This document shows, one piece after another, positions 1 to 64,000 of a stretch of 64,000 nucleotides of DNA. The notes beneath the pieces were generated by a model. The model was not told the origin of the DNA. It saw nothing but the letters and a program-made list of their open reading frames with translations, and did no database searches. This DNA comes from Aequorivita xiaoshiensis (GTDB lineage: Bacteria > Bacteroidota > Bacteroidia > Flavobacteriales > Flavobacteriaceae): the NCBI RefSeq assembly GCF_022008395.1, contig NZ_JAIRBB010000006.1:1-64000 (forward strand), written 5' to 3'. The position numbers and the translations under genes were made by a program. The stretch's first letter is position 1. Every line of letters starts with the position of its first letter.

Positions 1-216
1 TGTGGACAATTTTTCAATACTAAATTAACCACATCTACAAACTAGACCCTGTCCCCCTGAGCGCAGTCGAAGGGTGTATTTAAATGCCAATTTAGAAATT
101 AAATGTAAGTTGGAGTAATACCTACAAGATAATGAAAACCGTGCAGGATAATGAAGTGGGATATTTAATTAATATCCTGAAATCCCAAATCCTAAATTTA
201 TAATTTCAAATACCAA
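1..216. other. intergenic region left of trkH
   Basis: No coding frame was recognised. Besides the REP-like palindrome at 55-74 it holds a 7-bp inverted repeat, GGATATT (159-165) and AATATCC (171-177), with a 5-base loop. No U-tract follows on either strand, so it is not a convincing terminator for trkH, which ends at 217. Confidence 0.5.
55..74. repeat. REP-like imperfect palindrome
   Basis: A 20-base GC-rich imperfect palindrome, CCCTGAGCGCAGTCGAAGGG, stands out in an AT-rich intergenic stretch. Its arms pair CCCT/AGGG and GAGCG against GTCGA only partly. The same kind of sequence (CCCTTCGACT...GCTCAGGG) is familiar as a dispersed intergenic repeat in many Flavobacteriia; that is recalled knowledge. 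Only one copy was seen in this window. Confidence 0.6.
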
Positions 217-1722
217 TTATCGATTTCTCCAGAAAAATGGAGTTAATAAGATAAGTACTGTAAACAGCTCCAATCTTCCAATTAACATTAAGAAGCTAGA
301 CCACCATTTTGCAGCGTCTGGCAAATGCCCAAAATTGTCAACTGGGCCTAGACTACCAAGTGCAGGTCCTATATTTCCAAGTGTTGAAGCGGCTGCACCT
401 ATAGCCGTTTTAAAATCTAAGCCTACCCATGAGAAGACTAATGTTCCAACTATAAACGAAAGCATATAGAGTATAAAAAAGCCCAATATATTAAATACAA
501 TAGGTTGTTGTACAGCTTTTTGGTTGTATCTCACAGGTAAAATTGCATGTGGATGAAGTGTTCTTTTAAATTCTAATACACCGTTTTTTATCATTATTAG
601 ATGGCGCATAATTTTTATTCCTCCTGAAGTAGAACCTGCACATCCTCCTAAAAACATCATTCCAAAGAAAAATATAGTTAAGAAGGGTGTCCATGCAGTA
701 TAGTCAGCACTTATAAAACCTGTAGTTGTAATTACTGTAAGCACTTGGAACAATGCGTGGCGAATTGCGCTTTCAAATGGGCCCCACACCATTGGATGAA
801 CAACACTAGACAGTGACATATCTGCTTCAAAATATATCAATAAAGCAGCTAGTAACGTAAACCCTATTACAATCGCGGCATACATTTTAAACTCTTCATC
901 TTGAAATATTTTTTGAAACTTTTTCTTGAAAGCAAAATAGCTTAGAACGAAGTTACTACCGGCCAAGAACATGAAAAATATAATAATGTATTGCACCAAT
1001 GGGTTATTGTTCCAGTAAGCAACACTATTGTTTTTGGTAGAAAACCCACCTGTACTCAATGTCGATAAAGAATGGTTTATAGCATCGAAAAAACTCATCC
1101 CAGCCAACTTAAGAAGGATTGTTTCTGCTATGGTATAACCCACATAAATAAGCCAAAGTCGTTTTGCAGTATCGGTAATTCGAGGGTGAAGTTTATCACC
1201 TCCAGGCCCCGGTGCTTCAGCAGCAAAAAGTTGCATCCCCCCTATTCCTAATAATGGGAGAATAGCTATTGCCAAAACAATTATCCCCATACCTCCTATC
1301 CAATGTGTAATACTTCGCCAAAAAAGCACACCCTTAGGCACCGCTTCAATATCCGATAAAATAGACGCTCCAGTAGTTGTAAAACCACTCATAGTTTCAA
1401 AAAAAGCATCGGTAAAATTTGGGATTGCAGCCGTAAAAAGATAAGGTAGTGTGCCTATAAGCGCCATAAAAACCCAACCAAAGGTTACAATAATATACCC
1501 TTCTCGCTTTTGAATTTCTTTTCTATGGTTCTTAGTTAAAAGCATAACCACCCCGCCAAGCCCAAGCGCTACGGACCCAGAATAAATCATTTGAGCTAAA
1601 ACACCATCACTATAATGCCAACTAACTATTGCAGATAGAAACATAAATCCGCCATTCACAACGAACAAAAGGCCCATTAAATGCGCTATAATCTTAAAGT
1701 TTAGCTTGGTGAGGGAATTCAT
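217..1722 (-). CDS. trkH: Trk potassium uptake system, membrane pore subunit TrkH
   Basis: Inner-membrane K+ translocating subunit of the Trk/Ktr family, 501 residues and about the usual length. The four pore-loop signatures are visible: TTTGA near residues 115-119, STGGFS at 223-228, TTTGF in the third repeat and GNIGPA in the fourth, with STSGGIK after the third loop. The many hydrophobic segments fit the 8TM-plus-pore-loop fold. Its start codon shares one base with the stop codon of the upstream trkA (TAATG arrangement at 1720-1724), so the two genes should be translationally coupled and form one operon. Na+ co-transport or ATP dependence cannot be decided from sequence. Confidence 0.96.
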   Translation of the reverse strand: MNSLTKLNFKIIAHLMGLLFVVNGGFMFLSAIVSWHYSDGVLAQMIYSGSVALGLGGVVMLLTKNHRKEIQKREGYIIVTFGWVFMALIGTLPYLFTAAIPNFTDAFFETMSGFTTTGASILSDIEAVPKGVLFWRSITHWIGGMGIIVLAIAILPLLGIGGMQLFAAEAPGPGGDKLHPRITDTAKRLWLIYVGYTIAETILLKLAGMSFFDAINHSLSTLSTGGFSTKNNSVAYWNNNPLVQYIIIFFMFLAGSNFVLSYFAFKKKFQKIFQDEEFKMYAAIVIGFTLLAALLIYFEADMSLSSVVHPMVWGPFESAIRHALFQVLTVITTTGFISADYTAWTPFLTIFFFGMMFLGGCAGSTSGGIKIMRHLIMIKNGVLEFKRTLHPHAILPVRYNQKAVQQPIVFNILGFFILYMLSFIVGTLVFSWVGLDFKTAIGAAASTLGNIGPALGSLGPVDNFGHLPDAAKWWSSFLMLIGRLELFTVLILLTPFFWRNR

Positions 1723-3071
1723 TACACAAATAGTTTTTCAACCTTATTTATAGATTGTGGAAGACAACATACTACTACTCTGTCTCCTTGTTTAATTTGG
1801 AAATCTCCTAAGGCAATAATCCCGACTCCGTCTCTAACTACACCCCCAATAATTGCAGAATCAGGAAAATGAAGATCTTTTATTTTTTTGTTACATACTT
1901 TAGAATGCGACGACACCATAAACTCTAACAATTCTGCATTCATATTATTCAACTTAGTCATAGCCACAACTTCTCCTTTCCTTACATAACGGAAAATATT
2001 ATTGGCAGCCAAAAGCTTCTTGTTAATAAGCGTATCTATACCTATGGAATGCGATAATTGAAAGTAGTCCATGTTTTCTACAAGCGCTATCGTTTTTTTA
2101 ACTCCTTTCGATTTCGCTACCAAACAAGACATAATATTAGTTTCACTGTTTCCTGTTACAGCAATAAAGGCATCCATGTCTTCAAGAGATTCTTCTAAAA
2201 GCAAATCTACATTTCTACCATCACCATTTATAACCAAACAACTAGGTATTTCATCTGCAATTTCGAAAGCTTTCTCTCTACTGCTTTCAATTAATTTAAC
2301 TTTAAACTTTGCCTTGCATAAATCTTTGGCTGTTTTGTAACCAATTTTACTACCACCAAGAATCATTACATTTTTAATGTCTTGTTTGCTCTTACCAGAT
2401 AGTTTAAAAATTTGTTCGTTTCCTTTCTTTACAGTAGTGAAATAAACTTGATCACCTTGTTTAAACTGAGTATCACCCCTTGGTATAATTGTATATTGTG
2501 TCCCAAATCGTTGAAGCGCAATAGGCACATATTTTAAATCCGGATAAATTTTAGCGACTTCTTTAACTGTTTTCCCAACGAATGCTGAAGCTCCTGATAG
2601 GCTTAAACCAATCATGGTTAGTTCTCCTTCTTCAAATTCGTAACTTTCATTAAATGCACTTTGATTTAAGAGAAGTTCAATTTCATCCGAGGCTAACGAT
2701 TCTGGAGAAATAAGCTCATCAATTCCAAACTTAGAAAAACCAACATCGTCCTTTTTTTCAATAAATTCGGTGTTGGAAATACGTGCAATAGTTCGTTTGG
2801 CACCTAATTCTTTAGCTAAAACACAAAGTGTAATATTGGTCGTTTCACTTGAAGTAACCCCAATAACTAAATCTGTTTCGGCTACTCTACTATCTTGTAA
2901 TACTGATATTGAGGTTGCATCTCCTCTTACAACACGTATATCTAAATGCGTATCAGCATTTGCTAATGATTCGCGATCGGTATCTATTAAGGTTATATCT
3001 TGCGATTCAAATGAAAGAAGTTTAGCAAGATGAAATCCTACCTCTCCCGCACCAGCGATAATAATTTTCAT
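1722..3071 (-). CDS. trkA: Trk potassium uptake system, NAD-binding peripheral subunit TrkA
   Basis: Cytoplasmic regulatory subunit that gates TrkH by binding NAD(H)/nucleotides. The 449 residues contain two tandem RCK modules. The first Rossmann motif, GAGEVGFHLAKLL, begins at residue 7 and is followed by an Asp (LIDTD) after the second strand. A second nucleotide-binding half begins at ILGGSKIGYKTAKDL near residue 237, and each half is followed by a TrkA-C domain. This is the two-RCK architecture of E. coli TrkA rather than single-RCK KtrA. It is transcribed first in the trkA-trkH unit and diverges from ubiE across a 163-base gap. Confidence 0.96.
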   Translation of the reverse strand: MKIIIAGAGEVGFHLAKLLSFESQDITLIDTDRESLANADTHLDIRVVRGDATSISVLQDSRVAETDLVIGVTSSETTNITLCVLAKELGAKRTIARISNTEFIEKKDDVGFSKFGIDELISPESLASDEIELLLNQSAFNESYEFEEGELTMIGLSLSGASAFVGKTVKEVAKIYPDLKYVPIALQRFGTQYTIIPRGDTQFKQGDQVYFTTVKKGNEQIFKLSGKSKQDIKNVMILGGSKIGYKTAKDLCKAKFKVKLIESSREKAFEIADEIPSCLVINGDGRNVDLLLEESLEDMDAFIAVTGNSETNIMSCLVAKSKGVKKTIALVENMDYFQLSHSIGIDTLINKKLLAANNIFRYVRKGEVVAMTKLNNMNAELLEFMVSSHSKVCNKKIKDLHFPDSAIIGGVVRDGVGIIALGDFQIKQGDRVVVCCLPQSINKVEKLFV

Positions 3072-3213
3072 GAAAATTTTGTTTTGGCGAATGAAATAAG
3101 TGAGTGCAAAGATATGTATTTATGATATTGATATTGAATATTAGCGCATTAAAGTATATATTTTTACTTCCTGAAACTTTAACAAAGGTAGTATCATCTG
3201 ACCAAAAAATATG

Positions 3214-3221
3214 TAGTTTTG
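3214..3221 (+). promoter_or_regulatory. TAnnTTTG -7 element of ubiE-porT
   Basis: TAGTTTTG matches the Bacteroidota primary-sigma -7 consensus TAnnTTTG. It lies 13 bases before the ubiE ATG, giving a very short leader. No clear -33 TTG was seen. Confidence 0.5.
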
Positions 3222-3234
3222 TAGGCGTAAAATT

Positions 3235-3966
3235 ATGAAGAAAAAAATAACTCCCTACAAAGATTCGCAAGACGGCAAAAAGAAACAAGTTGAGCAGATG
3301 TTCGACAACATTTCTGAGAATTATGACGGCTTAAACCGTGTAATTTCACTTGGCTCTGATATTAAGTGGCGAAAAAAGGTTATTAAAATGGTTGGCGACA
3401 CTAAGCCAAACTCCATTTTAGATATTGCTACTGGAACAGGAGACCTTGCAATTCAATTTGCTGAAAGTACAAATGCTGAAAAAATTGTTGGTTTAGACCT
3501 TTCAGAAGGAATGCTTTCAATTGCAAAGAAAAAAGTTTTTGGAAAACCAATCTCTCAAAAAATTGAGTTTATTCAAGGTGATTCTGAAGCTTTACCTTTT
3601 AAAGACAACACCTTCGACGCTATTACAGTTTCTTTTGGAATTAGAAATTTTGAAAATCTTGAAGTAGGGCTTTCAGAAATACTTCGTGTGCTAAAAAGCA
3701 ATGGTATTTTTGTAGTTTTAGAAACTTCTGTACCCTCAAAATTCCCTTTTAAACAAGGTTATAACTTATATTCTAAAAACATTTTACCGCTTATCGGAAA
3801 GGTATTTTCTAAAGATAAAGTTGCCTATAAATATTTAAGTGAAAGCGCTTCCACATTTCCACATGGTGAAAAGCTCAACAATATTTTAAAAGAAATCGGG
3901 TTTAAGAATGTGGAAAACAATCCCCAAACTTTTGGTGTAGCTACCATTTATAAAGCAACAAAATAA
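3235..3966 (+). CDS. ubiE: Demethylmenaquinone methyltransferase UbiE/MenG
   Basis: S-adenosylmethionine-dependent C-methyltransferase that turns demethylmenaquinone into menaquinone, the last step of quinone synthesis. The 243-residue protein has the SAM-binding motif I, DIATGTGD, at 63-70, the family sequence YD.LNRVISLG near 30-40, and a conserved SFGIRNF block in the middle. Flavobacteria use menaquinone, so the MenG role is more likely than the ubiquinone one. porT follows after only 2 bases, so the two are cotranscribed. That neighbourhood is common in this family, but I infer no functional link. Confidence 0.95.
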   Translation: MKKKITPYKDSQDGKKKQVEQMFDNISENYDGLNRVISLGSDIKWRKKVIKMVGDTKPNSILDIATGTGDLAIQFAESTNAEKIVGLDLSEGMLSIAKKKVFGKPISQKIEFIQGDSEALPFKDNTFDAITVSFGIRNFENLEVGLSEILRVLKSNGIFVVLETSVPSKFPFKQGYNLYSKNILPLIGKVFSKDKVAYKYLSESASTFPHGEKLNNILKEIGFKNVENNPQTFGVATIYKATK

Positions 3967-3968
3967 GT

Positions 3969-4679
3969 ATGAAAAAAGTATTTTTTGTAATTGCCATTTT
4001 ATTTTGTGTAACCAGCAGCTCTGCACAAGGAGGCCTTTTTAGTAAGGAACGTTTAGAAAATTTACAAAATTTTGATAAAAGATTTCTTACTTACGGTTAT
4101 TTTTTAGGCTTTAATAGTTACGATTTTAAATTTGATTATAAACAACATCTTGGCAACGACACAGATGTATTGGTACAACGCTCCGCAGGTTTTAATGTTG
4201 GTCTTGTTGGGGATATGAAAATTATTGAAAATATTCACCTGCGTTTAGAACCTGGATTATATTTTACACAACGCGATTTAGAGTTTCGAAATACAACAGG
4301 TGCTCAAGATTCTCTGCGTGAAGTTAAATCTACTTATATACACGTGCCACTTTTGGTGAAATTTTCTACCAATAAATTAAATAATTTTAGACCATTCGTG
4401 GTTGGTGGAGTTTCGGCTTCATTAAACCTTTCTAGCAATCAGGACAATCCAGAAGATAATGAACAAGGGAAATTCAGAATGACGAAAGGAACTTATTATT
4501 ACGAGTTAGGCTTTGGTATAGACTTCTACCTGTACTACTTTAAATTCACGCCTTCAATTCGAGGAGTATTTGCGTTGAATGATGAGTTAGTAAGAGATGA
4601 TGATCCAAATAGCCCATGGACTGGAAATATTGATAAAATGTCCTCAAGGGCAATATTTATAAACTTTACATTTCAGTAG
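3969..4679 (+). CDS. porT: Type IX secretion / gliding protein PorT
   Basis: A 236-residue outer-membrane beta-barrel protein of the PorT (SprT) family, needed for type IX secretion and gliding in Bacteroidota. A signal peptide ends near residue 19 (VTSSSAQ). The rest alternates aromatic and polar strands, with a typical YELGFGIDFYLYYFKFTP segment near the C-terminus. It starts 2 bases after ubiE. Its 3' end overlaps the convergent methyltransferase gene by 14 bases. The T9SS-exported protein at 56687-62503 shows that the pathway is used in this genome. Confidence 0.85.
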   Translation: MKKVFFVIAILFCVTSSSAQGGLFSKERLENLQNFDKRFLTYGYFLGFNSYDFKFDYKQHLGNDTDVLVQRSAGFNVGLVGDMKIIENIHLRLEPGLYFTQRDLEFRNTTGAQDSLREVKSTYIHVPLLVKFSTNKLNNFRPFVVGGVSASLNLSSNQDNPEDNEQGKFRMTKGTYYYELGFGIDFYLYYFKFTPSIRGVFALNDELVRDDDPNSPWTGNIDKMSSRAIFINFTFQ

Positions 4680-5394
4680 CGCTTCTAAATTCACTTAAAA
4701 AAATAGCAGTCGCTGTGGCAACGTTTAAGCTTTCCGCTCTTTGGGCTTCTCCATAACGCGGAATGGTCAATTTTTGATTCAACATATTCATTATTTCTTC
4801 TGAAATCCCATTTGCTTCATTACCCATTACAATCACGGCATCTTTAGGCAACTCTTCAGAATAAATATTGTTTCCATCCATACAAGCACCGTAAGTTTTC
4901 TGTGTTGTATTCTGCAAGAATTGTGGAAGTGATGTATAATGCACAGCTACCCTAGCCAAGGACCCCATTGTAGCTTGTACTACTTTAGGATTATAACAAT
5001 CCACAGTATCTTTAGAACACACCAATTGCTGAACCCCAAACCAATCGCACAAACGTATAATTGTACCAAGATTCCCAGGGTCACGAACAGCGTCTAATAC
5101 TACTGTTAACCCTATACTTTTGATAGATTCATTTTTTGGAATTTTAAAAACTGCAACAGACGTATTCGCAGTTTTTAAAAAACTTAATTTCTTTAGCGCT
5201 TTTTCATCTACAAGAAAGTGATTTTCAGCAACAATTTCCGATTGGTCTACGGTAAATAGCCATTGAAGTTCTATGCCTTCATTAATTAATTCTGCAATAA
5301 CTTTAGGCCCTTCTGCCACAAAAAAACCAGTTTGATCTCTATACTTTTTCTGTTGAAGACTTGTTATTAATTTTGTTTGACTTTTGCTAACCAA
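4666..5394 (-). CDS. TrmH/SpoU family RNA methyltransferase
   Basis: SAM-dependent 2'-O-ribose methyltransferase of the SPOUT/TrmH family acting on tRNA or rRNA; the exact target is unknown. An N-terminal SpoU substrate-binding region (FFVAEGPKVIAELI) precedes the three knot motifs: VVLDAVRDPGNLGTIIRLCD, VIVMGNEANGIS and the C-terminal IPRYGEAQRAESLNVATATA. The open frame extends to a GTG at 5439, but homologues begin with M-[VI]-SK-Q-KLI. I therefore place the start at the TTG at 5392-5394 (242 residues). The gene is divergent from and adjacent to tamL, and its promoter region overlaps the tamL start region. Confidence 0.88.
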   Translation of the reverse strand: MVSKSQTKLITSLQQKKYRDQTGFFVAEGPKVIAELINEGIELQWLFTVDQSEIVAENHFLVDEKALKKLSFLKTANTSVAVFKIPKNESIKSIGLTVVLDAVRDPGNLGTIIRLCDWFGVQQLVCSKDTVDCYNPKVVQATMGSLARVAVHYTSLPQFLQNTTQKTYGACMDGNNIYSEELPKDAVIVMGNEANGISEEIMNMLNQKLTIPRYGEAQRAESLNVATATAIFLSEFRSATEM

Positions 5395-5401
5395 AATATA
5401 G

Positions 5402-5409
5402 TATTTTTG
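5402..5409 (+). promoter_or_regulatory. TAnnTTTG -7 element of tamL
   Basis: TATTTTTG fits the -7 consensus. A TTTG lies 22 bases upstream at 5376-5379 and could be the -33 element. The predicted transcription start near 5416 rules out the most upstream TTG at 5377 as the tamL start codon. Confidence 0.5.
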
Positions 5410-5430
5410 AATTTGACTAAACAAGCACTC

Positions 5431-8028
5431 TTGACGCACTATCTTGCAAAAATATCACTATTTATAGTATTTATAAGCTTATTATATTCTTGTAATGCTG
5501 TAAAACAAGTACCAGATGGAGAATTTCTACTAACAGAGAACACTATTTTGGTAGATAGCACTAAAATTAAAGACGCTGGGGTTTATAGCCAATTAGCGCA
5601 AAAGCCCAATCCTACCATACCATTAATTGGTGTTCCCTTAGGCTTACACATCTACAACTTAGCAGATCCACAACCAGATTCAACATATTTAAAGTGGCTT
5701 CATAAAAATCCAAAAAGAGAAGAAAGGCTCATCCGATTTCTATCAAAAAAACAAGTTGACCAGATAGACAGTAGTTATGTTAGCTTCAACAAATGGCTTC
5801 AGAAATTAGGCGATGCTCCCGTAATTATTAAAGAAAATAAAACCGAAAAATCTTTAGAGCGATTAGAACGATGGTATGCAAGCCTAGGGTACTTTAACAA
5901 TGAGGTAAATTTTAAAATCGAGCCTGACAAAAAAAGAGCGAAAAGAGCTTCATTAGTTTTCAATATTAACAGACAGAAACCTTATATTATTGGAGATACA
6001 ATTATTGAAAAAATAAGTTCACCAGTAGTAGACTCCCTTTTTCAAAAAACAAAAAGCAATTCGTTTATTAAGGCAGGGAAACAATACGCTGCTGCCGATT
6101 TTGTGAATGAAAGAGATAGACTTACAGTACTTTTAAGGAATTCTGGTCTTTACCATTTTGAACAAGATTACGTAAGGTTTGAAGCCGACACTGTAAATAC
6201 AGGTCACAAAGCGAACATCACTTATTTAATTGCCGACAGAAAAATAACCGACGCCGATAGCTCCAGGACGGTGCCATTTAAAGTTCATAAAATAAATGAA
6301 GTTCAAATTATTACAGACTACAGTTATGCCAATCGAAATAAAAGCTATAGTGATTCTATAAGCTATAATGGATATAAGCTATACAGTTATGGTAAAATGC
6401 GCTACAGACCTAAAGCAATCACAGATGCTGTATCGATTACACCAGGAAAGATATTTAAAGATATAGACAGGTCGCTTACCTACAATCAGCTTAGCGATTT
6501 AAACATTTTCAAATATCCCAACATAAATTATACCCCTGTACCGAATGACACTACAGGGACTTTGCTTAACACCTCTATTTTATTAAGCCCTCGTGACAAT
6601 AAAACCTTAGGAGTAGATTTTGATGCTTTTTTATCTACTATTCAACAATACGGGATTGGATTTAGTGGAAATATGACATTTAGAAATATTTTTAGAGGAG
6701 CAGAGATACTTCAAATTTCAGGAAAAGGAAGTCTAGGATCGTCGAAAGATGCGGCGGATAATTCGAGTAGATTTTTTAATATTTCAGAATTTGGTGGGGA
6801 TGCAAAATTGACTTTCCCGCGTATTATTTTACCCTTTAATACCCAAAAGCTAATTCCAAAATATATGCTTCCAACTACAACTTTAAGTTTTGGTGCAAGT
6901 GCACAAAACAATATTGGTTTGGATCGACAGTCTTTTAACAGCTTTTACAATTACAGTTGGAAACCTTCAAAAATCCTCAATTATCAAGTTGACGTACTTA
7001 ATGTTCAATATGTGAAAAACCTCAACATTGGAAATTACTTCAATGTTTACAAAAACAGTTTTGAACAACTCAATGACATAGCACAACAAACAGAATTTGC
7101 TTACCCAGGAATTATCAACCCCGAATATTATTCAATAAACAATAATAACGAAGTAGTACTTGTAATTCCAAGTGGTGCAAATGGCTTTATTAGAGATGTA
7201 TTAAATGGAGACATCACTCCTGTTTCAGATCAAGGAGAAGCATATCAATTGGTTGATAATATTGATGAAAGAAAAGCAAGGCTTACCGAAAACAACTTGA
7301 TTTTTGCTTCAAATATTACCCGTACAAGAGACACACGTGAAAACATTCAAGACAATAGTTTTTCACGTACAAGATTTAAACTTGAAAGTGCTGGGAATAT
7401 ACTTTCTAGTGTTGCGAGCTTAATTGGCGCAAAAAAGAACGATAGAGGAAACTACGAAGTTCTTAATGTTCAATATTCCCAATACATTAAAGGTGAAGCT
7501 GAATATATTAAACACTGGGAGCTAGACGACAATAATATTCTAGCTATAAGAGCTTTTGGTGGAATTGCTATTCCGTATGGTAATAGTAATAGTATTCCAT
7601 TTACGCGAAGCTATTTTGCGGGTGGTGCAAATGACAATCGCGGGTGGCGAGCATATGACTTAGGTCCAGGAAGCAGCGGCAGTAAAGATGAATTTAATGA
7701 GGCTAACTTTAAAATAGCCTTAAACGCAGAATACAGGTTTACAATTATCGGGGCTGTAAAAGGCGCATTATTTGTAGATTCTGGAAATATTTGGAATGTT
7801 TATGACAACATACAGGATGAAGAAGCAAAATTTAACGGGTTTAAGGATTTAAAAGAGCTTGCTGTTGCCTCCGGCATAGGACTTAGATATGATTTTGGAT
7901 TCTTCGTTATCAGATTGGATGTGGGCTTTAAAACCCATAACCCTGCACGTCCTGAAGGCGAACGTTGGTTTAAAGATTACAACTTCTCAAAAGCTGTTTA
8001 CAACATAGGTATTAACTACCCCTTCTAA
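5431..8028 (+). CDS. tamL: Translocation and assembly module lipoprotein TamL (Omp85 family)
   Basis: Omp85-superfamily outer-membrane protein of the TamA/BamA type, in the lipidated form specific to Bacteroidota. It is thought to work with TamB in moving lipids or outer-membrane proteins across the periplasm. From the TTG at 5431 the protein has 865 residues. A short lipoprotein signal with lipobox LLYSC (Cys 21) leads into VPDGEFLL, typical of the family. POTRA-like repeats follow to about residue 400, and the C-terminal half is a 16-strand-type barrel ending in aromatic residues. There is no ATG near the lipobox; TTG codons at 5377, 5407, 5413 and 5431 are all in frame, and the promoter position favours 5431. 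tamB is not in the window. Confidence 0.82.
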   Translation: MTHYLAKISLFIVFISLLYSCNAVKQVPDGEFLLTENTILVDSTKIKDAGVYSQLAQKPNPTIPLIGVPLGLHIYNLADPQPDSTYLKWLHKNPKREERLIRFLSKKQVDQIDSSYVSFNKWLQKLGDAPVIIKENKTEKSLERLERWYASLGYFNNEVNFKIEPDKKRAKRASLVFNINRQKPYIIGDTIIEKISSPVVDSLFQKTKSNSFIKAGKQYAAADFVNERDRLTVLLRNSGLYHFEQDYVRFEADTVNTGHKANITYLIADRKITDADSSRTVPFKVHKINEVQIITDYSYANRNKSYSDSISYNGYKLYSYGKMRYRPKAITDAVSITPGKIFKDIDRSLTYNQLSDLNIFKYPNINYTPVPNDTTGTLLNTSILLSPRDNKTLGVDFDAFLSTIQQYGIGFSGNMTFRNIFRGAEILQISGKGSLGSSKDAADNSSRFFNISEFGGDAKLTFPRIILPFNTQKLIPKYMLPTTTLSFGASAQNNIGLDRQSFNSFYNYSWKPSKILNYQVDVLNVQYVKNLNIGNYFNVYKNSFEQLNDIAQQTEFAYPGIINPEYYSINNNNEVVLVIPSGANGFIRDVLNGDITPVSDQGEAYQLVDNIDERKARLTENNLIFASNITRTRDTRENIQDNSFSRTRFKLESAGNILSSVASLIGAKKNDRGNYEVLNVQYSQYIKGEAEYIKHWELDDNNILAIRAFGGIAIPYGNSNSIPFTRSYFAGGANDNRGWRAYDLGPGSSGSKDEFNEANFKIALNAEYRFTIIGAVKGALFVDSGNIWNVYDNIQDEEAKFNGFKDLKELAVASGIGLRYDFGFFVIRLDVGFKTHNPARPEGERWFKDYNFSKAVYNIGINYPF

Positions 8029-8043
8029 ACCATATAAATTTGT

Positions 8044-8051
8044 TATTTTTG
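8044..8051 (+). promoter_or_regulatory. TAnnTTTG -7 element of fbaA
   Basis: TATTTTTG fits the -7 consensus and lies 71 bases upstream of the fbaA ATG, just after the end of tamL. No clear -33 element was seen. Confidence 0.45.
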
Positions 8052-8122
8052 TCTGCTAATTGAGTTATCAGTTTATAGTTTCAAATAGAAGAATTTTCGA
8101 TTAACATATTATCTCAAAAATT

Positions 8123-9190
8123 ATGAGTCACGGAATTAAGCCAGGTGTTGCCACCGGAAAAGAAGTTCAAAAAATACATAAATACGCAAAAGAAAAAGGT
8201 TTTGCTATGCCTGCGGTAAACGTTGTAGGTTCAGATAGCGTTAACGCTGTAATGGAAACCGCTGCTGGATTAAATTCTCCTGTAATTATTCAATTTTCTA
8301 ACGGGGGAGCTCAATTCAATGCAGGTAAAGGGCTTTCTAATGAAAATGAAAAAGCAGCAATTGCTGGTGCTGTAGCAGGAGCAAAACACGTTCACGAACT
8401 TGCAGAACTTTATGGCGCAACAGTGATACTTCATACAGATCACTGTGCTAAAAAATTACTTCCTTGGATAGATGGACTACTAGATGCTGGTGAAAAATTT
8501 TACAAAGAAACTGGTAAACCATTATACAGCTCACATATGATCGATCTTTCTGAAGAACCTATCGAGGAGAACATCGAGATTTGTAAGCGCTATTTAGAGC
8601 GTATGAGCAAAATAGGTATGACCTTAGAAATTGAATTAGGTATTACAGGTGGTGAAGAAGATGGTGTAGATAATACAGATGTAGATTCTTCAAAACTTTA
8701 CACACAACCAGACGAAGTAGCATACGCTTACGAAGAACTTTCCAAAATAAGCGATCAATTCACAATTGCTGCAGCTTTTGGTAATGTTCACGGTGTATAC
8801 AAGCCAGGAAATGTTAAGCTAACGCCTATCATCCTGAAAAATTCTCAAGAGTACGTTCAGAAAAAATTTAATACAGGTTACAACCCTATCGATTTTGTTT
8901 TTCATGGCGGAAGTGGATCTTCATTAGAAGAAATTCGTGAAGCAATTAGCTATGGAGTTATAAAAATGAATATCGATACTGATATGCAATTTGCATTTAC
9001 GGAAGGTGTGAGAGAGTATTTTGTAAAAAACCTAGATTATTTAAAAACGCAAATAGGAAACCCAGAAGGTGATGATCTTCCTAATAAGAAATATTACGAT
9101 CCAAGAAAATGGCTTCGCGAAGGCGAATTAACATTTAAGAAAAGATTAGAACAAGCTTTTGAAGATTTGAATAACGTAAACACGTTATAA
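8123..9190 (+). CDS. fbaA: Class II fructose-bisphosphate aldolase
   Basis: Zn-dependent aldolase cleaving fructose-1,6-bisphosphate to dihydroxyacetone phosphate and glyceraldehyde-3-phosphate in glycolysis, and the reverse in gluconeogenesis. The 355-residue protein is of the long class IIA type. Visible landmarks are the metal and catalytic HTDHCAKK segment (His-Asp), YSSHMIDLSEEP, the ELGITGGEEDGVDN loop with acidic ligands, and FHGGSGSS for phosphate binding. It stands alone between tamL and accD, with its own promoter candidate. Confidence 0.97.
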   Translation: MSHGIKPGVATGKEVQKIHKYAKEKGFAMPAVNVVGSDSVNAVMETAAGLNSPVIIQFSNGGAQFNAGKGLSNENEKAAIAGAVAGAKHVHELAELYGATVILHTDHCAKKLLPWIDGLLDAGEKFYKETGKPLYSSHMIDLSEEPIEENIEICKRYLERMSKIGMTLEIELGITGGEEDGVDNTDVDSSKLYTQPDEVAYAYEELSKISDQFTIAAAFGNVHGVYKPGNVKLTPIILKNSQEYVQKKFNTGYNPIDFVFHGGSGSSLEEIREAISYGVIKMNIDTDMQFAFTEGVREYFVKNLDYLKTQIGNPEGDDLPNKKYYDPRKWLREGELTFKKRLEQAFEDLNNVNTL

Positions 9191-9302
9191 CATAATTCTC
9201 GTAACAATAGATTATATATGTACTAAACCATATTATTAAAACCTATTGATACTGAATATAAAATCAACATAGTGAAACTTCAACCAATAACAACAGATGA
9301 AA

Positions 9303-10169
9303 ATGCCTTGGTTTAAAAGAACGAAAAAAGGGATACAAACCCCAACTGAAGAGAAAAAAGACGTCCCTAAAGGGCTGTGGTACAAATCGCCTACAGGTAA
9401 AATTGTGGATAGCGAAGAGCTTGAAAGAAACTTTTACGTAAGTCCTGAAGACGGATACCACGTACGAATAGGAAGTAAAGAGTATTTTCAAATTTTATTT
9501 GACGATAATAAGTTTAAAGAATTAGACAAAAACCTTACTTCTAAAGACCCTCTTAAGTTTGAGGATAAAAAGAAATATACAGACAGGCTAAAAGAGGCAG
9601 AAGAAAAAACAGGATTAAAAGATGCTATTCGTTGCGCTGTTGGGAAATCGATGGGCGAAGATTTAGTTGTTGCCTGTATGGATTTTAGCTTTATTGGAGG
9701 TTCTATGGGTAGCGTTGTTGGTGAAAAAATTGCACGTGCTGCAGATTATTCTTTAAAGAAAAAAATACCATTAATGATTATTTCAAAAAGTGGTGGAGCT
9801 AGAATGATGGAAGCTGCACTATCGTTGATGCAACTTGCTAAAACAAGTGTAAAGCTTGCACAATTAAGTGATGCTGGTATTCCTTATATTTCTTTAGCAA
9901 CAGATCCAACTACGGGAGGAACCACAGCTTCTTTTGCAATGTTGGGTGATATCAACATTAGTGAACCAGGTGCATTAATTGGTTTTGCAGGACCACGTGT
10001 GGTAAGAGATACTACAGGTAAAGAATTACCTGAAGGGTTCCAAACATCTGAATTTGTATTAGAGCACGGGTTTTTAGATTTTATCACACATCGTAAAGAT
10101 TTAAAGCGAAAAGTTAACCTTTACCTAGACCTGGTTTCAAACAGACCTGTACGTAAAGAAACTGCTTAA
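9303..10169 (+). CDS. accD: Acetyl-CoA carboxylase carboxyltransferase beta subunit
   Basis: Beta subunit of acetyl-CoA carboxylase, which with AccA transfers the carboxyl group from biotin to acetyl-CoA in the first step of fatty-acid synthesis. The crotonase-like core is clear ([48 protein letters not shown]). I start at 9303 ([10 protein letters not shown]) because family members begin M-x-W-F-K-R; an ATG two codons upstream at 9297 is also in frame. Oddly, the N-terminal zinc ribbon lacks all four Cys ligands: the positions are Ser 29, Gly 32, Ser 47 and Asp 50 (numbered from 9303). The fold around them (LWYK...ELERN...YHVRIGS) is kept. accA is not in the window. Confidence 0.95.
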
Positions 10170-10225
10170 GTTTTAAAAAGTGGTTATTATTCTAAAAAAT
10201 AATATAGTAACTCAATAAGTTTTAC

Positions 10226-10233
10226 TACTTTTG
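10226..10233 (+). promoter_or_regulatory. TAnnTTTG -7 element of rpsO
   Basis: TACTTTTG followed by C is a full match to the extended flavobacterial -7 motif. It lies 57 bases upstream of the rpsO ATG. Confidence 0.6.
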
Positions 10234-10290
10234 CAGCCTTGATTATCAAAATGGTAGTCAATACATAAAAATCATTTTAACAATATTGGC

Positions 10291-10560
10291 ATGTATTTAT
10301 CACAAGAAGCTAAAGAAAAAATTTTTGAAAAACACGGTAAATCAAAGAAAGACACTGGTTCCGCAGAAGGACAGATCGCTTTGTTTACTTACCGTATCGA
10401 GCATTTAACAAAACACCTTAAAAACAACCAAAAGGACTTCAACACTGAGCGTTCATTGGTAATGTTAGTAGGAAAAAGAAGATCTCTTTTAGATTATTTA
10501 ATGAAAAAAGACATTCTTCGTTACCGTGCTATTATTAAAGAATTAGGATTACGTAAGTAA
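10291..10560 (+). CDS. rpsO: 30S ribosomal protein S15
   Basis: Small-subunit protein that binds the central domain of 16S rRNA and helps bridge to the large subunit. At 89 residues it has normal length. Recognisable segments are the DTGSAEGQIALFTYRIEHLT loop-helix and the C-terminal KRRSLLDYLMKKD...RYRAIIKELGLRK. The rpsO-pnp order is conserved in many bacteria. Here two hairpins lie between the genes, so pnp is probably expressed partly or wholly from its own promoter. Confidence 0.98.
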   Translation: MYLSQEAKEKIFEKHGKSKKDTGSAEGQIALFTYRIEHLTKHLKNNQKDFNTERSLVMLVGKRRSLLDYLMKKDILRYRAIIKELGLRK

Positions 10561-10568
10561 TTATAAGA

Positions 10569-10596
10569 GGGGGCGTTTTACGCCCCTTTATTTTTT
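10569..10596 (+). terminator. rpsO intrinsic terminator
   Basis: A GC-rich stem, GGGGCG (10570-10575) with CGCCCC (10581-10586), has a TTTTA loop and is followed by TTTATTTTTT. It sits 9 bases after the rpsO stop codon. Confidence 0.85.
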
Positions 10597-10617
10597 ACTC
10601 CAAATTTGATTTGGGGT
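10597..10617 (+). terminator. second hairpin between rpsO and pnp
   Basis: ACTCCAAAT (10597-10605) pairs with ATTTGGGGT (10609-10617) over 9 bp, with one G-T pair and a TTG loop, followed by TTTATT. It may back up the first terminator or be part of the pnp leader, where autoregulatory structures are known in other bacteria. Confidence 0.45.
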
Positions 10618-10767
10618 TTTATTAAAAAAACCCTTAATTTATAAAGAAGGCTACCCCCTTAGTTTTTCATTGGTCAAATCACAACAACACAACAACACTT
10701 AGCTTGAAAAACAAGCTCAGACCAAAAATTAACTGCATATATCTTTATGTGCAAAAATGAAAAACAA

Positions 10768-12999
10768 ATGATACCTAAAGTATTTAAAGAGGTCATTGAC
10801 CTTGGTGATGGAAGACAAATCACCCTTGAAACTGGAAAGTTAGCTAAACAAGCTCACGGTTCTGTAGTTGTACAATCTGGAAAATGTATGTTATTATGTA
10901 CTGTAGTTTCTAACTACGACTACAAAGACTTAGATTTCCTACCACTTACAGTAGATTACCGCGAAAAGTATGCTGCTTCTGGTCGTTACCCAGGAGGTTT
11001 CTTTAAAAGAGAAGCAAGACCAAGTGACGGAGAAGTATTAACAATGCGTCTAGTAGACCGAGTTTTACGTCCACTTTTCCCAAAAGATTACCACGCTGAA
11101 ACACAAGTTATGATTCAGTTAATGAGTCACGACGACGATGTTATGCCAGATGCAATGGCAGGATTAGCGGCTTCTGCTGCAATTCAGCTATCTGATTTTC
11201 CTTTCGAATGCCCTATTTCAGAAGCACGTGTAGGAAGAATCAACGGTGAATTTATCATCAATCCTACTAGAGCACAATTATTAGAGTCTGACATCGATAT
11301 GATGATTGGAGCTTCTGCTGACAGTGTAATGATGGTTGAAGGTGAAATGGACGAGATTTCTGAAGAAGAAATGACTGATGCAATTAAGTTTGCACACGAA
11401 CACATTAAAGTTCAATGTGCTGCACAAGTGAGACTTGCTGAAGCTTTTGGAAAGAAGGAAACTCGTGAATACCCTGCAGAAAGAGAAGACGCAGACCTTG
11501 AAAAGAAGGTTTACAATATGGCATACGATAAAGTATACGCTATTGCAAAAGCTGGTTCTGCTAAACACGAAAGAACGACTGCTTTTGCTGAAATAAAAGA
11601 ATCTATTAAAGCTACTTTTACTGAAGAAGAATTAGAAGACTTTGGAGATCTTGTTTCGAGATATTATTACAAAGCTGAAAAAGCTGCAGTTAGAGATTTA
11701 ACGCTAAACGAAGGATTACGTTTAGATGGACGTAAAACAAACGAAATTCGCCCTATTTGGTGTGAAGTTGATTACTTGCCATCTGTACACGGTTCTTCTA
11801 TTTTTACCCGTGGAGAGACTCAGGCACTTGCAACAGTGACTTTAGGAACATCAAGAGAAGCGAACCAGATAGACATGCCTTCATTTGAAGGTGAAGAGAA
11901 ATTCTACCTACATTACAACTTCCCTCCTTTTAGTACTGGAGAAGCTAGACCAATTCGCGGTACATCTCGTCGTGAGATTGGACACGGTAATCTAGCGCAA
12001 CGCGCACTTAAAGGAATGGTACCTAGCGATTGTCCTTACACTGTACGTGTAGTTTCAGAAGTATTAGAATCTAATGGATCTTCTTCTATGGCAACTGTTT
12101 GTGCTGGAACAATGGCAATGATGGATGCAGGAGTCCAAATGACAAAACCAGTATCTGGTATTGCAATGGGATTAATCTCTGATGGTGATAGTGGTAAATA
12201 CGCTGTACTTTCAGATATTTTAGGTGATGAAGATCACTTAGGTGATATGGACTTTAAAGTTACTGGAACGGCAGACGGTATTACTGCTTGCCAAATGGAC
12301 ATTAAGGTAAAAGGGCTAAGCTATGAGATTCTTGTAAATGCTTTAAAACAAGCTAGAGATGGAAGACTGCATATTCTTGAAAAATTGACTGAAACTATTG
12401 CAGAGCCGCGTGAAGATGTTAAGTCTTATGCTCCCAAAATGGTAACTGTTAGAATCCCTAATGAGTACATTGGTGCTTTAATTGGACCAGGAGGAAAAGT
12501 TATTCAAGAGCTTCAAAAAGAAACAGGCTGTACAATTGTTATTAACGAAGATCCAGAAACTGAAGAAGGAATTGTAGAAATTCTAGGAACAGGCCAGGAA
12601 GGTATTGATGCTGTTTTAGCTAAAATAAAATCTATAACATTTAAACCTAAAATGAATAGTGTTTACGAAGTTAAAGTTATTAAAATGCTCGACTTTGGTG
12701 CTGTTGTAGAATATTTAGAAGCTCCAGGAAATGAGTCGCTATTACACGTTAGTGAATTAGCTTGGGAACGTACAGAAAACGTATCTGATGTTGTAAACAT
12801 GGGAGATGTATTTGATGTAAAATACTTAGGTTTCGACCCAAGAACTAAAAAAGATAAGATTTCTAGAAAAGCTTTATTACCAAAACCAGAAGGCTACAAA
12901 GAGCGTGCTCCACGTGAAGACAGCCGAAATGGTGGACGTGACAATCGTGGACGCGATAACCGCGGACGTGATAGAGATAGAGATAGAAAGAGAGATTAA
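10768..12999 (+). CDS. pnp: Polyribonucleotide nucleotidyltransferase (PNPase)
   Basis: Phosphorolytic 3'-5' exoribonuclease of the RNA-degradation machinery. Two RNase PH domains (about residues 10-230 and 310-540) are joined by an alpha-helical linker and followed by KH ([19 protein letters not shown]) and S1 ([20 protein letters not shown]) domains. The second RNase PH domain carries [15 protein letters not shown] and the [17 protein letters not shown] block. The frame opens at 10747, but family members begin MIPKVFKEV, so I use the ATG at 10768 (743 residues). The last 30 residues are an Arg/Asp-rich RGRD tail, longer than in E. coli and probably RNA-binding. Terminator follows at 13043. 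Confidence 0.97.
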
Positions 13000-13042
13000 T
13001 TTTAGTTGTGAGATTATTTTAACTCATAACTATAAACTTAAA

Positions 13043-13070
13043 AAAACGCCTTCATTTTTGAAGGCGTTTT
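13043..13070 (+). terminator. pnp intrinsic terminator
   Basis: AAAACGCCTTC (13043-13053) pairs perfectly with GAAGGCGTTTT (13060-13070), with a 6-base loop and a following T-rich run (TTTTTTGTTTTT in total). Confidence 0.9.
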
Positions 13071-13280
13071 TTGTTTTTATGCCATAATTTCATAAAAAGC
13101 CAAAAGTGTGCAATCCTGTCACCTTAAGATTTTCAGGTTTTTAAATAAACTTATAAACATTCAAACCACCTTGTATAGTACGCTAACAGTGAATTTAAGT
13201 TTTAACTTCAGAATTAAAAATTTTTATTGGCCCTCTCGCATAGTACTTGCAGCTTTATAGGCATAACAATAAAACAAATT

Positions 13281-14081
13281 ATGAAAGTACTAGTAATTGG
13301 CGCAGGAAATATGGGGTTGACATATGCCGAAGGCATGGCTGATTCCCCCTTATTGAATCGTAGAAAATTAATGATCTTCGATGTTTCAGATGAAAAAATT
13401 TCATCGCTAGAAAAGGTTGACAAATTTGATGTTTATAGAAATCTAGAAGATTGCCTTCCCAAAGCAGATATCGTTTTTGTAGCTGTAAAACCATACCACA
13501 GTGATGAGTTATTCCAAGAAATGAAAAACATGATCAATAGTGATCAAATTTTTATATCATTAATGGCTGGAGTTACCATCGAAACCATCCAAAATAGCCT
13601 AGACATTAAAAAAGTGGTTAGGGCTATGCCAAATCTCCCAGCAAAGGTAGGAATGGGAATGACATCATTTACAGCAGCCAAAGAACTTAGCCGCGTCGAG
13701 CTTTTAATGGTGCGAAACCTATTAGATACCACTGGAGAAGCAATTCACGTAGCAAACGAAAATTTTATAAATGCTTCTACCGGAATTTCAGGAAGTGGCC
13801 CAGCTTACGTTTTCTACTTTATGCAATCTATGTTGGAAGCTGCACTTAAAATGGGCTTCTCACAAAATGATTCAAAAATATTGGTCACCCAAACATTTGA
13901 GGGGGCTGTAAGACTTTTTACAGAATCTGATCTTTCACCAAATAGTTGGATGAAGATGGTAGCTTCAAAAGGAGGAACTACCCAAGCAGCATTAGATTCT
14001 ATGGAAGATAACAATGTAAAGGAATTGATTAAAGAAGCTGCCTATGCAGCTTTTAACAGAGCAACAGAATTAGGAAAATAA
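13281..14081 (+). CDS. proC: Pyrroline-5-carboxylate reductase
   Basis: NAD(P)H-dependent last step of proline synthesis, reducing 1-pyrroline-5-carboxylate to proline. The 266-residue protein starts at the ATG at 13281 (MKVLVIGAGNMG); the longer frame from 13227 adds 18 residues with no family match. The dinucleotide-binding GAGNMG is at residues 7-12. The family signatures VRAMPNLPAKVG, SGSGPAYVFYFMQSM and ASKGGTTQAALDSME are all present. It begins the run proC-proB-proA, whose spacers of 17 and 21 bases indicate one operon covering the whole pathway from glutamate. Confidence 0.96.
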   Translation: MKVLVIGAGNMGLTYAEGMADSPLLNRRKLMIFDVSDEKISSLEKVDKFDVYRNLEDCLPKADIVFVAVKPYHSDELFQEMKNMINSDQIFISLMAGVTIETIQNSLDIKKVVRAMPNLPAKVGMGMTSFTAAKELSRVELLMVRNLLDTTGEAIHVANENFINASTGISGSGPAYVFYFMQSMLEAALKMGFSQNDSKILVTQTFEGAVRLFTESDLSPNSWMKMVASKGGTTQAALDSMEDNNVKELIKEAAYAAFNRATELGK

Positions 14082-14098
14082 AAAAAGAAGGAAATTAT

Positions 14099-14869
14099 AT
14101 GAAGGAAAAACGAGTGGTTATAAAAGTAGGAACCAACGTTATGACAAATAAAGACAATCGTATTGTAGGACCAATTCTCAATGAACTGGTAAGACAAATC
14201 GCTACCTTATACGAAGATGGGTACTCACCTGTTTTGGTCTCTTCAGGATCGGCAATAGCTGGTATGGAGGTTTTAGGGGAATGTTTAGCAAAGGATGATG
14301 CTACAAGAAGGCAAATATATTCTTCTGTAGGGCAACCTCGAATGATGCGACATTACTATAGCCTATTCCATGATTACGGAATGCGATGTGCACAAATTTT
14401 AGCAACAAAACGCGATTTCACTCCAGGAAAACATCGTGAAAATATGATTAATTGTTATGAAGGTCTTTTAGCAGAAGGAATTGTACCCATTGCTAATGAA
14501 GATGACGCAGTTTCCTTAACAATGTCCATGTTCAGTGATAATGATGAGCTTGCTAGCTTAGTAGCCGAGCTTATTGAAGCAGACGCTTTAGTGATTTTAA
14601 CAGATACTGATGGCTTATATACTGGTCATCCAGATGATGAAGATTCTCAAAAACTGAGCAAAGTTCACCCAGACCAGGCTGTAGAACAATATGTTCAAGC
14701 GTCAAGTAAAGGCGAAGGCGAAGGTCGTGGTGGAATGAAGTCTAAACTTAAAATTGCCAAGCAAACAGCCAAGAAAAATATACCTACTTATATCGCTAAT
14801 GGAAAACGTAAAAATGTAATTGTTGACATTTTAAACGGCCATGATTTAGGTACAAAATTTTACGCATAA
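14099..14869 (+). CDS. proB: Glutamate 5-kinase
   Basis: First enzyme of proline synthesis, phosphorylating glutamate to gamma-glutamyl phosphate; usually feedback-inhibited by proline. The amino-acid kinase fold shows KVGTNVMT at the N-terminus, SSGSAIAGME, the NDNDELASLVAELIEADALVI-type region and ILTDTDGLYT. At 256 residues it ends after the kinase domain and lacks the C-terminal PUA domain of E. coli ProB (367 residues), as some homologues do. A strong ribosome-binding sequence (AGAAGG) lies 8 bases before the ATG, which is unusual for this window. Confidence 0.95.
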   Translation: MKEKRVVIKVGTNVMTNKDNRIVGPILNELVRQIATLYEDGYSPVLVSSGSAIAGMEVLGECLAKDDATRRQIYSSVGQPRMMRHYYSLFHDYGMRCAQILATKRDFTPGKHRENMINCYEGLLAEGIVPIANEDDAVSLTMSMFSDNDELASLVAELIEADALVILTDTDGLYTGHPDDEDSQKLSKVHPDQAVEQYVQASSKGEGEGRGGMKSKLKIAKQTAKKNIPTYIANGKRKNVIVDILNGHDLGTKFYA

Positions 14870-14890
14870 TTTAAAAAAACAGAAGAGAAT

Positions 14891-16090
14891 ATGAAGTTGA
14901 TAGATGAAAAATTAAAAAATCAGGTTTTAAATTTGATGATAAATATTATCGATAAAAACCGTGAGGAATTATTAAAGGCAAATGAAAAAGATTTACAAGC
15001 TTTTACAAAAAACGATCAAGCACTATACGACAGATTGGTGGTAGATAACTCCAAGATTGATGGTATGATAAAAGCTATTTCTGAAGTTAAAGATCAGGAA
15101 GACCCAATAAACCAGGAGATAAGCAGTAGAGAGCTGGAAAGCGGCCTTAAGATAATTAATAAAACAGCTCCCTTTGGCACTATTATGATTATATACGAAT
15201 CAAGACCAGATGTTACTATCGAAGCTGCAGTACTTGCTTTTAAAGCCAATAATAAAATTCTATTAAAAGGCGGTAAGGAAGCCTATAACAGCAATAAAAT
15301 TTTGATAAAATTCTGGCATGAAGCGTTACAAGAAAACGGACTTGAGAAAGATTGGATTACAATGCTAGAGCTAAACAGAGAAGAAACACAAGCCTTCTTA
15401 AAAAATCCTGATGAACCAATAGATTTAATTGTACCACGTGGTGGTGAACGTTTAATTCAATTTGTAAAGGAAAATGCCAATTGTGCTGTTTTAGTTAGTG
15501 GTCGTGGAAACAATTTTTTGTACATAGCCGAAGATGCCGATTGGAAAAAATCTCTTGAGGTGATTATCAATGCAAAAACCGATAAAATTTCAGGTTGCAA
15601 CGCATTAGATAAAGTTTTAGTAGATAAGAACATCCCTAATTATGCAACAAAACTTCAAGAATTAAAAGAAGTGCTCGAAGCTTCAAAAGTGAAAATTATT
15701 GTAGATTCTGAAGTTAAACAAACACTTTCTTCTTCAGAATTAATCGACGATGAAAATACTTGGTATGAAGAGTTTTTAGCAATGAAAATTGCAATTGGCG
15801 CAGTTGAAAACATAGACCAAGCTATTTCAAAAATAAATAAATACAGTGGTGGACATTCAAGTGCTATACTAACTGAAGACAATAGCAAAGCAGCTAATTT
15901 TATGGAAAACATAGACAGTGCTGCTGTTTACCACAACGCCTCTACGCGTTTTACCGATGGTGGACAAATGGGCGTTGGTGCCGAACTTGCTATTAGTACA
16001 GATAAACTACACCATCGCGGCCCCTTAGGTTTAAAGCAATTGGTGACTAATAAATACTACGTTTATGGAAATGGCCATATTCGAGTGTAG
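14891..16090 (+). CDS. proA: Glutamate-5-semialdehyde dehydrogenase (gamma-glutamyl phosphate reductase)
   Basis: NADPH-dependent reduction of gamma-glutamyl phosphate to glutamate-5-semialdehyde, the second step of proline synthesis. The 399-residue aldehyde-dehydrogenase-fold protein has APFGTIMIIYESRPDVTIEA, the LIVPRGGERLI segment, the catalytic Cys in KISGCNALDKVLV and the C-terminal STRFTDGGQMGVGAEL. It is the last gene of the proCBA operon, 21 bases after proB. No strong hairpin follows; an ECF-type promoter candidate begins 38 bases downstream. Confidence 0.96.
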   Translation: MKLIDEKLKNQVLNLMINIIDKNREELLKANEKDLQAFTKNDQALYDRLVVDNSKIDGMIKAISEVKDQEDPINQEISSRELESGLKIINKTAPFGTIMIIYESRPDVTIEAAVLAFKANNKILLKGGKEAYNSNKILIKFWHEALQENGLEKDWITMLELNREETQAFLKNPDEPIDLIVPRGGERLIQFVKENANCAVLVSGRGNNFLYIAEDADWKKSLEVIINAKTDKISGCNALDKVLVDKNIPNYATKLQELKEVLEASKVKIIVDSEVKQTLSSSELIDDENTWYEEFLAMKIAIGAVENIDQAISKINKYSGGHSSAILTEDNSKAANFMENIDSAAVYHNASTRFTDGGQMGVGAELAISTDKLHHRGPLGLKQLVTNKYYVYGNGHIRV

Positions 16091-16127
16091 TAATTAACTC
16101 AGTAAATGTTAAAAATCCTTCTAACGC

Positions 16128-16153
16128 AACCTTTTTAATATTATCAGACTATA
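16128..16153 (+). promoter_or_regulatory. candidate ECF-sigma promoter of lipoprotein/sigma operon
   Basis: GCAACCTTT, with its AACCTTT at 16128-16134, is separated by 15 bases from TATA (16150-16153). The same AACCTTT-15-TATA arrangement occurs upstream of rpoD at 18472-18497. The pattern resembles AAC/CGT-type ECF promoters, although the -10 half here reads ACTATA rather than CGTATA. It lies 25 bases upstream of the first gene of the operon. Confidence 0.35.
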
Positions 16154-16178
16154 GGGAAACAACTTAAGCAAGCATCTT

Positions 16179-17216
16179 ATGAAAATCCTTAAACTATTTC
16201 CATTATTTTTCCTGATGGTCTTTTTTGGCTCTTGTGAAAATGAACCGCTCGGTAAAATCGATCCATCACAGGTTATACAAGTAAACTCCGAACTATACCA
16301 ATTGATTGAAAAGGCTGCCAACAGTGATTTTACCAATGAAATTACTTGTATAGACTTCAATTATGGATTCACTTTGATTATTTACGATGAAGACTTTGAA
16401 ATTTTCGGCTATCAGGTTATAAATAGTGATAGTGAATTTAGTGACTTTTTAGGCACACTCGAAGAAGGGAAATCAATTAGCTTAAGCTATCCTATTACAA
16501 GTACTTTAAACAGTGGTGAGCCCTACACTATAAATAATAATGACGAGTTGAAAGAGGCTATAGAGAAATGTTTAATTGCAGACGAAATTACCACATGTAA
16601 CAATATTCTAACCGAAACTTCTTGTATTTGGAAAATCAGCCATATAGAAGGACCAAATAGTGAATATGATAGTTCTTATTTTGAAGTAAGCAACAGTGGT
16701 AATGTAGGATTGTATTCCGATGAAAACTCATTTGCGGGGACTTGGATTACCTATTTTATAGAAGACGAACTACATCTCAATATTTTTTTAATAGGTAATG
16801 AAGATGTAAAAGACGCGTGGAACTACGATTGGAAAGTAATTAGCTATGACGAATCTCAGATGACCATAGAGAATGGTACCGACCGTTTTCAGTTATTAAA
16901 AGAATGCACAGAACCTTGTAAAAAATTTCTGTTTGAAGAATGTGAAATTCGTCCTGGTTCAGAAAAAGCTATTTTCAATTTAGATAGCTATTTTGAATGT
17001 TTTTTTCCATTTACAAGAATAGACGATCCTACAACAGTTAGAACTACGTATTACGAAAACTACGAAGATATGCTTTCGGGTATAAACCCAATAGTAAACT
17101 TACTGTATGAAAACACTATAAATCCTCAAATAATTTATGTTAGATTTGATGACATTATTACAGGAGAACTGTTAACATCTATGCCCCTAGTTTTAAAAGT
17201 AATTGAATGTTCTTAA
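16179..17216 (+). CDS. Lipoprotein with lipocalin-like region, function unknown
   Basis: Not recognised as a named family. The 345-residue product has a lipoprotein signal with lipobox FFGSC (Cys 19), so it is probably anchored in the outer membrane or inner-membrane outer leaflet. The first 130 residues look like a beta-rich domain ending in a Cys pair (TCNNILTETSC). Residues of about 140-245 (CIWKIS..., YFEVSNSGNVGLY, ELHLNIF, MTIENGTDRFQLL) have the strand pattern of small lipocalin-like domains. Several further Cys suggest disulfides. It is followed after 14 bases by an ECF sigma factor and may be an accessory or sensor part of that signalling unit; this is inference from position. Confidence 0.6.
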   Translation: MKILKLFPLFFLMVFFGSCENEPLGKIDPSQVIQVNSELYQLIEKAANSDFTNEITCIDFNYGFTLIIYDEDFEIFGYQVINSDSEFSDFLGTLEEGKSISLSYPITSTLNSGEPYTINNNDELKEAIEKCLIADEITTCNNILTETSCIWKISHIEGPNSEYDSSYFEVSNSGNVGLYSDENSFAGTWITYFIEDELHLNIFLIGNEDVKDAWNYDWKVISYDESQMTIENGTDRFQLLKECTEPCKKFLFEECEIRPGSEKAIFNLDSYFECFFPFTRIDDPTTVRTTYYENYEDMLSGINPIVNLLYENTINPQIIYVRFDDIITGELLTSMPLVLKVIECS

Positions 17217-17230
17217 AGGGATAGTTACAA

Positions 17231-17782
17231 TTGAAAGAAGACGAATTAATAAGGAGATGTTGTAAAAACAACCGAGCAGCTCAAAGCGAACTATTCAGGA
17301 AGTATAAGGATAGCCTTTTCTTTATTTCGCTGAAATACTGCCGAAACGAAGCTGATGCAGAGGATAACTTGCACGATGCTTTTATTACAATTTTTCAAAA
17401 AATAAGAACATTTTCAAGGAAAGGATCTTTTGAAGGGTGGATGAAACGAATAACCATCTATAAGGCCATTGATAAATACAAAGAACAAAAACCTTTTTCT
17501 ATTGAATTTAATAACGATATTCTAAAAGATTCAGTCGAAATTGAAGTAGAAAATGAAGACAGTCTATCTTTAAATCAGTTTTTAAAATTAATACAAGATC
17601 TTCCAGATCAATACAGACTGGTGTTTAACTTATACCAATTAGACGATTTTTCACATAAGGAAATCGCTTCGCTTTTGAATATTTCAGAAGGAACATCAAA
17701 ATCAAATTATTATCGTGCAAAATTAATTTTACGCGATAAAATAAAAGAAGCACAGAAAATTCTCAGTTCAAAAGCACTTTAG
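17231..17782 (+). CDS. ECF-type RNA polymerase sigma factor
   Basis: Alternative sigma factor of the extracytoplasmic-function class, 183 residues. Sigma region 2 spans about 20-90 (ELFRKYKDSLFFISLKYCRNEADAEDNLHDAFITIF, GSFEGWMKRI). Sigma region 4 spans about 120-175 (LPDQYRLVFNLYQLDDFSHKEIASLLNISEGTSKS). The start codon is TTG, which usually lowers translation. It follows the lipoprotein gene by 14 bases and is separated from its likely anti-sigma gene by 1 base. There is no FecR-type or SusC partner next to it, so it does not look like a classic nutrient-transducing FecI system. Confidence 0.93.
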   Translation: MKEDELIRRCCKNNRAAQSELFRKYKDSLFFISLKYCRNEADAEDNLHDAFITIFQKIRTFSRKGSFEGWMKRITIYKAIDKYKEQKPFSIEFNNDILKDSVEIEVENEDSLSLNQFLKLIQDLPDQYRLVFNLYQLDDFSHKEIASLLNISEGTSKSNYYRAKLILRDKIKEAQKILSSKAL

Positions 17783-17783
17783 A

Positions 17784-18416
17784 ATGGAAAATAAAAAAGA
17801 TATAGGAAAGCTTTTTGAAGACAAGCTCCAATTCGGAAAAAAGGAACCTAACACAAAGGTTTGGGAAAGACTAAACATCTCGTTAGATGCTGAAAAACGT
17901 AAAAGAGAGAAAATTATGTATTATTGGTTTACCGCAATTAGTGTTGTTCTTTTACTTGGGGTTACCCTAATCATAAACCTAGACAGTGAAGAAGAAAATA
18001 ATTCGTTAACCGATCAGAAAATGGACAATGCTTCGGAATTAACTTTAAAAAAAGAAGTGGTAAACACAGCAAATAACCTTAAAACCTCGACAACAGACAC
18101 GTTAAATAACTCTAATAAAAAAGTTGAAAGTACTTCTAATTCGAATGTTTCTATTGAAAACTCTGAAGGTGATAAAATAGAGAATGCTAAAGAAAATAAA
18201 TTGAAATCTAATCAAGTTATTGGTAAAGACGAAAAAGCTACATCTAGATTTAATGAAAATGAATTTAAGGTGTCAAAAAACTATCATTATTACAACAGCA
18301 ACACAAATCAGCAGTATATAACGTCTGATAAAGAAGAAATTGACAGTTTAATTTCTGAAAATAACAAATCGGCAGATTCTTTAATACTTGATAAAGCAAA
18401 TTATATAGAAGACTAA
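17784..18416 (+). CDS. Probable membrane anti-sigma factor
   Basis: A 210-residue protein with a cytoplasmic N-terminus of about 45 residues (LFEDKLQF...PNTKVWERLN), one membrane segment at about 47-66 (YYWFTAISVVLLLGVTLIIN) and a low-complexity Asn/Ser/Glu/Lys-rich periplasmic tail. The LF..KL......VWE.L pattern before a single TM helix is typical of Bacteroidota anti-sigma factors encoded directly after ECF sigma genes. The 1-base spacing from the sigma gene supports that role. No catalytic or sensor domain is visible in the tail. Identity as the anti-sigma is inference from architecture and position. Confidence 0.65.
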   Translation: MENKKDIGKLFEDKLQFGKKEPNTKVWERLNISLDAEKRKREKIMYYWFTAISVVLLLGVTLIINLDSEEENNSLTDQKMDNASELTLKKEVVNTANNLKTSTTDTLNNSNKKVESTSNSNVSIENSEGDKIENAKENKLKSNQVIGKDEKATSRFNENEFKVSKNYHYYNSNTNQQYITSDKEEIDSLISENNKSADSLILDKANYIED

Positions 18417-18469
18417 CCATCGCATTTAGAGAGTCTAAAAAAATAATTCAAATTTTTTATTAAGTTTTT

Positions 18470-18498
18470 GTAACCTTTACAGGAATTCTTACGTATAA
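18470..18498 (+). promoter_or_regulatory. candidate ECF-sigma promoter upstream of rpoD
   Basis: GTAACC (18470-18475) and CGTATAA (18492-18498) are 16 bases apart, the spacing and sequence type of canonical ECF promoters (AAC at -35, CGT at -10). It lies 45 bases before the rpoD ATG and shares AACCTTT-15-TATA with the candidate at 16128-16153. Confidence 0.5.
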
Positions 18499-18543
18499 CC
18501 CAATACAAAAGTTTTAAAACTTAATCTACAGGACACACCTTAA

Positions 18544-19407
18544 ATGAGACAACTTAAAATTACAAAGCAGGTTACCAACAGGGAAACTGCTTCATTAGAC
18601 AAGTACCTTCAAGAAATTGGAAAAGTTGACTTAATTACCGCAGAAGATGAAGTAGAATTGGCACAGCGCATAAAAGCGGGTGACCACGTTGCATTGGAGA
18701 AATTAACCAAAGCCAATCTACGTTTCGTTGTTTCGGTAGCAAAGCAATATCAAAATCAAGGTCTTACCCTACCCGACCTTATAAATGAAGGAAATCTTGG
18801 TTTAATTAAAGCCGCGCAACGTTTTGACGAAACTCGTGGTTTTAAATTTATATCGTATGCCGTCTGGTGGATTCGTCAATCTATCTTACAAGCTTTAGCA
18901 GAGCAGTCTCGTATTGTTCGTTTACCGCTTAACAAAATTGGAAGCATCAATAAAATAAATAAGATGTATGCTTCTCTAGAGCAAGCAAACGAACGTCCTC
19001 CTTCTGCTGATGAAATTGCTAAAGAGTTGGATATGACGATTAGTGATGTAAAAGAGTCGATGAAAAACTCTGGCCGTCATGTATCCATGGATGCTCCGCT
19101 TATTGAAGGTGAAGATAGTAACCTTTACGACGTTTTACGCAGTGGTGAAAGCCCAAATCCAGACCGTGCTTTACTACATGAATCTTTAAAAACAGAAATT
19201 GAGCGTGCTTTAGAAACACTTACTCCTCGTGAAGCAGATGTTATCCGTTTATACTTCGGTCTTGGCGATCAACAACCAATGACATTAGAAGAAATAGGCG
19301 AAACTTTCGATCTTACTCGTGAGCGCGTACGCCAAATAAAAGAAAAAGCTATTAGAAGATTAAAGCATACCTCAAGAAGTAAGATTTTAATGACCTATTT
19401 AGGATAA
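18544..19407 (+). CDS. rpoD: Primary RNA polymerase sigma factor (RpoD/SigA type)
   Basis: Housekeeping sigma-70 of Bacteroidota. At 287 residues it is much shorter than E. coli RpoD because region 1.1 and the non-conserved insert are missing, as is normal for the phylum. Region 1.2 starts at [12 protein letters not shown], region 2 contains [19 protein letters not shown] and [21 protein letters not shown], and region 4 has [26 protein letters not shown]. It has its own leader of 127 bases and a strong terminator. The TAnnTTTG elements seen across the window are the promoters this factor is expected to read. Confidence 0.96.
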
Positions 19408-19523
19408 ACTTAAAAACTTATCTTTAGCTGAGTCTAAACAAAACAAAACCTTTTAACGATAACCAACAGTATAAACCTAATCGAGTATTAGGGTAACAAC
19501 TGTTCGTTTTTTGATTGATGAAT

Positions 19524-19551
19524 AACCTCCGGCTGATTACCGGAGGTTTTT
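19524..19551 (+). terminator. rpoD intrinsic terminator
   Basis: AACCTCCGG (19524-19532) pairs with CCGGAGGTT (19540-19548) around a 7-base loop, followed by a T-run. It lies 117 bases after the rpoD stop, leaving room for a 3' UTR or small RNA. Confidence 0.9.
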
Positions 19552-19611
19552 TCATACAAACTATAATCCTATCTACGGGTAGTAAAACCTCTTAAACTGC
19601 AAACTAATTTG

Positions 19612-19619
19612 TAACTTTG
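19612..19619 (+). promoter_or_regulatory. TAnnTTTG -7 element of the BLUF-rpe-ypdA unit
   Basis: TAACTTTG followed by C is a full -7 match, 8 bases upstream of the BLUF gene ATG, predicting a nearly leaderless transcript. It is immediately downstream of the rpoD terminator. Confidence 0.6.
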
Positions 19620-19626
19620 CCAACCA

Positions 19627-20025
19627 ATGAAACACACCATCTGTTATTTAAGTAAAGATCATCAACCGATGAAAAATTCGGAATTAGAAAACTTGTTTAA
19701 CCAGGTTTTAGAGTTCAATAATTCCTCAAATATTTCAGGGATATTGCTTCATAACAACAACTTTTTTCTTCAAGTTCTCGAAGGAAAAAAGGAAACCATT
19801 CAGGAACTTTACGCCACTATACGAAAGGATAATAGGCATAAAGACATATTAATTGTTTTAGATCAAAAAATTGAAAGCCGAATTTTTAAAAATTATGACG
19901 CTAGGTTTAGTATCCTAAAAAACAAAGATGATATTGAAAAAATAAATATTTATCTGTCAAGATATAGTTCAAATAATAATTACCCAACAAATATTAAAAG
20001 ACTTTTAGAACCTTTCTTATTGTAA
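19627..20025 (+). CDS. BLUF-domain blue-light sensor protein
   Basis: A 132-residue protein consisting of a single BLUF domain (FAD-binding blue-light sensor) plus a short tail. The key flavin-contacting residues align with AppA: Tyr 7 in ICYLS, Asn 31 in FNNSSNISGIL and Gln 49 in FFLQVLEG. The family pattern KETIQELYATIRKDNRHKDI follows. The semi-conserved Trp/Met pair late in the domain (AppA W104/M106) is replaced by Tyr 90 and Ala 92 in IFKNYDARFSI. There is no fused output domain, so signalling must be through a partner protein. It starts an apparent operon: rpe begins 6 bases after it and ypdA 9 bases after rpe. Confidence 0.85.
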   Translation: MKHTICYLSKDHQPMKNSELENLFNQVLEFNNSSNISGILLHNNNFFLQVLEGKKETIQELYATIRKDNRHKDILIVLDQKIESRIFKNYDARFSILKNKDDIEKINIYLSRYSSNNNYPTNIKRLLEPFLL

Positions 20026-20031
20026 GCTATC

Positions 20032-20691
20032 ATGAAAAACACACTTATTGCTCCCTCCATACTTGCCGCAGACTTCGCCAACCTTCAAAGAGAGATTGAA
20101 ATGGTTAATGCTAGTGAGGCAGATTGGTTTCACCTCGATGTAATGGATGGTGTTTTTGTGCCGAATATTTCGTTTGGGATGCCAGTTATAAAAAGTATAG
20201 CCAAACACGCTAAAAAGCCTTTAGACGTGCATTTAATGATTATCGACCCAGATCGCTATATTAAAACATTCGCCAATTTAGGGACCGATGTATTAACAGT
20301 GCACTACGAAGCGTGTACACATTTACACCGAACACTTCAAGCTATCAAAGCCGAAGGAATGCAAGCAGGTGTTGCCATAAATCCACATACTAATGTAGCT
20401 TTATTGGAAGACACTATAAAGGATATTGATTTAGTATGCATTATGAGTGTAAATCCAGGTTTTGGCGGACAGAGCTTTATAGAAAACACTTATAAAAAGG
20501 TAAAACAACTTCGTAAAATTATTGAGGCCAACGGCGCTACTACCAAAATTGAAATAGATGGTGGTGTAACCAATAAAAACGCTAAACAACTAGTAGAAGC
20601 AGGTGCTGACGTTTTGGTGGCAGGTAGTTATGTGTTTGGCGCGAGTAACCCTACTAAAACTATTACAGATTTAAAGAAAATTGTACTCTAG
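20032..20691 (+). CDS. rpe: Ribulose-phosphate 3-epimerase
   Basis: Interconverts ribulose-5-phosphate and xylulose-5-phosphate in the pentose phosphate pathway. The 219-residue TIM barrel shows all family landmarks: APSILAADFANL at the N-terminus, HLDVMDGVFVPNISFG with metal-binding His/Asp, DVHLMI, HYEA, MSVNPGFGGQSFI and EIDGGVTNKNA. It is the middle gene of the BLUF-rpe-ypdA unit, with gaps of 6 and 9 bases, so all three are probably on one transcript. Confidence 0.97.
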   Translation: MKNTLIAPSILAADFANLQREIEMVNASEADWFHLDVMDGVFVPNISFGMPVIKSIAKHAKKPLDVHLMIIDPDRYIKTFANLGTDVLTVHYEACTHLHRTLQAIKAEGMQAGVAINPHTNVALLEDTIKDIDLVCIMSVNPGFGGQSFIENTYKKVKQLRKIIEANGATTKIEIDGGVTNKNAKQLVEAGADVLVAGSYVFGASNPTKTITDLKKIVL

Positions 20692-20700
20692 CGTTTAATT

Positions 20701-21681
20701 ATGTCTAAAACTTCTTTAATTGAAAATATATTTGATGTATTAATTATAGGCGCAGGTCCTATTGGGATAGCTTGCGCCTTAGAGGCAAAAAAAAATGGCC
20801 TGAGTTATATTGTAGTTGAAAAAGGAGCACTTACCAATTCGCTTTACAACTACCCGCTAAATATGACCTTCTTCTCTACTTCAGAGAAGCTAGAAATTGA
20901 TGAGATTCCCTTTATAAGTAACAACCCTAAACCAACACGTAATGAGGCTTTAGAATACTATCGCCGTGTAGCTACATCAAATAATCTCAATATCAATTTA
21001 TATGAAAAGATTATTTCCGTTGAAAAGAATGAGGACAGCTTTAATGTTGAATCAGATAAAAATAATTACAAGGCTAAAAACATAATTGTAAGTACTGGCT
21101 TCTACGATATCCCAAACACTCTAAATGTTCCTGGGGAAAACCTTCCCAAAGTGATGCATTATTATAAAGAAGCTCATCCTTTTGTAATGCAGAATGTTAT
21201 TGTTGTGGGCGCTAGTAACTCTTCTGTAGATGCGGCATTAGAAATTTGGCGCAAGGGCGGAGATGTAACCATGGTAGTTCGCGGACCGAAAATTGGCGAA
21301 CGCGTAAAATACTGGGTAAAACCAGATATCGAAAACAGAATAAAGGAAGGAAGCATTAAAGCTTATTTCAATTCTGAAATCGAAGAAATTACAGAGGGCG
21401 AAGTTTTAATAAACACGCCACAAGGTAAAATAACCCTACCGAATGATTATGTAGTAGCACTTACAGGTTATAAACCTGATTTTAATTTCCTACAAACATT
21501 AGGTGTAGAACTCTCAAATGACAAGAAAAGGCTTCCTCAATACAATTCCGATACAATGGAAACCAATGTGGAGGGGATATATCTTGCAGGAGTAATATGC
21601 GGTGGTATGGAAACTCACAAATGGTTTATCGAAAACTCGAGAATACACGCCAAGATAATTATACAGGATATTTTAAAATAG
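20701..21681 (+). CDS. ypdA: YpdA family FAD/NAD(P)-binding oxidoreductase (putative bacillithiol disulfide reductase)
   Basis: Flavoprotein of the YpdA/Bdr family, proposed in Firmicutes to reduce oxidised bacillithiol with NADPH. The 326-residue sequence has an FAD-binding VLIIGAGPIGIACALEA motif at about 13-29, the YPLNMTFFSTSEKLEI block typical of YpdA, an NAD(P)-binding VIVVGASNSSVDAALEIW motif near 164 and the C-terminal GIYLAGVICGG FAD segment. There is no CxxC redox pair, as expected for this family and unlike thioredoxin reductase. Many Bacteroidota are thought to make bacillithiol, which fits. Last gene of the BLUF-rpe-ypdA unit. Confidence 0.85.
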   Translation: MSKTSLIENIFDVLIIGAGPIGIACALEAKKNGLSYIVVEKGALTNSLYNYPLNMTFFSTSEKLEIDEIPFISNNPKPTRNEALEYYRRVATSNNLNINLYEKIISVEKNEDSFNVESDKNNYKAKNIIVSTGFYDIPNTLNVPGENLPKVMHYYKEAHPFVMQNVIVVGASNSSVDAALEIWRKGGDVTMVVRGPKIGERVKYWVKPDIENRIKEGSIKAYFNSEIEEITEGEVLINTPQGKITLPNDYVVALTGYKPDFNFLQTLGVELSNDKKRLPQYNSDTMETNVEGIYLAGVICGGMETHKWFIENSRIHAKIIIQDILK

Positions 21682-22002
21682 TTGGTACTTGGTAGTTGGA
21701 AATAAAAAATCAAGACTTGCCCTCAAAAAAATTATATAGTTTGACTTTCACTGACATCTATATTATGTGCAGGAATATTTAAAAGCCCTTTATTTCATTA
21801 AAAATTTCACGCAACAACTTGAAGCCCTAGATTCATTTTATTTTCAACACTAATCTTCTCATAACCCTCTTAAGAGACTAATACAGCCTTTCTGTATAAT
21901 TAAATTTTGTAACAGGGGAAATTGACTTTCATTGACAATAAATAGAGCGTATTGAATTAGAAAAACGCATTTAAAAATATAAACCATTAAATACTTCCAA
22001 AA
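21682..22002. other. intergenic region between ypdA and susD
   Basis: No coding frame or RNA gene was recognised. The stretch contains a 16-base direct repeat with one mismatch, TTGACTTTCACTGACA at 21741-21756 and TTGACTTTCATTGACA at 21922-21937, 181 bases apart. The ypdA and susD genes converge on this region. Confidence 0.5.
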
Positions 22003-22032
22003 AAAATCCCCGACATTGCTGTCGGGGATTTT
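22003..22032 (-). terminator. susC-susD operon terminator
   Basis: AAATCCCCGACA (22004-22015) pairs with TGTCGGGGATTT (22020-22031) around a TTGC loop. On the minus strand it ends in a T-run and follows susD by 21 bases. It could also stop plus-strand transcripts from ypdA. Confidence 0.9.
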
Positions 22033-22053
22033 AGATTTATAATTATCGATTTA

Positions 22054-23511
22054 TTAGAAATCGAAAGTATAGAATTTATCCCAGAATAATCTAGTTTCAG
22101 CAGCATCACCACCAATAGCACTTGAAGCAGCGCTCCAGTTAGCCTCGTTCAAGGTTTGCTCCCCAACTGGGTATAGGTAACGTGTTGGGAAACCAGTTTC
22201 AGCGTCAGTAGGCTCAACTAATATAGGGTAATCCAAACGACGAATAGAGTTATAACTAGCAAAAGTTCTGTTGTAAAGACCTAGATACGCTTGCGTACCA
22301 ATTACTTGTTTCCAAGCTGGGCTTGAAGAACTATTAGCAATTGCTGTATCGTAATCAACAGCAGGTGAAGCTAAGTAGTCAGATAAGCCTTCAGCACCCC
22401 AGTATTCGAAAGAAGCAGTAATAGCAGCTTCATAATGAGTTGCAGCATCGCCACCAACAGCATAACCTCTAGCAGCAGCTTCAGCTAACAAAAATCTAAC
22501 TTCAGCATAAGATAAAAGTACACCTGGTTCAGCTGGATCTACCAAACGGTCAGCTACATGAGAGTGCTCTGCGTAAGCAGAAATCTCACCAATAACACCA
22601 CCAATATACTCTCCATCAACAGTAGTAAAGTAAACTTCTCTTCTTGGGTCTTCCAAATCGTTCATCAAGTCGATGATTGTTTTAGCAGCAACATAGTCAT
22701 TACGACCACTAAGAACTAAGTTATCGTTCATAGGGTTGTTGTTTGGAGCTGCAGGACGATACATATAACTGCCGTTATCTGCATTACTTGTGAATACACC
22801 GCTTGTGTAAGCAGACTCAACAGTAGATTGAGAAAGTGCTGGATTTACATCTGCAAGCATGATACCCATTCTTAACTTTAATGAGTTAGCAAACTTTTTC
22901 CAGTTTTCCACATTTCCTGAATACATCATGTCTTCAGTATCACTAAAACTTCCTACACTAGTATCCATACTACTAATAGCAGCATCTAAACGAGTAAGTA
23001 AGTCTTTGTAAATAGTAGCAGCATCATCATAAGCTGGCAAAAGATTTTCGATATCTAATGCTTCGCTATAAGGAACATCTCCATAAGTTTCTACTAAGTT
23101 ACTGTAAGCAAATACAGTCATCACTTCTACAATCGCCAGTTTATTAGGCTTAAGAGCGTTTGTTAAATCATTATCGGTAGCTGCAATAACTCTATCAGCT
23201 TCGTTTAAATCTTTAAGTACATCGCGATACAATTCTCTCCAGTGGTTGTCAGGAATTGCACGTGTGATTTGATCGTATTGACTTTCGTCTAAATATGTAG
23301 TTTCCTGTAATTGTTGTGTCCATAACCTTAAGTTGTTAAGGTTTACGTTTGGCGTTACAAATTGATCTGCTAATTGTTTTTGAGCAGAAGCAAACAAACT
23401 CTCACCACTTACGTTAGTAGGATCTTTTATATTCTGATTCAGATCTTCTAAATTATCTGAACACGACACGGCCATAACTGCCGCGGTTAATATTAAAATT
23501 AGTTTCTTCAT
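22054..23511 (-). CDS. SusD/RagB family nutrient-binding outer-membrane lipoprotein
   Basis: Surface lipoprotein that captures nutrients and delivers them to the partner SusC-type receptor. The 485-residue protein has a lipoprotein signal with Cys 17 in AVMAVSCSDN, followed by DLNQNIKDPTN and a TPR-like helical body. The N-terminal pattern fits the SusD-like_2 subfamily, which is often paired with receptors for substrates other than starch. It lies 11 bases downstream of the SusC gene in the same operon. No glycoside hydrolase, lyase, sulfatase or peptidase is next to the pair, so the substrate cannot be inferred. Confidence 0.93.
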   Translation of the reverse strand: MKKLILILTAAVMAVSCSDNLEDLNQNIKDPTNVSGESLFASAQKQLADQFVTPNVNLNNLRLWTQQLQETTYLDESQYDQITRAIPDNHWRELYRDVLKDLNEADRVIAATDNDLTNALKPNKLAIVEVMTVFAYSNLVETYGDVPYSEALDIENLLPAYDDAATIYKDLLTRLDAAISSMDTSVGSFSDTEDMMYSGNVENWKKFANSLKLRMGIMLADVNPALSQSTVESAYTSGVFTSNADNGSYMYRPAAPNNNPMNDNLVLSGRNDYVAAKTIIDLMNDLEDPRREVYFTTVDGEYIGGVIGEISAYAEHSHVADRLVDPAEPGVLLSYAEVRFLLAEAAARGYAVGGDAATHYEAAITASFEYWGAEGLSDYLASPAVDYDTAIANSSSSPAWKQVIGTQAYLGLYNRTFASYNSIRRLDYPILVEPTDAETGFPTRYLYPVGEQTLNEANWSAASSAIGGDAAETRLFWDKFYTFDF

Positions 23512-23522
23512 CTTTTTTTTTA

Positions 23523-26500
23523 TTAAAATTGAGCTTTAATGTTAAACCCGTAATCTTGGGTAGTTGGTAATGAACCAGTAACATATCCTTGAAGGTTACC
23601 TGAACTCAAACCTGCTTCTGGATCAGCATAAGGAATATTCTTATCGATAATCCATAGGTTTGATCCTGACACGCTAAACTGTAATCCAGTCATGAATGTG
23701 TTTTCAAGGAATCTAGATGGCATAGTATAAGTAAGCGATACTTGACGTAACTTAATATAACTAGCATCGTAAACAAATGCAGCAGCTGGTAATGCATCAT
23801 ATCCAAATGCACTAAAGTTGTTTGCATCAGTTCTAGTTGTGTTTGGAGAACCATCAGGGTTAACACCTGGGTTGATAAATCCACCACCATTTTCAAGTGA
23901 ATTTCTCACTGGGTTTCCTAAATCGTTTGTATAAGAAGTGTTTGCATAAAGACCTGTCGCTTCACCATAGTATTGGTCAAGAGAGAAAAGGCTTCCACCT
24001 TCTTGGATATCAATTAAGAAACTAAAAGAGAAATCTTTATAAGTAAGTGTATTTGTAATACCTGCTAACCAGTCTGGGTTAGTATCTCCAAGAATATTAT
24101 TAGAGTTTGGAGACTTAAGGTATCTTCCAGAATCTGGATCAACAACTTTTTCACCGTTTAAGTAAACAAAATCTTGTCCGTAAATCACACCGTAAGGCTG
24201 TCCTAATTCAGCGTTGATAGAAACACCACCTTGGAATCTTCCTAATTGTAGGTTTTTAATTCCATCAGGTAAAGCAACTACTTCACTCTTGTTTTGAGTC
24301 CAGTTTGCATTAATTGCCCAAGTGAAGTTATCATTCTTAACTGGCATAGCGTTTAATGATATTTCAACCCCCTTGTTTTCAATTTCACCTGCATTAAGCA
24401 ATTTACCAGTATAACCAGTAGAAGCAGAAATTGGAACAGTTACAATTTGGTCTATAGAGTTTGATTTGTAGTAAGATACATCAAAACCTAATCTATTATC
24501 AGCAAATCTCATTTCTAAACCTGCCTCGTAACTCTTTGTAGTTTCTGGCTTAAGGTTGGCGTTGTTTGCTGTATTAGGAATAGAGTTTCCTATATCACCA
24601 TTAATTGTATAAGTATCAACTAATCTATCAAATGGAGCTCCGTTACCTACCTCAGCGTAGTTTAATCGAAGTTTACCAAAGCTAATTGCATTTACATCTA
24701 ATATTTTGCTAAATACAAAACTAGTAGATATCGATGGGTAGTAGAATGAACTATTTTCTTCTGGTAGTGTAGAGAAACGGTCTCTTCTAATAGTACCATC
24801 TAAATATACTACATTGGCGAATCCGAAAGATGCACTTGCGTAAACACCATCTACACCAACTTTCTCAGCACGTTCAACTGGATTTGGATTTGGAGAAGCT
24901 CCATTCTGTAATGAATAAAGTCCTGGAACTACCAATCCACCAGCAGTAGAAGATGTTAATGAATTAAATTCACTTCTTCTAATGTTAGTACCTAAGATAC
25001 CAGCAAAGCTTAAGTTATCGGTAATATCTGTGTTGAAGTTGAACATTAAATCGTAGTTTGTTTCAACAGCAGTAATATCTCTTCTTAAGTAACCTGAATT
25101 AACATTTCCACGAGAAACACCAAAGTTTACAGCTCCAGAACCTACAGCTCTACGCTCTTCTTGTTGCTCATTGTAAGTATCAGTAGAAACTCTACCTGTT
25201 ACATTTACCCAGTCAGCCAATTCGTAGTTTAACTCAAAGTTACCAATAAAACGGCTTCTTCCATCATTTTGGTAGTTTTCGTAACGTGTCCAGTATGGGT
25301 TATCCCAGTATAGTGGTGCTGCACCTGGAGTTGTACTATTTGGGTTCCAAGTTACGTTTCTTTTTGTAGCAAAATAAATATCTCTTTGAGCCTGCAAGTC
25401 TGTACTGTTAGACCACCACTGCTTCATCATACCAACAACGTTGTCTGTATAACCAGTAGAGTTACGTCCAAGTGCATCAGACTTAATATAGTTAGCAAAA
25501 CCACTAGCAGTTAATTTTTCACTAACATCGTAAGTTCCACTAAAGATAAAGTTATGTCTATCTATCTGGCTATTTGGCATAAGACCTGATTGATCTAATT
25601 TAGTATAAGACATACGGTAAGAACCGCCTTCTAAACCATTAGAAATAGAGATAGAGTTAGTAAGTGTTACTGGAGTTTCAAAGAAAGTAATAGGGCCATT
25701 CTTTGCTGCCGTATAAGCAGTTTTCTTCAAGTAATTTGGTGAAGAAGGGTCGAATGAATCCCACTTATAGATAAATAAGTTTGGATCGTAAGCTGGACCA
25801 TAAGATGCATCATCTCCATAGTTCTCAATTTGATCGTCTATACCATCACCGTCAACATCACCAAAAGTGAAGTAGTCACCATATCCAGGACCATAATCAG
25901 TTTGGTATTCAGCAAAAGTACTTTTGTCGATAAAACCAACAGTTGCATTACTATTAAGAGTAACACCTAATCCTTTTGCAGATTTACCTTTTTTAGTTGT
26001 TATAATAATAACCCCATTTGCAGCACGTGAACCATAAAGTGCAGATGCAGCAGCACCTTTAAGTACGTTAATACTTTCGATGTCGTCTGGGTTAATATCT
26101 GCAGCGGCATTACCGTAGTCATAATAGTTACCAGAAGCTTGCGTTTGTCCAGCAGAGTTGGTATTTCTATTACTAATTGGCACACCATCAACAACGAATA
26201 AAGCTTGGTTATTTCCAGTTAAAGATGTGTTACCTCTAATAACCACGTTAGTAGATCCACCAAAGTTGTTGTTTCGTCTAATCTGAAGACCTGAAACTTT
26301 ACCCGATAGAGCATTCGTAAAGTTATTACCTTTTACAGTAGCAACATCGTCACCACCTACTTCCTGCGTAGAGTATCCAAGAGATTGTTTCTCACGAGAT
26401 ACACCAAGTGCAGTTACTACTACTTCATCCAGAGCAGATCCGGCTTGCATAGTAATATTCATGTTATTTGAAGCCCCAACAGCTACCTCTTGGGTTTCAA

Positions 26501-26732
26501 AACCAACATAACTATAAACGAGTGTTTGCCCTACTGCAGCCTCGATAGTATAATTACCATCAAAATCAGACTGTGTTCCGGTACTAGTACCCTTTATAAT
26601 AATGTTAACTCCTGGAAGCGGCAGACCTGTGTCATCAGTCACCGTTCCGGAAATCGATTTTTCTTGTGCAACCGCGAGCTGCACAACTAACGCTAATAAT
26701 AGCGTTAAAATTCCACTAAACTTTGTTTTCAT
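23523..26732 (-). CDS. SusC/RagA family TonB-linked outer-membrane receptor
   Basis: TonB-dependent importer of the SusC class, 1069 residues from the ATG at 26732; the frame continues upstream to a GTG at 26756, but the signal peptide MKTKFSGILTLLLALVVQ clearly starts at the ATG. After signal cleavage (near AVAQ, 23) comes a carboxypeptidase-like domain (ISGTVTDDTGLPLPGVNIII, DGNYTIEA, YSYVGFETQEV), then the SusC-typical TonB-box region and plug (NFTNALSGKVSGLQIRR, VVIRGNTSLTGNNQALFVVD), and a beta-barrel ending in QDYGFNIKAQF. With the SusD lipoprotein it forms a pedal-bin transporter. Confidence 0.95.
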   Translation of the reverse strand: MKTKFSGILTLLLALVVQLAVAQEKSISGTVTDDTGLPLPGVNIIIKGTSTGTQSDFDGNYTIEAAVGQTLVYSYVGFETQEVAVGASNNMNITMQAGSALDEVVVTALGVSREKQSLGYSTQEVGGDDVATVKGNNFTNALSGKVSGLQIRRNNNFGGSTNVVIRGNTSLTGNNQALFVVDGVPISNRNTNSAGQTQASGNYYDYGNAAADINPDDIESINVLKGAAASALYGSRAANGVIIITTKKGKSAKGLGVTLNSNATVGFIDKSTFAEYQTDYGPGYGDYFTFGDVDGDGIDDQIENYGDDASYGPAYDPNLFIYKWDSFDPSSPNYLKKTAYTAAKNGPITFFETPVTLTNSISISNGLEGGSYRMSYTKLDQSGLMPNSQIDRHNFIFSGTYDVSEKLTASGFANYIKSDALGRNSTGYTDNVVGMMKQWWSNSTDLQAQRDIYFATKRNVTWNPNSTTPGAAPLYWDNPYWTRYENYQNDGRSRFIGNFELNYELADWVNVTGRVSTDTYNEQQEERRAVGSGAVNFGVSRGNVNSGYLRRDITAVETNYDLMFNFNTDITDNLSFAGILGTNIRRSEFNSLTSSTAGGLVVPGLYSLQNGASPNPNPVERAEKVGVDGVYASASFGFANVVYLDGTIRRDRFSTLPEENSSFYYPSISTSFVFSKILDVNAISFGKLRLNYAEVGNGAPFDRLVDTYTINGDIGNSIPNTANNANLKPETTKSYEAGLEMRFADNRLGFDVSYYKSNSIDQIVTVPISASTGYTGKLLNAGEIENKGVEISLNAMPVKNDNFTWAINANWTQNKSEVVALPDGIKNLQLGRFQGGVSINAELGQPYGVIYGQDFVYLNGEKVVDPDSGRYLKSPNSNNILGDTNPDWLAGITNTLTYKDFSFSFLIDIQEGGSLFSLDQYYGEATGLYANTSYTNDLGNPVRNSLENGGGFINPGVNPDGSPNTTRTDANNFSAFGYDALPAAAFVYDASYIKLRQVSLTYTMPSRFLENTFMTGLQFSVSGSNLWIIDKNIPYADPEAGLSSGNLQGYVTGSLPTTQDYGFNIKAQF

Positions 26733-27069
26733 TTTTTTGTTTGTTTGAATTAGCACCTCAAAAGTGCCAATAAAATCTTACAATTCCAACTTTTAATGGA
26801 TGTAGATTCACAATTATTTAACTGAAAAGAATTTTTTATCAATGAAAAAATCATATTCAAAAATTCAATTTTTTTCACAATCATCTGATTTTGTTACGCT
26901 TCGAAGCTTGCGCAAACACTAATATTAGCTTTATTGGGGAAATTAAGCGAGTCAAATTATTTTCACACACATTATTAACAATTTAGTTAAAACAACGCAA
27001 AATTTGATTTTTTCCGAATTTTAACACAATAACGACCTTTTTCAGAAATTCAATATTATACGAATAAAA
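26733..27069. other. upstream region of the susC-susD operon
   Basis: Very AT-rich and without a coding frame. It must hold the susC promoter, but no exact TAnnTTTG motif was found on the minus strand; the nearest is CAAACACTA on the plus strand at about 26913-26921, with one extra spacer base. No anti-sigma or regulator gene is adjacent. Confidence 0.4.
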
Positions 27070-27103
27070 AAACCTCAATTACTCCATGTAATAATTGAGG
27101 TTT
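27070..27103 (-). terminator. terminator of the 27126-27659 gene
   Basis: AAACCTCAATTA (27070-27081) pairs with TAATTGAGGTTT (27092-27103) around a 10-base loop. On the minus strand a run of T follows. It is 23 bases after the stop codon. Confidence 0.85.
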
Positions 27104-27125
27104 CTAAATTTATAAGATTTACAAT

Positions 27126-27659
27126 TTATTTTGAAGCTCGTTCTCCTTTGAAATTTTGCGAGTTACTCTTAAAAAGAACATTGAAAGTTGTTAAACTTCC
27201 ATAACATCGAGTAATATATTGTTGTAGGTCAATTTTTAAACTTTCATCTAATTCTTTATTAGAATTAATTTTTTGCTCCATCACTCTAAGCCTATCTCGC
27301 AACATTACTATTTTATGAAAAAATGTGTCTATTGGAATTTCCTTAGAACTTAAATTACTATCGGCTGGCTGCAAAATTATGGTTCCGCCTTTCCACTTAT
27401 CGGCAATAGGAACAATTTCACTTATGCCATTCCATTTTTTAAGGATTTCACGAAGACTTCTCTCTACTTCGTAAAAGCTTACAGAATCTACTTCGTCCTC
27501 TGCCGCTTCAATAATTTCAAAATCTTCGTCAATATCAATTGTTTCTAGGCCATTTTCAATAAAAGTTACCCAATACATTTTTGCAGTAACATTTGTAATT
27601 ACTCCTTTTCCATAAGTAGGGTGATTTATCCTTGAGCCTATTCCCAAAATTTGTTTCAT
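27126..27659 (-). CDS. Conserved protein of unknown function with CarD/SH3-like N-terminus
   Basis: A 177-residue soluble protein I cannot name. The first 50 residues (IGSRINHPTYGKGVITNV...YWVTFIENGLETIDID) look like the small SH3/Tudor-like barrel seen in CarD-type and helicase C-terminal domains, which often contact RNA polymerase or nucleic acids. The C-terminal half (IPIDTFFHKIVMLRDRLRVM, LQQYITRCYGSLTTFNVLF) is helical and strongly patterned, and I recall similar proteins in other Bacteroidota. It is a single gene with its own terminator between the Sus pair and the copper block. Confidence 0.6.
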   Translation of the reverse strand: MKQILGIGSRINHPTYGKGVITNVTAKMYWVTFIENGLETIDIDEDFEIIEAAEDEVDSVSFYEVERSLREILKKWNGISEIVPIADKWKGGTIILQPADSNLSSKEIPIDTFFHKIVMLRDRLRVMEQKINSNKELDESLKIDLQQYITRCYGSLTTFNVLFKSNSQNFKGERASK

Positions 27660-27929
27660 ATCTATTTAATTATTGTATTTCGTTGTATTGGTAAAATTAA
27701 AAAATAGGGCGAATATATTTGCGCACCTTCCCCACTTAAAATTAAAATCCACTTCAATTTCATGAAGTGGATTTTTAGATTTTTATACCTTAATATATAG
27801 TACTTATTGAATTTACATGATACCTTTAGCTAAATACGATAAGTATGGCATGTGTTTTTTAAACTTTTAAGCAGACCAAATTATCATACATCACACATAA
27901 ATTTAATAAACCAGGTATTCAATTTAAAT
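27660..27929. other. intergenic region with a terminator hairpin
   Basis: No gene was seen. It includes the hairpin at 27744-27775 and the presumed promoter region of the gene ending at 27126. Confidence 0.4.
27744..27775 (-). terminator. probable terminator of the copper-storage protein gene
   Basis: AAAATCCACTTCA (27744-27756) pairs with TGAAGTGGATTTT (27763-27775) around a 6-base loop. It is 155 bases beyond the stop codon of the minus-strand gene at 27930 and has only a short T-run, so the assignment is moderate. Confidence 0.6.
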
Positions 27930-28250
27930 TTATGACAAAAATGCTCTGCATTCTTCTGCGCATTTTCTACAAGCTTCTGCACAATCTTTACAATGTTGTG
28001 TATCGTGTTTTGAACACTCATCTGCACACATATCGCAAATTTTTGCACAATATTTTACCAAATCATCTACGTCGGTAAAATTCATTGCTAACAATTGGTT
28101 TAATGTACTACAAACTTCAGCGCAAACTCTATCCAAACGGATGCAGTCTACCATCATTTTTACATTGTCTTCATCTAAACAGGCATCTGCACAATAATTA
28201 CAATGATTGATACAATTGCCCAAGGCGTGAATTAATTTTTGATTTTTCAT
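27930..28250 (-). CDS. Four-helix bundle copper-binding (Csp-like) protein
   Basis: A 106-residue Cys-rich protein of the Csp/DUF326 family. Family members form tetramers of four-helix bundles whose cores are lined with Cys that store many Cu+ ions. Sixteen Cys are present, mostly spaced CxxC, CxxxC and CxxxxC along amphipathic helices (NCINHCNYCADAC, YCAKICDMCADEC, HCKDCAEACRKCAEEC). No signal peptide is visible, so it is the cytosolic type. It is the most distal gene of a minus-strand block with a Cu+ ATPase and other Cys-rich proteins, which fits copper detoxification or storage. Confidence 0.85.
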   Translation of the reverse strand: MKNQKLIHALGNCINHCNYCADACLDEDNVKMMVDCIRLDRVCAEVCSTLNQLLAMNFTDVDDLVKYCAKICDMCADECSKHDTQHCKDCAEACRKCAEECRAFLS

Positions 28251-28342
28251 AGTAATTGATTTTTAATGAATTACAATTTACTAATTCAACAAACCCTATT
28301 ATATTAAAGAAATAATAAATTAAAGTAAAATTTTGTCAAACA

Positions 28343-28696
28343 CTATTTATGGTCGTCTACAACTTTTGGATCGCGATACTTGCAGCATCCCATTAAACCT
28401 TCATAAGCTTCATCGGTAGCTGTGATGTCTTGTGTATCGTGCCCACTATCGGCAATGCTTTGTTGAATGGTGGTTAAATCGGTTTTCTTTTCATTGTAAA
28501 TTAAACTCAGCTGATGTGTAGCCACATCCCAAGTAGCCATTTTAACACCTTTAGCCTGAATTGAAGCTTTTTCAATACGTTCTTTACACATGCCGCAAAC
28601 TCCATCTACTTCAATAGTGGCTTTTGCATTTTTGTTCTGGGCAAAACCTGTTGCCGCTATAAACATAACTCCTAGAGTTAAAAGTACTTTTTGCAT
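28343..28696 (-). CDS. Secreted heavy-metal-associated (HMA) domain protein
   Basis: A 117-residue protein with a signal peptide (about 1-20, ending TGFAQ) and one HMA-like domain carrying CGMC at 34-37 (Cys 34 and Cys 37). It probably binds Cu+ in the periplasm or passes it on. A further Cys pair (MGCCKY) and a His-containing C-terminus lie at the end. In Bacteroidota such small exported HMA proteins usually accompany TonB receptors and P-type ATPases for copper, as here. It lies 88 bases downstream of the receptor gene. Confidence 0.85.
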   Translation of the reverse strand: MQKVLLTLGVMFIAATGFAQNKNAKATIEVDGVCGMCKERIEKASIQAKGVKMATWDVATHQLSLIYNEKKTDLTTIQQSIADSGHDTQDITATDEAYEGLMGCCKYRDPKVVDDHK

Positions 28697-28784
28697 AATT
28701 TTTAAAATTTAATAATTAGTAAACTGTTTATATTTAACGTTAATATTTCAAATAATTTCTATTCTATAAAATAAGAGTAAGAAA

Positions 28785-31025
28785 TTAGTTAAGTCTATAC
28801 CTCAAACCTGCGTAATACGAACTTCCAAAAATTGGGCCATAAACATAGGTTGTATCAAACTCTGCTCCGAACGGATTGTCGCTTCCTATAATTGGATTTT
28901 CTTGTTTAACATTAGTCAAGTTTTCACCTCCTATATACAATTCAAAGCTGTTTGAAAAAACCTTAGTTATCTGCGCATTTACTGTTGATAAGCTTGAAGA
29001 AAATTCTGAAAGTCCTATGGTATTTAAATAGGTTGCAGACGATGCAAAACGTTGTTCTCCTATATAGTTGTAAGTTGCATCAAACTTCCAATTACCCCCT
29101 TTTGTATTTAGTTTAGTCTCGTAAGAAACATTTGTGAAAAACCTGTGATTTGGCGTTAACGGATTCTGTTTCTTCCCACTTAAATAAGTAGTTTCTACAT
29201 CGTAATATTTATAGGCTAAACGCATATCAAAGCGTTCGAACATATTATAGTTAAACTCTGCTTGAAAATTGTTGGAATAACTCTCCTCATCTAAATTATA
29301 AAAATTAATTTCTGTAGGATTTTCCCAATCAACCACTATTTGATTTTCAAAATCTGTTCTGAAAAAATCAACTGTTATATCCCCTCTTCTATCAAACAAA
29401 TTAAACCCTTGCATATACGAGATTCCATAATTCCAAGCAATTTCAGGGTCTAGTCCATATATTTTACCAGAATTGCCTAAGACATTTAAACTACGTGAGG
29501 TAGCGAAAAGACTTTGGTTTTCTGTGAATATATTAGCACTACGTTTTCCCCTTCCCGCAGAAACACGAATAGCAGATTTGTCCCAAGGCGTATAGCGCAA
29601 GTGAAAACGAGGCGTAATAAAGGCGCCGAGCCTGTTATGAACATCCCCTCTTATCCCAAGGCTATAACTTAAGTTGCTAGAATTATCAAAATTGTATTCA
29701 AAAAATGCACCTACTGAATTTTCAATTCGACTGTAGTTTTCGGTTAAAACCAACTCTTCGTAACTATCATAAGTTCCGCTAAGTCCAGTTTTAATTTTAT
29801 GCCTAGAATCACTTATAATTGAGTTATACGTTAATTGCGAATACAAACTGTTGTGTTGAATATTGTAATCGTTTAACCCAAAATAAGATTCTTGGTCGTG
29901 ATGGCTATATGCTATTTGTATTCCACCTGTACGCCAGGGTATATCAGGATTAACAAACCCAAATTTCCCTGAAACATCAAATCGCTGTGTCTTAATTTCG
30001 CTTCCCCAAGCATTTGTTGTTCCACGATCATTTTCAGGATCAAAGGCTACTTGACCTGTTTGCTTTGAATCATTTAAATACCTCACGTTAAAAAAGCCCA
30101 AATATCCATTTTCCTGATCGGTATATTGCCAGCGATTCATAACGTTTACTTGCTGCATTAATGGAGCATCTATAAAGGAGTCGTTGTTTTTATCAAATTC
30201 ATAATCACGCATATTACCATGAATATATAACCCCGTACTCCATCTATTGGTTACTTGTGTATTTAAATGGGTATTCAACTCAAATCTTCCATTTCCAGAG
30301 CCATAGGCATTTACAAAAAGCTTATCATCTGTTAACGGCTTTTGAAGTTCAGCATTAATTTGCCCTGCGATACTTTCGTAACCATTTACCACACTTCCAG
30401 AACCTTTAGTAATCTGTATACTTTCCACCCAAGTCCCAGGAATAAAACTCAATCCATAAGCTTGAGAAGCCCCTCGGATACTGGGTACGTTTTCGGTGGT
30501 AATTAAAATATATGGACTTGTAAGCCCAAGCATTTTAATTTGTTTTGTTCCGGAAATAGCATCTGCAAAATTTACATCTATAGAAGGATTTGTTTCGAAG
30601 CTTTCCGCAAGATTGCAACAGGCTGCCTTTAGCAGTTCGGCGCTGCTGACATTAATAATGTTTTGAGACTCTAAAAAAGAACGCGAACTAGCCTTTTTAC
30701 GCGCTGTAATGGTAACCTCATCTAAATTAGCTTTAGAAGTAAGAGTATGTCTAATCCTATTGGATGAGTTAACCGTAATTGTATCGGTTTTATACCCTAC
30801 AAAACTCACTACCATTTTTTTGTATTCTGGCTTGTAATCAATTTCAAAATTTCCATCAAAATCTGTTACCGTACCAACGGAAGTATTTAACCAGTACACA
30901 TTTGCCCCTGCCACTGGCACATCATCATTATTGATATTTTCAACAATTACGCCTTTTAATTTTTCCTGTGAATAAATTGAAAGCGGAAGCAAAAGGGCCA
31001 TTAATATTAATTTATAGCTTTTCAT
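28785..31025 (-). CDS. TonB-dependent receptor of the copper cluster
   Basis: A 746-residue outer-membrane receptor. It has a signal peptide at 1-20, a carboxypeptidase-like domain at about 22-100 (VPVAGANVYWLNTSVGTVTDFDGNFEI), a plug domain from about 105, and a barrel ending in YYAGLRYRLN. A Cys-Cys pair at 136-137 (LLKAACCNLAESFETNPSIDV) sits at the start of the plug, where a metal could be bound. The size and domain order fit metal or siderophore-type receptors rather than SusC. Placed between the exported HMA protein and the Cu+ ATPase, it probably handles copper or a copper chelate; the direction of transport is not shown by sequence. Confidence 0.85.
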   Translation of the reverse strand: MKSYKLILMALLLPLSIYSQEKLKGVIVENINNDDVPVAGANVYWLNTSVGTVTDFDGNFEIDYKPEYKKMVVSFVGYKTDTITVNSSNRIRHTLTSKANLDEVTITARKKASSRSFLESQNIINVSSAELLKAACCNLAESFETNPSIDVNFADAISGTKQIKMLGLTSPYILITTENVPSIRGASQAYGLSFIPGTWVESIQITKGSGSVVNGYESIAGQINAELQKPLTDDKLFVNAYGSGNGRFELNTHLNTQVTNRWSTGLYIHGNMRDYEFDKNNDSFIDAPLMQQVNVMNRWQYTDQENGYLGFFNVRYLNDSKQTGQVAFDPENDRGTTNAWGSEIKTQRFDVSGKFGFVNPDIPWRTGGIQIAYSHHDQESYFGLNDYNIQHNSLYSQLTYNSIISDSRHKIKTGLSGTYDSYEELVLTENYSRIENSVGAFFEYNFDNSSNLSYSLGIRGDVHNRLGAFITPRFHLRYTPWDKSAIRVSAGRGKRSANIFTENQSLFATSRSLNVLGNSGKIYGLDPEIAWNYGISYMQGFNLFDRRGDITVDFFRTDFENQIVVDWENPTEINFYNLDEESYSNNFQAEFNYNMFERFDMRLAYKYYDVETTYLSGKKQNPLTPNHRFFTNVSYETKLNTKGGNWKFDATYNYIGEQRFASSATYLNTIGLSEFSSSLSTVNAQITKVFSNSFELYIGGENLTNVKQENPIIGSDNPFGAEFDTTYVYGPIFGSSYYAGLRYRLN

Positions 31026-31114
31026 ATAATTTTATAAGTATTTGTTTTACACTTAAAGCATAAGCCTACTTCACAGTTTGATATTCGTCCTATGCTTTAA
31101 TTTTATTATTTTAT

Positions 31115-33925
31115 TTAATCAATTTTAGCAGCACGTAACCTCAGTGCATTTGTAATAACTGACACCGAACTAAAACTCATTGCTAAAGCCGCAATCATAG
31201 GAGACAACAGGATTCCAAAAACTGGGAATAGCACTCCTGCGGCAACTGGAACACCTAAGGTGTTGTAAATCATTGCAAAAAATAGATTTTGCTTAATGTT
31301 TCTCATCACCTTTTCACTTAGTTGAAACGCTTTTACAATTCCGTGTAAATCACCTTTAACCAAAGTAACTCCGGCGCTTTCTATAGCTACATCAGTTCCC
31401 GTTCCCATCGCAATCCCCACATCGCTTTGAGCCAAGGCAGGAGCATCGTTAATTCCGTCACCTGCCATTGCAACCTTTTCACCTTTAGCTTGTAGCTCCT
31501 CTACTGCTTTAAGCTTATCTTGAGGTAGCATTTCTGCCTTAAAATCTTTTAGATTTAATTCCGAAGCAACCGCCTGCGCCGTATCCTGATTATCGCCAGT
31601 GAGCATAATAACCTCAATTCCTTTTTCTTGAAGATCAGCAATAGCTTTTTTACTGGTTGCCTTTATTTTATCAGAAATAACAACATAACCTACTACATTA
31701 CCTTCCACAGAAAGCATAGGAACAGTTTTACCTTTTTTCTGTTCTTCTGAAATATTAGCTTGAAGAGAATTAGCAATTTTCGCACCAGCTTCTTCCATCA
31801 TCTTTTCATTACCAAGTGCCACCTTTTTACCATTGATAATTCCGGTAACCCCTTTACCTGTAACTGAATTAAAGTCTGTAGTTTTAAAGCCACTTGCTTC
31901 TGTGTTTACTTTTTTCTCTTTTCCATATTTAACAGTGGCATCAGCAAGCGGATGCTCACTATTCTGATTGAGTGAAACTATATATTGAAGCACCTCATCT
32001 TCAGAATAATTTTCAGACGAACCCACTTTTTCCACCGAAGGTTTTCCTTCTGTAATTGTCCCTGTTTTATCTATGATTAACACATCAATTTTATTGAGTG
32101 CTTCAAGAGATTCGGCATTTTTAATCAGCACTCCATTTTGAGCTCCTTTCCCAACACCTACCATAACCGACATTGGCGTAGCAAGTCCTAATGCACACGG
32201 ACATGCGATAATTAAAACTGCGATAGCATTTACTAACGCATACACATAAGAAGGTTCTGGACCTATTAATGCCCACACCACAAAAGTGATGATAGCCACA
32301 ATAACCACTATCGGCACAAACCAGCCCGATATTTTATCTGCTAACTTTTGAATTGGAGCGCGACTCATACTAGCTTTATTCACCATATCGATAATCTGAG
32401 AAAGTAAAGTATCGCTACCAATTTTTTCAGCTTTCATAACAAAGGTCTGCTTTCCATTAATAGTTCCCGAGCTTACTTGGTCACCAACTGTTTTAGTTAC
32501 AGGCACAGGTTCTCCGGTTATCATCGATTCGTCTATCGAGCTTTCGCCTTCAATTATACTACCATCTACAGGAATTTTCTCACCAGGTTTTACACGAAGT
32601 TTATCTCCTAGTTGAATATCATCTATCGAAATTGTTTCTTCTACACCATCTACAACTCTTACAGCCTTATTAGGCGCGAGTTTTAGTAATTCTTTTACTG
32701 CAGAGTTTGTACGGTTATGAGCTCGTGCTTCTAGCACCTGCCCCATTAGCACCAAAGTAAGAATTACAGCAGCCGATTCGAAATAAACGTGAACACTTCC
32801 CGATTCAGTTTTAAATTGAGAAGGGAAAAATTCTGGAAACAACATTCCAAAAACACTGAAAATCCAAGCGACACCAGCACCAATTCCAATTAAGGTAAAC
32901 ATATTTAAGTTCCACGTTTTTATGGACCTATAGGCGCGTTCAAAAAACATCCAAGTAGCATAAAACACTACCGGAATAGACAAAACGAATTGAATCCAAT
33001 TCCAATATTTCATCGGCATCCATTCATACAACGGATTGTCAGGAATCATTTCAGACATTGCGATAATAAATATTGGAATTGTGAAAGCAACGGCTATCCA
33101 GAACTTTTTTAGCAGTAGTTTATAACCACTGTCGTCTGCTGCTTCATCTGCAGAATTACTTGCCATAGGCACTAAATCCATTCCGCAAACTGGGCAATCG
33201 CCAGGCTTATCATAGGTTTTGTCACCTTCGCAGTGCATCGGGCAATAAAAAGTTCCTGAGTTACTTTGGTTTGCTATTCTCTCTTCCTTTCGCGCTTGGT
33301 GTCTAGCAGCGGCCTCTGTATCGCCTTTTACAGCAATACTATAACTCCCTCCGTCGGCCTCGAAAGCCTTTTCAAAAACTTTTAAAGGAATCTGATTTTT
33401 CATTTCAATTACAGCTTCTCCTTTTTCTAAGTTTACCGACGCTCTCTCGACTCCTTCAATTTTGTTTAAAATCTGCTCTACGTGAGTTCTACAACCATCG
33501 CAAGTCATCCCGTGAATTTGATAACTCTCTTTAACAGCAGTTGTGTTACTTGGCTGAGCTACTAAATGCATACCACAAACAGGGCAATCACCCGGTTTAT
33601 CATATGTTTTATCACCTTCGCAGTGCATAGGGCAATAATAAACCTGAGAACCACTTAAAGTGTGTTCTTGCGCCTGTTTATCATCCTCATGCGAAACCTT
33701 TTTCTCAGTTTTTTTATGAGAGGAAATCTTGTATCTACCTCCATCTGATTCCAAAGCATTTTCAAAAACTTTAAGTTCAATATGCCGCTCCATTTCAATT
33801 ACTGCTTCCCCTTTTTCAAGGTTTACAGATGCCTCAGAAACACCATCAACATTATTGAGTATATTTTCCACGTGACTTCTACACCCATTACAGGTCATTC
33901 CGTCTATAGTATATTTATGTGTCAT
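31115..33925 (-). CDS. copA: Cu+-exporting P-type ATPase with duplicated HMA-HMBD N-terminus
   Basis: P1B-1 ATPase that pumps Cu+ out of the cytoplasm. The 936 residues begin with an HMA domain (Cys 12, Cys 15), a heavy-metal-binding YCPMHCEGD...CPVCGM module (about 97-120), a second HMA domain (Cys 142, Cys 145) and a second metal-binding module (about 227-250). The ATPase core has TGEP, CPC at 575-577 in a transmembrane helix, DKTGT at 619-623 and GDGINDAP. The YN of MIYNTLG and MSFSS near the end are the Cu+-type membrane ligands. The N-terminal pair is an internal duplication with a period of about 130 residues. Confidence 0.95.
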
Positions 33926-34035
33926 TGTTATTTGATTTTAAATCTATAGTTTAGTGAATTACTGTATTAAAATTTTTATACAGCAAAACCTACACTTCAA
34001 GTTAATGAAATATAAGTACAAATAGATTTAAGTAA

Positions 34036-34455
34036 TCAAATCAAGAAGGTCTCGTAGAGAATATTTAAATCCCGTTCGAGAGGTGGCGGATTGTATTCCG
34101 CATAGAAGATTTTTTGAAAAGAAGTTATATCAACTTCTTGAAGAACAAATACCGATACGAATGTTGCGACAAAAGTTTTGTTCAACTTAACATCAAAAGA
34201 TGCCTTTGTAAAATTTTCGTCGGTTTGTATTTTAGTTATATGGTCATCACAACAATCTGGCGCTTCAGAAGCTAAGTTTTTCATCTCGCAATTAGCGTCG
34301 GAAGGCTCTGCATCCATTTCGCAGGAAAGCTGTTTTTTGGCTAATGTAACCTTAGAGGTGATTTCCATACCCCCACAAAAATGTTGAGCATAAGCTATCC
34401 CTGAACTGCTAGCGAGCATCAGTATGGACAAGAATATGGATATCACTTTTTTCAT
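34036..34455 (-). CDS. HYC_CC_PP family small secreted protein
   Basis: A 139-residue exported protein matching the NCBI HYC_CC_PP family, of unknown function. The signal peptide ends near IAYAQ; then come QHFCGG (Cys 27), Cys 45, Cys 56, the DCCDDH pair (Cys 68-69) and the C-terminal YNPPPLERD motif that gives the family its name. I use the ATG at 34455 (MKKVISIFL); the longer frame from 34473 begins upstream of a -7 promoter motif. Cys/His/Asp-rich composition and location beside copA suggest metal binding. The gene begins only 19 bases after a strong terminator. Confidence 0.75.
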   Translation of the reverse strand: MKKVISIFLSILMLASSSGIAYAQHFCGGMEITSKVTLAKKQLSCEMDAEPSDANCEMKNLASEAPDCCDDHITKIQTDENFTKASFDVKLNKTFVATFVSVFVLQEVDITSFQKIFYAEYNPPPLERDLNILYETFLI

Positions 34456-34462
34456 TATAGCG

Positions 34463-34470
34463 CAAAAATA
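34463..34470 (-). promoter_or_regulatory. TAnnTTTG -7 element of the HYC_CC_PP gene
   Basis: On the minus strand TATTTTTG followed by C sits 7 bases before the ATG at 34455, predicting a leaderless or nearly leaderless mRNA. It directly follows the terminator of the preceding gene. Confidence 0.55.
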
Positions 34471-34473
34471 CAA

Positions 34474-34508
34474 AAAAAAGCCTTCCGAAATATTCGGAAG
34501 GCTTTTTT
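34474..34508 (-). terminator. terminator of the DUF3347 lipoprotein gene
   Basis: AAAAAAGCCTTCCGAA (34474-34489) pairs with TTCGGAAGGCTTTTTT (34493-34508) around a 3-base loop. It lies 4 bases after the stop codon at 34513 and separates it from the HYC_CC_PP gene. Confidence 0.92.
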
Positions 34509-34512
34509 GTAA

Positions 34513-35064
34513 TTAGTTAATTTCTGAATCAACCCTACCACATTTCAGCATCTTATCACCGAAATAAGGGTTTAGAATATTTTTACCACTGCTAATCCAA
34601 GCAGCACCTTTATTATTAAAAGCCATTGGGCAATATTGTTTGTAAAGTGTACCAGATGCTAAGGCTCCTTCAAGCATACCTTCAATCCCTGCAGTAAGAG
34701 TTTCAAAATGCTCACGTTGTACATTAACATCCTCTGATGCAGCCATAGCAGCAACTGCCGATTGAGTAGCTTCATTTACTTCTACTTCTTTAATAAGAAC
34801 TTCAAGCTTAGAAGATTCTGTAGCTGTTTTTTCAGCATCAGTATTCACTAAAGCTTCTTGAACTTCAATATACTGATCGAAAATAGCCTCTACCTTGGGG
34901 TCGTTGAATTCAGCTTCTCTTTCTGAAATTTCATAAACTTCTTTTTTAGAAGCAGTATTATCAACAGTGACTACTTCAGGTTCTTCCACCTTTTTGTCAT
35001 TGTCCTTACAAGATGTAAATGCAATAGCTGTAAACGCTAAAACAACAAAAGATAACTTTTTCAT
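34513..35064 (-). CDS. DUF3347 domain lipoprotein
   Basis: A 183-residue lipoprotein (lipobox FTSC, Cys 19) with a helical middle and the DUF3347 C-terminal signature LYKQYCPMAFNNKGAAWIS...NPYFGDKMLKCG. Related domains are fused to CusB-type copper efflux adaptors, so a periplasmic metal-binding role is plausible: the Cys, Met and His of YCPMAF and MLKCG would be ligands. A Glu-rich linker follows the lipobox. It is upstream of the copper genes on the same strand but has its own terminator. Confidence 0.82.
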   Translation of the reverse strand: MKKLSFVVLAFTAIAFTSCKDNDKKVEEPEVVTVDNTASKKEVYEISEREAEFNDPKVEAIFDQYIEVQEALVNTDAEKTATESSKLEVLIKEVEVNEATQSAVAAMAASEDVNVQREHFETLTAGIEGMLEGALASGTLYKQYCPMAFNNKGAAWISSGKNILNPYFGDKMLKCGRVDSEIN

Positions 35065-35100
35065 AATGAATTTTAAATTTAAGTTACAAATATATTGATT

Positions 35101-35535
35101 TCAATTTGAATTGTACTTATGAAAATAAAAGGCAGGAAGTAATATTAAAAGAAATAACGGTTGAATTAAAAAACGACGTACATAGAAAAGTACAAAATGA
35201 CTCGATGTTCCGTCTGAAGTGTAAATTATTAAACTGAATGCAATCATTAGGACCACGAAAAGTATTGCATAAAGAAACAATGAAATTTTAATCACTTCCC
35301 TATTTTTAAATAGTAACGATATAATTCCAAGTGAAACAACAGAATTTAGAATAAATCGAAATGCTGTATTCCCATACATCAAATACACATCCATATCAGG
35401 AAGAGGCGCTGTTTTATAATCGGATTTAAAAAAATTCAATAGAGGATCGTAAAAAAGAGTGTCTTCAAAAGCGCGAACCAACACTAATATAATAGTGAGC
35501 GTTAAGGCTAATAATATTCTTATAAATTTACTCAC
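35101..35535 (-). CDS. Exosortase F system-associated membrane protein
   Basis: A 144-residue polytopic membrane protein found next to exosortase XrtF in Flavobacteriia. It has about four hydrophobic segments and the conserved RAFEDTLFYDPLLNFFK near the N-terminus. I start it at GTG 35533-35535: the GTGA overlaps the XrtF stop codon TGA, giving the classic 4-base coupling, and the protein then begins MSKFIRILLALT. The frame from 35589 would overlap XrtF by 58 bases. The role is unknown; it may assist the exosortase or its substrate in the inner membrane. Confidence 0.85.
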   Translation of the reverse strand: MSKFIRILLALTLTIILVLVRAFEDTLFYDPLLNFFKSDYKTAPLPDMDVYLMYGNTAFRFILNSVVSLGIISLLFKNREVIKISLFLYAILFVVLMIAFSLIIYTSDGTSSHFVLFYVRRFLIQPLFLLILLPAFYFHKYNSN

Positions 35536-36089
35536 TTTACAAGATTTGTTTCCGGATTCACCTTTAGCATTCGCACCCATATCATCCACAGCATGAATAC
35601 AAAAGCATATATTATTACTGGAAAAACTACGGCGTGAAGCACGTTTTCATACTCAGGAAATTTATAAAGTGCTACAGTTAAAATAGCTATTCGAATAATA
35701 TTTATTACGTAAATTAACACTGCGCCTGCAAAGATGTAAAGAATAGTTTTCTTGAATTTTTCTGCAAATGCAATAATAAAGGCTACAAAAAGTATAATTA
35801 CACTAACCGAGTTACAACCTTCTACAATATTTACGGTGTATCTCCCATCTATTGTCAACAACATCCCCTCTACAGTTTGCGCTGGATTTAAAAATGCAGC
35901 ATAGCCAAAGGTATTCAACACAGCATTGCTCTGCTTCGCAACTAGGTGTGTGATATAATCAGGAAAAAAAGGACCGTTTTTAGACAAATTCAAATAAACG
36001 GAATACAGAAAGCCTAGCAACAAATACGTACCGATAAAAAGACCTACAAAGCGCAGCACTGATTTGTATTTCAACAAGAGTTCTTTCAC
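35532..36089 (-). CDS. xrtF: Exosortase family protein XrtF
   Basis: Membrane-embedded cysteine transpeptidase-like enzyme that, in exosortase systems generally, cuts C-terminal sorting tails (PEP-CTERM-like) and passes proteins to the cell envelope. The 185-residue polytopic protein shows the expected triad: Cys 92 in EGCNSVSVIILF, Arg 133 in NIIRIAIL and His 152 in VLHAVVFPVIIY. It is coupled by a 4-base overlap to its associated membrane protein. No recognisable sorting-tail protein, glycan gene cluster or PrsK/PrsR system is nearby in the window. Confidence 0.88.
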   Translation of the reverse strand: MKELLLKYKSVLRFVGLFIGTYLLLGFLYSVYLNLSKNGPFFPDYITHLVAKQSNAVLNTFGYAAFLNPAQTVEGMLLTIDGRYTVNIVEGCNSVSVIILFVAFIIAFAEKFKKTILYIFAGAVLIYVINIIRIAILTVALYKFPEYENVLHAVVFPVIIYAFVFMLWMIWVRMLKVNPETNLVK

Positions 36090-36223
36090 CGATTAGTTTT
36101 TAGATAGTTGACAGGTTACAGTTTGTTATTTATTCAACTTTAACAAAAATACATTATTTGTTCTTGGGGCTTAGTGAACGATTTAAAATACTTTTGCCTA
36201 AATATTTTAGATACCATAAAACT

Positions 36224-36679
36224 ATGCCTTTTTCAAAGTTAAAACCAAAAATAAATACGATTCTAGCCAATGATGCTGTGAGTACAAACGAACGCCTAAA
36301 TCAAGTTTGCGAATTACTGCAAACGACTGTCAACTATTACGATTGGGTTGGGTTTTATTTTGCAAATGAAGCTGAAAAAACACTTCACCTAAAAGCATTT
36401 GCAGGCGAACCAACAGATCATACTGTTATTCCTTTCGGAAAAGGGATTTGCGGACAAGTAGCCGTTAGCAACCAAAATTTTGTAGTACCAGACGTAAAAG
36501 CACAAGACAATTATATAGCGTGTAGCATTACCGTAAAAGCTGAAATTGTAATTCCACTTTTTAAAGAAGGTAAAAACATTGGTCAAATAGACATCGACTC
36601 TAATACTGCAAATCCATTTACTGAAGCAGACACGAAATTTCTAGAATGGGTGAACGAAGAGGTAGCTAAGATACTTTAG
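36224..36679 (+). CDS. GAF-domain protein related to free methionine-R-sulfoxide reductase
   Basis: A 151-residue single GAF domain of the fRMsr/YebR-MsrC group, which reduces free methionine-R-sulfoxide. The start is at ATG 36224 (MPFSKLKPK); the longer frame from 36158 has no family match. It keeps FGKGICGQVA (Cys 76) and NYIACS (Cys 100), plus the IGQIDIDS end of the fold. The third family Cys (E. coli Cys 84, ten residues before the GKG-C-G Cys) is absent; the segment reads EPTDHTVIPFG. It may still be catalytic through Cys 100 or may have become a binding domain. It diverges from xrtF across a 134-base gap. Confidence 0.8.
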   Translation: MPFSKLKPKINTILANDAVSTNERLNQVCELLQTTVNYYDWVGFYFANEAEKTLHLKAFAGEPTDHTVIPFGKGICGQVAVSNQNFVVPDVKAQDNYIACSITVKAEIVIPLFKEGKNIGQIDIDSNTANPFTEADTKFLEWVNEEVAKIL

Positions 36680-36729
36680 CAGCAACCACTGAGTAAATTC
36701 TAGAGCTGAATCTACTAATAACTAACAAG

Positions 36730-36759
36730 TTCCAAAGACATAATAAAATGCCTTTGGAA
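36730..36759. terminator. bidirectional terminator between GAF gene and permease
   Basis: TTCCAAAGACAT (36730-36741) pairs with ATGCCTTTGGAA (36748-36759) with a single mismatch and a 6-base loop, with T-rich flanks on both strands. It lies between two convergent genes. Confidence 0.75.
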
Positions 36760-36798
36760 TTTTATTTATATTGTAATGTTTCTGCAAATCGCAATGCA

Positions 36799-38055
36799 TT
36801 ACATTCCTGTTCTAATTGCTTCAACAGGATCTAATCTCGACGCTGAAATTGCAGGAAGTATTCCAGATATTAAACCTATAGCTGCACTTATAGCGGTGCC
36901 GATAAGCATATTCCGTGGCGAAAGCACAAATTCAAAATCGCCTGTAAATTGCGATGCCAAGATTGAAACTATAAACACTAAGAACAATCCTATTAAACCG
37001 CCAATTACAGCTAAGATTACAGCCTCAAATAAAAATTGGAATAATATAAATTTATTTTTAGCTCCTAATGATTTTTGAATTCCAATTAAATTGGTTCGTT
37101 CTTTTACACTTACAAACATAATGTTTGCAATTCCAAAGCCTCCAACCAATAATGAAAAACCACTAATTATCAAACCAATGAGATTCATACTTCCTGTAAT
37201 ATTGTCTATTAAATCGGCAAAGCCTTGAAGTTGATTGATAAAAAATGTGCTAACCTCATCTGGTTTTAAACCTCGTTTTAATCGGAGTTGTTGGGTTAGC
37301 ATTGCGATAAACTCGGCATTGTCAACTCCTTTTTCAGGTTTTACAACAATCTGAGGGAAGGTATTTTTGTTATTATCTCCAAATATTCGTCTAACAATAT
37401 TTACTGGAATCCAAACAGAGGTATCTTTTGAATTACCGAATAGTCCAGCGCCTTCTTTTTCTAAAACCCCAATTACATTAAATCTTCGTCCATAAATTCT
37501 CACTTCTTTTCCAATGGCATTAGCAGCATCTCCAAAAAGTTGATTCGCAATTTCGTCTCCAACAACCACAACCATAGAGCCGCTATTAGATTCTGCTGCA
37601 TTAAAAAACCTTCCTTGGCCAAGTTTAAGTGCTTCAATGTCGTAATAGCTTTCTGTAACTGCACCAATGGGCACATTATCTACTTTATTGCTTTCAGATT
37701 TTATGCTTTCATTTGGCACGCCTAATGTGAAAGAGGCAGCTTCTAAATTTGGAGTATTTCGTTCGATGTATTGAAATTCGTCGTAAGTAACATCTGGAAA
37801 CTGTTGCCATTTCCAACGTGGGATTTCGGTAGGCCCAAAACTAAAACGCATTATGATAATTGTACTATTATCTAGTCCGCTCATACTCCCTTCTATCTCC
37901 CGTTTTAAAGAATCTACTGCTGCAAGTACAGCTATAATTGAAAAAATTCCAATAGTTACTCCTACTAAAGACAAAAAAGTCCGCAATTTATTGTTCCGAA
38001 GTGCATTTAGTGCGAAGTTGAAACTTTCCTTTAAAACGCGAAGATATATTAGCAT
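36799..38055 (-). CDS. MacB/FtsX-type ABC transporter permease
   Basis: A 418-residue inner-membrane permease with one N-terminal TM helix (LSLVGVTIGIFSIIAVLAAV), a large periplasmic MacB-PCD domain (about 45-270) and a C-terminal FtsX domain with three TM helices (ISGFSLLVGGFGIANIMFVSVKERTNLIGIQKSLGA and following). Such permeases drive extrusion or mechanotransmission in lipoprotein or antibiotic export. The ATPase and membrane-fusion subunits are not next to it. It is convergent with the GAF-protein gene and diverges from purH. Confidence 0.88.
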   Translation of the reverse strand: MLIYLRVLKESFNFALNALRNNKLRTFLSLVGVTIGIFSIIAVLAAVDSLKREIEGSMSGLDNSTIIIMRFSFGPTEIPRWKWQQFPDVTYDEFQYIERNTPNLEAASFTLGVPNESIKSESNKVDNVPIGAVTESYYDIEALKLGQGRFFNAAESNSGSMVVVVGDEIANQLFGDAANAIGKEVRIYGRRFNVIGVLEKEGAGLFGNSKDTSVWIPVNIVRRIFGDNNKNTFPQIVVKPEKGVDNAEFIAMLTQQLRLKRGLKPDEVSTFFINQLQGFADLIDNITGSMNLIGLIISGFSLLVGGFGIANIMFVSVKERTNLIGIQKSLGAKNKFILFQFLFEAVILAVIGGLIGLFLVFIVSILASQFTGDFEFVLSPRNMLIGTAISAAIGLISGILPAISASRLDPVEAIRTGM

Positions 38056-38165
38056 TAAGATTTTAAATTAGCGATTGACGATTTCGTTTTCGTGCTGGTT
38101 GATAAATTTATTAAATGTAAGACGTTTTCTCATTGTATATGTTACAAATTTACTATTCAATTATG

Positions 38166-38173
38166 TACTTTTG
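38166..38173 (+). promoter_or_regulatory. TAnnTTTG -7 element of purH
   Basis: TACTTTTG followed by C lies 17 bases upstream of the purH ATG. No -33 TTTG at usual spacing was seen. Confidence 0.55.
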
Positions 38174-38190
38174 CACCTTAATTTTTAGCA

Positions 38191-39723
38191 ATGAACAATT
38201 CCAAGAAAATCAAGTCAGCTTTAATCTCCGTTTTTAGCAAAGAAGGACTAGCTCCTATCGTAAAAAAATTGCATGAGCAAAATGTAAAAATTTACTCAAC
38301 AGGAGGCACCGAACAATTTATAAACGATGTAGGCATCGATGTAATTGCCGTTGAAAACATAACCGATTACCCATCAATTCTGGGAGGTCGTGTAAAAACA
38401 TTACACCCAAAAGTTTTTGGAGGAATTTTAAACCGACAAGATAACGAGAGTGACGTTGCGGAAATGGAAAAATTCAACATTCCACAGTTGGATGCTGTAA
38501 TTGTCGATTTATACCCTTTTGAGAAAACTGTTGCTTCTGGAGCGTCAGAAGAGGATATTATTGAAAAAATTGACATAGGTGGTATTTCGTTAATTCGTGC
38601 CGCAGCTAAAAACTTTAAAGACACCATTTGTGTATCTTCAGTTGATGATTACGCTGAGTTTTTAGAATTGATATCAGCAAATGACGGGGAAATTTCACTT
38701 AAAGATCGCAAGCGTTTCGCTGCAAAATCATTTAATGTTTCTTCTAATTACGACACCGCTATTTTTAATTATTTCAATTCAGAAGAAAACTTACCAGCGT
38801 TTAAGATAAGTGAAGCTAAGGGTCAGGAGTTACGTTACGGCGAAAACCCACACCAAAAAGGATTCTTCTTCGGAGATTTTGACGAAATGTTTACTAAACT
38901 TCACGGTAAGGAATTGAGCTACAACAATCTTCTAGATGTTGATGCCGCAGTAAACCTAATGAACGAATTTAAAGGCGAAGCACCAACTTTTGCTATTCTT
39001 AAGCATAACAACGCTTGTGGAATTGCACAACGTGACACTGTAAAAGAAGCATATTTAGATGCATTGGCAGGTGATCCTGTTTCAGCTTTCGGAGGAATTT
39101 TAATCAGTAATGTTGAAATTGACGAAGCTACGGCTCATGAAATTCACAGTCTCTTTTGTGAAGTAGTAATTGCACCTTCTTACTCAAAACAGGCTCAAGA
39201 AATTTTAGAAGGAAAAAAGAATAGAATTCTATTAATTCAAAAGGAAATTGAACTACCTTCAAAAACTGTAAGAACTTGTTTGAATGGAGTTTTAGTTCAA
39301 GATAAAGATAATATTACCGATACTGCTGATATTTTAACACATTCAACTAACAATAAACCTAGTTCATCTGAGTTAGAAGACTTGTTGTTTGCTTCTAAAA
39401 TATGCAAGCACACTAAGAGTAATACAATTGTCTTAGCAAAAGGAAAACAACTTTGCGCTAGTGGAACCGGACAAACGAGCCGTGTAGATGCACTTAGACA
39501 AGCAATTGACAAAGCAAAGTCGTTTAATTTTGAACTTGAAGGAGCAGTAATGGCAAGTGACGCATTTTTCCCTTTCCCTGATTGTGTGGAGATTGCAGAC
39601 AATGCAGGAATTACAGCAGTAATTCAGCCTGGAGGTTCTATTAAAGATCAATTAAGTATTGATTATTGCAACGAGCATAATATGGCAATGGTATTTACCG
39701 GAACACGTCATTTTAAGCATTAA
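38191..39723 (+). CDS. purH: Bifunctional AICAR formyltransferase / IMP cyclohydrolase
   Basis: Catalyses the last two steps of de novo purine synthesis, from AICAR to IMP. At 510 residues it has the normal length. The N-terminal MGS-like IMP cyclohydrolase domain (KSALISVFSKEG, YSTGGTEQFI, ILGGRVKTLHPKVFGGIL) precedes the AICAR transformylase domain with LRYGENPHQKG, LKHNNACGIA and the C-terminal DAFFPFPDCVE and TGTRHFKH. It precedes mreB by 65 bases with a separate promoter for mreB. Confidence 0.97.
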   Translation: MNNSKKIKSALISVFSKEGLAPIVKKLHEQNVKIYSTGGTEQFINDVGIDVIAVENITDYPSILGGRVKTLHPKVFGGILNRQDNESDVAEMEKFNIPQLDAVIVDLYPFEKTVASGASEEDIIEKIDIGGISLIRAAAKNFKDTICVSSVDDYAEFLELISANDGEISLKDRKRFAAKSFNVSSNYDTAIFNYFNSEENLPAFKISEAKGQELRYGENPHQKGFFFGDFDEMFTKLHGKELSYNNLLDVDAAVNLMNEFKGEAPTFAILKHNNACGIAQRDTVKEAYLDALAGDPVSAFGGILISNVEIDEATAHEIHSLFCEVVIAPSYSKQAQEILEGKKNRILLIQKEIELPSKTVRTCLNGVLVQDKDNITDTADILTHSTNNKPSSSELEDLLFASKICKHTKSNTIVLAKGKQLCASGTGQTSRVDALRQAIDKAKSFNFELEGAVMASDAFFPFPDCVEIADNAGITAVIQPGGSIKDQLSIDYCNEHNMAMVFTGTRHFKH

Positions 39724-39731
39724 AAAATCAT

Positions 39732-39739
39732 TACTTTTG
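39732..39739 (+). promoter_or_regulatory. TAnnTTTG -7 element of the mre operon
   Basis: TACTTTTG starts 9 bases after the purH stop codon and 57 bases before the mreB ATG, the likely start of the rod-shape operon transcript. Confidence 0.55.
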
Positions 39740-39788
39740 TTAATATAAATTACAACAGCTTAATATTCAACACCGCTAATTAAAAACT

Positions 39789-40817
39789 ATGGGATTTTTT
39801 GACTTCCTAACTGAAGAAATAGCCATTGACCTTGGTACTGCAAACACACTGATAATTCATAATGATAAAGTAGTTGTGGATGCGCCATCTATAGTAGCCC
39901 GCGATCGTACTACTGGAAAAATAATTGCGGTAGGTCGTGAAGCCGCTATGATGCAGGGGAAAACTCACGAAAACATCAAGACTATTCGCCCGTTAAAAGA
40001 TGGTGTAATTGCAGATTTTGACGCGAGTGAAAAGATGATAAACATGTTTATCAGTGATATTCCTGCTCTTAAAAAGAAATGGATAAAGCCTTCATTGCGT
40101 ATGGTTGTTTGTATTCCAAGTGGTATTACTGAAGTAGAAATGCGTGCGGTAAAAGAAAGTGCCGAAAGAGTAAACGGAAAAGAGGTTTATTTGATTCACG
40201 AACCTATGGCTGCAGCAATTGGTATTGGTGTTGATATCATGCAACCAAAAGGGAACATGGTTGTGGATATAGGAGGTGGTACTACAGAAATTGCTGTTAT
40301 TGCTCTTGGTGGTATTGTTTGCGACAAATCTGTTAAAATTGCTGGTGACGTATTTACCAACGATATCGTATATTATATGCGAACTCAGCACAACCTTTAT
40401 GTAGGTGAACGTACTGCTGAAAAGATAAAAATTCAAATTGGAGCTGCAACTGAAGATCTTGAGCTTCCACCAGACGAAATGGACGTTCAAGGACGTGATT
40501 TATTAACTGGAAAGCCAAAACAAGTACAAACTTCATATAGAGAAATTGCAAAAGCATTAGATAAGTCTATTCTCCGTATAGAAGATGCTGTAATGGAGAC
40601 ATTATCACAAACTCCACCAGAACTTGCTGCCGACATTTACAACACAGGAATTTACCTTGCAGGGGGTGGTTCGATGCTACGCGGATTAGATAAAAGACTT
40701 TCACAAAAAACTGATTTACCAGTTTATATCGCGGAAGATCCTTTACGCGCAGTAGTTCGTGGAACAGGAATATGTTTGAAGAATCTTAGCAAATACAAAA
40801 GCGTTCTTATAAAATAA
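39789..40817 (+). CDS. mreB: Rod shape-determining protein MreB
   Basis: Actin-like ATPase that forms membrane-associated filaments guiding lateral peptidoglycan synthesis. The 342-residue protein has the actin phosphate motifs DLGTANT near residue 16 and DIGGGTTEIAV near 160, the IHEPMAAAIG segment, and the C-terminal AGGGSMLRGLDKRLS adenosine motif. It starts the run mreB-mreC-mreD-mrdA-rodA, the complete elongasome core. Confidence 0.98.
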   Translation: MGFFDFLTEEIAIDLGTANTLIIHNDKVVVDAPSIVARDRTTGKIIAVGREAAMMQGKTHENIKTIRPLKDGVIADFDASEKMINMFISDIPALKKKWIKPSLRMVVCIPSGITEVEMRAVKESAERVNGKEVYLIHEPMAAAIGIGVDIMQPKGNMVVDIGGGTTEIAVIALGGIVCDKSVKIAGDVFTNDIVYYMRTQHNLYVGERTAEKIKIQIGAATEDLELPPDEMDVQGRDLLTGKPKQVQTSYREIAKALDKSILRIEDAVMETLSQTPPELAADIYNTGIYLAGGGSMLRGLDKRLSQKTDLPVYIAEDPLRAVVRGTGICLKNLSKYKSVLIK

Positions 40818-40906
40818 TTTCCTAAAAGCGATTAATCAAAAACAATAGCATACTGTTTATGGCGTTGCTACCATTAGAAAGCAGAATATTTTAATCCTAT
40901 TAAGCA

Positions 40907-41734
40907 ATGCAGCAAATAATATTTTTCTTTATACGGAATAAAAACTTCCTGTTATTTGCTGTATTGTTTATTATTGCCATTGCTTTAACAATTCAATCTC
41001 ACAATTACCACAACAATAAATTTATAAGTTCCGCAAACGTTGTAACAGGTGGAATTTATACAGTGAGAAATAATATTACAGATTACTTTACTCTAGCTAA
41101 GGAAAACGAAGATTTACTACAGGAGAATTTAATGCTCCGCAAAAAACTAAGTCAATACAAGGAATTGAACTTAGCTCCTACTTTAGATAGCGGGAATATC
41201 CTTAACAAATTTGAGTATTATTCTGCACGAGTAATCAACAATAACTATTCGAAAACTAAAAACCAACTTACCTTAGATAAAGGTAGAAGCGATAGTATAA
41301 AAAGAGATTATGGCGTGATTTCTTCAAAAGGAATTGTAGGAATTGTAAGCGATGTATCAAACAACTATTCAACGGTTCAATCTATTTTAAACACTAAAAG
41401 TAGAATTAACGCTAAATTGAAAAAATCTAGCCATTTTGGATCACTTATTTGGAATACCAAAAATCCAAACATAGCCCAGTTAATTGATATACCAAGAATT
41501 GCAGATATTGAAAAGGGAGATACAATTATCACAGGAGGGCGATCAACTATTTTCCCCGAAGGTGTACTAATTGGAACCGTGAAGGATTTTCACCTAGACA
41601 ATGACGATAATTATTATTACGTAAACATCGATTTATTTAATGATATGACTAGTCTTGAGCACGTATTTTTAATCAAAAATAATGATGCCATAGAGATTAA
41701 TGAGTTAGAAAAAGGAGTGGAAGATGCAGAGTAA
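40907..41734 (+). CDS. mreC: Rod shape-determining protein MreC
   Basis: Periplasmic elongasome scaffold that activates PBP2. The 275-residue protein has an N-terminal TM helix (NKNFLLFAVLFIIAIALTI), a coiled-coil region (TLAKENEDLLQENLMLRKKL) and the two-barrel MreC domain (YGVISSKGIVGIVSDVSNNYSTVQSIL, GDTIITGGRSTIFPEGVLIG). It follows mreB by 89 bases and overlaps mreD by 11 bases. Confidence 0.95.
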   Translation: MQQIIFFFIRNKNFLLFAVLFIIAIALTIQSHNYHNNKFISSANVVTGGIYTVRNNITDYFTLAKENEDLLQENLMLRKKLSQYKELNLAPTLDSGNILNKFEYYSARVINNNYSKTKNQLTLDKGRSDSIKRDYGVISSKGIVGIVSDVSNNYSTVQSILNTKSRINAKLKKSSHFGSLIWNTKNPNIAQLIDIPRIADIEKGDTIITGGRSTIFPEGVLIGTVKDFHLDNDDNYYYVNIDLFNDMTSLEHVFLIKNNDAIEINELEKGVEDAE

Positions 41735-42233
41735 CGATATATTAATTAATATAGTACGGTTTATAGCGCTTGTTTTTATACAAGTGCTACTGCTTAATAA
41801 TATTAATTTAGGCGGTTACATAAATCCATTTCTTTATATCTATTTTATACTACTATTCCCTCTTGATGGTAATAAAAGTTTACTAATTTTTTTAAGCTTT
41901 CTATTAGGTCTTTCTATCGATATTTTTGAAGATTCAGGTGGTGTTCACGCAGCTGCATCGGCGTTTATCGCATACATTCGTCCCATTGTTTTAAAGTATT
42001 CATTTGGTGTAAGCTATGAATACAAATCTGTAAAAATTAAAAAAGCAGATACAACTGAAAAAATTACTTATATCACTTCTTTAGTTCTAATGCATCATTT
42101 TGTTATGTTTTCACTAGAAATATTTAGTTTTAAACATATACCATTGCTATTAAAATCTACGTTATTTTCAGGAATATTTACAATAGTCTTGACAATGTGT
42201 ACTATGATTTTGTTCAATAGAAAATCGAAATGA
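41724..42233 (+). CDS. mreD: Rod shape-determining protein MreD
   Basis: Small polytopic membrane protein of the elongasome, 169 residues with about five hydrophobic helices. Typical features are the N-terminal FIALVFIQVLLLNNINLGGYINPFLYIYF-type region and the LGLSIDIFEDSGGVHAAASAFIAYIRP segment. It overlaps mreC by 11 bases and mrdA by 4 bases (ATGA), so its translation is coupled on both sides. Confidence 0.92.
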   Translation: MQSNDILINIVRFIALVFIQVLLLNNINLGGYINPFLYIYFILLFPLDGNKSLLIFLSFLLGLSIDIFEDSGGVHAAASAFIAYIRPIVLKYSFGVSYEYKSVKIKKADTTEKITYITSLVLMHHFVMFSLEIFSFKHIPLLLKSTLFSGIFTIVLTMCTMILFNRKSK

Positions 42234-44098
42234 GAAAGTTTGTACTTATAGCATTAGTTTTATTAAGTGGTGTGCTTTTCACGGCTAGACTTTTTTATCT
42301 ACAAGTTTTAGATTCTTCTCCAGAATCTCTTGAGCAAAATAGCGCTATTAAAGTAATGTATGATTATCCGCAACGCGGGTATATATTTGATCGTAATGAC
42401 AACCTCTTAGTTTCCAATCAACCATCGTATGATGTTATGGTTATCCCTAGAGATGTGAAGCCATTAGACACTTTGGAGTTCTGTAAACTCTTAAAGATTT
42501 CTACGGAAGATTTTAAAGAAGTGTTACGTAAGGCTGAAATTTACTCTCCGAGGTTACCTTCAGTAGTGGTCCCACAACTAAACAAGGCCGATTACGCTTC
42601 ACTTTCAGAAAAAATGTACAAGTATGAAGGTTTTTACATTCAGCGTCGTTCACTTCGCGACTACCAAGTAAACCACTCTGCTAACGTTCTAGGATATATT
42701 GCTGAAGTAAACAACGCAATTATCAAAAAGAATCCCTATTACCAAATGGGGGAACTAATTGGAACTGCTGGTGTTGAGAAAGAATATGAGGAAGTTTTAC
42801 GCGGTGTAAAAGGGGTAAAATACATACAAAGAGATCGCTTTAACAGAGACATTGGACCTTATAAAGACGGAATATTCGACACAATTCCAGAAAGAGGTAA
42901 GGACATACAACTTACTATAGATGCAGTACTTCAGGAGTATGGTGAAAGGTTAATGGTTAACAAAAGAGGTGGTATTGTTGCTATTGAACCAAGTAGTGGT
43001 GAAATACTTGCTCTAGTTACCGCGCCAAGTTACGATCCATCGCTATTGGTAGGAAGGGACAGATCGAAAAACTTTACGAAACTTTGGTATGATACTATTT
43101 CAAAGCCTTTGTACGATAGAGGATTAATGGGTGAATATCCACCAGGGTCTCCCTTTAAGGCATTAACCGCACTTATTGCACTACAAGAAAATGTAACTAC
43201 AGAAGACGACCGAATAAACTGTCCTGGAGGATACTATTACAATGGAAGACGCTTGATGAAATGTCACGGGGCTCACGGCGCCACAAGTATGGTTTATGGT
43301 ATTGCAAAATCGTGTAACACCTATTTTGCAACACTATACCGCAGATCTGTTGACAATTATTCTACTATTCAAGAAGGTACCGATAAATGGAAAGAACATT
43401 TAACGAGTTTTGGACTTGGTAACTTCTTAGGATACGACCTTCCAAGTGGAAGGAGAGGACTTATTCCAGATTCAAAATTTTATAATCGCTTTTATAATTT
43501 CCCAAAATACAGATGGTTTTCAACTGCTACCATTTCAAATTCTATTGGTCAAGGTGAAATTAACCTAACACCAATTCAAATGGCAAACTTTACAGCTGCC
43601 ATTGCAAACCGAGGATGGTATTTTACGCCACACGTAATTAAAAACATAGTTGGAACCGATACCATTCCACAAAAATTCAAAGAAAAGCACCATACAACCA
43701 TCGATCCTAAGCATTTTGAACCTGTGGTTGAAGGTATGTTTCAAGTTTACGAATCTGGAACTGCATCTTATCTTAGAATACCAGGAATTGAGATATGTGG
43801 TAAAACAGGTACAGCCGAAAATTTTACCAGAATCGATGGAAAACGTGTACAACTTACCGACCACTCAATTTTTGTAGCTTTTGCGCCTAAAGATAATCCT
43901 AAAATAGCTTTAGCAGTATTTGTAGAAAATGGATATTGGGGTTCTCGTTGGGCAGGTAGAATTGCTGGTTTAATGATTGAAAAATACATTAAAGGTGAAA
44001 TAACCAGAAAAGATATGGAGAAATTCATCCTTGAAGGTAGTTTAGAAGATGAATATGCTAAGCCGTATAGCGGGAAACCTTTTACAATTAATAGATAA
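42230..44098 (+). CDS. mrdA: Penicillin-binding protein 2 (peptidoglycan transpeptidase)
   Basis: Class B PBP that cross-links peptidoglycan during cell elongation. The 622-residue protein has an N-terminal membrane anchor, a PBP dimerisation domain (about 45-215) and a transpeptidase domain with SPFK at 307-310 (nucleophile Ser 307), SCN at 361-363 and KTG at 525-527. Cys 331, Cys 345, His 346 and His 349 lie between the first two motifs, where E. coli PBP2 binds zinc. It overlaps mreD by 4 bases and shares one base with rodA (TAATG). Confidence 0.97.
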   Translation: MRKFVLIALVLLSGVLFTARLFYLQVLDSSPESLEQNSAIKVMYDYPQRGYIFDRNDNLLVSNQPSYDVMVIPRDVKPLDTLEFCKLLKISTEDFKEVLRKAEIYSPRLPSVVVPQLNKADYASLSEKMYKYEGFYIQRRSLRDYQVNHSANVLGYIAEVNNAIIKKNPYYQMGELIGTAGVEKEYEEVLRGVKGVKYIQRDRFNRDIGPYKDGIFDTIPERGKDIQLTIDAVLQEYGERLMVNKRGGIVAIEPSSGEILALVTAPSYDPSLLVGRDRSKNFTKLWYDTISKPLYDRGLMGEYPPGSPFKALTALIALQENVTTEDDRINCPGGYYYNGRRLMKCHGAHGATSMVYGIAKSCNTYFATLYRRSVDNYSTIQEGTDKWKEHLTSFGLGNFLGYDLPSGRRGLIPDSKFYNRFYNFPKYRWFSTATISNSIGQGEINLTPIQMANFTAAIANRGWYFTPHVIKNIVGTDTIPQKFKEKHHTTIDPKHFEPVVEGMFQVYESGTASYLRIPGIEICGKTGTAENFTRIDGKRVQLTDHSIFVAFAPKDNPKIALAVFVENGYWGSRWAGRIAGLMIEKYIKGEITRKDMEKFILEGSLEDEYAKPYSGKPFTINR

Positions 44099-45354
44099 TG
44101 TCTGCAGCTAAAACATATATGAAATTTGACTGGTTGATGATCTTTATTTTCATCGCCTTAGTTTCTATGGGCTGGATTAATATTTACTCCGCATCGCTCA
44201 GTGATTCTGCTCAGGGATATTTTGATTTTAAGCAGATTTACGGCAAACAAATGATTTGGATAGGATTAAGTTTTATACTTATTATTTTCATATTAGCAAT
44301 AGAATCAAAATTCTACGAAAATTACGCAAGTATTATTTATTTAGTCTCTTTACTTTCCCTTGCCGGGCTCTTTGTGTTCGGCCGTACTATAGCTGGAACA
44401 ACGGCTTGGTATGACTTTGGTGGATTCAGCATTCAACCCAGTGAATTTGCAAAAGCAGCTACTGGTCTCGCACTTGCAAAATACGTAAGTGATATTCAAA
44501 CCAATATGCAAGAATTAAAGCATCAAATAAGGGCATTTATTATTCTAGCGCTTCCTGTTATACTGATTATTCTACAACCAGACCCTGGAAGTGTATTGGT
44601 GTACGCTGCATTTGTCTTCCCACTATACAGAGAAGGATTACACGGGGTTTATTTATTACTAGGACTTTTTGCTACTGTTATTTTTGTTTCGACACTTGCG
44701 TTTGGAGCAGTTTGGGCGGCTGTAGCGGTTATACTAATTGCTGTAGTAGTTTATTACAGAAATAGAAAAAAACGCCCCAATATTTTAAAATATATAATGA
44801 TTGTTGTTGCTTGTATTGGGTTCGCATTTTCAGTTAGCTATATCTTCAACAATGTATTTAAACAACATCATAGAGACCGTTTTAACATCGTTCTTGGTAA
44901 AGAAGTTGATTCACGAGGAATAGGCTACAATACAAATCAAAGTGAAATTGCAATTTCGAATGGTGGATGGTTAGGAAAAGGCTGGACACAAGGCACACAG
45001 ACGAAAGGGAATTTTGTACCCGAACAGCATACCGACTACATTTTTAGTACAGTTGGTGAAGAGTGGGGATTTGTAGGAAGTATGATTGTAGTCCTCCTTT
45101 TTACTGGCCTCATTCTCAGAATCATTTACAAAGCTGAAAAACAGAAAAATCAATTCGGGAGGGTTTACGGCTATAGTGTAGCAGCAATAATCTTTCTTCA
45201 CTTTTTTGTAAATATAGGAATGGTTACTGGTATATTTCCAACCGTTGGTATTCCACTCCCCTTCTTTAGCTACGGAGGATCTGGACTGTGGGGATTTACT
45301 ATTTTACTTTTTATATTTATAAAACTAGATGCAGCCAACTATTATTACATCTAA
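44098..45354 (+). CDS. rodA: Peptidoglycan glycosyltransferase RodA
   Basis: SEDS-family membrane glycosyltransferase that polymerises lipid II and pairs with PBP2. The 418-residue protein has about ten TM helices and the SEDS signatures FSIQPSEFAKAA, ILQPDPGSVLVY, PEQHTDYIFSTVGEEWGF and GIPLPFFSYGGSG. It is the last gene of the mre operon and converges on the nuclease gene at 45402. Confidence 0.97.
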   Translation: MSAAKTYMKFDWLMIFIFIALVSMGWINIYSASLSDSAQGYFDFKQIYGKQMIWIGLSFILIIFILAIESKFYENYASIIYLVSLLSLAGLFVFGRTIAGTTAWYDFGGFSIQPSEFAKAATGLALAKYVSDIQTNMQELKHQIRAFIILALPVILIILQPDPGSVLVYAAFVFPLYREGLHGVYLLLGLFATVIFVSTLAFGAVWAAVAVILIAVVVYYRNRKKRPNILKYIMIVVACIGFAFSVSYIFNNVFKQHHRDRFNIVLGKEVDSRGIGYNTNQSEIAISNGGWLGKGWTQGTQTKGNFVPEQHTDYIFSTVGEEWGFVGSMIVVLLFTGLILRIIYKAEKQKNQFGRVYGYSVAAIIFLHFFVNIGMVTGIFPTVGIPLPFFSYGGSGLWGFTILLFIFIKLDAANYYYI

Positions 45355-45401
45355 CACGGAGCCGAAGTTTAGGATTTTCTGCTAACCGAAAACTTTTTTA
45401 G

Positions 45402-46217
45402 CTACTTCTTTCCCCAAGCTTTTAAGTCAATCATACTTTCCATTTTATCTTCGATTGAATCAGGCAAAGCAGGAAAGAAATCTATACCCGTTTTAGCTTC
45501 AATATCGTCTATGGAAACTACATATTCGTAAAAAGACTTACTACTAGGTTCGTTGGGGATCAAAAAAGCTATGGCTTTATGATTGCCATCTGTAACATCT
45601 ACAACTATTTTATAAAACTCATTAGGCACTGAAACATTTTCATAACCAATAGTTTCCATGTTTCCATTTAAAACACCTCCAGAAACCACATAAACTCCGT
45701 CGTGTTTATTTGCCCAATATCTAACCTTTTGTTCTAAACGATTCCAAATTCCAGCATTAAATGCACGGTTCTGAGGACTAACATTACTGGTTAAAAAAGT
45801 TTCATTATAAGCTTCAAAAGACATTTTTCTATCAGCAGCAGGAACTAAATGCCCGCGATCATAACCGGAGTTTTTGTAATTGCGCCAGTCTGCAGAAGTT
45901 GTTGATACCTTATTGTCTATTTCAAAATAAGGTCTTTTAAATTCATTTCTAGACAAATCGCTTTTACTAAGTTCATAGGCAACCCATTCTGCCTGCTCGT
46001 GATCTTCGGAATAGGAAAGAGTGAAATAATTGTGCTTTACTATAGCTCCAGTAGTAGATTCTGGAAGAAATGAGTCATCAAATTCTTTGGAACTTCTAAC
46101 AATTTGCGTTGATGTATCTGAAATAATATTATTATTCCCATCAAAGATATCGTCTGAATAGTACAATACAACGGTAAGAATTATAATAACTAAGGGATAA
46201 ATGTATTTTCGATTCAT
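45402..46217 (-). CDS. Membrane-anchored DNA/RNA non-specific endonuclease
   Basis: His-Me finger nuclease of the NUC1/Serratia type that cuts DNA and RNA without sequence specificity. The 271-residue protein has an N-terminal hydrophobic anchor at about 5-20, the catalytic DRGH at 120-123 and the Mg2+ ligand Asn 154 within NVSPQNRAFNAGIWNRLE. The catalytic domain is predicted on the outer face of the inner membrane or in the periplasm, suggesting nutrient scavenging or degradation of incoming DNA. It lies 80 bases downstream of the permease gene on the same strand. Confidence 0.93.
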   Translation of the reverse strand: MNRKYIYPLVIIILTVVLYYSDDIFDGNNNIISDTSTQIVRSSKEFDDSFLPESTTGAIVKHNYFTLSYSEDHEQAEWVAYELSKSDLSRNEFKRPYFEIDNKVSTTSADWRNYKNSGYDRGHLVPAADRKMSFEAYNETFLTSNVSPQNRAFNAGIWNRLEQKVRYWANKHDGVYVVSGGVLNGNMETIGYENVSVPNEFYKIVVDVTDGNHKAIAFLIPNEPSSKSFYEYVVSIDDIEAKTGIDFFPALPDSIEDKMESMIDLKAWGKK

Positions 46218-46297
46218 AAGGTCAAAAATACTATTAACTTGTAATCTTTAAAAGTTTGAAGCACTTATTCTATGAGTTATGAGTTTAAACAAAAACA

Positions 46298-47401
46298 CTA
46301 ATTCCGGACATCCATAGCATCTCTTAAAGCATTTCCGATAAGCATAAAGGCTGTAACCAAACTCATAATTGCAAGGCCTGGAATTAAAGCTAAATAAGGT
46401 TTGCCAAGAATAATATATGCGTAGTGATCTTTTATAATTCCTCCCCAACTTGGCATTGGTGGCTGAGCCCCTATCCCTAAAAATGAAAGGCCACTTTCTA
46501 TTAAGATTGCTCCCGCAAAATTGGCCGCCGAAATTATGATAACGGGCGCCATACTATTGGGCAAAATATGTTTTACTATAATTCTGAAGTCATTATAACC
46601 AAGAGCTCGAGCAGCAGTTATGTATTGCATCTGTTTTACACCCATTACCTGCCCTCTAACCACTCTTGCAACTTCTACCCACATTGTGAGACCGACAGCG
46701 ATAAAAACCTGCCAAAAACCTTTACCAAGGGCTAGGGTGATCGCTATCACTAACAATAAGGTTGGAATTGACCAAGTAACATTGATTACCCACATAATTG
46801 CTGTATCTACTTTCCCTCCAAAATACCCAGCAATTGCTCCCATTGTAATCCCAATAACTAAGGAAATAAAGACAGCTACAAACCCTATGGCAAGCGAGAT
46901 TCGAATTCCTATTAACATTCGACTAAGCAAATCACGGCCATATTTATCTGTTCCGAGATAGAATTTCTTTTCTGAAATGTATTTGTTAGGAATTTCCTTC
47001 ACCGATGAAACATCAGGAAAAAGTGATATTGAATATTCCTTTTGAAGTCCATCAGTTCCATCAGGAGTATATTCCGTTATCTCGATAGCATTAGACTTCA
47101 ACGAATAATCTGAAATAGGAATTTCAGTATTCGCATTCTTTTCACCAAAAAAGAATACTGAAATTTGGTTTTGATCTTCTAAGGCAACAGGAATTGTAAG
47201 CATTTGCACTGAAAACCCAGGGTTTTTAGAATGAATTGACAAGTGCATTTGATTGGCATTTTGTGAATTATCCGGTGCCAATGCGTAGGCGAATATGGCT
47301 ATTAAAACACAAAACATTAAAAACCCCAAACTGAAAACGCCCCAAAAGTTCTTTTTAAACTTATGAAGCGCTATTTGTGTTAATGAGGTTGAATTTTTCA
47401 C
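46298..47401 (-). CDS. Dipeptide/oligopeptide-type ABC transporter permease (DppC/OppC-like)
   Basis: Inner-membrane permease of the binding-protein-dependent type. The 367 residues have an N-terminal TM helix (about 18-40), a first periplasmic segment of about 130 residues, and the conserved FYLGTDKYGRDLLSRMLIGIRISL followed by five helices. The EAA loop contains AARALGYNDFRIIVKHILPN. It is about 65 residues longer than E. coli DppC, all in the first periplasmic loop. No partner permease, ATPase or binding protein is adjacent in the window, so it is an orphan gene here. Confidence 0.9.
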   Translation of the reverse strand: MKNSTSLTQIALHKFKKNFWGVFSLGFLMFCVLIAIFAYALAPDNSQNANQMHLSIHSKNPGFSVQMLTIPVALEDQNQISVFFFGEKNANTEIPISDYSLKSNAIEITEYTPDGTDGLQKEYSISLFPDVSSVKEIPNKYISEKKFYLGTDKYGRDLLSRMLIGIRISLAIGFVAVFISLVIGITMGAIAGYFGGKVDTAIMWVINVTWSIPTLLLVIAITLALGKGFWQVFIAVGLTMWVEVARVVRGQVMGVKQMQYITAARALGYNDFRIIVKHILPNSMAPVIIISAANFAGAILIESGLSFLGIGAQPPMPSWGGIIKDHYAYIILGKPYLALIPGLAIMSLVTAFMLIGNALRDAMDVRN

Positions 47402-47443
47402 GTTTCAAATTTACTGAAAATTTTAGGTGAATGACCATAAAAA

Positions 47444-47474
47444 AACCTACAAGGTTTTTGAAATCTTGTAGGTT
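47444..47474 (-). terminator. prc intrinsic terminator
   Basis: AACCTACAAG (47444-47453) pairs with CTTGTAGGTT (47465-47474) around an 11-base loop; on the minus strand a T-run follows. It lies 30 bases after the prc stop codon. Confidence 0.85.
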
Positions 47475-47503
47475 CTAATTCTATTTTAAAAAACTAGAAA
47501 GTG

Positions 47504-49714
47504 TTAGTTTTTAATATCTGCTACCTTTCTAGCCTTAATATTATTAAGTTTTAAATCTTCCAGCACATGGATAGCTTCTTCAACATAAATATCTTTACTT
47601 AAGTTTTTATGCCATCGCTTACGTTTTTCTGAAAGCGTTGTATCTTGTTTCATCAGTTCAACTTCATAAGGCAAAGATTTAAAAGTTAGCTTATTATCAT
47701 ACTCATCAATTGCATCAAAACGCTTACTTATTTCCTTACGTTTTTCAATTTCGGCAGTATAATCATTATAGTTAAGGTTTACTTCCTTTTCATCTCTGCG
47801 ATCCTTAATCCATTTCGCATTTTCGTCTATTAGTTGCAACTGCTCATTTTTAGCCATTCTAGCCTTACTGTTATCAATGGTTTCTTGAAAACCTATATAA
47901 CCATCCCAAATATCATACTTAGCCGCATCAATTTTATCATAAGGTAGTGGGTTTTGGTAATCACGCTCCCCTATATCGATATAACTATATCGATCTGGCA
48001 TAACAACATCACTATTCACACCTTCTAACTGTGTTGAACCCCCGTTAACTCGATAGAATTTTTGTGATGTAATTTTTATTGCTCCTAAGTCTCCTACATC
48101 ATTATTTCTAACCCATTGATTTAAATCAACAACATTTTGCACGGTACCTTTTCCGTATGTCTGTTTACTACCAATAACAATAGCTCTTTTATAATCTTGC
48201 ATGGCAGCAGCTAAAATTTCTGAGGCTGACGCAGAGAGTTCATTTACCAAAATTACCAAAGGTCCGTCCCATACAATTTCATTACTTTCATCTTCTAAAA
48301 CCTCTTTTTTACCTGCTGAAGAAACCTGAACAATTGGTCCTTTCTTAATAAATAACCCAGCAATATCCACAGCAGTTCTAAGTGATCCTCCACCGTTATT
48401 TCGAAGGTCTAACACCAGCCCTTCCATTCCTTGTTCTTTTAAGCGAAGAATTTCTTTTTTAACATCGGAAGCAGCATTGCGCTCTTTATAGTTATCCATG
48501 TCGAAATAAAACTGAGGCAAATTGATAAGTCCAAATTTGCGACCGTTATTTTCTATATATGAAGATTTAGCATACGTTTCTTCAAGTTCAACTACATCGC
48601 GAGTAATAACCTTGTCAGAAATAGTTCCATCAACGTTTTTTACAGTAAGTGTAACGTTAGTTCCTTTAGGACCCTTAATTAGCTTTACAGCATCATCTAT
48701 ACGCATACCAACTATGCTTACAGATTCATTTTCTCCTTCTTGCTTAACTTTAAGGATAGCATCACCAACTTCAATTTGTTCACTTCTCCAAGCTGGTCCT
48801 CCACTTATAACCTCAATTACCGTTATATAATCATTTTTCTTTTGAAGTCTAGCCCCAATTCCTTCTAATTTTCCAGACATTTGAAGGTCGAAGCGATCTT
48901 TATCTGGCGGTGCAAAATAATTGCTATGTGGGTCAAACTCTTCAACAATAGTATTTAAATAAATTGCAAAATAATCCTTACGCACAAGATCTTTTGTGAA
49001 ATCGAAATATTCATCTAATGAAGTCTTTGTTGTTTCTCTAGCCTTTTGCTCTAGCTCAGCCATAGATTTTGGCTCGAATGGAGCTTCAGAAGTTTTACTC
49101 GATTTTTCTTCATTTTCGTCATCACTATTTTCCCCTTCCGCATTATTCTCGTTATCGGACTTATCTAAGGCTTTTTGTTTCGTTTTTTGCTCTTCAACAT
49201 AGTCGTAATAACTAGAAAGTGTTGTAAACTTTAACTGCTGTTCCCACCGAGCTTTTAGAGCTTTGGGTGACGTTGCATATTCAATATTATCGTAATCTAC
49301 ATTAATAGTTTCTTTTTTATCGAAATTGAAAGGCTTGTCTAAAACTTCTGGGTAGATTTTCTTTACATCTTCCATTCGTTCTTGGAAGCGATTATATACT
49401 AAATTGAAAAAAGATAAATCTTTATTCTTTATTTGGTCGTCAATTTCGGTTTTGTACTTACTGAACTCTTCAATATCTGAAGCTAAAAAGTATCGTTTTA
49501 AAGGATCAAGGCCTTTAATGAAATTTTCAAAAACATCAGCCGAAAAAGCATCGTCGATAGCCTTTGGGTCGTAGTGCCCTTTTTCAAGAACATAAGTTAT
49601 AAGATCGAGTAGTAATTTATCTTTATCCGGGTTTTCAAATTCTTTAGTAGTGAAACTGCAAGAAGCTACAGAAACAAAAACTGCCAAAAATAAAACTTTA
49701 AAATTCTTTTTCAT
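47504..49714 (-). CDS. prc: C-terminal processing peptidase (Prc/Tsp family) lipoprotein
   Basis: Periplasmic serine protease of family S41 that degrades or trims proteins from their C-termini. I start at MKKNFKVLF (49714); numbering below is from the ATG three codons upstream at 49723. It has a lipobox ending SVASC (Cys 22), a long helical N-terminal region with an acidic Glu/Asp/Asn-rich insert at about 185-215, a PDZ domain (about 285-370), and the catalytic domain with Ser 499 (SASASEI) and Lys 525 (YGKGTVQ). A C-terminal DUF3340-like helical region follows. The length matches E. coli Prc. Confidence 0.95.
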   Translation of the reverse strand: MKKNFKVLFLAVFVSVASCSFTTKEFENPDKDKLLLDLITYVLEKGHYDPKAIDDAFSADVFENFIKGLDPLKRYFLASDIEEFSKYKTEIDDQIKNKDLSFFNLVYNRFQERMEDVKKIYPEVLDKPFNFDKKETINVDYDNIEYATSPKALKARWEQQLKFTTLSSYYDYVEEQKTKQKALDKSDNENNAEGENSDDENEEKSSKTSEAPFEPKSMAELEQKARETTKTSLDEYFDFTKDLVRKDYFAIYLNTIVEEFDPHSNYFAPPDKDRFDLQMSGKLEGIGARLQKKNDYITVIEVISGGPAWRSEQIEVGDAILKVKQEGENESVSIVGMRIDDAVKLIKGPKGTNVTLTVKNVDGTISDKVITRDVVELEETYAKSSYIENNGRKFGLINLPQFYFDMDNYKERNAASDVKKEILRLKEQGMEGLVLDLRNNGGGSLRTAVDIAGLFIKKGPIVQVSSAGKKEVLEDESNEIVWDGPLVILVNELSASASEILAAAMQDYKRAIVIGSKQTYGKGTVQNVVDLNQWVRNNDVGDLGAIKITSQKFYRVNGGSTQLEGVNSDVVMPDRYSYIDIGERDYQNPLPYDKIDAAKYDIWDGYIGFQETIDNSKARMAKNEQLQLIDENAKWIKDRRDEKEVNLNYNDYTAEIEKRKEISKRFDAIDEYDNKLTFKSLPYEVELMKQDTTLSEKRKRWHKNLSKDIYVEEAIHVLEDLKLNNIKARKVADIKN

Positions 49715-49856
49715 TATCCGCATAATAAGGGTGTTGATTTAAGAGTGTCTAAATTATATAAAAAACCGTGCCATTAAACTATTTTGCTACTAATATTTTG
49801 TTAAACAGCCATTATTGATTGAGAAACCAGGATTCTTATTTCAAATTTAATAAATG

Positions 49857-49864
49857 TACTTTTG
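49857..49864 (+). promoter_or_regulatory. TAnnTTTG -7 element of surE
   Basis: TACTTTTG is 20 bases upstream of the surE ATG. The -33 element is not evident. Confidence 0.5.
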
Positions 49865-49884
49865 TGTCTTCAAAATTTTAAAGA

Positions 49885-50664
49885 ATGATAAACAAAAAAC
49901 CACTTATTTTAGTAACCAATGACGACGGAATTAACGCTCCTGGCATAAGAGCATTAATTGAGGTTATGAATACTTTAGGGGACGTTTGTGTGGTTGCACC
50001 AGATTCTCCACAAAGTGGAATGGGACACGCTATTACCATAAACGATGCGCTGTACTGCAATCGTATAAATATAAGTAAAGACGAGCCACAAGAAGAATAT
50101 AGCTGTAGCGGTACTCCTGTTGACTGTGTAAAAATTGCAGTTAATGAAATTTTAGATCGAAAACCTGATTTATGCGTTAGTGGTATTAACCACGGAAGTA
50201 ATTCGTCTATCAATGTTATTTACAGCGGGACCATGAGCGCAGCAGTTGAAGCAGGAACTACCGGAATACCGTCTATTGGTTTTTCATTATTAGATTATTC
50301 GTTAGAAGCTAATTTTGAGGCATCAAAGAAAATTGTAAAAACCATTGCTGAACAAACGCTTAAAAACGGACTTCCTAATGGAGTGGTTTTAAATGTAAAT
50401 ATCCCAAAGCTTAATTCTACTGAAATAAAAGGGATAAAAGTTTGCCGTCAAGCAAATGCCTATTGGCAGGAAAAATTCGATAAACGCACTAATCCCCTAG
50501 GAAGGGATTACTATTGGCTTTCTGGGGAATTTGTTAATCAAGATAAAGGACAAGATACAGATGAATGGGCTTTGGAAAATGGATATGTTTCAATTGTACC
50601 AGTTCAATACGATTTAACAGCCCACCATGCTATTAAAGAAATTAATTCTTGGGAATTACAGTAA
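49885..50664 (+). CDS. surE: 5'/3'-nucleotidase SurE
   Basis: Metal-dependent phosphatase acting on nucleoside monophosphates, linked to stationary-phase survival. The 259-residue protein shows the N-terminal metal site LVTNDDGINAPGI (Asp 13, Asp 14), the APDSPQSGMGHAIT loop, CSGTPVDCVKIA, SGINHGSN and YSGTMSAAVEA. It diverges from prc and is followed by a small membrane protein and coaD on the same strand. Confidence 0.96.
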   Translation: MINKKPLILVTNDDGINAPGIRALIEVMNTLGDVCVVAPDSPQSGMGHAITINDALYCNRINISKDEPQEEYSCSGTPVDCVKIAVNEILDRKPDLCVSGINHGSNSSINVIYSGTMSAAVEAGTTGIPSIGFSLLDYSLEANFEASKKIVKTIAEQTLKNGLPNGVVLNVNIPKLNSTEIKGIKVCRQANAYWQEKFDKRTNPLGRDYYWLSGEFVNQDKGQDTDEWALENGYVSIVPVQYDLTAHHAIKEINSWELQ

Positions 50665-50732
50665 AACCTATTGGAAGTAAAACACTAGATAATTAGTGAT
50701 AGTATAATTGTTATAATATTTAGATACAACGA

Positions 50733-51020
50733 ATGAAACCACACGTAAAAGAAATTTTAATAGGACTAATAATAGGGTTACTAGCAAATGTTGCAGGAAC
50801 CTATCTATATATCTTCTTTTTTTCTGACTTAGATATTGAGGATACAATTAAAGCTGCATTAGCCAATGATTTTTTAGGTAGCTTAATCGCTTTAGGAGCT
50901 ATATTAAATTTAATAGTTTTCTTTATTTATCTAAAGAAAAACCAAGTTTATAGAGCAAGAGGGGTTGTTATGGCAACAGTAATTGCCGCATTAGTTATTT
51001 TATACACAAAGTTTCTATAA
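50733..51020 (+). CDS. Small membrane protein of unknown function between surE and coaD
   Basis: A 95-residue protein with three predicted membrane helices at about 7-30, 45-65 and 76-94 and short polar loops (DLDIEDT, KKNQVYRARG). I recognise no functional motif. Similar small proteins occur at the same place between surE and coaD in other Flavobacteriaceae, as far as I recall, which argues that it is a real gene. Gaps are 68 bases to surE and 69 to coaD. Confidence 0.75.
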   Translation: MKPHVKEILIGLIIGLLANVAGTYLYIFFFSDLDIEDTIKAALANDFLGSLIALGAILNLIVFFIYLKKNQVYRARGVVMATVIAALVILYTKFL

Positions 51021-51089
51021 AATTATAGCGAGTTTTTCTTTAACTCATTAACTTAGTAATTCAATAACTCAATTATAAAATTCAATAGA

Positions 51090-51545
51090 ATGAGACGTGC
51101 AGTATTTCCTGGAACTTTCGACCCTATTACACTTGGACACTTAGACATTATTAATCGTGCACTACCCTTATTTGATGAAATAATTATTGCTATTGGTGTT
51201 AATGCCGACAAAAAAACAATGTTTACTTTGGAAGAACGCTTGAAGTTTATTGAAGACATTTTTAAAGATCAAAAAAAGATAAGCGTTGAAAGTTATTCTG
51301 GTTTAACAGCTAAATATTGTAAAGAGAAGGGTGCTCAATTTATTGTTCGTGGTTTGCGAAATACTACCGATTTAAATTACGAGCAGCCAATAGCTCAGAC
51401 CAATTACCAGATGGCGAATGTTGAAACTATATTTTTAATCTGTTCTCCTGAAGTTTCTAATATCTCATCTACAATAGTTAGAGATGTTATGCGAAATGAT
51501 GGAGATTACTCTAAGTTAGTTCCTACTTCAGTAAAAAGTAAATAA
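51090..51545 (+). CDS. coaD: Phosphopantetheine adenylyltransferase
   Basis: Adenylyl transfer from ATP to 4'-phosphopantetheine, the penultimate step of coenzyme A synthesis. The 151-residue nucleotidyltransferase has AVFPGTFDPITLGHLDII at the N-terminus (TxGH motif), RGLRNTTDLNYE in the middle and the ISSTIVRD signature near the C-terminus. It converges on rpsT with a shared terminator. Confidence 0.97.
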   Translation: MRRAVFPGTFDPITLGHLDIINRALPLFDEIIIAIGVNADKKTMFTLEERLKFIEDIFKDQKKISVESYSGLTAKYCKEKGAQFIVRGLRNTTDLNYEQPIAQTNYQMANVETIFLICSPEVSNISSTIVRDVMRNDGDYSKLVPTSVKSK

Positions 51546-51587
51546 AGTAGCAGTTTTTTAACAAAAGAATCAAATTTAAATAATAAA

Positions 51588-51617
51588 AAAACCCTTTCAG
51601 TTTCCTGAAAGGGTTTT
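51588..51617. terminator. bidirectional terminator between coaD and rpsT
   Basis: AAAACCCTTTCAG (51588-51600) pairs perfectly with CTGAAAGGGTTTT (51605-51617) around a TTTC loop, with A-runs on the left and T-rich sequence on the right. It serves both convergent genes. Confidence 0.9.
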
Positions 51618-51639
51618 AAAAATTTTAATTAACTTAGAA

Positions 51640-51891
51640 TTAAAGCGCAGCTACATGCTTAGCCATATTCGACTTCAAGTTAGAAGCTTTATTCGAATGA
51701 ATAATATTCTTCTTAGCCAATTTGTCGATCATAGAAACAATTGAAGGGAACATTTTCTCAGCTTCTGCCTTATCAGAAAGCTCCTGAAATCTCTTCATGG
51801 CATTACGAGCAGTTTTGTGCTGGTAACGGTTACGCAAGCGTTTAGCCTCGTTGCTTCTAATTCTCTTTAATGCTGACTTGTGATTTGCCAT
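51640..51891 (-). CDS. rpsT: 30S ribosomal protein S20
   Basis: Helical small-subunit protein binding 16S rRNA, 83 residues. The sequence begins MANHKSALKRIRSNEAKR and contains NRYQHKTARNAMKRF and AKKNIIHSNKASNLKSNMAKHV, all typical of S20. It lies 28 bases downstream of tRNA-Glu on the same strand and is probably cotranscribed from the tRNA promoter. Confidence 0.97.
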   Translation of the reverse strand: MANHKSALKRIRSNEAKRLRNRYQHKTARNAMKRFQELSDKAEAEKMFPSIVSMIDKLAKKNIIHSNKASNLKSNMAKHVAAL

Positions 51892-51919
51892 TGTATTTTT
51901 ATTTAATTCTAAATTTTTG

Positions 51920-51991
51920 TAGTCCGTAGGGGAATCGAACCCCTGTTACCAGGATGAAAACCTGGCGTCCTAACCCCTAGACGAACGGACC
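51920..51991 (-). tRNA. tRNA-Glu (anticodon TTC)
   Basis: A complete 72-base cloverleaf on the minus strand. The acceptor arm is GGTCCGT with ACGGACT and discriminator A. The anticodon stem is CCAGG/CCTGG with loop TTTTCAT, giving anticodon TTC. The T arm is AGGGG-TTCGATT-CCCCT. The CCA end is not encoded (CAA follows). It is upstream of rpsT and has a near-perfect promoter beginning 22 bases before its 5' end. Confidence 0.97.
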
Positions 51992-52070
51992 ATTACATTG
52001 TTTAATGCGGGTGCAAAAATACACCTTTTTTTTAATGTTCCAAATCCTTTTTAAAAAATTTTTAAAATTT
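51992..52070 (-). repeat. promoter module copy 1 (tRNA-Glu proximal)
   Basis: About 80 bases directly upstream of tRNA-Glu that recur as copy 2 at 52161-52241. The shared core is ATGCGGGTGCAAAAATA followed by C/T-rich and A/T-rich segments. On the minus strand it holds TATTTTTG (plus-strand 52014-52021) and TTTG (52041-52044) separated by 19 bases, a textbook flavobacterial promoter. Confidence 0.75.
52014..52044 (-). promoter_or_regulatory. promoter of tRNA-Glu and rpsT
   Basis: On the minus strand TTTG (52041-52044), 19 bases, then TATTTTTG (52014-52021) followed by C. Both elements and the spacing match the TTTG/TAnnTTTG consensus, the strongest promoter in the window. Confidence 0.8.
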
Positions 52071-52160
52071 TGATTCGGATTATAAAAAAGAACTTTTTTT
52101 AATCAATCTCTCCAGTTCGAAAACAAAACTAATTGTCTAAAATAACCAGTTTAATTGTGC

Positions 52161-52241
52161 ATTACATTTTCAAATGCGGGTGCAAAAATATACCTTTTTT
52201 TCAATACTCCAAAATGTTTTGAAAAAATTTTTGAAAAAATT
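52161..52241 (-). repeat. promoter module copy 2 (orphan)
   Basis: Near-duplicate of 51992-52070, about 169 bases further from tRNA-Glu and abutting the proS stop codon. The similarity to copy 1 stops on the left at ATTACATT, exactly where copy 1 meets the tRNA 5' end. No tRNA follows it; the 80 bases at 52080-52160 fold into nothing recognisable. Confidence 0.7.
52183..52213 (-). promoter_or_regulatory. orphan promoter in module copy 2
   Basis: On the minus strand TTTG (52210-52213), 19 bases, then TATTTTTG (52183-52190) followed by C: identical elements and spacing to the tRNA-Glu promoter. Its transcript would run through the second promoter into tRNA-Glu and rpsT. Confidence 0.65.
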
Positions 52242-53715
52242 AATACGCTTTTGCAAAAAGCACCTTTCCAGTCGATGGTTTACCTGTAACCATACAAGTT
52301 CCCACTACTTTCTCCCCTTCTAAAGGAATACATCTAATTGTAGCTTTTGTTTCGTTTTTAATTTTCTCTTCAGTTTCTATAGTACCATCCCAATGGGCTA
52401 GTACAAAACCTCCTTTAGTCTCTAAAACCTCTTTAAACTCTTCGTATGAAGACACCTCGGTTGTATTTTCTGTTCTGTGGGCGACAGCCTTATCAAAAAG
52501 ATTTTTTTGAATTTCATCCATTAAAGCCTTCACCTTCTCAACTACATCTTCATTAGAGATAAATTCTTTTGTTAATGTATCTCTTCTTGCCAACTCCACA
52601 GTACCCTTTTCAACATCTCTAGGACCAATTGCAATACGTACAGGAACTCCTTTTAATTCGTATTCATTAAACTTCCAACCTGGCTTTTGGGTATCGCGAT
52701 TATCATATTTTACTCTAATACCTTGCGACCTAAGTTTCTTCATTAATTCTAAAGCAACTTCGTTTACTGCTTCAAATTCTTCATCTTTTCTATAAATAGG
52801 AACGATTACAACTTGATCTGGAGCCAAATTTGGAGGCAATACCAATCCGTTGTCATCACTATGCGTCATAACTAAAGCCCCCATTAAACGTGTAGACACA
52901 CCCCAAGATGTAGCCCATACGTAATCTAACGCACCATCTTTTGCGGCAAATTTCACATCAAAAGCCTTAGCAAAATTCTGACCTAAAAAGTGAGATGTTC
53001 CTGCTTGTAGCGCCTTTCCGTCCTGCATTAAAGCTTCAATACAATAAGTTTCTAAAGCACCCGCAAAGCGTTCACTTTCAGTTTTAGTTCCTTTTACTAC
53101 TGGAATAGCCATATAGTTTTGTGCAAAGTCGGAATATACATTCATCATTTGTTCTGCTTCTGCTATAGCTTCTTTTTTAGTGGCGTGAGCAGTATGCCCT
53201 TCTTGCCATAAAAACTCAGCAGTACGTAAAAACAAACGTGTACGCATTTCCCATCGCACCACATTTGCCCATTGGTTTATCAATAAAGGTAAATCTCTAT
53301 AAGATTGAATCCATTTTCTATAGGTATCCCAAATAATAGTTTCCGATGTTGGGCGCACGATTAACTCCTCTTCTAACTTAGCATCCGGATCTACAACAAT
53401 TCCGCTTCCATCCTCAGCATTCTTTAATCTATAATGAGTAACAACTGCACATTCTTTAGCAAATCCGTCAACGTGACTTGCCTCTTTACTAAAATAAGAT
53501 TTTGGTATGAATAATGGGAAATAAGCATTTTGATGTCCTGTTTCTTTAAACATTCTATCCAATTCTGCTTGCATACGCTCCCATATTGCATAACCGTACG
53601 GTTTAATAACCATACTTCCTCTTACTCCAGAGTTTTCTGCTAAATCAGCTTTGATTACCAGTTCGTTATACCATTTTGAGTAATCCTCTTCGCGTGTCGT
53701 TAATTTCTTTGCCAT
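52240..53715 (-). CDS. proS: Prolyl-tRNA synthetase (archaeal/eukaryotic type, ProS type 3)
   Basis: Class II synthetase charging tRNA-Pro. At 491 residues it is the short type without the editing insertion of E. coli ProS. Class II motifs are seen in [25 protein letters not shown] (motif 2) and the preceding [10 protein letters not shown]. The anticodon-binding domain begins near [12 protein letters not shown], and the C-terminal extension typical of type 3 ends in [15 protein letters not shown]. This type is the usual one in Bacteroidota. It diverges from the lipoprotein gene at 53818. Confidence 0.96.
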
Positions 53716-53817
53716 AGGCCGGGTTTTGGCACAAAAGTTGCACCTATGTTAAATGATTAGTTATTGTCCGCAAAACTACTTATTTTTATAATGTCCAACA
53801 ATTAAATTACCCAAGAT

Positions 53818-54873
53818 ATGTTCACTCAAAAATTCGATATAAAACGTTTCACCACGATAGCATTTGTAGGAGCTTTAGTTCTATTACTATCGTCGTGTGG
53901 AACTCACAATAACGGCTATTACGACTCGGATGGAATTTATGCATCGGGAAATGTATCTCGTACTGAAAGCTACAACAACCCATCGAGCGAAAAAGCTAAT
54001 TACTACCAACAATACTTCAAAAGCAAAGCTGAATCCATTTCTGAGATGCCTGAAGAGGGCGCTATTTTCACTGATATCGAAGCCTACGCTACTACAGAGC
54101 GTTTAGACGATGAAGGGTATATAGTTATTGAAGATAATTACGAAGATGAAGGTTATGGCGCTTGGGGAAGCAACTCAGAAGATATTACTGTAAACATTTA
54201 CAACTATGGTGGACATGGATATGGCTTTTATCATAGACCTTATTGGTATGGTGGATATTGGGGACACTCTTATTACACACCTTTTTGGGGAATAAGCTAT
54301 GGTTGGGGTTATCCTTATTATGGATATGGATATGGTTATGGATATGGATACCCATATTATGGATATGGCTACTACCACCCACACTATTACAACAATTATT
54401 ATTATAACAACCATTATAACAACGGTGTGTCCTATAATCGCGGACGAAGAAATACTGACTACAGTAGATCACAAGCTCGTGGACGATCTAACAATGTTTC
54501 AACTAGAAACTCGTCTTATAGCAGATCAGAAACTACTCGCAGAATAAATAGAAATAGTGTTCGAGCAAATTCTAATACGCGCTCATCAAACAACAGCACT
54601 ATTAGAAGTGGAAACACACGCTCAAACAACACTAGGTCTACACCTGTTATCAGAAACAACAGAAATACAAAACCTAGCGCTACTCCTAGAATTCGAAATT
54701 CACGTAGCAATAGAAATAGTAGTTACTCTCAGCCTAGAAGAAGTAATAGTAATACTACAAGAAATAGTACATACTCTTCTCCTTCAAGAAGTAGTAGTTC
54801 TGGCTCTATGAGAAGTTCTGGCGGCAGTACTCGCTCAAGTGGAGGCTCAAGAAGTAGCGGCGGTAGGGGATAA
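53818..54873 (+). CDS. Tyr/Gly-rich and Arg/Ser/Asn-rich lipoprotein of unknown function
   Basis: A 351-residue lipoprotein with lipobox LLSSC (Cys 27). Residues 28-130 are mixed and acidic (EDNYEDEGYG). Residues 131-206 are made almost only of Tyr, Gly, His, Trp, Pro and Asn, with YGYGYG runs. Residues 207-351 are dominated by Arg, Ser, Asn and Thr, ending SSGGRG. The pattern is anchored-acidic, aromatic-glycine, then highly basic and disordered. It suggests a surface or periplasmic polymer-binding or self-associating protein, but no function is known to me. It precedes a FadL-like gene on the same strand, a pairing I recall in related genomes. Confidence 0.75.
   Translation: MFTQKFDIKRFTTIAFVGALVLLLSSCGTHNNGYYDSDGIYASGNVSRTESYNNPSSEKANYYQQYFKSKAESISEMPEEGAIFTDIEAYATTERLDDEGYIVIEDNYEDEGYGAWGSNSEDITVNIYNYGGHGYGFYHRPYWYGGYWGHSYYTPFWGISYGWGYPYYGYGYGYGYGYPYYGYGYYHPHYYNNYYYNNHYNNGVSYNRGRRNTDYSRSQARGRSNNVSTRNSSYSRSETTRRINRNSVRANSNTRSSNNSTIRSGNTRSNNTRSTPVIRNNRNTKPSATPRIRNSRSNRNSSYSQPRRSNSNTTRNSTYSSPSRSSSSGSMRSSGGSTRSSGGSRSSGGRG
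54315..54370 (+). repeat. in-frame hexamer repeat coding Tyr-Gly
   Basis: Imperfect tandem GGATAT/GGTTAT hexamers encode the YGYGYG run of the lipoprotein. Such short repeats are prone to slippage; units are multiples of three codon bases, so length changes would keep the frame. Confidence 0.6.
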
Positions 54874-54971
54874 AATTAAACGCTATGGTGTATATAAAAC
54901 TTATCGATTACAGTAATTATCACTAGCGCAATATATCCTTAATAACAGAATGTCAATTTCAAAATTCTAAC

Positions 54972-55021
54972 AATGCCCATTAAACATTTCATCTTTTTTC
55001 GAAATGCTTATTTTGGGCATT
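54972..55021 (+). terminator. hairpin between lipoprotein and FadL-like gene
   Basis: AATGCCCA (54972-54979) pairs with TGGGCATT (55014-55021), and an inner CATTTC/GAAATG pair extends the stem with internal bulges. It lies 98 bases after the lipoprotein stop and is followed by ATCTTTTAAT; a terminator or leader structure. Confidence 0.5.
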
Positions 55022-55055
55022 ATCTTTTAATAAAATTTAAATCAATATTATCAAA

Positions 55056-56585
55056 ATGAAAAGAATTTCATTATTAATAACATTAAGCATCTGTTTTGCA
55101 ACTTCTCAAGCTCAAGACATATCAGACGGTTTGCGCTATAGCAGCAACCAAAACCTTGGAACAGCTAGATATACAGCTTTAAGTGGTTCAATGGGTGCCT
55201 TGGGTGGCGATTTTTCTGCCATCAGCTCAAACCCGGCTTCGGGGGGAGTTTTTTTAACTTCTACCCTTTCACTTTCTTCGGCTTTCAACAACTTAAATAA
55301 TAACAGCATTTATTTTAACACTGAAGAAGAGGCTTCTAAAACTGATTTTTCTCTAAATCAATTAGGTGCTATTTTCGTGATAAATAATGCCAATAAAGAA
55401 TCCTCCTTTAAAAAGTTCACTATTGGATTAAATTACAATCAATCAAACAACTTTGAAAATAAACTCCTTATTGCAGGAACTGGAAATAATACTATTGGTA
55501 ATTTCTTTTTAGAACAAGCTCAAGGTTTGCCTTTAAACCTATTAGACTTAAGATCTGGAGAAACAATTACAGATTTATACCAATACCTAGGTGAAACCGA
55601 AGGAAGTGCAGCACAAAATGCTTTTTTAGGCTATCAAGGTTTTCTTTTTGACCCTGTAGATCCTAGCAATCCATTAAATAGTGAATACATTTCAAATATA
55701 GCAGAAGGAGTATTTAACCAAGAATACGCATATCTTTCACAGGGATACAATAGTAAGTTTACTATTAATTTTGCCACTCAGGTTACAAATAATTTATACT
55801 TTGGAGCAAATATAAACACCCACACTATTGAATACGACCAAAGTACATTTCTATTAGAAAAGAATAATAATCCGGGCTCTATTGTAAAAAGTGTAGGATT
55901 TGAAAACAATCTTTCGGTTACAGGATCTGGTATCTCAGCTCAAATAGGTGGTATTGCTAAAGTAGCGAACAATTTCAGATTAGGATTGAGTTTCGACACT
56001 CCTACGTGGTATCAGATAGCTGAAGAAACAACGCAATCGCTTAAAAGCAGTCGTGTTTTTGAAGGTAAAACGATTAATGAATTTATAGATCCGAGAGTAA
56101 TTAATGTTTATGAAGATTACAACCTTAAAACTCCTGCAAAGGTTACTGCAAGTGCAGCTTATATTTTTGGTCAGAGCGGATTAATAAGTTTCGATTATTC
56201 GTATAAGGATTATTCCTCAATTAAGTTTAGTCGTTTAAACAATTATTATGACCCGTATTTTGACAGGATGAATAACTCAATTAAAAACACCTTAAAAGCA
56301 GCTTCTAAATTTAGTGCTGGTGCAGAATATCGTTTTAATCGATTAAGCTTAAGAGGTGGATTTCATTATGAAGAGACCCCTTATAAAGACAATGAGGTTA
56401 TGGGAGATTTAACAGGGTTTTCTTTAGGTGCCGGATATAATTTTGGGAGATTTTATGCAGATATCGCATACTCTCGATCAGAACAAGAACGGAACCAACA
56501 ATTGTATAGTGTTGGATTAACTGATACAGCTTTAATAAACTCAGTTTACAACAACTTTATATTGTCCTTAGGTTTTAATTTATAA
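55056..56585 (+). CDS. FadL/OmpP1-like outer-membrane transport protein
   Basis: A 509-residue outer-membrane protein with a signal peptide ending TSQAQ (about 20) and the motif ALGGDFSAISSNPASGGVF, which is the N-terminal NPA signature of the FadL/TodX family of hydrophobic-compound channels. The barrel continues to the C-terminal YNNFILSLGFNL. Homologues in Flavobacteriaceae are often labelled hemin receptors, but nothing here shows heme binding. It follows the Tyr/Gly-rich lipoprotein and converges on the large T9SS protein. Confidence 0.85.
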   Translation: MKRISLLITLSICFATSQAQDISDGLRYSSNQNLGTARYTALSGSMGALGGDFSAISSNPASGGVFLTSTLSLSSAFNNLNNNSIYFNTEEEASKTDFSLNQLGAIFVINNANKESSFKKFTIGLNYNQSNNFENKLLIAGTGNNTIGNFFLEQAQGLPLNLLDLRSGETITDLYQYLGETEGSAAQNAFLGYQGFLFDPVDPSNPLNSEYISNIAEGVFNQEYAYLSQGYNSKFTINFATQVTNNLYFGANINTHTIEYDQSTFLLEKNNNPGSIVKSVGFENNLSVTGSGISAQIGGIAKVANNFRLGLSFDTPTWYQIAEETTQSLKSSRVFEGKTINEFIDPRVINVYEDYNLKTPAKVTASAAYIFGQSGLISFDYSYKDYSSIKFSRLNNYYDPYFDRMNNSIKNTLKAASKFSAGAEYRFNRLSLRGGFHYEETPYKDNEVMGDLTGFSLGAGYNFGRFYADIAYSRSEQERNQQLYSVGLTDTALINSVYNNFILSLGFNL

Positions 56586-56631
56586 TTTCAAAATCATTTT
56601 ATAACCTAAACACATATAGTCTTTTGAAAAT

Positions 56632-56667
56632 AAAAAGCCTCCACATTACGTAATGTGGAGGCTTTTT
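56632..56667. terminator. bidirectional terminator, perfect 36-base palindrome
   Basis: AAAAAGCCTCCACATTAC is followed immediately by its exact reverse complement, giving an 18-bp perfect palindrome centred at 56649/56650. It lies between two convergent genes and ends in T-runs on both strands. Confidence 0.9.
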
Positions 56668-56686
56668 ATTTGTTATTCTATTATAC

Positions 56687-59600
56687 TTATCGTTTTAAAG
56701 TGAAATGTCCTGTAAACACTTTCGGCATATCATCTTCCTTATATTCAACTCTAAACCAATAATCACTTGAAGGCATTGGCTTTCCGTTAAACGTTCCATC
56801 CCAACCTTCTCCAATTGGACTTAACTGTTTTAGAAGCTTTCCGTAACGGTCAAAGATGAAAATCTTAGCAGTAGGATCTGCAGTTCCAATTCCAATAATA
56901 TTCCAAGTATCGTGGTAGCCATCCTCGTTTGGAGTAAAATATAATGGATAATCAACTACTCCAACTTCAATAGTTACGCTTCCACATCCGTTTACATCTC
57001 TTATAGTAACAGTATGTATACCAGGTGAAACTCCCTCGAAAACATTATTTGTTTGGAAAGGTCCATTATCTAGCTGATATACATATTCTCCTAATCCTTC
57101 AGCAGAAACTTCAATGGCATGTGGATTAGCAAAAGCAGACGTTATAACTTCAGCACTATAAACTAAAGGTGGAGATGAAACCACAACAGTTGTTACAGCC
57201 GTAATTTCACATCCCGAAGCTATTTCGGTTATAATTACACTATACTCACCTGCTTCTAATGCTATTATAGAAGCCCCAGTTTCTCCAGGAATCATAACCC
57301 CATTCAATAACCATTGGAAATTATAATTAATAGGGTTTAATCCCGTGTCGATTAATGGAGGAGAAGTCTGGCCATCTTCGTTTTCAATAGGATTGCCATT
57401 CTCATCCACACATAACCTGTATTCGTCTTCTAAATTTACTCTAGGTAGTTCCTGAACTTTTAAAATAACTTCAACTACTTCAAAACATTTTGGCTCGTAT
57501 TGGTTTTCGCTATTGGTAACTCTAGCATAAATTACCTGAGGATTGATTACGTTATAGTAAGGAAATGAAATTGCGTTTACATTATTTAAAGCATTTTCAT
57601 AAGTTTCAAAATAATTAATTAAATAAATATTTGGATCTTGTCCTGCTAATATTTGATTACGAAGCGTTACAACATCAGGATTCGTTAAGTCTTCTAAATC
57701 AAATTCGGCGATGCCATCGTTTGCCTCAAAGTTGTCGCAAACCATAAGTGGATTTGGGGTATTTGCAATAGCGCCTTCTTGAACAATTAGTTCAAAACTT
57801 TGATTTCCACCTATAAAACAACCCGTTAGTGAATTTTCAATTCGCGTATAAATAGTTTGTGGAGATTCTGGGTTTCCTGCTAAATCTCTGTTTTGATGTG
57901 CAGTCGTATTTACAATTTGATTAATTCCGTTGGCAGCATCAGTAGCATCCAAATAAAAACTTACCATTAAATTAAAAGTTGATTGCTCTCCTAATATTTC
58001 TGGAATCTTAGTGGTTAGATCGAATTCTGCTACACCATCTGTATTAATTTCACAAATCATATAAGGTGATACTATAGCACTATCATCCGGTACAGGATCC
58101 ACAATTAATTCAAGTTTCACAATTTCAAAACAAGAACTATCTGGATTACTCCCTTTAACATATACAGTCTGTGGGTTGCTAATATTTTGATAGCTTTCTG
58201 GGTTTGGAATTTGGTCTACTCCGTTAAATGCATTGTCGTAACTTTCGTAATACGTTAAATCCCATGCACCACCGTTAAGAATCACCTCTTCTCTAATTGT
58301 TAAATCAAATATTTCAACTTCATCGTCAGGTCCAGGACCAACCACAATATTCTCATCACACAATCTTATAGGTTGTGGCTCTACTAAGTCTGGATTAGGT
58401 AACACTCGTAACAATAATGTTGTGAACGCAACACAGTCTGTTGAGCCGTCTTCCACTCTTACATAAAGAGTTTGTGGATTTACAGTGTTAACGAACGCAG
58501 TATCCGGATCAATCTTATTAATATTATTTTGAGCATCATTTTCATTTAAAAAGTAACTAACTCCCATTCCTGGAGCACCATTGGTTATTTCGGCATTCTT
58601 AAGTGTTAAATCAAATGTTGTAAATCCATCGTTTATAGGACCTAAATCCTCACAAAGCTCAAAAGGAGTAGGATCAACTATAGATACAGCTCTAGAGACT
58701 ATTAGGGTAAACTTTCCTACAGCAATACAATCAGATCCATCGATATAAGCTAACCGAACAAAAATATCTTGTGGGTTTGTAACGTTAGTATAAGTTTCGG
58801 GCGCACCAATTGGATTCAGTCCTGATTGAGCATCTTCAAGAGTTGTGTGGTACGACAATTCTAGTTCCGTAGGATCTTGTGAGCCATAAATTAAAGGCTC
58901 TTGCACCGTTAAATCAAATTCCGCAAAACCATTACCATCAGGATCACAAGCTACCAAGTCTGGTAAATCTAATGGTACCATCGGACTTGGTTTTACAATT
59001 AAATCTAATGGCACTACTTTAAAACATCCACTTGTATTTGGAGGTAAATCAAAAGAAGCTCTAGCGTAAATTGTCTGGTTAAAAGCAACAATATTTTGAA
59101 ATGGAGACGCCAATGGGAAAGTTCCATTATTCGCATCGTTCAAAGTTTCGTGATAAGTCACCACTATAGAAGGATCCCCTCCTGCAATTTCATCGCTTTT
59201 TAGGGTCAAATCAAATTCGGCAAAACCATCGTGGTCTTCGTCACATACTTCTAATGGAGTAGGCTCTACAACTGTAGGAACAGGAAGCACCCTTAGCAGT
59301 AACTCTGTAGTTGCCACACATCCGGTTTGACCTTCTACAGCCACATAGATTGTATAAGGTGTAATTCCTAATCCACCACCATCAACTGGGTTGGTATATG
59401 TTGTTGGATTTGGAATTGGGTTGTCATTCTGTAAATCAATTAAAGTTTCAAAATACCTAACAGTTAAGGTAGCATCGCCATTTGTGATAGATGCGTTATT
59501 GGTTGTAAGGTCGAAAGTTGAAATTCTATCTGTATCACTTCCACTTTCCAAATCATCACAAAGCTCCATGGCATCGGGATCTTGAATTATTGGAAATTCA

Positions 59601-62503
59601 CCTAGAATCAAATCAAACTCACTAATTCTTGCACAAAGAGTAATATTATTTTCTAAGCGAACCCATATTGTTTGACCAGCACTTGTAAAAGCATTTGGAG
59701 TTAAAATAGGGTTTTGACCATCTATTGCTTCTTGTAAAAGGGTGTGATATGAAATAGTAAAGTCGGTTGTTGGTTGACTTCCATAAACAAAAGGAGTGTT
59801 TATAGTAAGGTCAAAAACTGCTTCACCACTTCCATCTTCATCACAAGCAAAAAGGTCTCCAAATTCCGAAGTAGGTTGATCTGGCAATGGGTTTACAATA
59901 AGTGTAAGTTCAACAACAGCGAAACATCCTGATGAAGTATTTTCTACTCTAGCCCAAACGGTATCAGTATAAGGGACATTGTTTAAATATGGACCAGTAA
60001 TTTCACCAGCTCCACCTGCTTGAGCAAGTGCTTCCAGTGGATAATACTTAACGATTACATCAGGTTCACCACCTATAATTTCGTCGTCTTTTAAGGTAAG
60101 GTCAAATTCAGCAAAACCATCATTATTATCATCACATACCTCTAAAGGTGTTGGCTCAACTGGTGTAGGTAATTGATCGACCACAAGAGTTAACGTAACA
60201 AGTTTTTTACAACCAAAACCGTTAGAAACACGAGCAATTACAGTTTGTGGATTACTAGGTGCTGGTGGAATTGCTCTGTTTTGATAAGCTTGTGGATTTG
60301 CAATTGGATTGTCTGCCAATTCATCAGCTGCAGTTTCGTACCAGGTAACAGTTACGTTAGTATTTCCACCCGTAATTTCAAAATTTCTTGACGTTAAATC
60401 GAATGTACTAAGTTGATCGGTAGGGGTACTCCCATTTACCGTATCATCACATAAGTGATAATCTTGAGGCTCTATAGCTATAGGCTCTGGATCTACAAAT
60501 AATTGAAGTTCTACAATATCATAACATCCAAAACTTCCATTATTAGGTGTTGTATTAGTGGCGTTTCCTACGCCAAGAACATAAATTGTCTGAGTGTTGA
60601 TTGTTTGATTAGTAAAAGCTCCTGGTGTAGCAATTGCTTGTGAGTAGTCAGGAGCCGTGAGTGCCACTTCCCCAGCATCAATTGCCTGCTGTTCATTTAC
60701 ATAATAATACAAATCGTATTGGGTTGGATCTAATGCTCCTAAAATTTCTGCTGCTTTTGAGGGTAAATCAAAAACTGCGTATCCATCTTGGTCATCATCA
60801 CAAATACGATAAGGTGTTGGCTCGGTTAAAATTGGACTGTCACGAACCTCTAATGGCAACTCAACAATGTTATAGCAACTTGTATTTCCACTTATTACTC
60901 GTGCATATACACGATCGTTATAAGGGTTTCGGTTTTCATAAGGATCCATTAATTCACCCTCATTAGTTTGCGCATCCAAATAAGTATAGTGATAAGTAAC
61001 TGTAAGTGCTGGATCGCCACCTGTAATGTCATCATCTGCATCATGAAGTGTAAACAAAGTAAACCCATCGTTACCTGGGTCACAAGCTATCAAAGCATCA
61101 GGAGTAGCATTTACAATTGGAGGGCCATCCAAAATAATATCGAATTGAGTAGTTTCAAAACAAGTATTGTCGTTGTTATTTTGAACTCGAGCATATATTG
61201 TTGTAGGACTAGCTGCCACTGTATAAGGCTGCGGTAAAGAATTTGTCCCAGCATCAGCCTCCCCTTGTGTGCTGTGATAAGTAACTGTATAATTTAAAGG
61301 ATCCTGGCTATCGAGAATTGTTGCTGAGAATACAGCTTCTAAATTAATCACTTCTTGACCGTCTCCATCTTGATCACACAAGTAATGTGGTGAAGTTGGA
61401 GCAGTAGCTGTGGCACCTTCGTATATCAATTCAAATGTATCAATGGCATAACAATTTCCTTCTTCGTTTTCAATGCGAACCCAAATTGTTTGACTTGTTC
61501 CCACAATAGGATAAGCATTAGCTGGGTTTATTGGATTAACACCAGATTCTGCTTGCAATAAATTTAAGTGATATGTAATTAAAAAGTTAGGGTTTTGAGC
61601 TCCCAAAACAACGTTGTTATTCTGAGTTAAATCGAAAATACCAGGTGTGGAACCATTATCACAAATTGAAAGATCTAGAGGAGGGTTGGCAATGATAGGT
61701 TGCGGATTAGTAATAATTTCAAATTCTTTAATTTGATCACCTCCAAGAGGGAAACTAATTGTAACTCTATAATCACCCCCATCAGTAACTGTGATAGTTG
61801 GAAAATCTCCATTAAAAATGGTCACAAAACCAGTTCCATCATCATATTCCCATAAATAGTTATTAGCTCCTTGTATCTCAGCATCTATAACAAATTCGTC
61901 ACCCACACATCCTGTTTGCGTAGTTACAATAGAACAGTCTGTTGAACCACTATTCGGATTCCCCGCATTGGTTTGCTCTAATTTTATAAAACCGGGACTT
62001 TGATTGTAATTGGTTATAACCAAAACATAAATTTCACCCGGTAGCGCATTTAAAATTGTAAAGTTCTCAATAGGTTGAGCAGAATAACTACAAGCAACTT
62101 CGTTAAATGATTGCAGTTGTGTATAATCACAAAGATCATCTCCTTCCTGAAAAGGCCCCCACGCAATAAAATCAACATCTAATCCCTGACCTATAGGGTC
62201 ACCATTTGCATCAAAAGCCGTATTTTGAACTATCTCAAAATCTAACCTTCCTGCCTGATCTACTTGTAAATAAAACCAAGCTGGATATGGCTGGGTAAAC
62301 AAACAACCATAATCTGGACCAGCTTCTGCCGTTGCATTACAATTTGGGTCTTGATTATTACAATTAGGAAATATTAAGGCTTGATCTCCAGCACAAAATG
62401 GCTCGATAGTTGCACAAGTACTACCCTGTGCAAAAGCAGACATTCCTGATAATAAAAAGGAAATAATTATTACTAATAAATACGGGGAATTTTTCTTTGT
62501 CAT
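56687..62503 (-). CDS. T9SS type B sorting-domain protein with 14 tandem repeats
   Basis: A 1938-residue exported protein. It has a signal peptide (about 1-26, ending AFAQ), an N-terminal domain with paired Cys (to about 190), an Ig-like region (about 195-265), and then 14 repeats of about 105 residues. Each repeat begins with a Cys-Asp-rich acidic box followed by FDLT (for example VCDDNNDGFAEFDLT) and ends with a TIYVRV...C strand pair. The acidic boxes resemble calcium sites. After another Ig/SprB-like segment comes the C-terminal type B domain (YFTPNEDGYHDTWNI, IFDRYGKLLKQL, GWDGTFNGKPMPSSDYWF). The protein should be secreted by the T9SS and act as a surface adhesin or gliding-related filament. 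Confidence 0.93.
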   Translation of the reverse strand: MTKKNSPYLLVIIISFLLSGMSAFAQGSTCATIEPFCAGDQALIFPNCNNQDPNCNATAEAGPDYGCLFTQPYPAWFYLQVDQAGRLDFEIVQNTAFDANGDPIGQGLDVDFIAWGPFQEGDDLCDYTQLQSFNEVACSYSAQPIENFTILNALPGEIYVLVITNYNQSPGFIKLEQTNAGNPNSGSTDCSIVTTQTGCVGDEFVIDAEIQGANNYLWEYDDGTGFVTIFNGDFPTITVTDGGDYRVTISFPLGGDQIKEFEIITNPQPIIANPPLDLSICDNGSTPGIFDLTQNNNVVLGAQNPNFLITYHLNLLQAESGVNPINPANAYPIVGTSQTIWVRIENEEGNCYAIDTFELIYEGATATAPTSPHYLCDQDGDGQEVINLEAVFSATILDSQDPLNYTVTYHSTQGEADAGTNSLPQPYTVAASPTTIYARVQNNNDNTCFETTQFDIILDGPPIVNATPDALIACDPGNDGFTLFTLHDADDDITGGDPALTVTYHYTYLDAQTNEGELMDPYENRNPYNDRVYARVISGNTSCYNIVELPLEVRDSPILTEPTPYRICDDDQDGYAVFDLPSKAAEILGALDPTQYDLYYYVNEQQAIDAGEVALTAPDYSQAIATPGAFTNQTINTQTIYVLGVGNATNTTPNNGSFGCYDIVELQLFVDPEPIAIEPQDYHLCDDTVNGSTPTDQLSTFDLTSRNFEITGGNTNVTVTWYETAADELADNPIANPQAYQNRAIPPAPSNPQTVIARVSNGFGCKKLVTLTLVVDQLPTPVEPTPLEVCDDNNDGFAEFDLTLKDDEIIGGEPDVIVKYYPLEALAQAGGAGEITGPYLNNVPYTDTVWARVENTSSGCFAVVELTLIVNPLPDQPTSEFGDLFACDEDGSGEAVFDLTINTPFVYGSQPTTDFTISYHTLLQEAIDGQNPILTPNAFTSAGQTIWVRLENNITLCARISEFDLILGEFPIIQDPDAMELCDDLESGSDTDRISTFDLTTNNASITNGDATLTVRYFETLIDLQNDNPIPNPTTYTNPVDGGGLGITPYTIYVAVEGQTGCVATTELLLRVLPVPTVVEPTPLEVCDEDHDGFAEFDLTLKSDEIAGGDPSIVVTYHETLNDANNGTFPLASPFQNIVAFNQTIYARASFDLPPNTSGCFKVVPLDLIVKPSPMVPLDLPDLVACDPDGNGFAEFDLTVQEPLIYGSQDPTELELSYHTTLEDAQSGLNPIGAPETYTNVTNPQDIFVRLAYIDGSDCIAVGKFTLIVSRAVSIVDPTPFELCEDLGPINDGFTTFDLTLKNAEITNGAPGMGVSYFLNENDAQNNINKIDPDTAFVNTVNPQTLYVRVEDGSTDCVAFTTLLLRVLPNPDLVEPQPIRLCDENIVVGPGPDDEVEIFDLTIREEVILNGGAWDLTYYESYDNAFNGVDQIPNPESYQNISNPQTVYVKGSNPDSSCFEIVKLELIVDPVPDDSAIVSPYMICEINTDGVAEFDLTTKIPEILGEQSTFNLMVSFYLDATDAANGINQIVNTTAHQNRDLAGNPESPQTIYTRIENSLTGCFIGGNQSFELIVQEGAIANTPNPLMVCDNFEANDGIAEFDLEDLTNPDVVTLRNQILAGQDPNIYLINYFETYENALNNVNAISFPYYNVINPQVIYARVTNSENQYEPKCFEVVEVILKVQELPRVNLEDEYRLCVDENGNPIENEDGQTSPPLIDTGLNPINYNFQWLLNGVMIPGETGASIIALEAGEYSVIITEIASGCEITAVTTVVVSSPPLVYSAEVITSAFANPHAIEVSAEGLGEYVYQLDNGPFQTNNVFEGVSPGIHTVTIRDVNGCGSVTIEVGVVDYPLYFTPNEDGYHDTWNIIGIGTADPTAKIFIFDRYGKLLKQLSPIGEGWDGTFNGKPMPSSDYWFRVEYKEDDMPKVFTGHFTLKR

Positions 62504-62610
62504 CTTACTATAGTATAATGGGTGGGAAATTAAGAAAATTTTATGAAACCACCTTGTGAGTTTTATTAAAAATATAAAGACACGCTTTTCATATACAATA
62601 ACCTATTGTG

Positions 62611-62618
62611 TATCTTTG
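62611..62618 (+). promoter_or_regulatory. TAnnTTTG -7 element of folE
   Basis: TATCTTTG followed by C lies 33 bases upstream of the folE ATG. Confidence 0.6.
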
Positions 62619-62651
62619 CAACCCCAATAAAAACTTATTTTTAAAATACAA

Positions 62652-63329
62652 ATGGGTATAGAAAAAGAACTTAGAGAAATAGAAGAAATGGGTAACGATC
62701 ATATTGGTAGCTCCACAGAGACGCCTTTACGCCCAGATGCCTTCGAGCTTAGCGATATAGAAAAGATTGCAAGCATTAAGAAAGATGTACACAACATCAT
62801 GCAAACCTTAGGATTAGACCTAACTGACGACAGCCTAAAAGGTACTCCAAACCGAGTAGCTAAAATGTTTGTACAAGAGATTTTTGGCGGACTACATCCA
62901 GATAGAAAGCCAAAAGCATCAACTTTTGACAATAAATACAAATACCAGGAGATGCTGGTAGAGAAAAATATCACGCTTTATTCTACTTGTGAGCACCACC
63001 TACTTCCTATTGTTGGGAAAGCACATATTGCCTATATTAGCAATGGTACAGTTGTAGGCTTATCAAAAATGAATAGAATTGTAGATTACTACGCAAAACG
63101 GCCACAAGTTCAAGAGCGTCTTACAATTCAAATAGTTAAGGAACTTCAAAATGTTCTAAAAACTGAAGACGTAGCTTGCGTTATAGATGCAAAACATTTA
63201 TGCGTAAACTCTAGAGGTATTCGCGATATCGATAGCAGCACTGTAACAAGTGAATTTGGCGGTGCGTTTAAAAACCCTGAGACTCGTAGAGAATTTTTAG
63301 ACTATATTAAATTTGATACTGAATTCTAA
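62652..63329 (+). CDS. folE: GTP cyclohydrolase I
   Basis: Converts GTP to 7,8-dihydroneopterin triphosphate, the first step of tetrahydrofolate and pterin synthesis. The 225-residue protein has an N-terminal extension of about 35 residues, then the zinc site STCEHHLLPIVGKAHI and the second zinc Cys in EDVACVIDAKHLCVNSRG. SKMNRIVDYYAKRPQVQERLT and SSTVTSEFGGAF complete the active site. This is type IA, with the Zn ligands intact. It is upstream of cysS with a 284-base gap. Confidence 0.97.
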   Translation: MGIEKELREIEEMGNDHIGSSTETPLRPDAFELSDIEKIASIKKDVHNIMQTLGLDLTDDSLKGTPNRVAKMFVQEIFGGLHPDRKPKASTFDNKYKYQEMLVEKNITLYSTCEHHLLPIVGKAHIAYISNGTVVGLSKMNRIVDYYAKRPQVQERLTIQIVKELQNVLKTEDVACVIDAKHLCVNSRGIRDIDSSTVTSEFGGAFKNPETRREFLDYIKFDTEF

Positions 63330-63613
63330 TTATTGAAAACACACCTCTTAACCGATGTTTTATTTACTAATATTAAGCCATTCAGTTTGTAAGAGGTAGA
63401 ATTTTCAAGGATTTAAATAAATAAGAAATACTCAGACATAGCAATTTAAAATTTACACATTGTTGCAGACCTAATGGAATAGGTTAAAACTAAAAAGTAA
63501 ATTATACTGAAACATATCACCCTATTAATAAGGTGATTGAACAAAGAAATAAAATCGATTAAATTTTTGGCAACCAAATCGGTCGCCTGTTATCCGTCAT
63601 CTACCCTATAATT
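63330..63613. other. intergenic region between folE and cysS
   Basis: No gene was seen. It contains ATCACC (63516-63521) with GGTGAT (63532-63537), a 6-bp stem with a 10-base loop, and a long-loop pair ACCTCTTA (63343-63350) / TAAGAGGT (63390-63397). Neither is followed by a T-run. Confidence 0.4.
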
Positions 63614-64000
63614 ATGAATGACTTACACATATACAATTCAATTTCGAAAAAGAAGGAAAAATTCACTCCCATACACAAAGGTGCAGTAGGTATGTACGTT
63701 TGTGGTCCAACAGTTTACAGCAATGTACACTTAGGGAATTGTCGCACCTTCCTTTCTTTCGATTTAGTTTTTAGATATTTAAAGCACTTAGGCTATAAAG
63801 TACGATATGTGCGTAACATTACAGATGCAGGACATTTAGAAAATGACGGGGAAAGCGGCGATGATCCGATTTTAAAGAAAGCACGTCTCGAACAATTAGA
63901 ACCTATGGAAGTGGTTCAAAAATATACGGTTGATTTTCATACAACAATGGCGAAATTTAACGCCTTGCCACCAAGTATCGAACCTACTGCTACAGGACAT
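63614..64000 (+). CDS. cysS: Cysteinyl-tRNA synthetase (5' part, truncated by window end)
   Basis: The reading frame opens at the ATG at 63614 and is still open at the window edge: 129 codons. The class I synthetase start is clear, with [17 protein letters not shown], then the zinc Cys in MYVCGPTVY and the HIGH-type motif HLGN, then [14 protein letters not shown] and [18 protein letters not shown]. The full protein is normally about 490 residues, so most of the gene lies outside. It is not truncated biologically as far as can be seen. Confidence 0.95.

Follow-up and report, generated by a model that had tools for sequence, protein, structure and literature searches.

Related exosortase and sortase systems

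Exosortase substrates end in a short motif, a membrane helix and a basic end, and the enzymes cut near the motif. In the PEP-CTERM/XrtA system the motif is PEP and the substrates are usually larger and more numerous, whereas the precursor linked to XrtF in this study has only ~67 residues. The T9SS sortase PorU, which works on β-domain tails at the outer membrane, belongs to a different family from XrtF, a helical membrane protein. The XrtX/PID-CTERM system (NF046081, NF046082, NF046080) resembles that of XrtF in that the two enzymes are kin, their partner proteins are weakly related, and both accompany proteins in which P-[IVL]-D precedes a C-terminal helix and basic tail. It differs in that the PID protein is encoded beside the enzyme at many XrtX-like loci, whereas the XrtF-type protein is unlinked, lies at ribE and has a looser tail (PIDD, PINQ, PLDT). 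With PEP-CTERM/XrtA (EpsH), the XrtF system shares a polytopic Cys-Arg-His enzyme, a substrate with motif, helix and basic tail, and a link to exopolysaccharide and biofilm, parts of this likeness being stated in the available text of PMC7468200, PMC12188702 and PMC10936215. The likeness to PorU and the PorZ attachment complex is one of mutant phenotype, which falls in the same row as that of the xrtF, partner and Fjoh_0651 mutants in the available part of PMC10936215. The targets of XrtF are stated to be unknown in the available text of PMC12188702 and PMC10936215. Our literature search found no mention of "PID-CTERM" and no paper joining any two of XrtX, XrtY and exosortase, and three papers mentioning XrtF together with exosortase. 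For the tail of the XrtF candidate described below, the name PID-CTERM is already in use in NCBIfam (NF046080).

The xrtF gene and its partner

The window, by which we mean the whole 64,000-nucleotide stretch of DNA analysed, encodes on its minus strand an exosortase family protein XrtF of 185 amino acids (35532..36089; GTG start). The protein reaches 212.1 bits with the NCBIfam model TIGR04128 (cut-off: 90) and 52.5 bits against the exosortase/archaeosortase family model TIGR04178 (cut-off: 23), placing it in both families, and falls outside XrtX with 120.6 bits against NF046081 (cut-off: 170). XrtX, XrtH and XrtY are the next-nearest NCBIfam models after TIGR04128, and the Pfam EpsH model covers part of the protein (38.1 bits). 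The best named relative, at 90% identity, is that of Aequorivita sinensis, and the general exosortase model has one match in the genome of the window (3.06 Mb, 83 contigs, 99.94% complete). The codons for the catalytic Cys92 (35814..35816), Arg133 (35691..35693) and His152 (35634..35636) could all be located on the minus strand. Among 80 distinct aligned exosortase rows (96 with duplicates), the window XrtF included, the Cys and Arg are present in 80/80 and the His in 77/80. The triad that the first-pass annotation had described as intact is thus confirmed, and the active site is retained in nearly all of these homologues rather than lost in most, the outcome which that annotation had set against its own reading. 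The His column holds Tyr or Gln in three relatives (G243, G129 and G190; loci L027/L284, L029 and L032), which may reflect an alignment shift. The AlphaFold2 model of XrtF (mean pLDDT: 92.1) consists largely of helices, residues 65-88 forming a small strand region; neither a fold search with this model (E≤0.001) nor a sequence search gave a PDB match.

The exosortase F system-associated membrane protein, hereafter the partner, is encoded directly adjacent on the minus strand (35101..35535). We take it to comprise 144 amino acids from the GTG at 35535, the listed 162-amino acid frame from 35589 being the mechanical longest open reading frame (ORF). It scores 153.3 bits against TIGR04127 (cut-off: 35), the adjacent partner supporting in turn the assignment of XrtF to its family, and shows weak kinship to the XrtX-associated protein (21.4 bits). 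Its start overlaps the xrtF stop in a GTGA (35532..35535, minus strand), and a partner gene is present at 77/79 distinct exosortase loci (92/95 with duplicates), in agreement with the earlier proposals that the two genes are coupled and kept as a pair. The AlphaFold2 model is all-helical (mean pLDDT: 93.6). A fold search yielded no PDB match at E≤0.001, and the sequence search a single match with an E-value of 0.62. On the 3′ side of the pair (31115-35064) are genes for a DUF3347 protein, an HYC_CC_PP family protein and what we presume to be a heavy-metal P-type ATPase. A protein that by eye resembles the HYC_CC_PP family also follows the partner in F. johnsoniae (L243), L016, L019 and L022, suggesting that the xrtF pair accompanies metal-handling genes in several loci.

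No protein carrying a sorting signal had been noticed in the window, and this was borne out within a scan for membrane helices with a basic tail of ≤14 residues behind them, which returned three short ORFs, all antisense to longer ORFs, and no longer gene. A P-x-D-G codon pattern occurs five times (0.41 expected), never in the flagged ORFs. A window-encoded substrate was therefore rejected on the outcome of the helix-plus-tail scan. At 56687-62503 lies a gene for a repetitive 1938-amino acid protein, the end of which we take to resemble a T9SS type B sorting domain.

Exosortase and PID-CTERM pairing in the wider class

A class-wide search with TIGR04128 matched 172/295 genomes, 45 of them above its cut-off. 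At no fewer than eight of the 30 loci listed, the exosortase gene is flanked by one whose small, secreted product has P-[IVL]-D-G-G followed by a helix and basic residues at its C-terminus, a tail named PID-CTERM in NCBIfam (NF046080). Across the 295 genomes, both the exosortase and PID_CTERM were matched in 136, the exosortase only in 36, PID_CTERM only in six and neither in 117 (p=3e-41), so that the exosortase is matched in 136/142 PID_CTERM genomes. The 36/172 exosortase genomes that lack PID_CTERM at a match cut of 0.01 include seven of the Flavobacteriaceae or the same order, four of which (G065, G101, G194 and G221) were later matched by the alignment described below. Among the matches listed, 59/120 exosortase rows have a PID_CTERM row within 1.5 kb, where ~0.1 would be expected assuming 3.5-Mb genomes. 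The E-values of these 120 rows reach about 2e-17, the PID rows too are confined to the matches listed, and for 82/120 exosortase rows the genome also has a PID row among them.

A candidate precursor encoded beside ribE

In the genome of the window, one motif-bearing match to NF046080 was obtained (24.1 bits against a cut-off of 26; E-value: 1.8e-4), besides two weaker ones (E-values: 0.78 and 1.0) confined to the final part of the model. The former corresponds to a gene for a 71-amino acid protein on contig C11 (234495-234710; L046:1396-1611), convergent to that for riboflavin synthase. Scored as a protein it reaches 23.2 bits (cut-off: 26) and hence falls below formal PID-CTERM membership. 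It opens with a signal peptide and a proline-rich stretch, after which come LPID, a single membrane helix and a basic tail, and the complete arrangement is found in the frame L046:1396-1608 and its relatives, signal peptides and helices having been assigned by eye and hydropathy. A second genome of the same genus carries the gene in the same place (57% identity), and comparison of 65 codons (pN: 0.26; pS: 0.63) would fit purifying selection, with dS near saturation. The precursors are 57-86 residues long (median: 67; 61 rows), with ~20 residues between an approximate signal-peptide cleavage point and the last motif residue (median of 60 rows; range: 11-34) and a net charge of ~+4, at the lowest 0, after the helix. 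The motif, P-[ILV]-[DNS], is the best conserved part, with an invariant Pro and Ile and Asp at ≥90% (59 rows); PID occurs in 54/61 rows, placing the family outside PEP-CTERM. The mature part outside motif and helix is variable in the alignment. Such proteins look like exosortase substrates reduced to the bare essentials. The ORFs of the two weaker NF046080 matches were set aside as they lack a P-I-D motif, namely a 132-amino acid multi-helix ORF in L048 and a 77-amino acid ORF (L047:1339-1572) with an N-terminal hydrophobic stretch, helix and basic end. The latter, whose neighbors read as genes for SCO1 and a DUF420-type protein, may still represent a second substrate.

Alignment A1 was built from 59 small proteins drawn from the NF046080 matches, the model itself having matches at E≤0.1 in 79/149 Flavobacteriaceae genomes and exceeding its cut-off in 42 of them. 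L087 was left out because its start is unclear, and L107 and L131 because ribE was not seen and the sequence is odd; L096 and L146 were retained even though their loci showed no ribE, and no candidate small protein was found in the L147 locus. XrtF is present in 94/149 Flavobacteriaceae genomes, of which 91 match A1 at E≤1e-8, 93 at 1e-5 and all 94 at 1e-4, while at every cut three of the 55 genomes without XrtF match A1 and 52 do not (Fisher p=1e-32 to 5e-37 across cuts). This is the co-occurrence that a PID-CTERM-like substrate should show. Since A1 derives from NF046080 matches, a fairer figure is given by the XrtF genomes which contributed no row to the alignment, 32/35 of which match at 1e-8. 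The weakest three XrtF genomes also carry the gene beside ribE, as a PID-like ORF in G325 and G304 and as a tblastn match to the small protein of the window genome in G347, and the three genomes with a PID match only are drafts (84, 88 and 88% complete). The first-pass annotation had regarded the target of XrtF as unresolved, a statement now overtaken by this PID-CTERM-like candidate, usually beside ribE and matched in 94/94 XrtF genomes. The conserved substrate family elsewhere in the genome that it had named as the finding which would count against it very probably exists in these putative substrates.

Within the genus Flavobacterium, as inferred for 249 genomes, both proteins were matched in 209, XrtF only in 11, the PID protein only in eight and neither in 21 (p=2e-16). 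At an A1 cut of 1e-4 the discordant genomes are thus 11/220 with XrtF and 8/29 without, the latter eight being drafts of 76-96% completeness in 130-400 contigs. Several A1 matches, six or seven, occur in some Flavobacterium genomes (G641, G620 and G591), pointing to local expansion of the small-protein family. On a ribE+pdxA tree of 59 XrtF loci and 28 XrtF-less loci, the XrtF state changes five times, at least three of these on well supported branches, so that few independent events underlie the co-occurrence table of the family. An independent-pair test on this tree had too few pairs for p to reach 0.05.

The gene position supports the assignment independently of sequence similarity. Loci with a short protein, 30 from the search output and others fetched for their short frames, include ribE in 58/62 cases, strong and sub-threshold matches alike, so that position lends independent support to the weak matches; ribE is likewise found in 30/30 A1 loci of the family and 28/30 of Flavobacterium. 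As a control, the ribE region was inspected in 30 genomes without XrtF, where ribE was found in all and the next gene, which we take to be pdxA, was still adjacent in 28. Within 600 bp of ribE, a convergent PID-like ORF occurs in 55/58 and 30/30 loci of XrtF genomes (85/88, the two sets sharing genomes) and in 0/30 loci of XrtF-less genomes, where a single looser match (L269) lies on the same strand as ribE.

The F. johnsoniae counterpart

Genome G574, a single contig of 6,096,872 bases, was identified as that of F. johnsoniae by two exact coding sequence lengths, the 447 bp of its partner gene and the 2283 bp of a gene for a 760-amino acid protein being those of the Fjoh_1449 and Fjoh_0707/porZ inserts, respectively, in the available part of PMC10936215. 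Its sole A1 match at E≤0.001 is an 80-amino acid protein beside ribE, for which NF046080 reports no match. Between the small gene and porZ are 60 raw ORFs, or 55 or 56 without those of non-coding composition, which makes the small gene Fjoh_0651 or 0650. The neighbors are riboflavin synthase and what we presume to be a DNA methyltransferase gene. Together with genes reading as a Vsr-like nuclease and helix-turn-helix proteins, the methyltransferase gene lies between the small gene and a VOC-type gene (G574:C1:711290-717204), in a block that looks like an inserted defence-type island; the VOC-type gene lies close to the small gene in relatives, and the names mce and vsr are likewise our own reading of the sequences. 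The small gene is the unnamed one among the nearby small ORFs and fits the 434-bp fragment with promoter given in the available part of PMC10936215. Gene position and size thus make it very likely that the F. johnsoniae protein is Fjoh_0651.

In the available text of PMC10936215, deletions of Fjoh_0651, xrtF and Fjoh_1449 have an identical row in Table 2, with reduced sand colonization, greatly reduced biofilm and abolished zorbs, while planktonic growth and colony spreading are unaffected. The porU, porZ and Fjoh_0334 deletions fall in the same row and sprA and porV differ by one column, so that the row is not specific; only the sprA strain, among nine, forms non-spreading colonies (PMC10936215, as available). 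The same text lists Fjoh_0651 as hypothetical and leaves XrtF substrates to future work, and our literature search found Fjoh_0651 named in that paper only.

A proposed model for XrtF function and alternative explanations

We propose that XrtF and its partner probably process a dedicated small precursor encoded far away, in the present genome the 71-amino acid protein convergent to riboflavin synthase. Judging from its anatomy, the signal peptide would carry the precursor across the inner membrane, in which the C-terminal helix would stay with the basic tail inside. XrtF, employing Cys92, Arg133 and His152, would cut at or near LPID, as would be expected of its family, and a proline-rich peptide of ~20 residues would remain. 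In the most tentative step, XrtF would couple this peptide to a lipid-linked or exported glycan. The product would be needed for normal biofilm and zorbs and not for colony spreading, provided that Fjoh_0651 is the precursor. We infer the substrate status, cleavage site and glycan transfer from these features, and the shortness of the precursor, which leaves little after processing, counts against this explanation. About one candidate substrate per genome can be named for XrtF, tied to a deletion strain with the same phenotype row. Were this candidate correct, a short peptide would be the mature product, changing the view of what exosortases make.

A more specific form of the proposal, in which XrtF is a peptide-tagging enzyme that ligates the proline-rich peptide of ~20 residues to an amino-sugar glycan before export, appears doubtful at present. 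If correct, a peptide-decorated surface polysaccharide would hold flavobacterial biofilms and zorbs together, and exosortases would be glycan decorators, beyond protein anchoring. Twenty XrtF/XrtX-like neighborhoods outside the family, hand-picked from the class-wide TIGR04128 matches listed, with one protein per cluster compared against Pfam, harbor the partner in 17 loci, PID proteins in ten and a housekeeping-looking gene in six. A bacterial sugar transferase (PF02397) was found in five, a PglD-like acetyltransferase in six, a DegT-type aminotransferase (PF01041) in five, a Wzz-type chain-length protein in six, ABC exporter parts in five and four, and a glycosyltransferase in four. The sugar transferase, PglD and DegT genes are, however, found in loci without an adjacent PID gene and the Wzz and exporter genes in loci with one; this separation of sugar-activation genes from the PID gene counts against glycan transfer. 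Should XrtF instead be a plain protease which shares the first two steps and frees the peptide as a signal or pheromone, with no glycan involved, the combination of signal peptide, short peptide and cut tail would resemble peptide-pheromone precursors, and an effect on biofilm and zorbs, with planktonic growth and colony spreading unaffected (PMC10936215, as available), would be explained. The sugar transferase, aminotransferase and polysaccharide export genes around related exosortases, and the variability of the mature part outside motif and helix, argue against such a free peptide, which we consider rather unlikely.

The small protein might also remain uncut, as a third subunit or assembly factor of the XrtF-partner complex, the true substrate having no obvious tail. 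A mature part of only ~20 residues, a copy number of about one per genome, which suits a subunit as well as a substrate, and the identical mutant row in the available part of PMC10936215 would all accord with this. Its motif, helix and basic end are, however, those of exosortase substrates, the motif is its best conserved part, and some genomes encode several PID-tailed proteins, of which the longer ones read differ in their mature parts, making a subunit role improbable. Action of XrtF on T9SS cargo or the T9SS attachment complex, with the small protein a bystander lost alongside, would place the xrtF, partner and Fjoh_0651 deletions in the phenotype row of porU and porZ, as is the case (PMC10936215, as available), and a T9SS type A tail (TIGR04183) is present on a protein near one XrtF/XrtX-like gene (L288). 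The absence of an unlinked gene from 52/55 genomes without XrtF is not the behavior of a bystander, and of the nine strains only that of sprA is non-spreading, a weak argument as porU and porV also spread (PMC10936215, as available); we regard this explanation as very unlikely. Most improbable of all is that the co-occurrence stems from shared ancestry only, both genes having been lost a few times in large clades. The mere three to five XrtF state changes on the ribE+pdxA tree would permit it, but exosortase and PID protein are directly adjacent outside the family, the two co-vary inside one genus, and both the tail anatomy and the independent genetics (PMC10936215, as available) likewise speak against it.

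Genomes with a second exosortase

A second exosortase is encoded in 8/149 Flavobacteriaceae genomes, namely G432, G343, G378 and G313 (L084, L086, L091 and L093), G437, G425, G415 and G418, all of which also carry XrtF and an A1 protein. The two that were scored are XrtX-like (126.6 and 119.1 bits), below the cut-off of 170. In 7/8 of these genomes a longer PID_CTERM match lies close beside the second exosortase by coordinates, and the four longer proteins read there end in PLDGG, a helix and a basic tail. Longer PLDGG proteins (seven loci) were kept out of A1, as they are not located at ribE (0/7) and four adjoin the second XrtX-like exosortase. The presence of two enzymes with two tail variants agrees with enzyme-specific tails.
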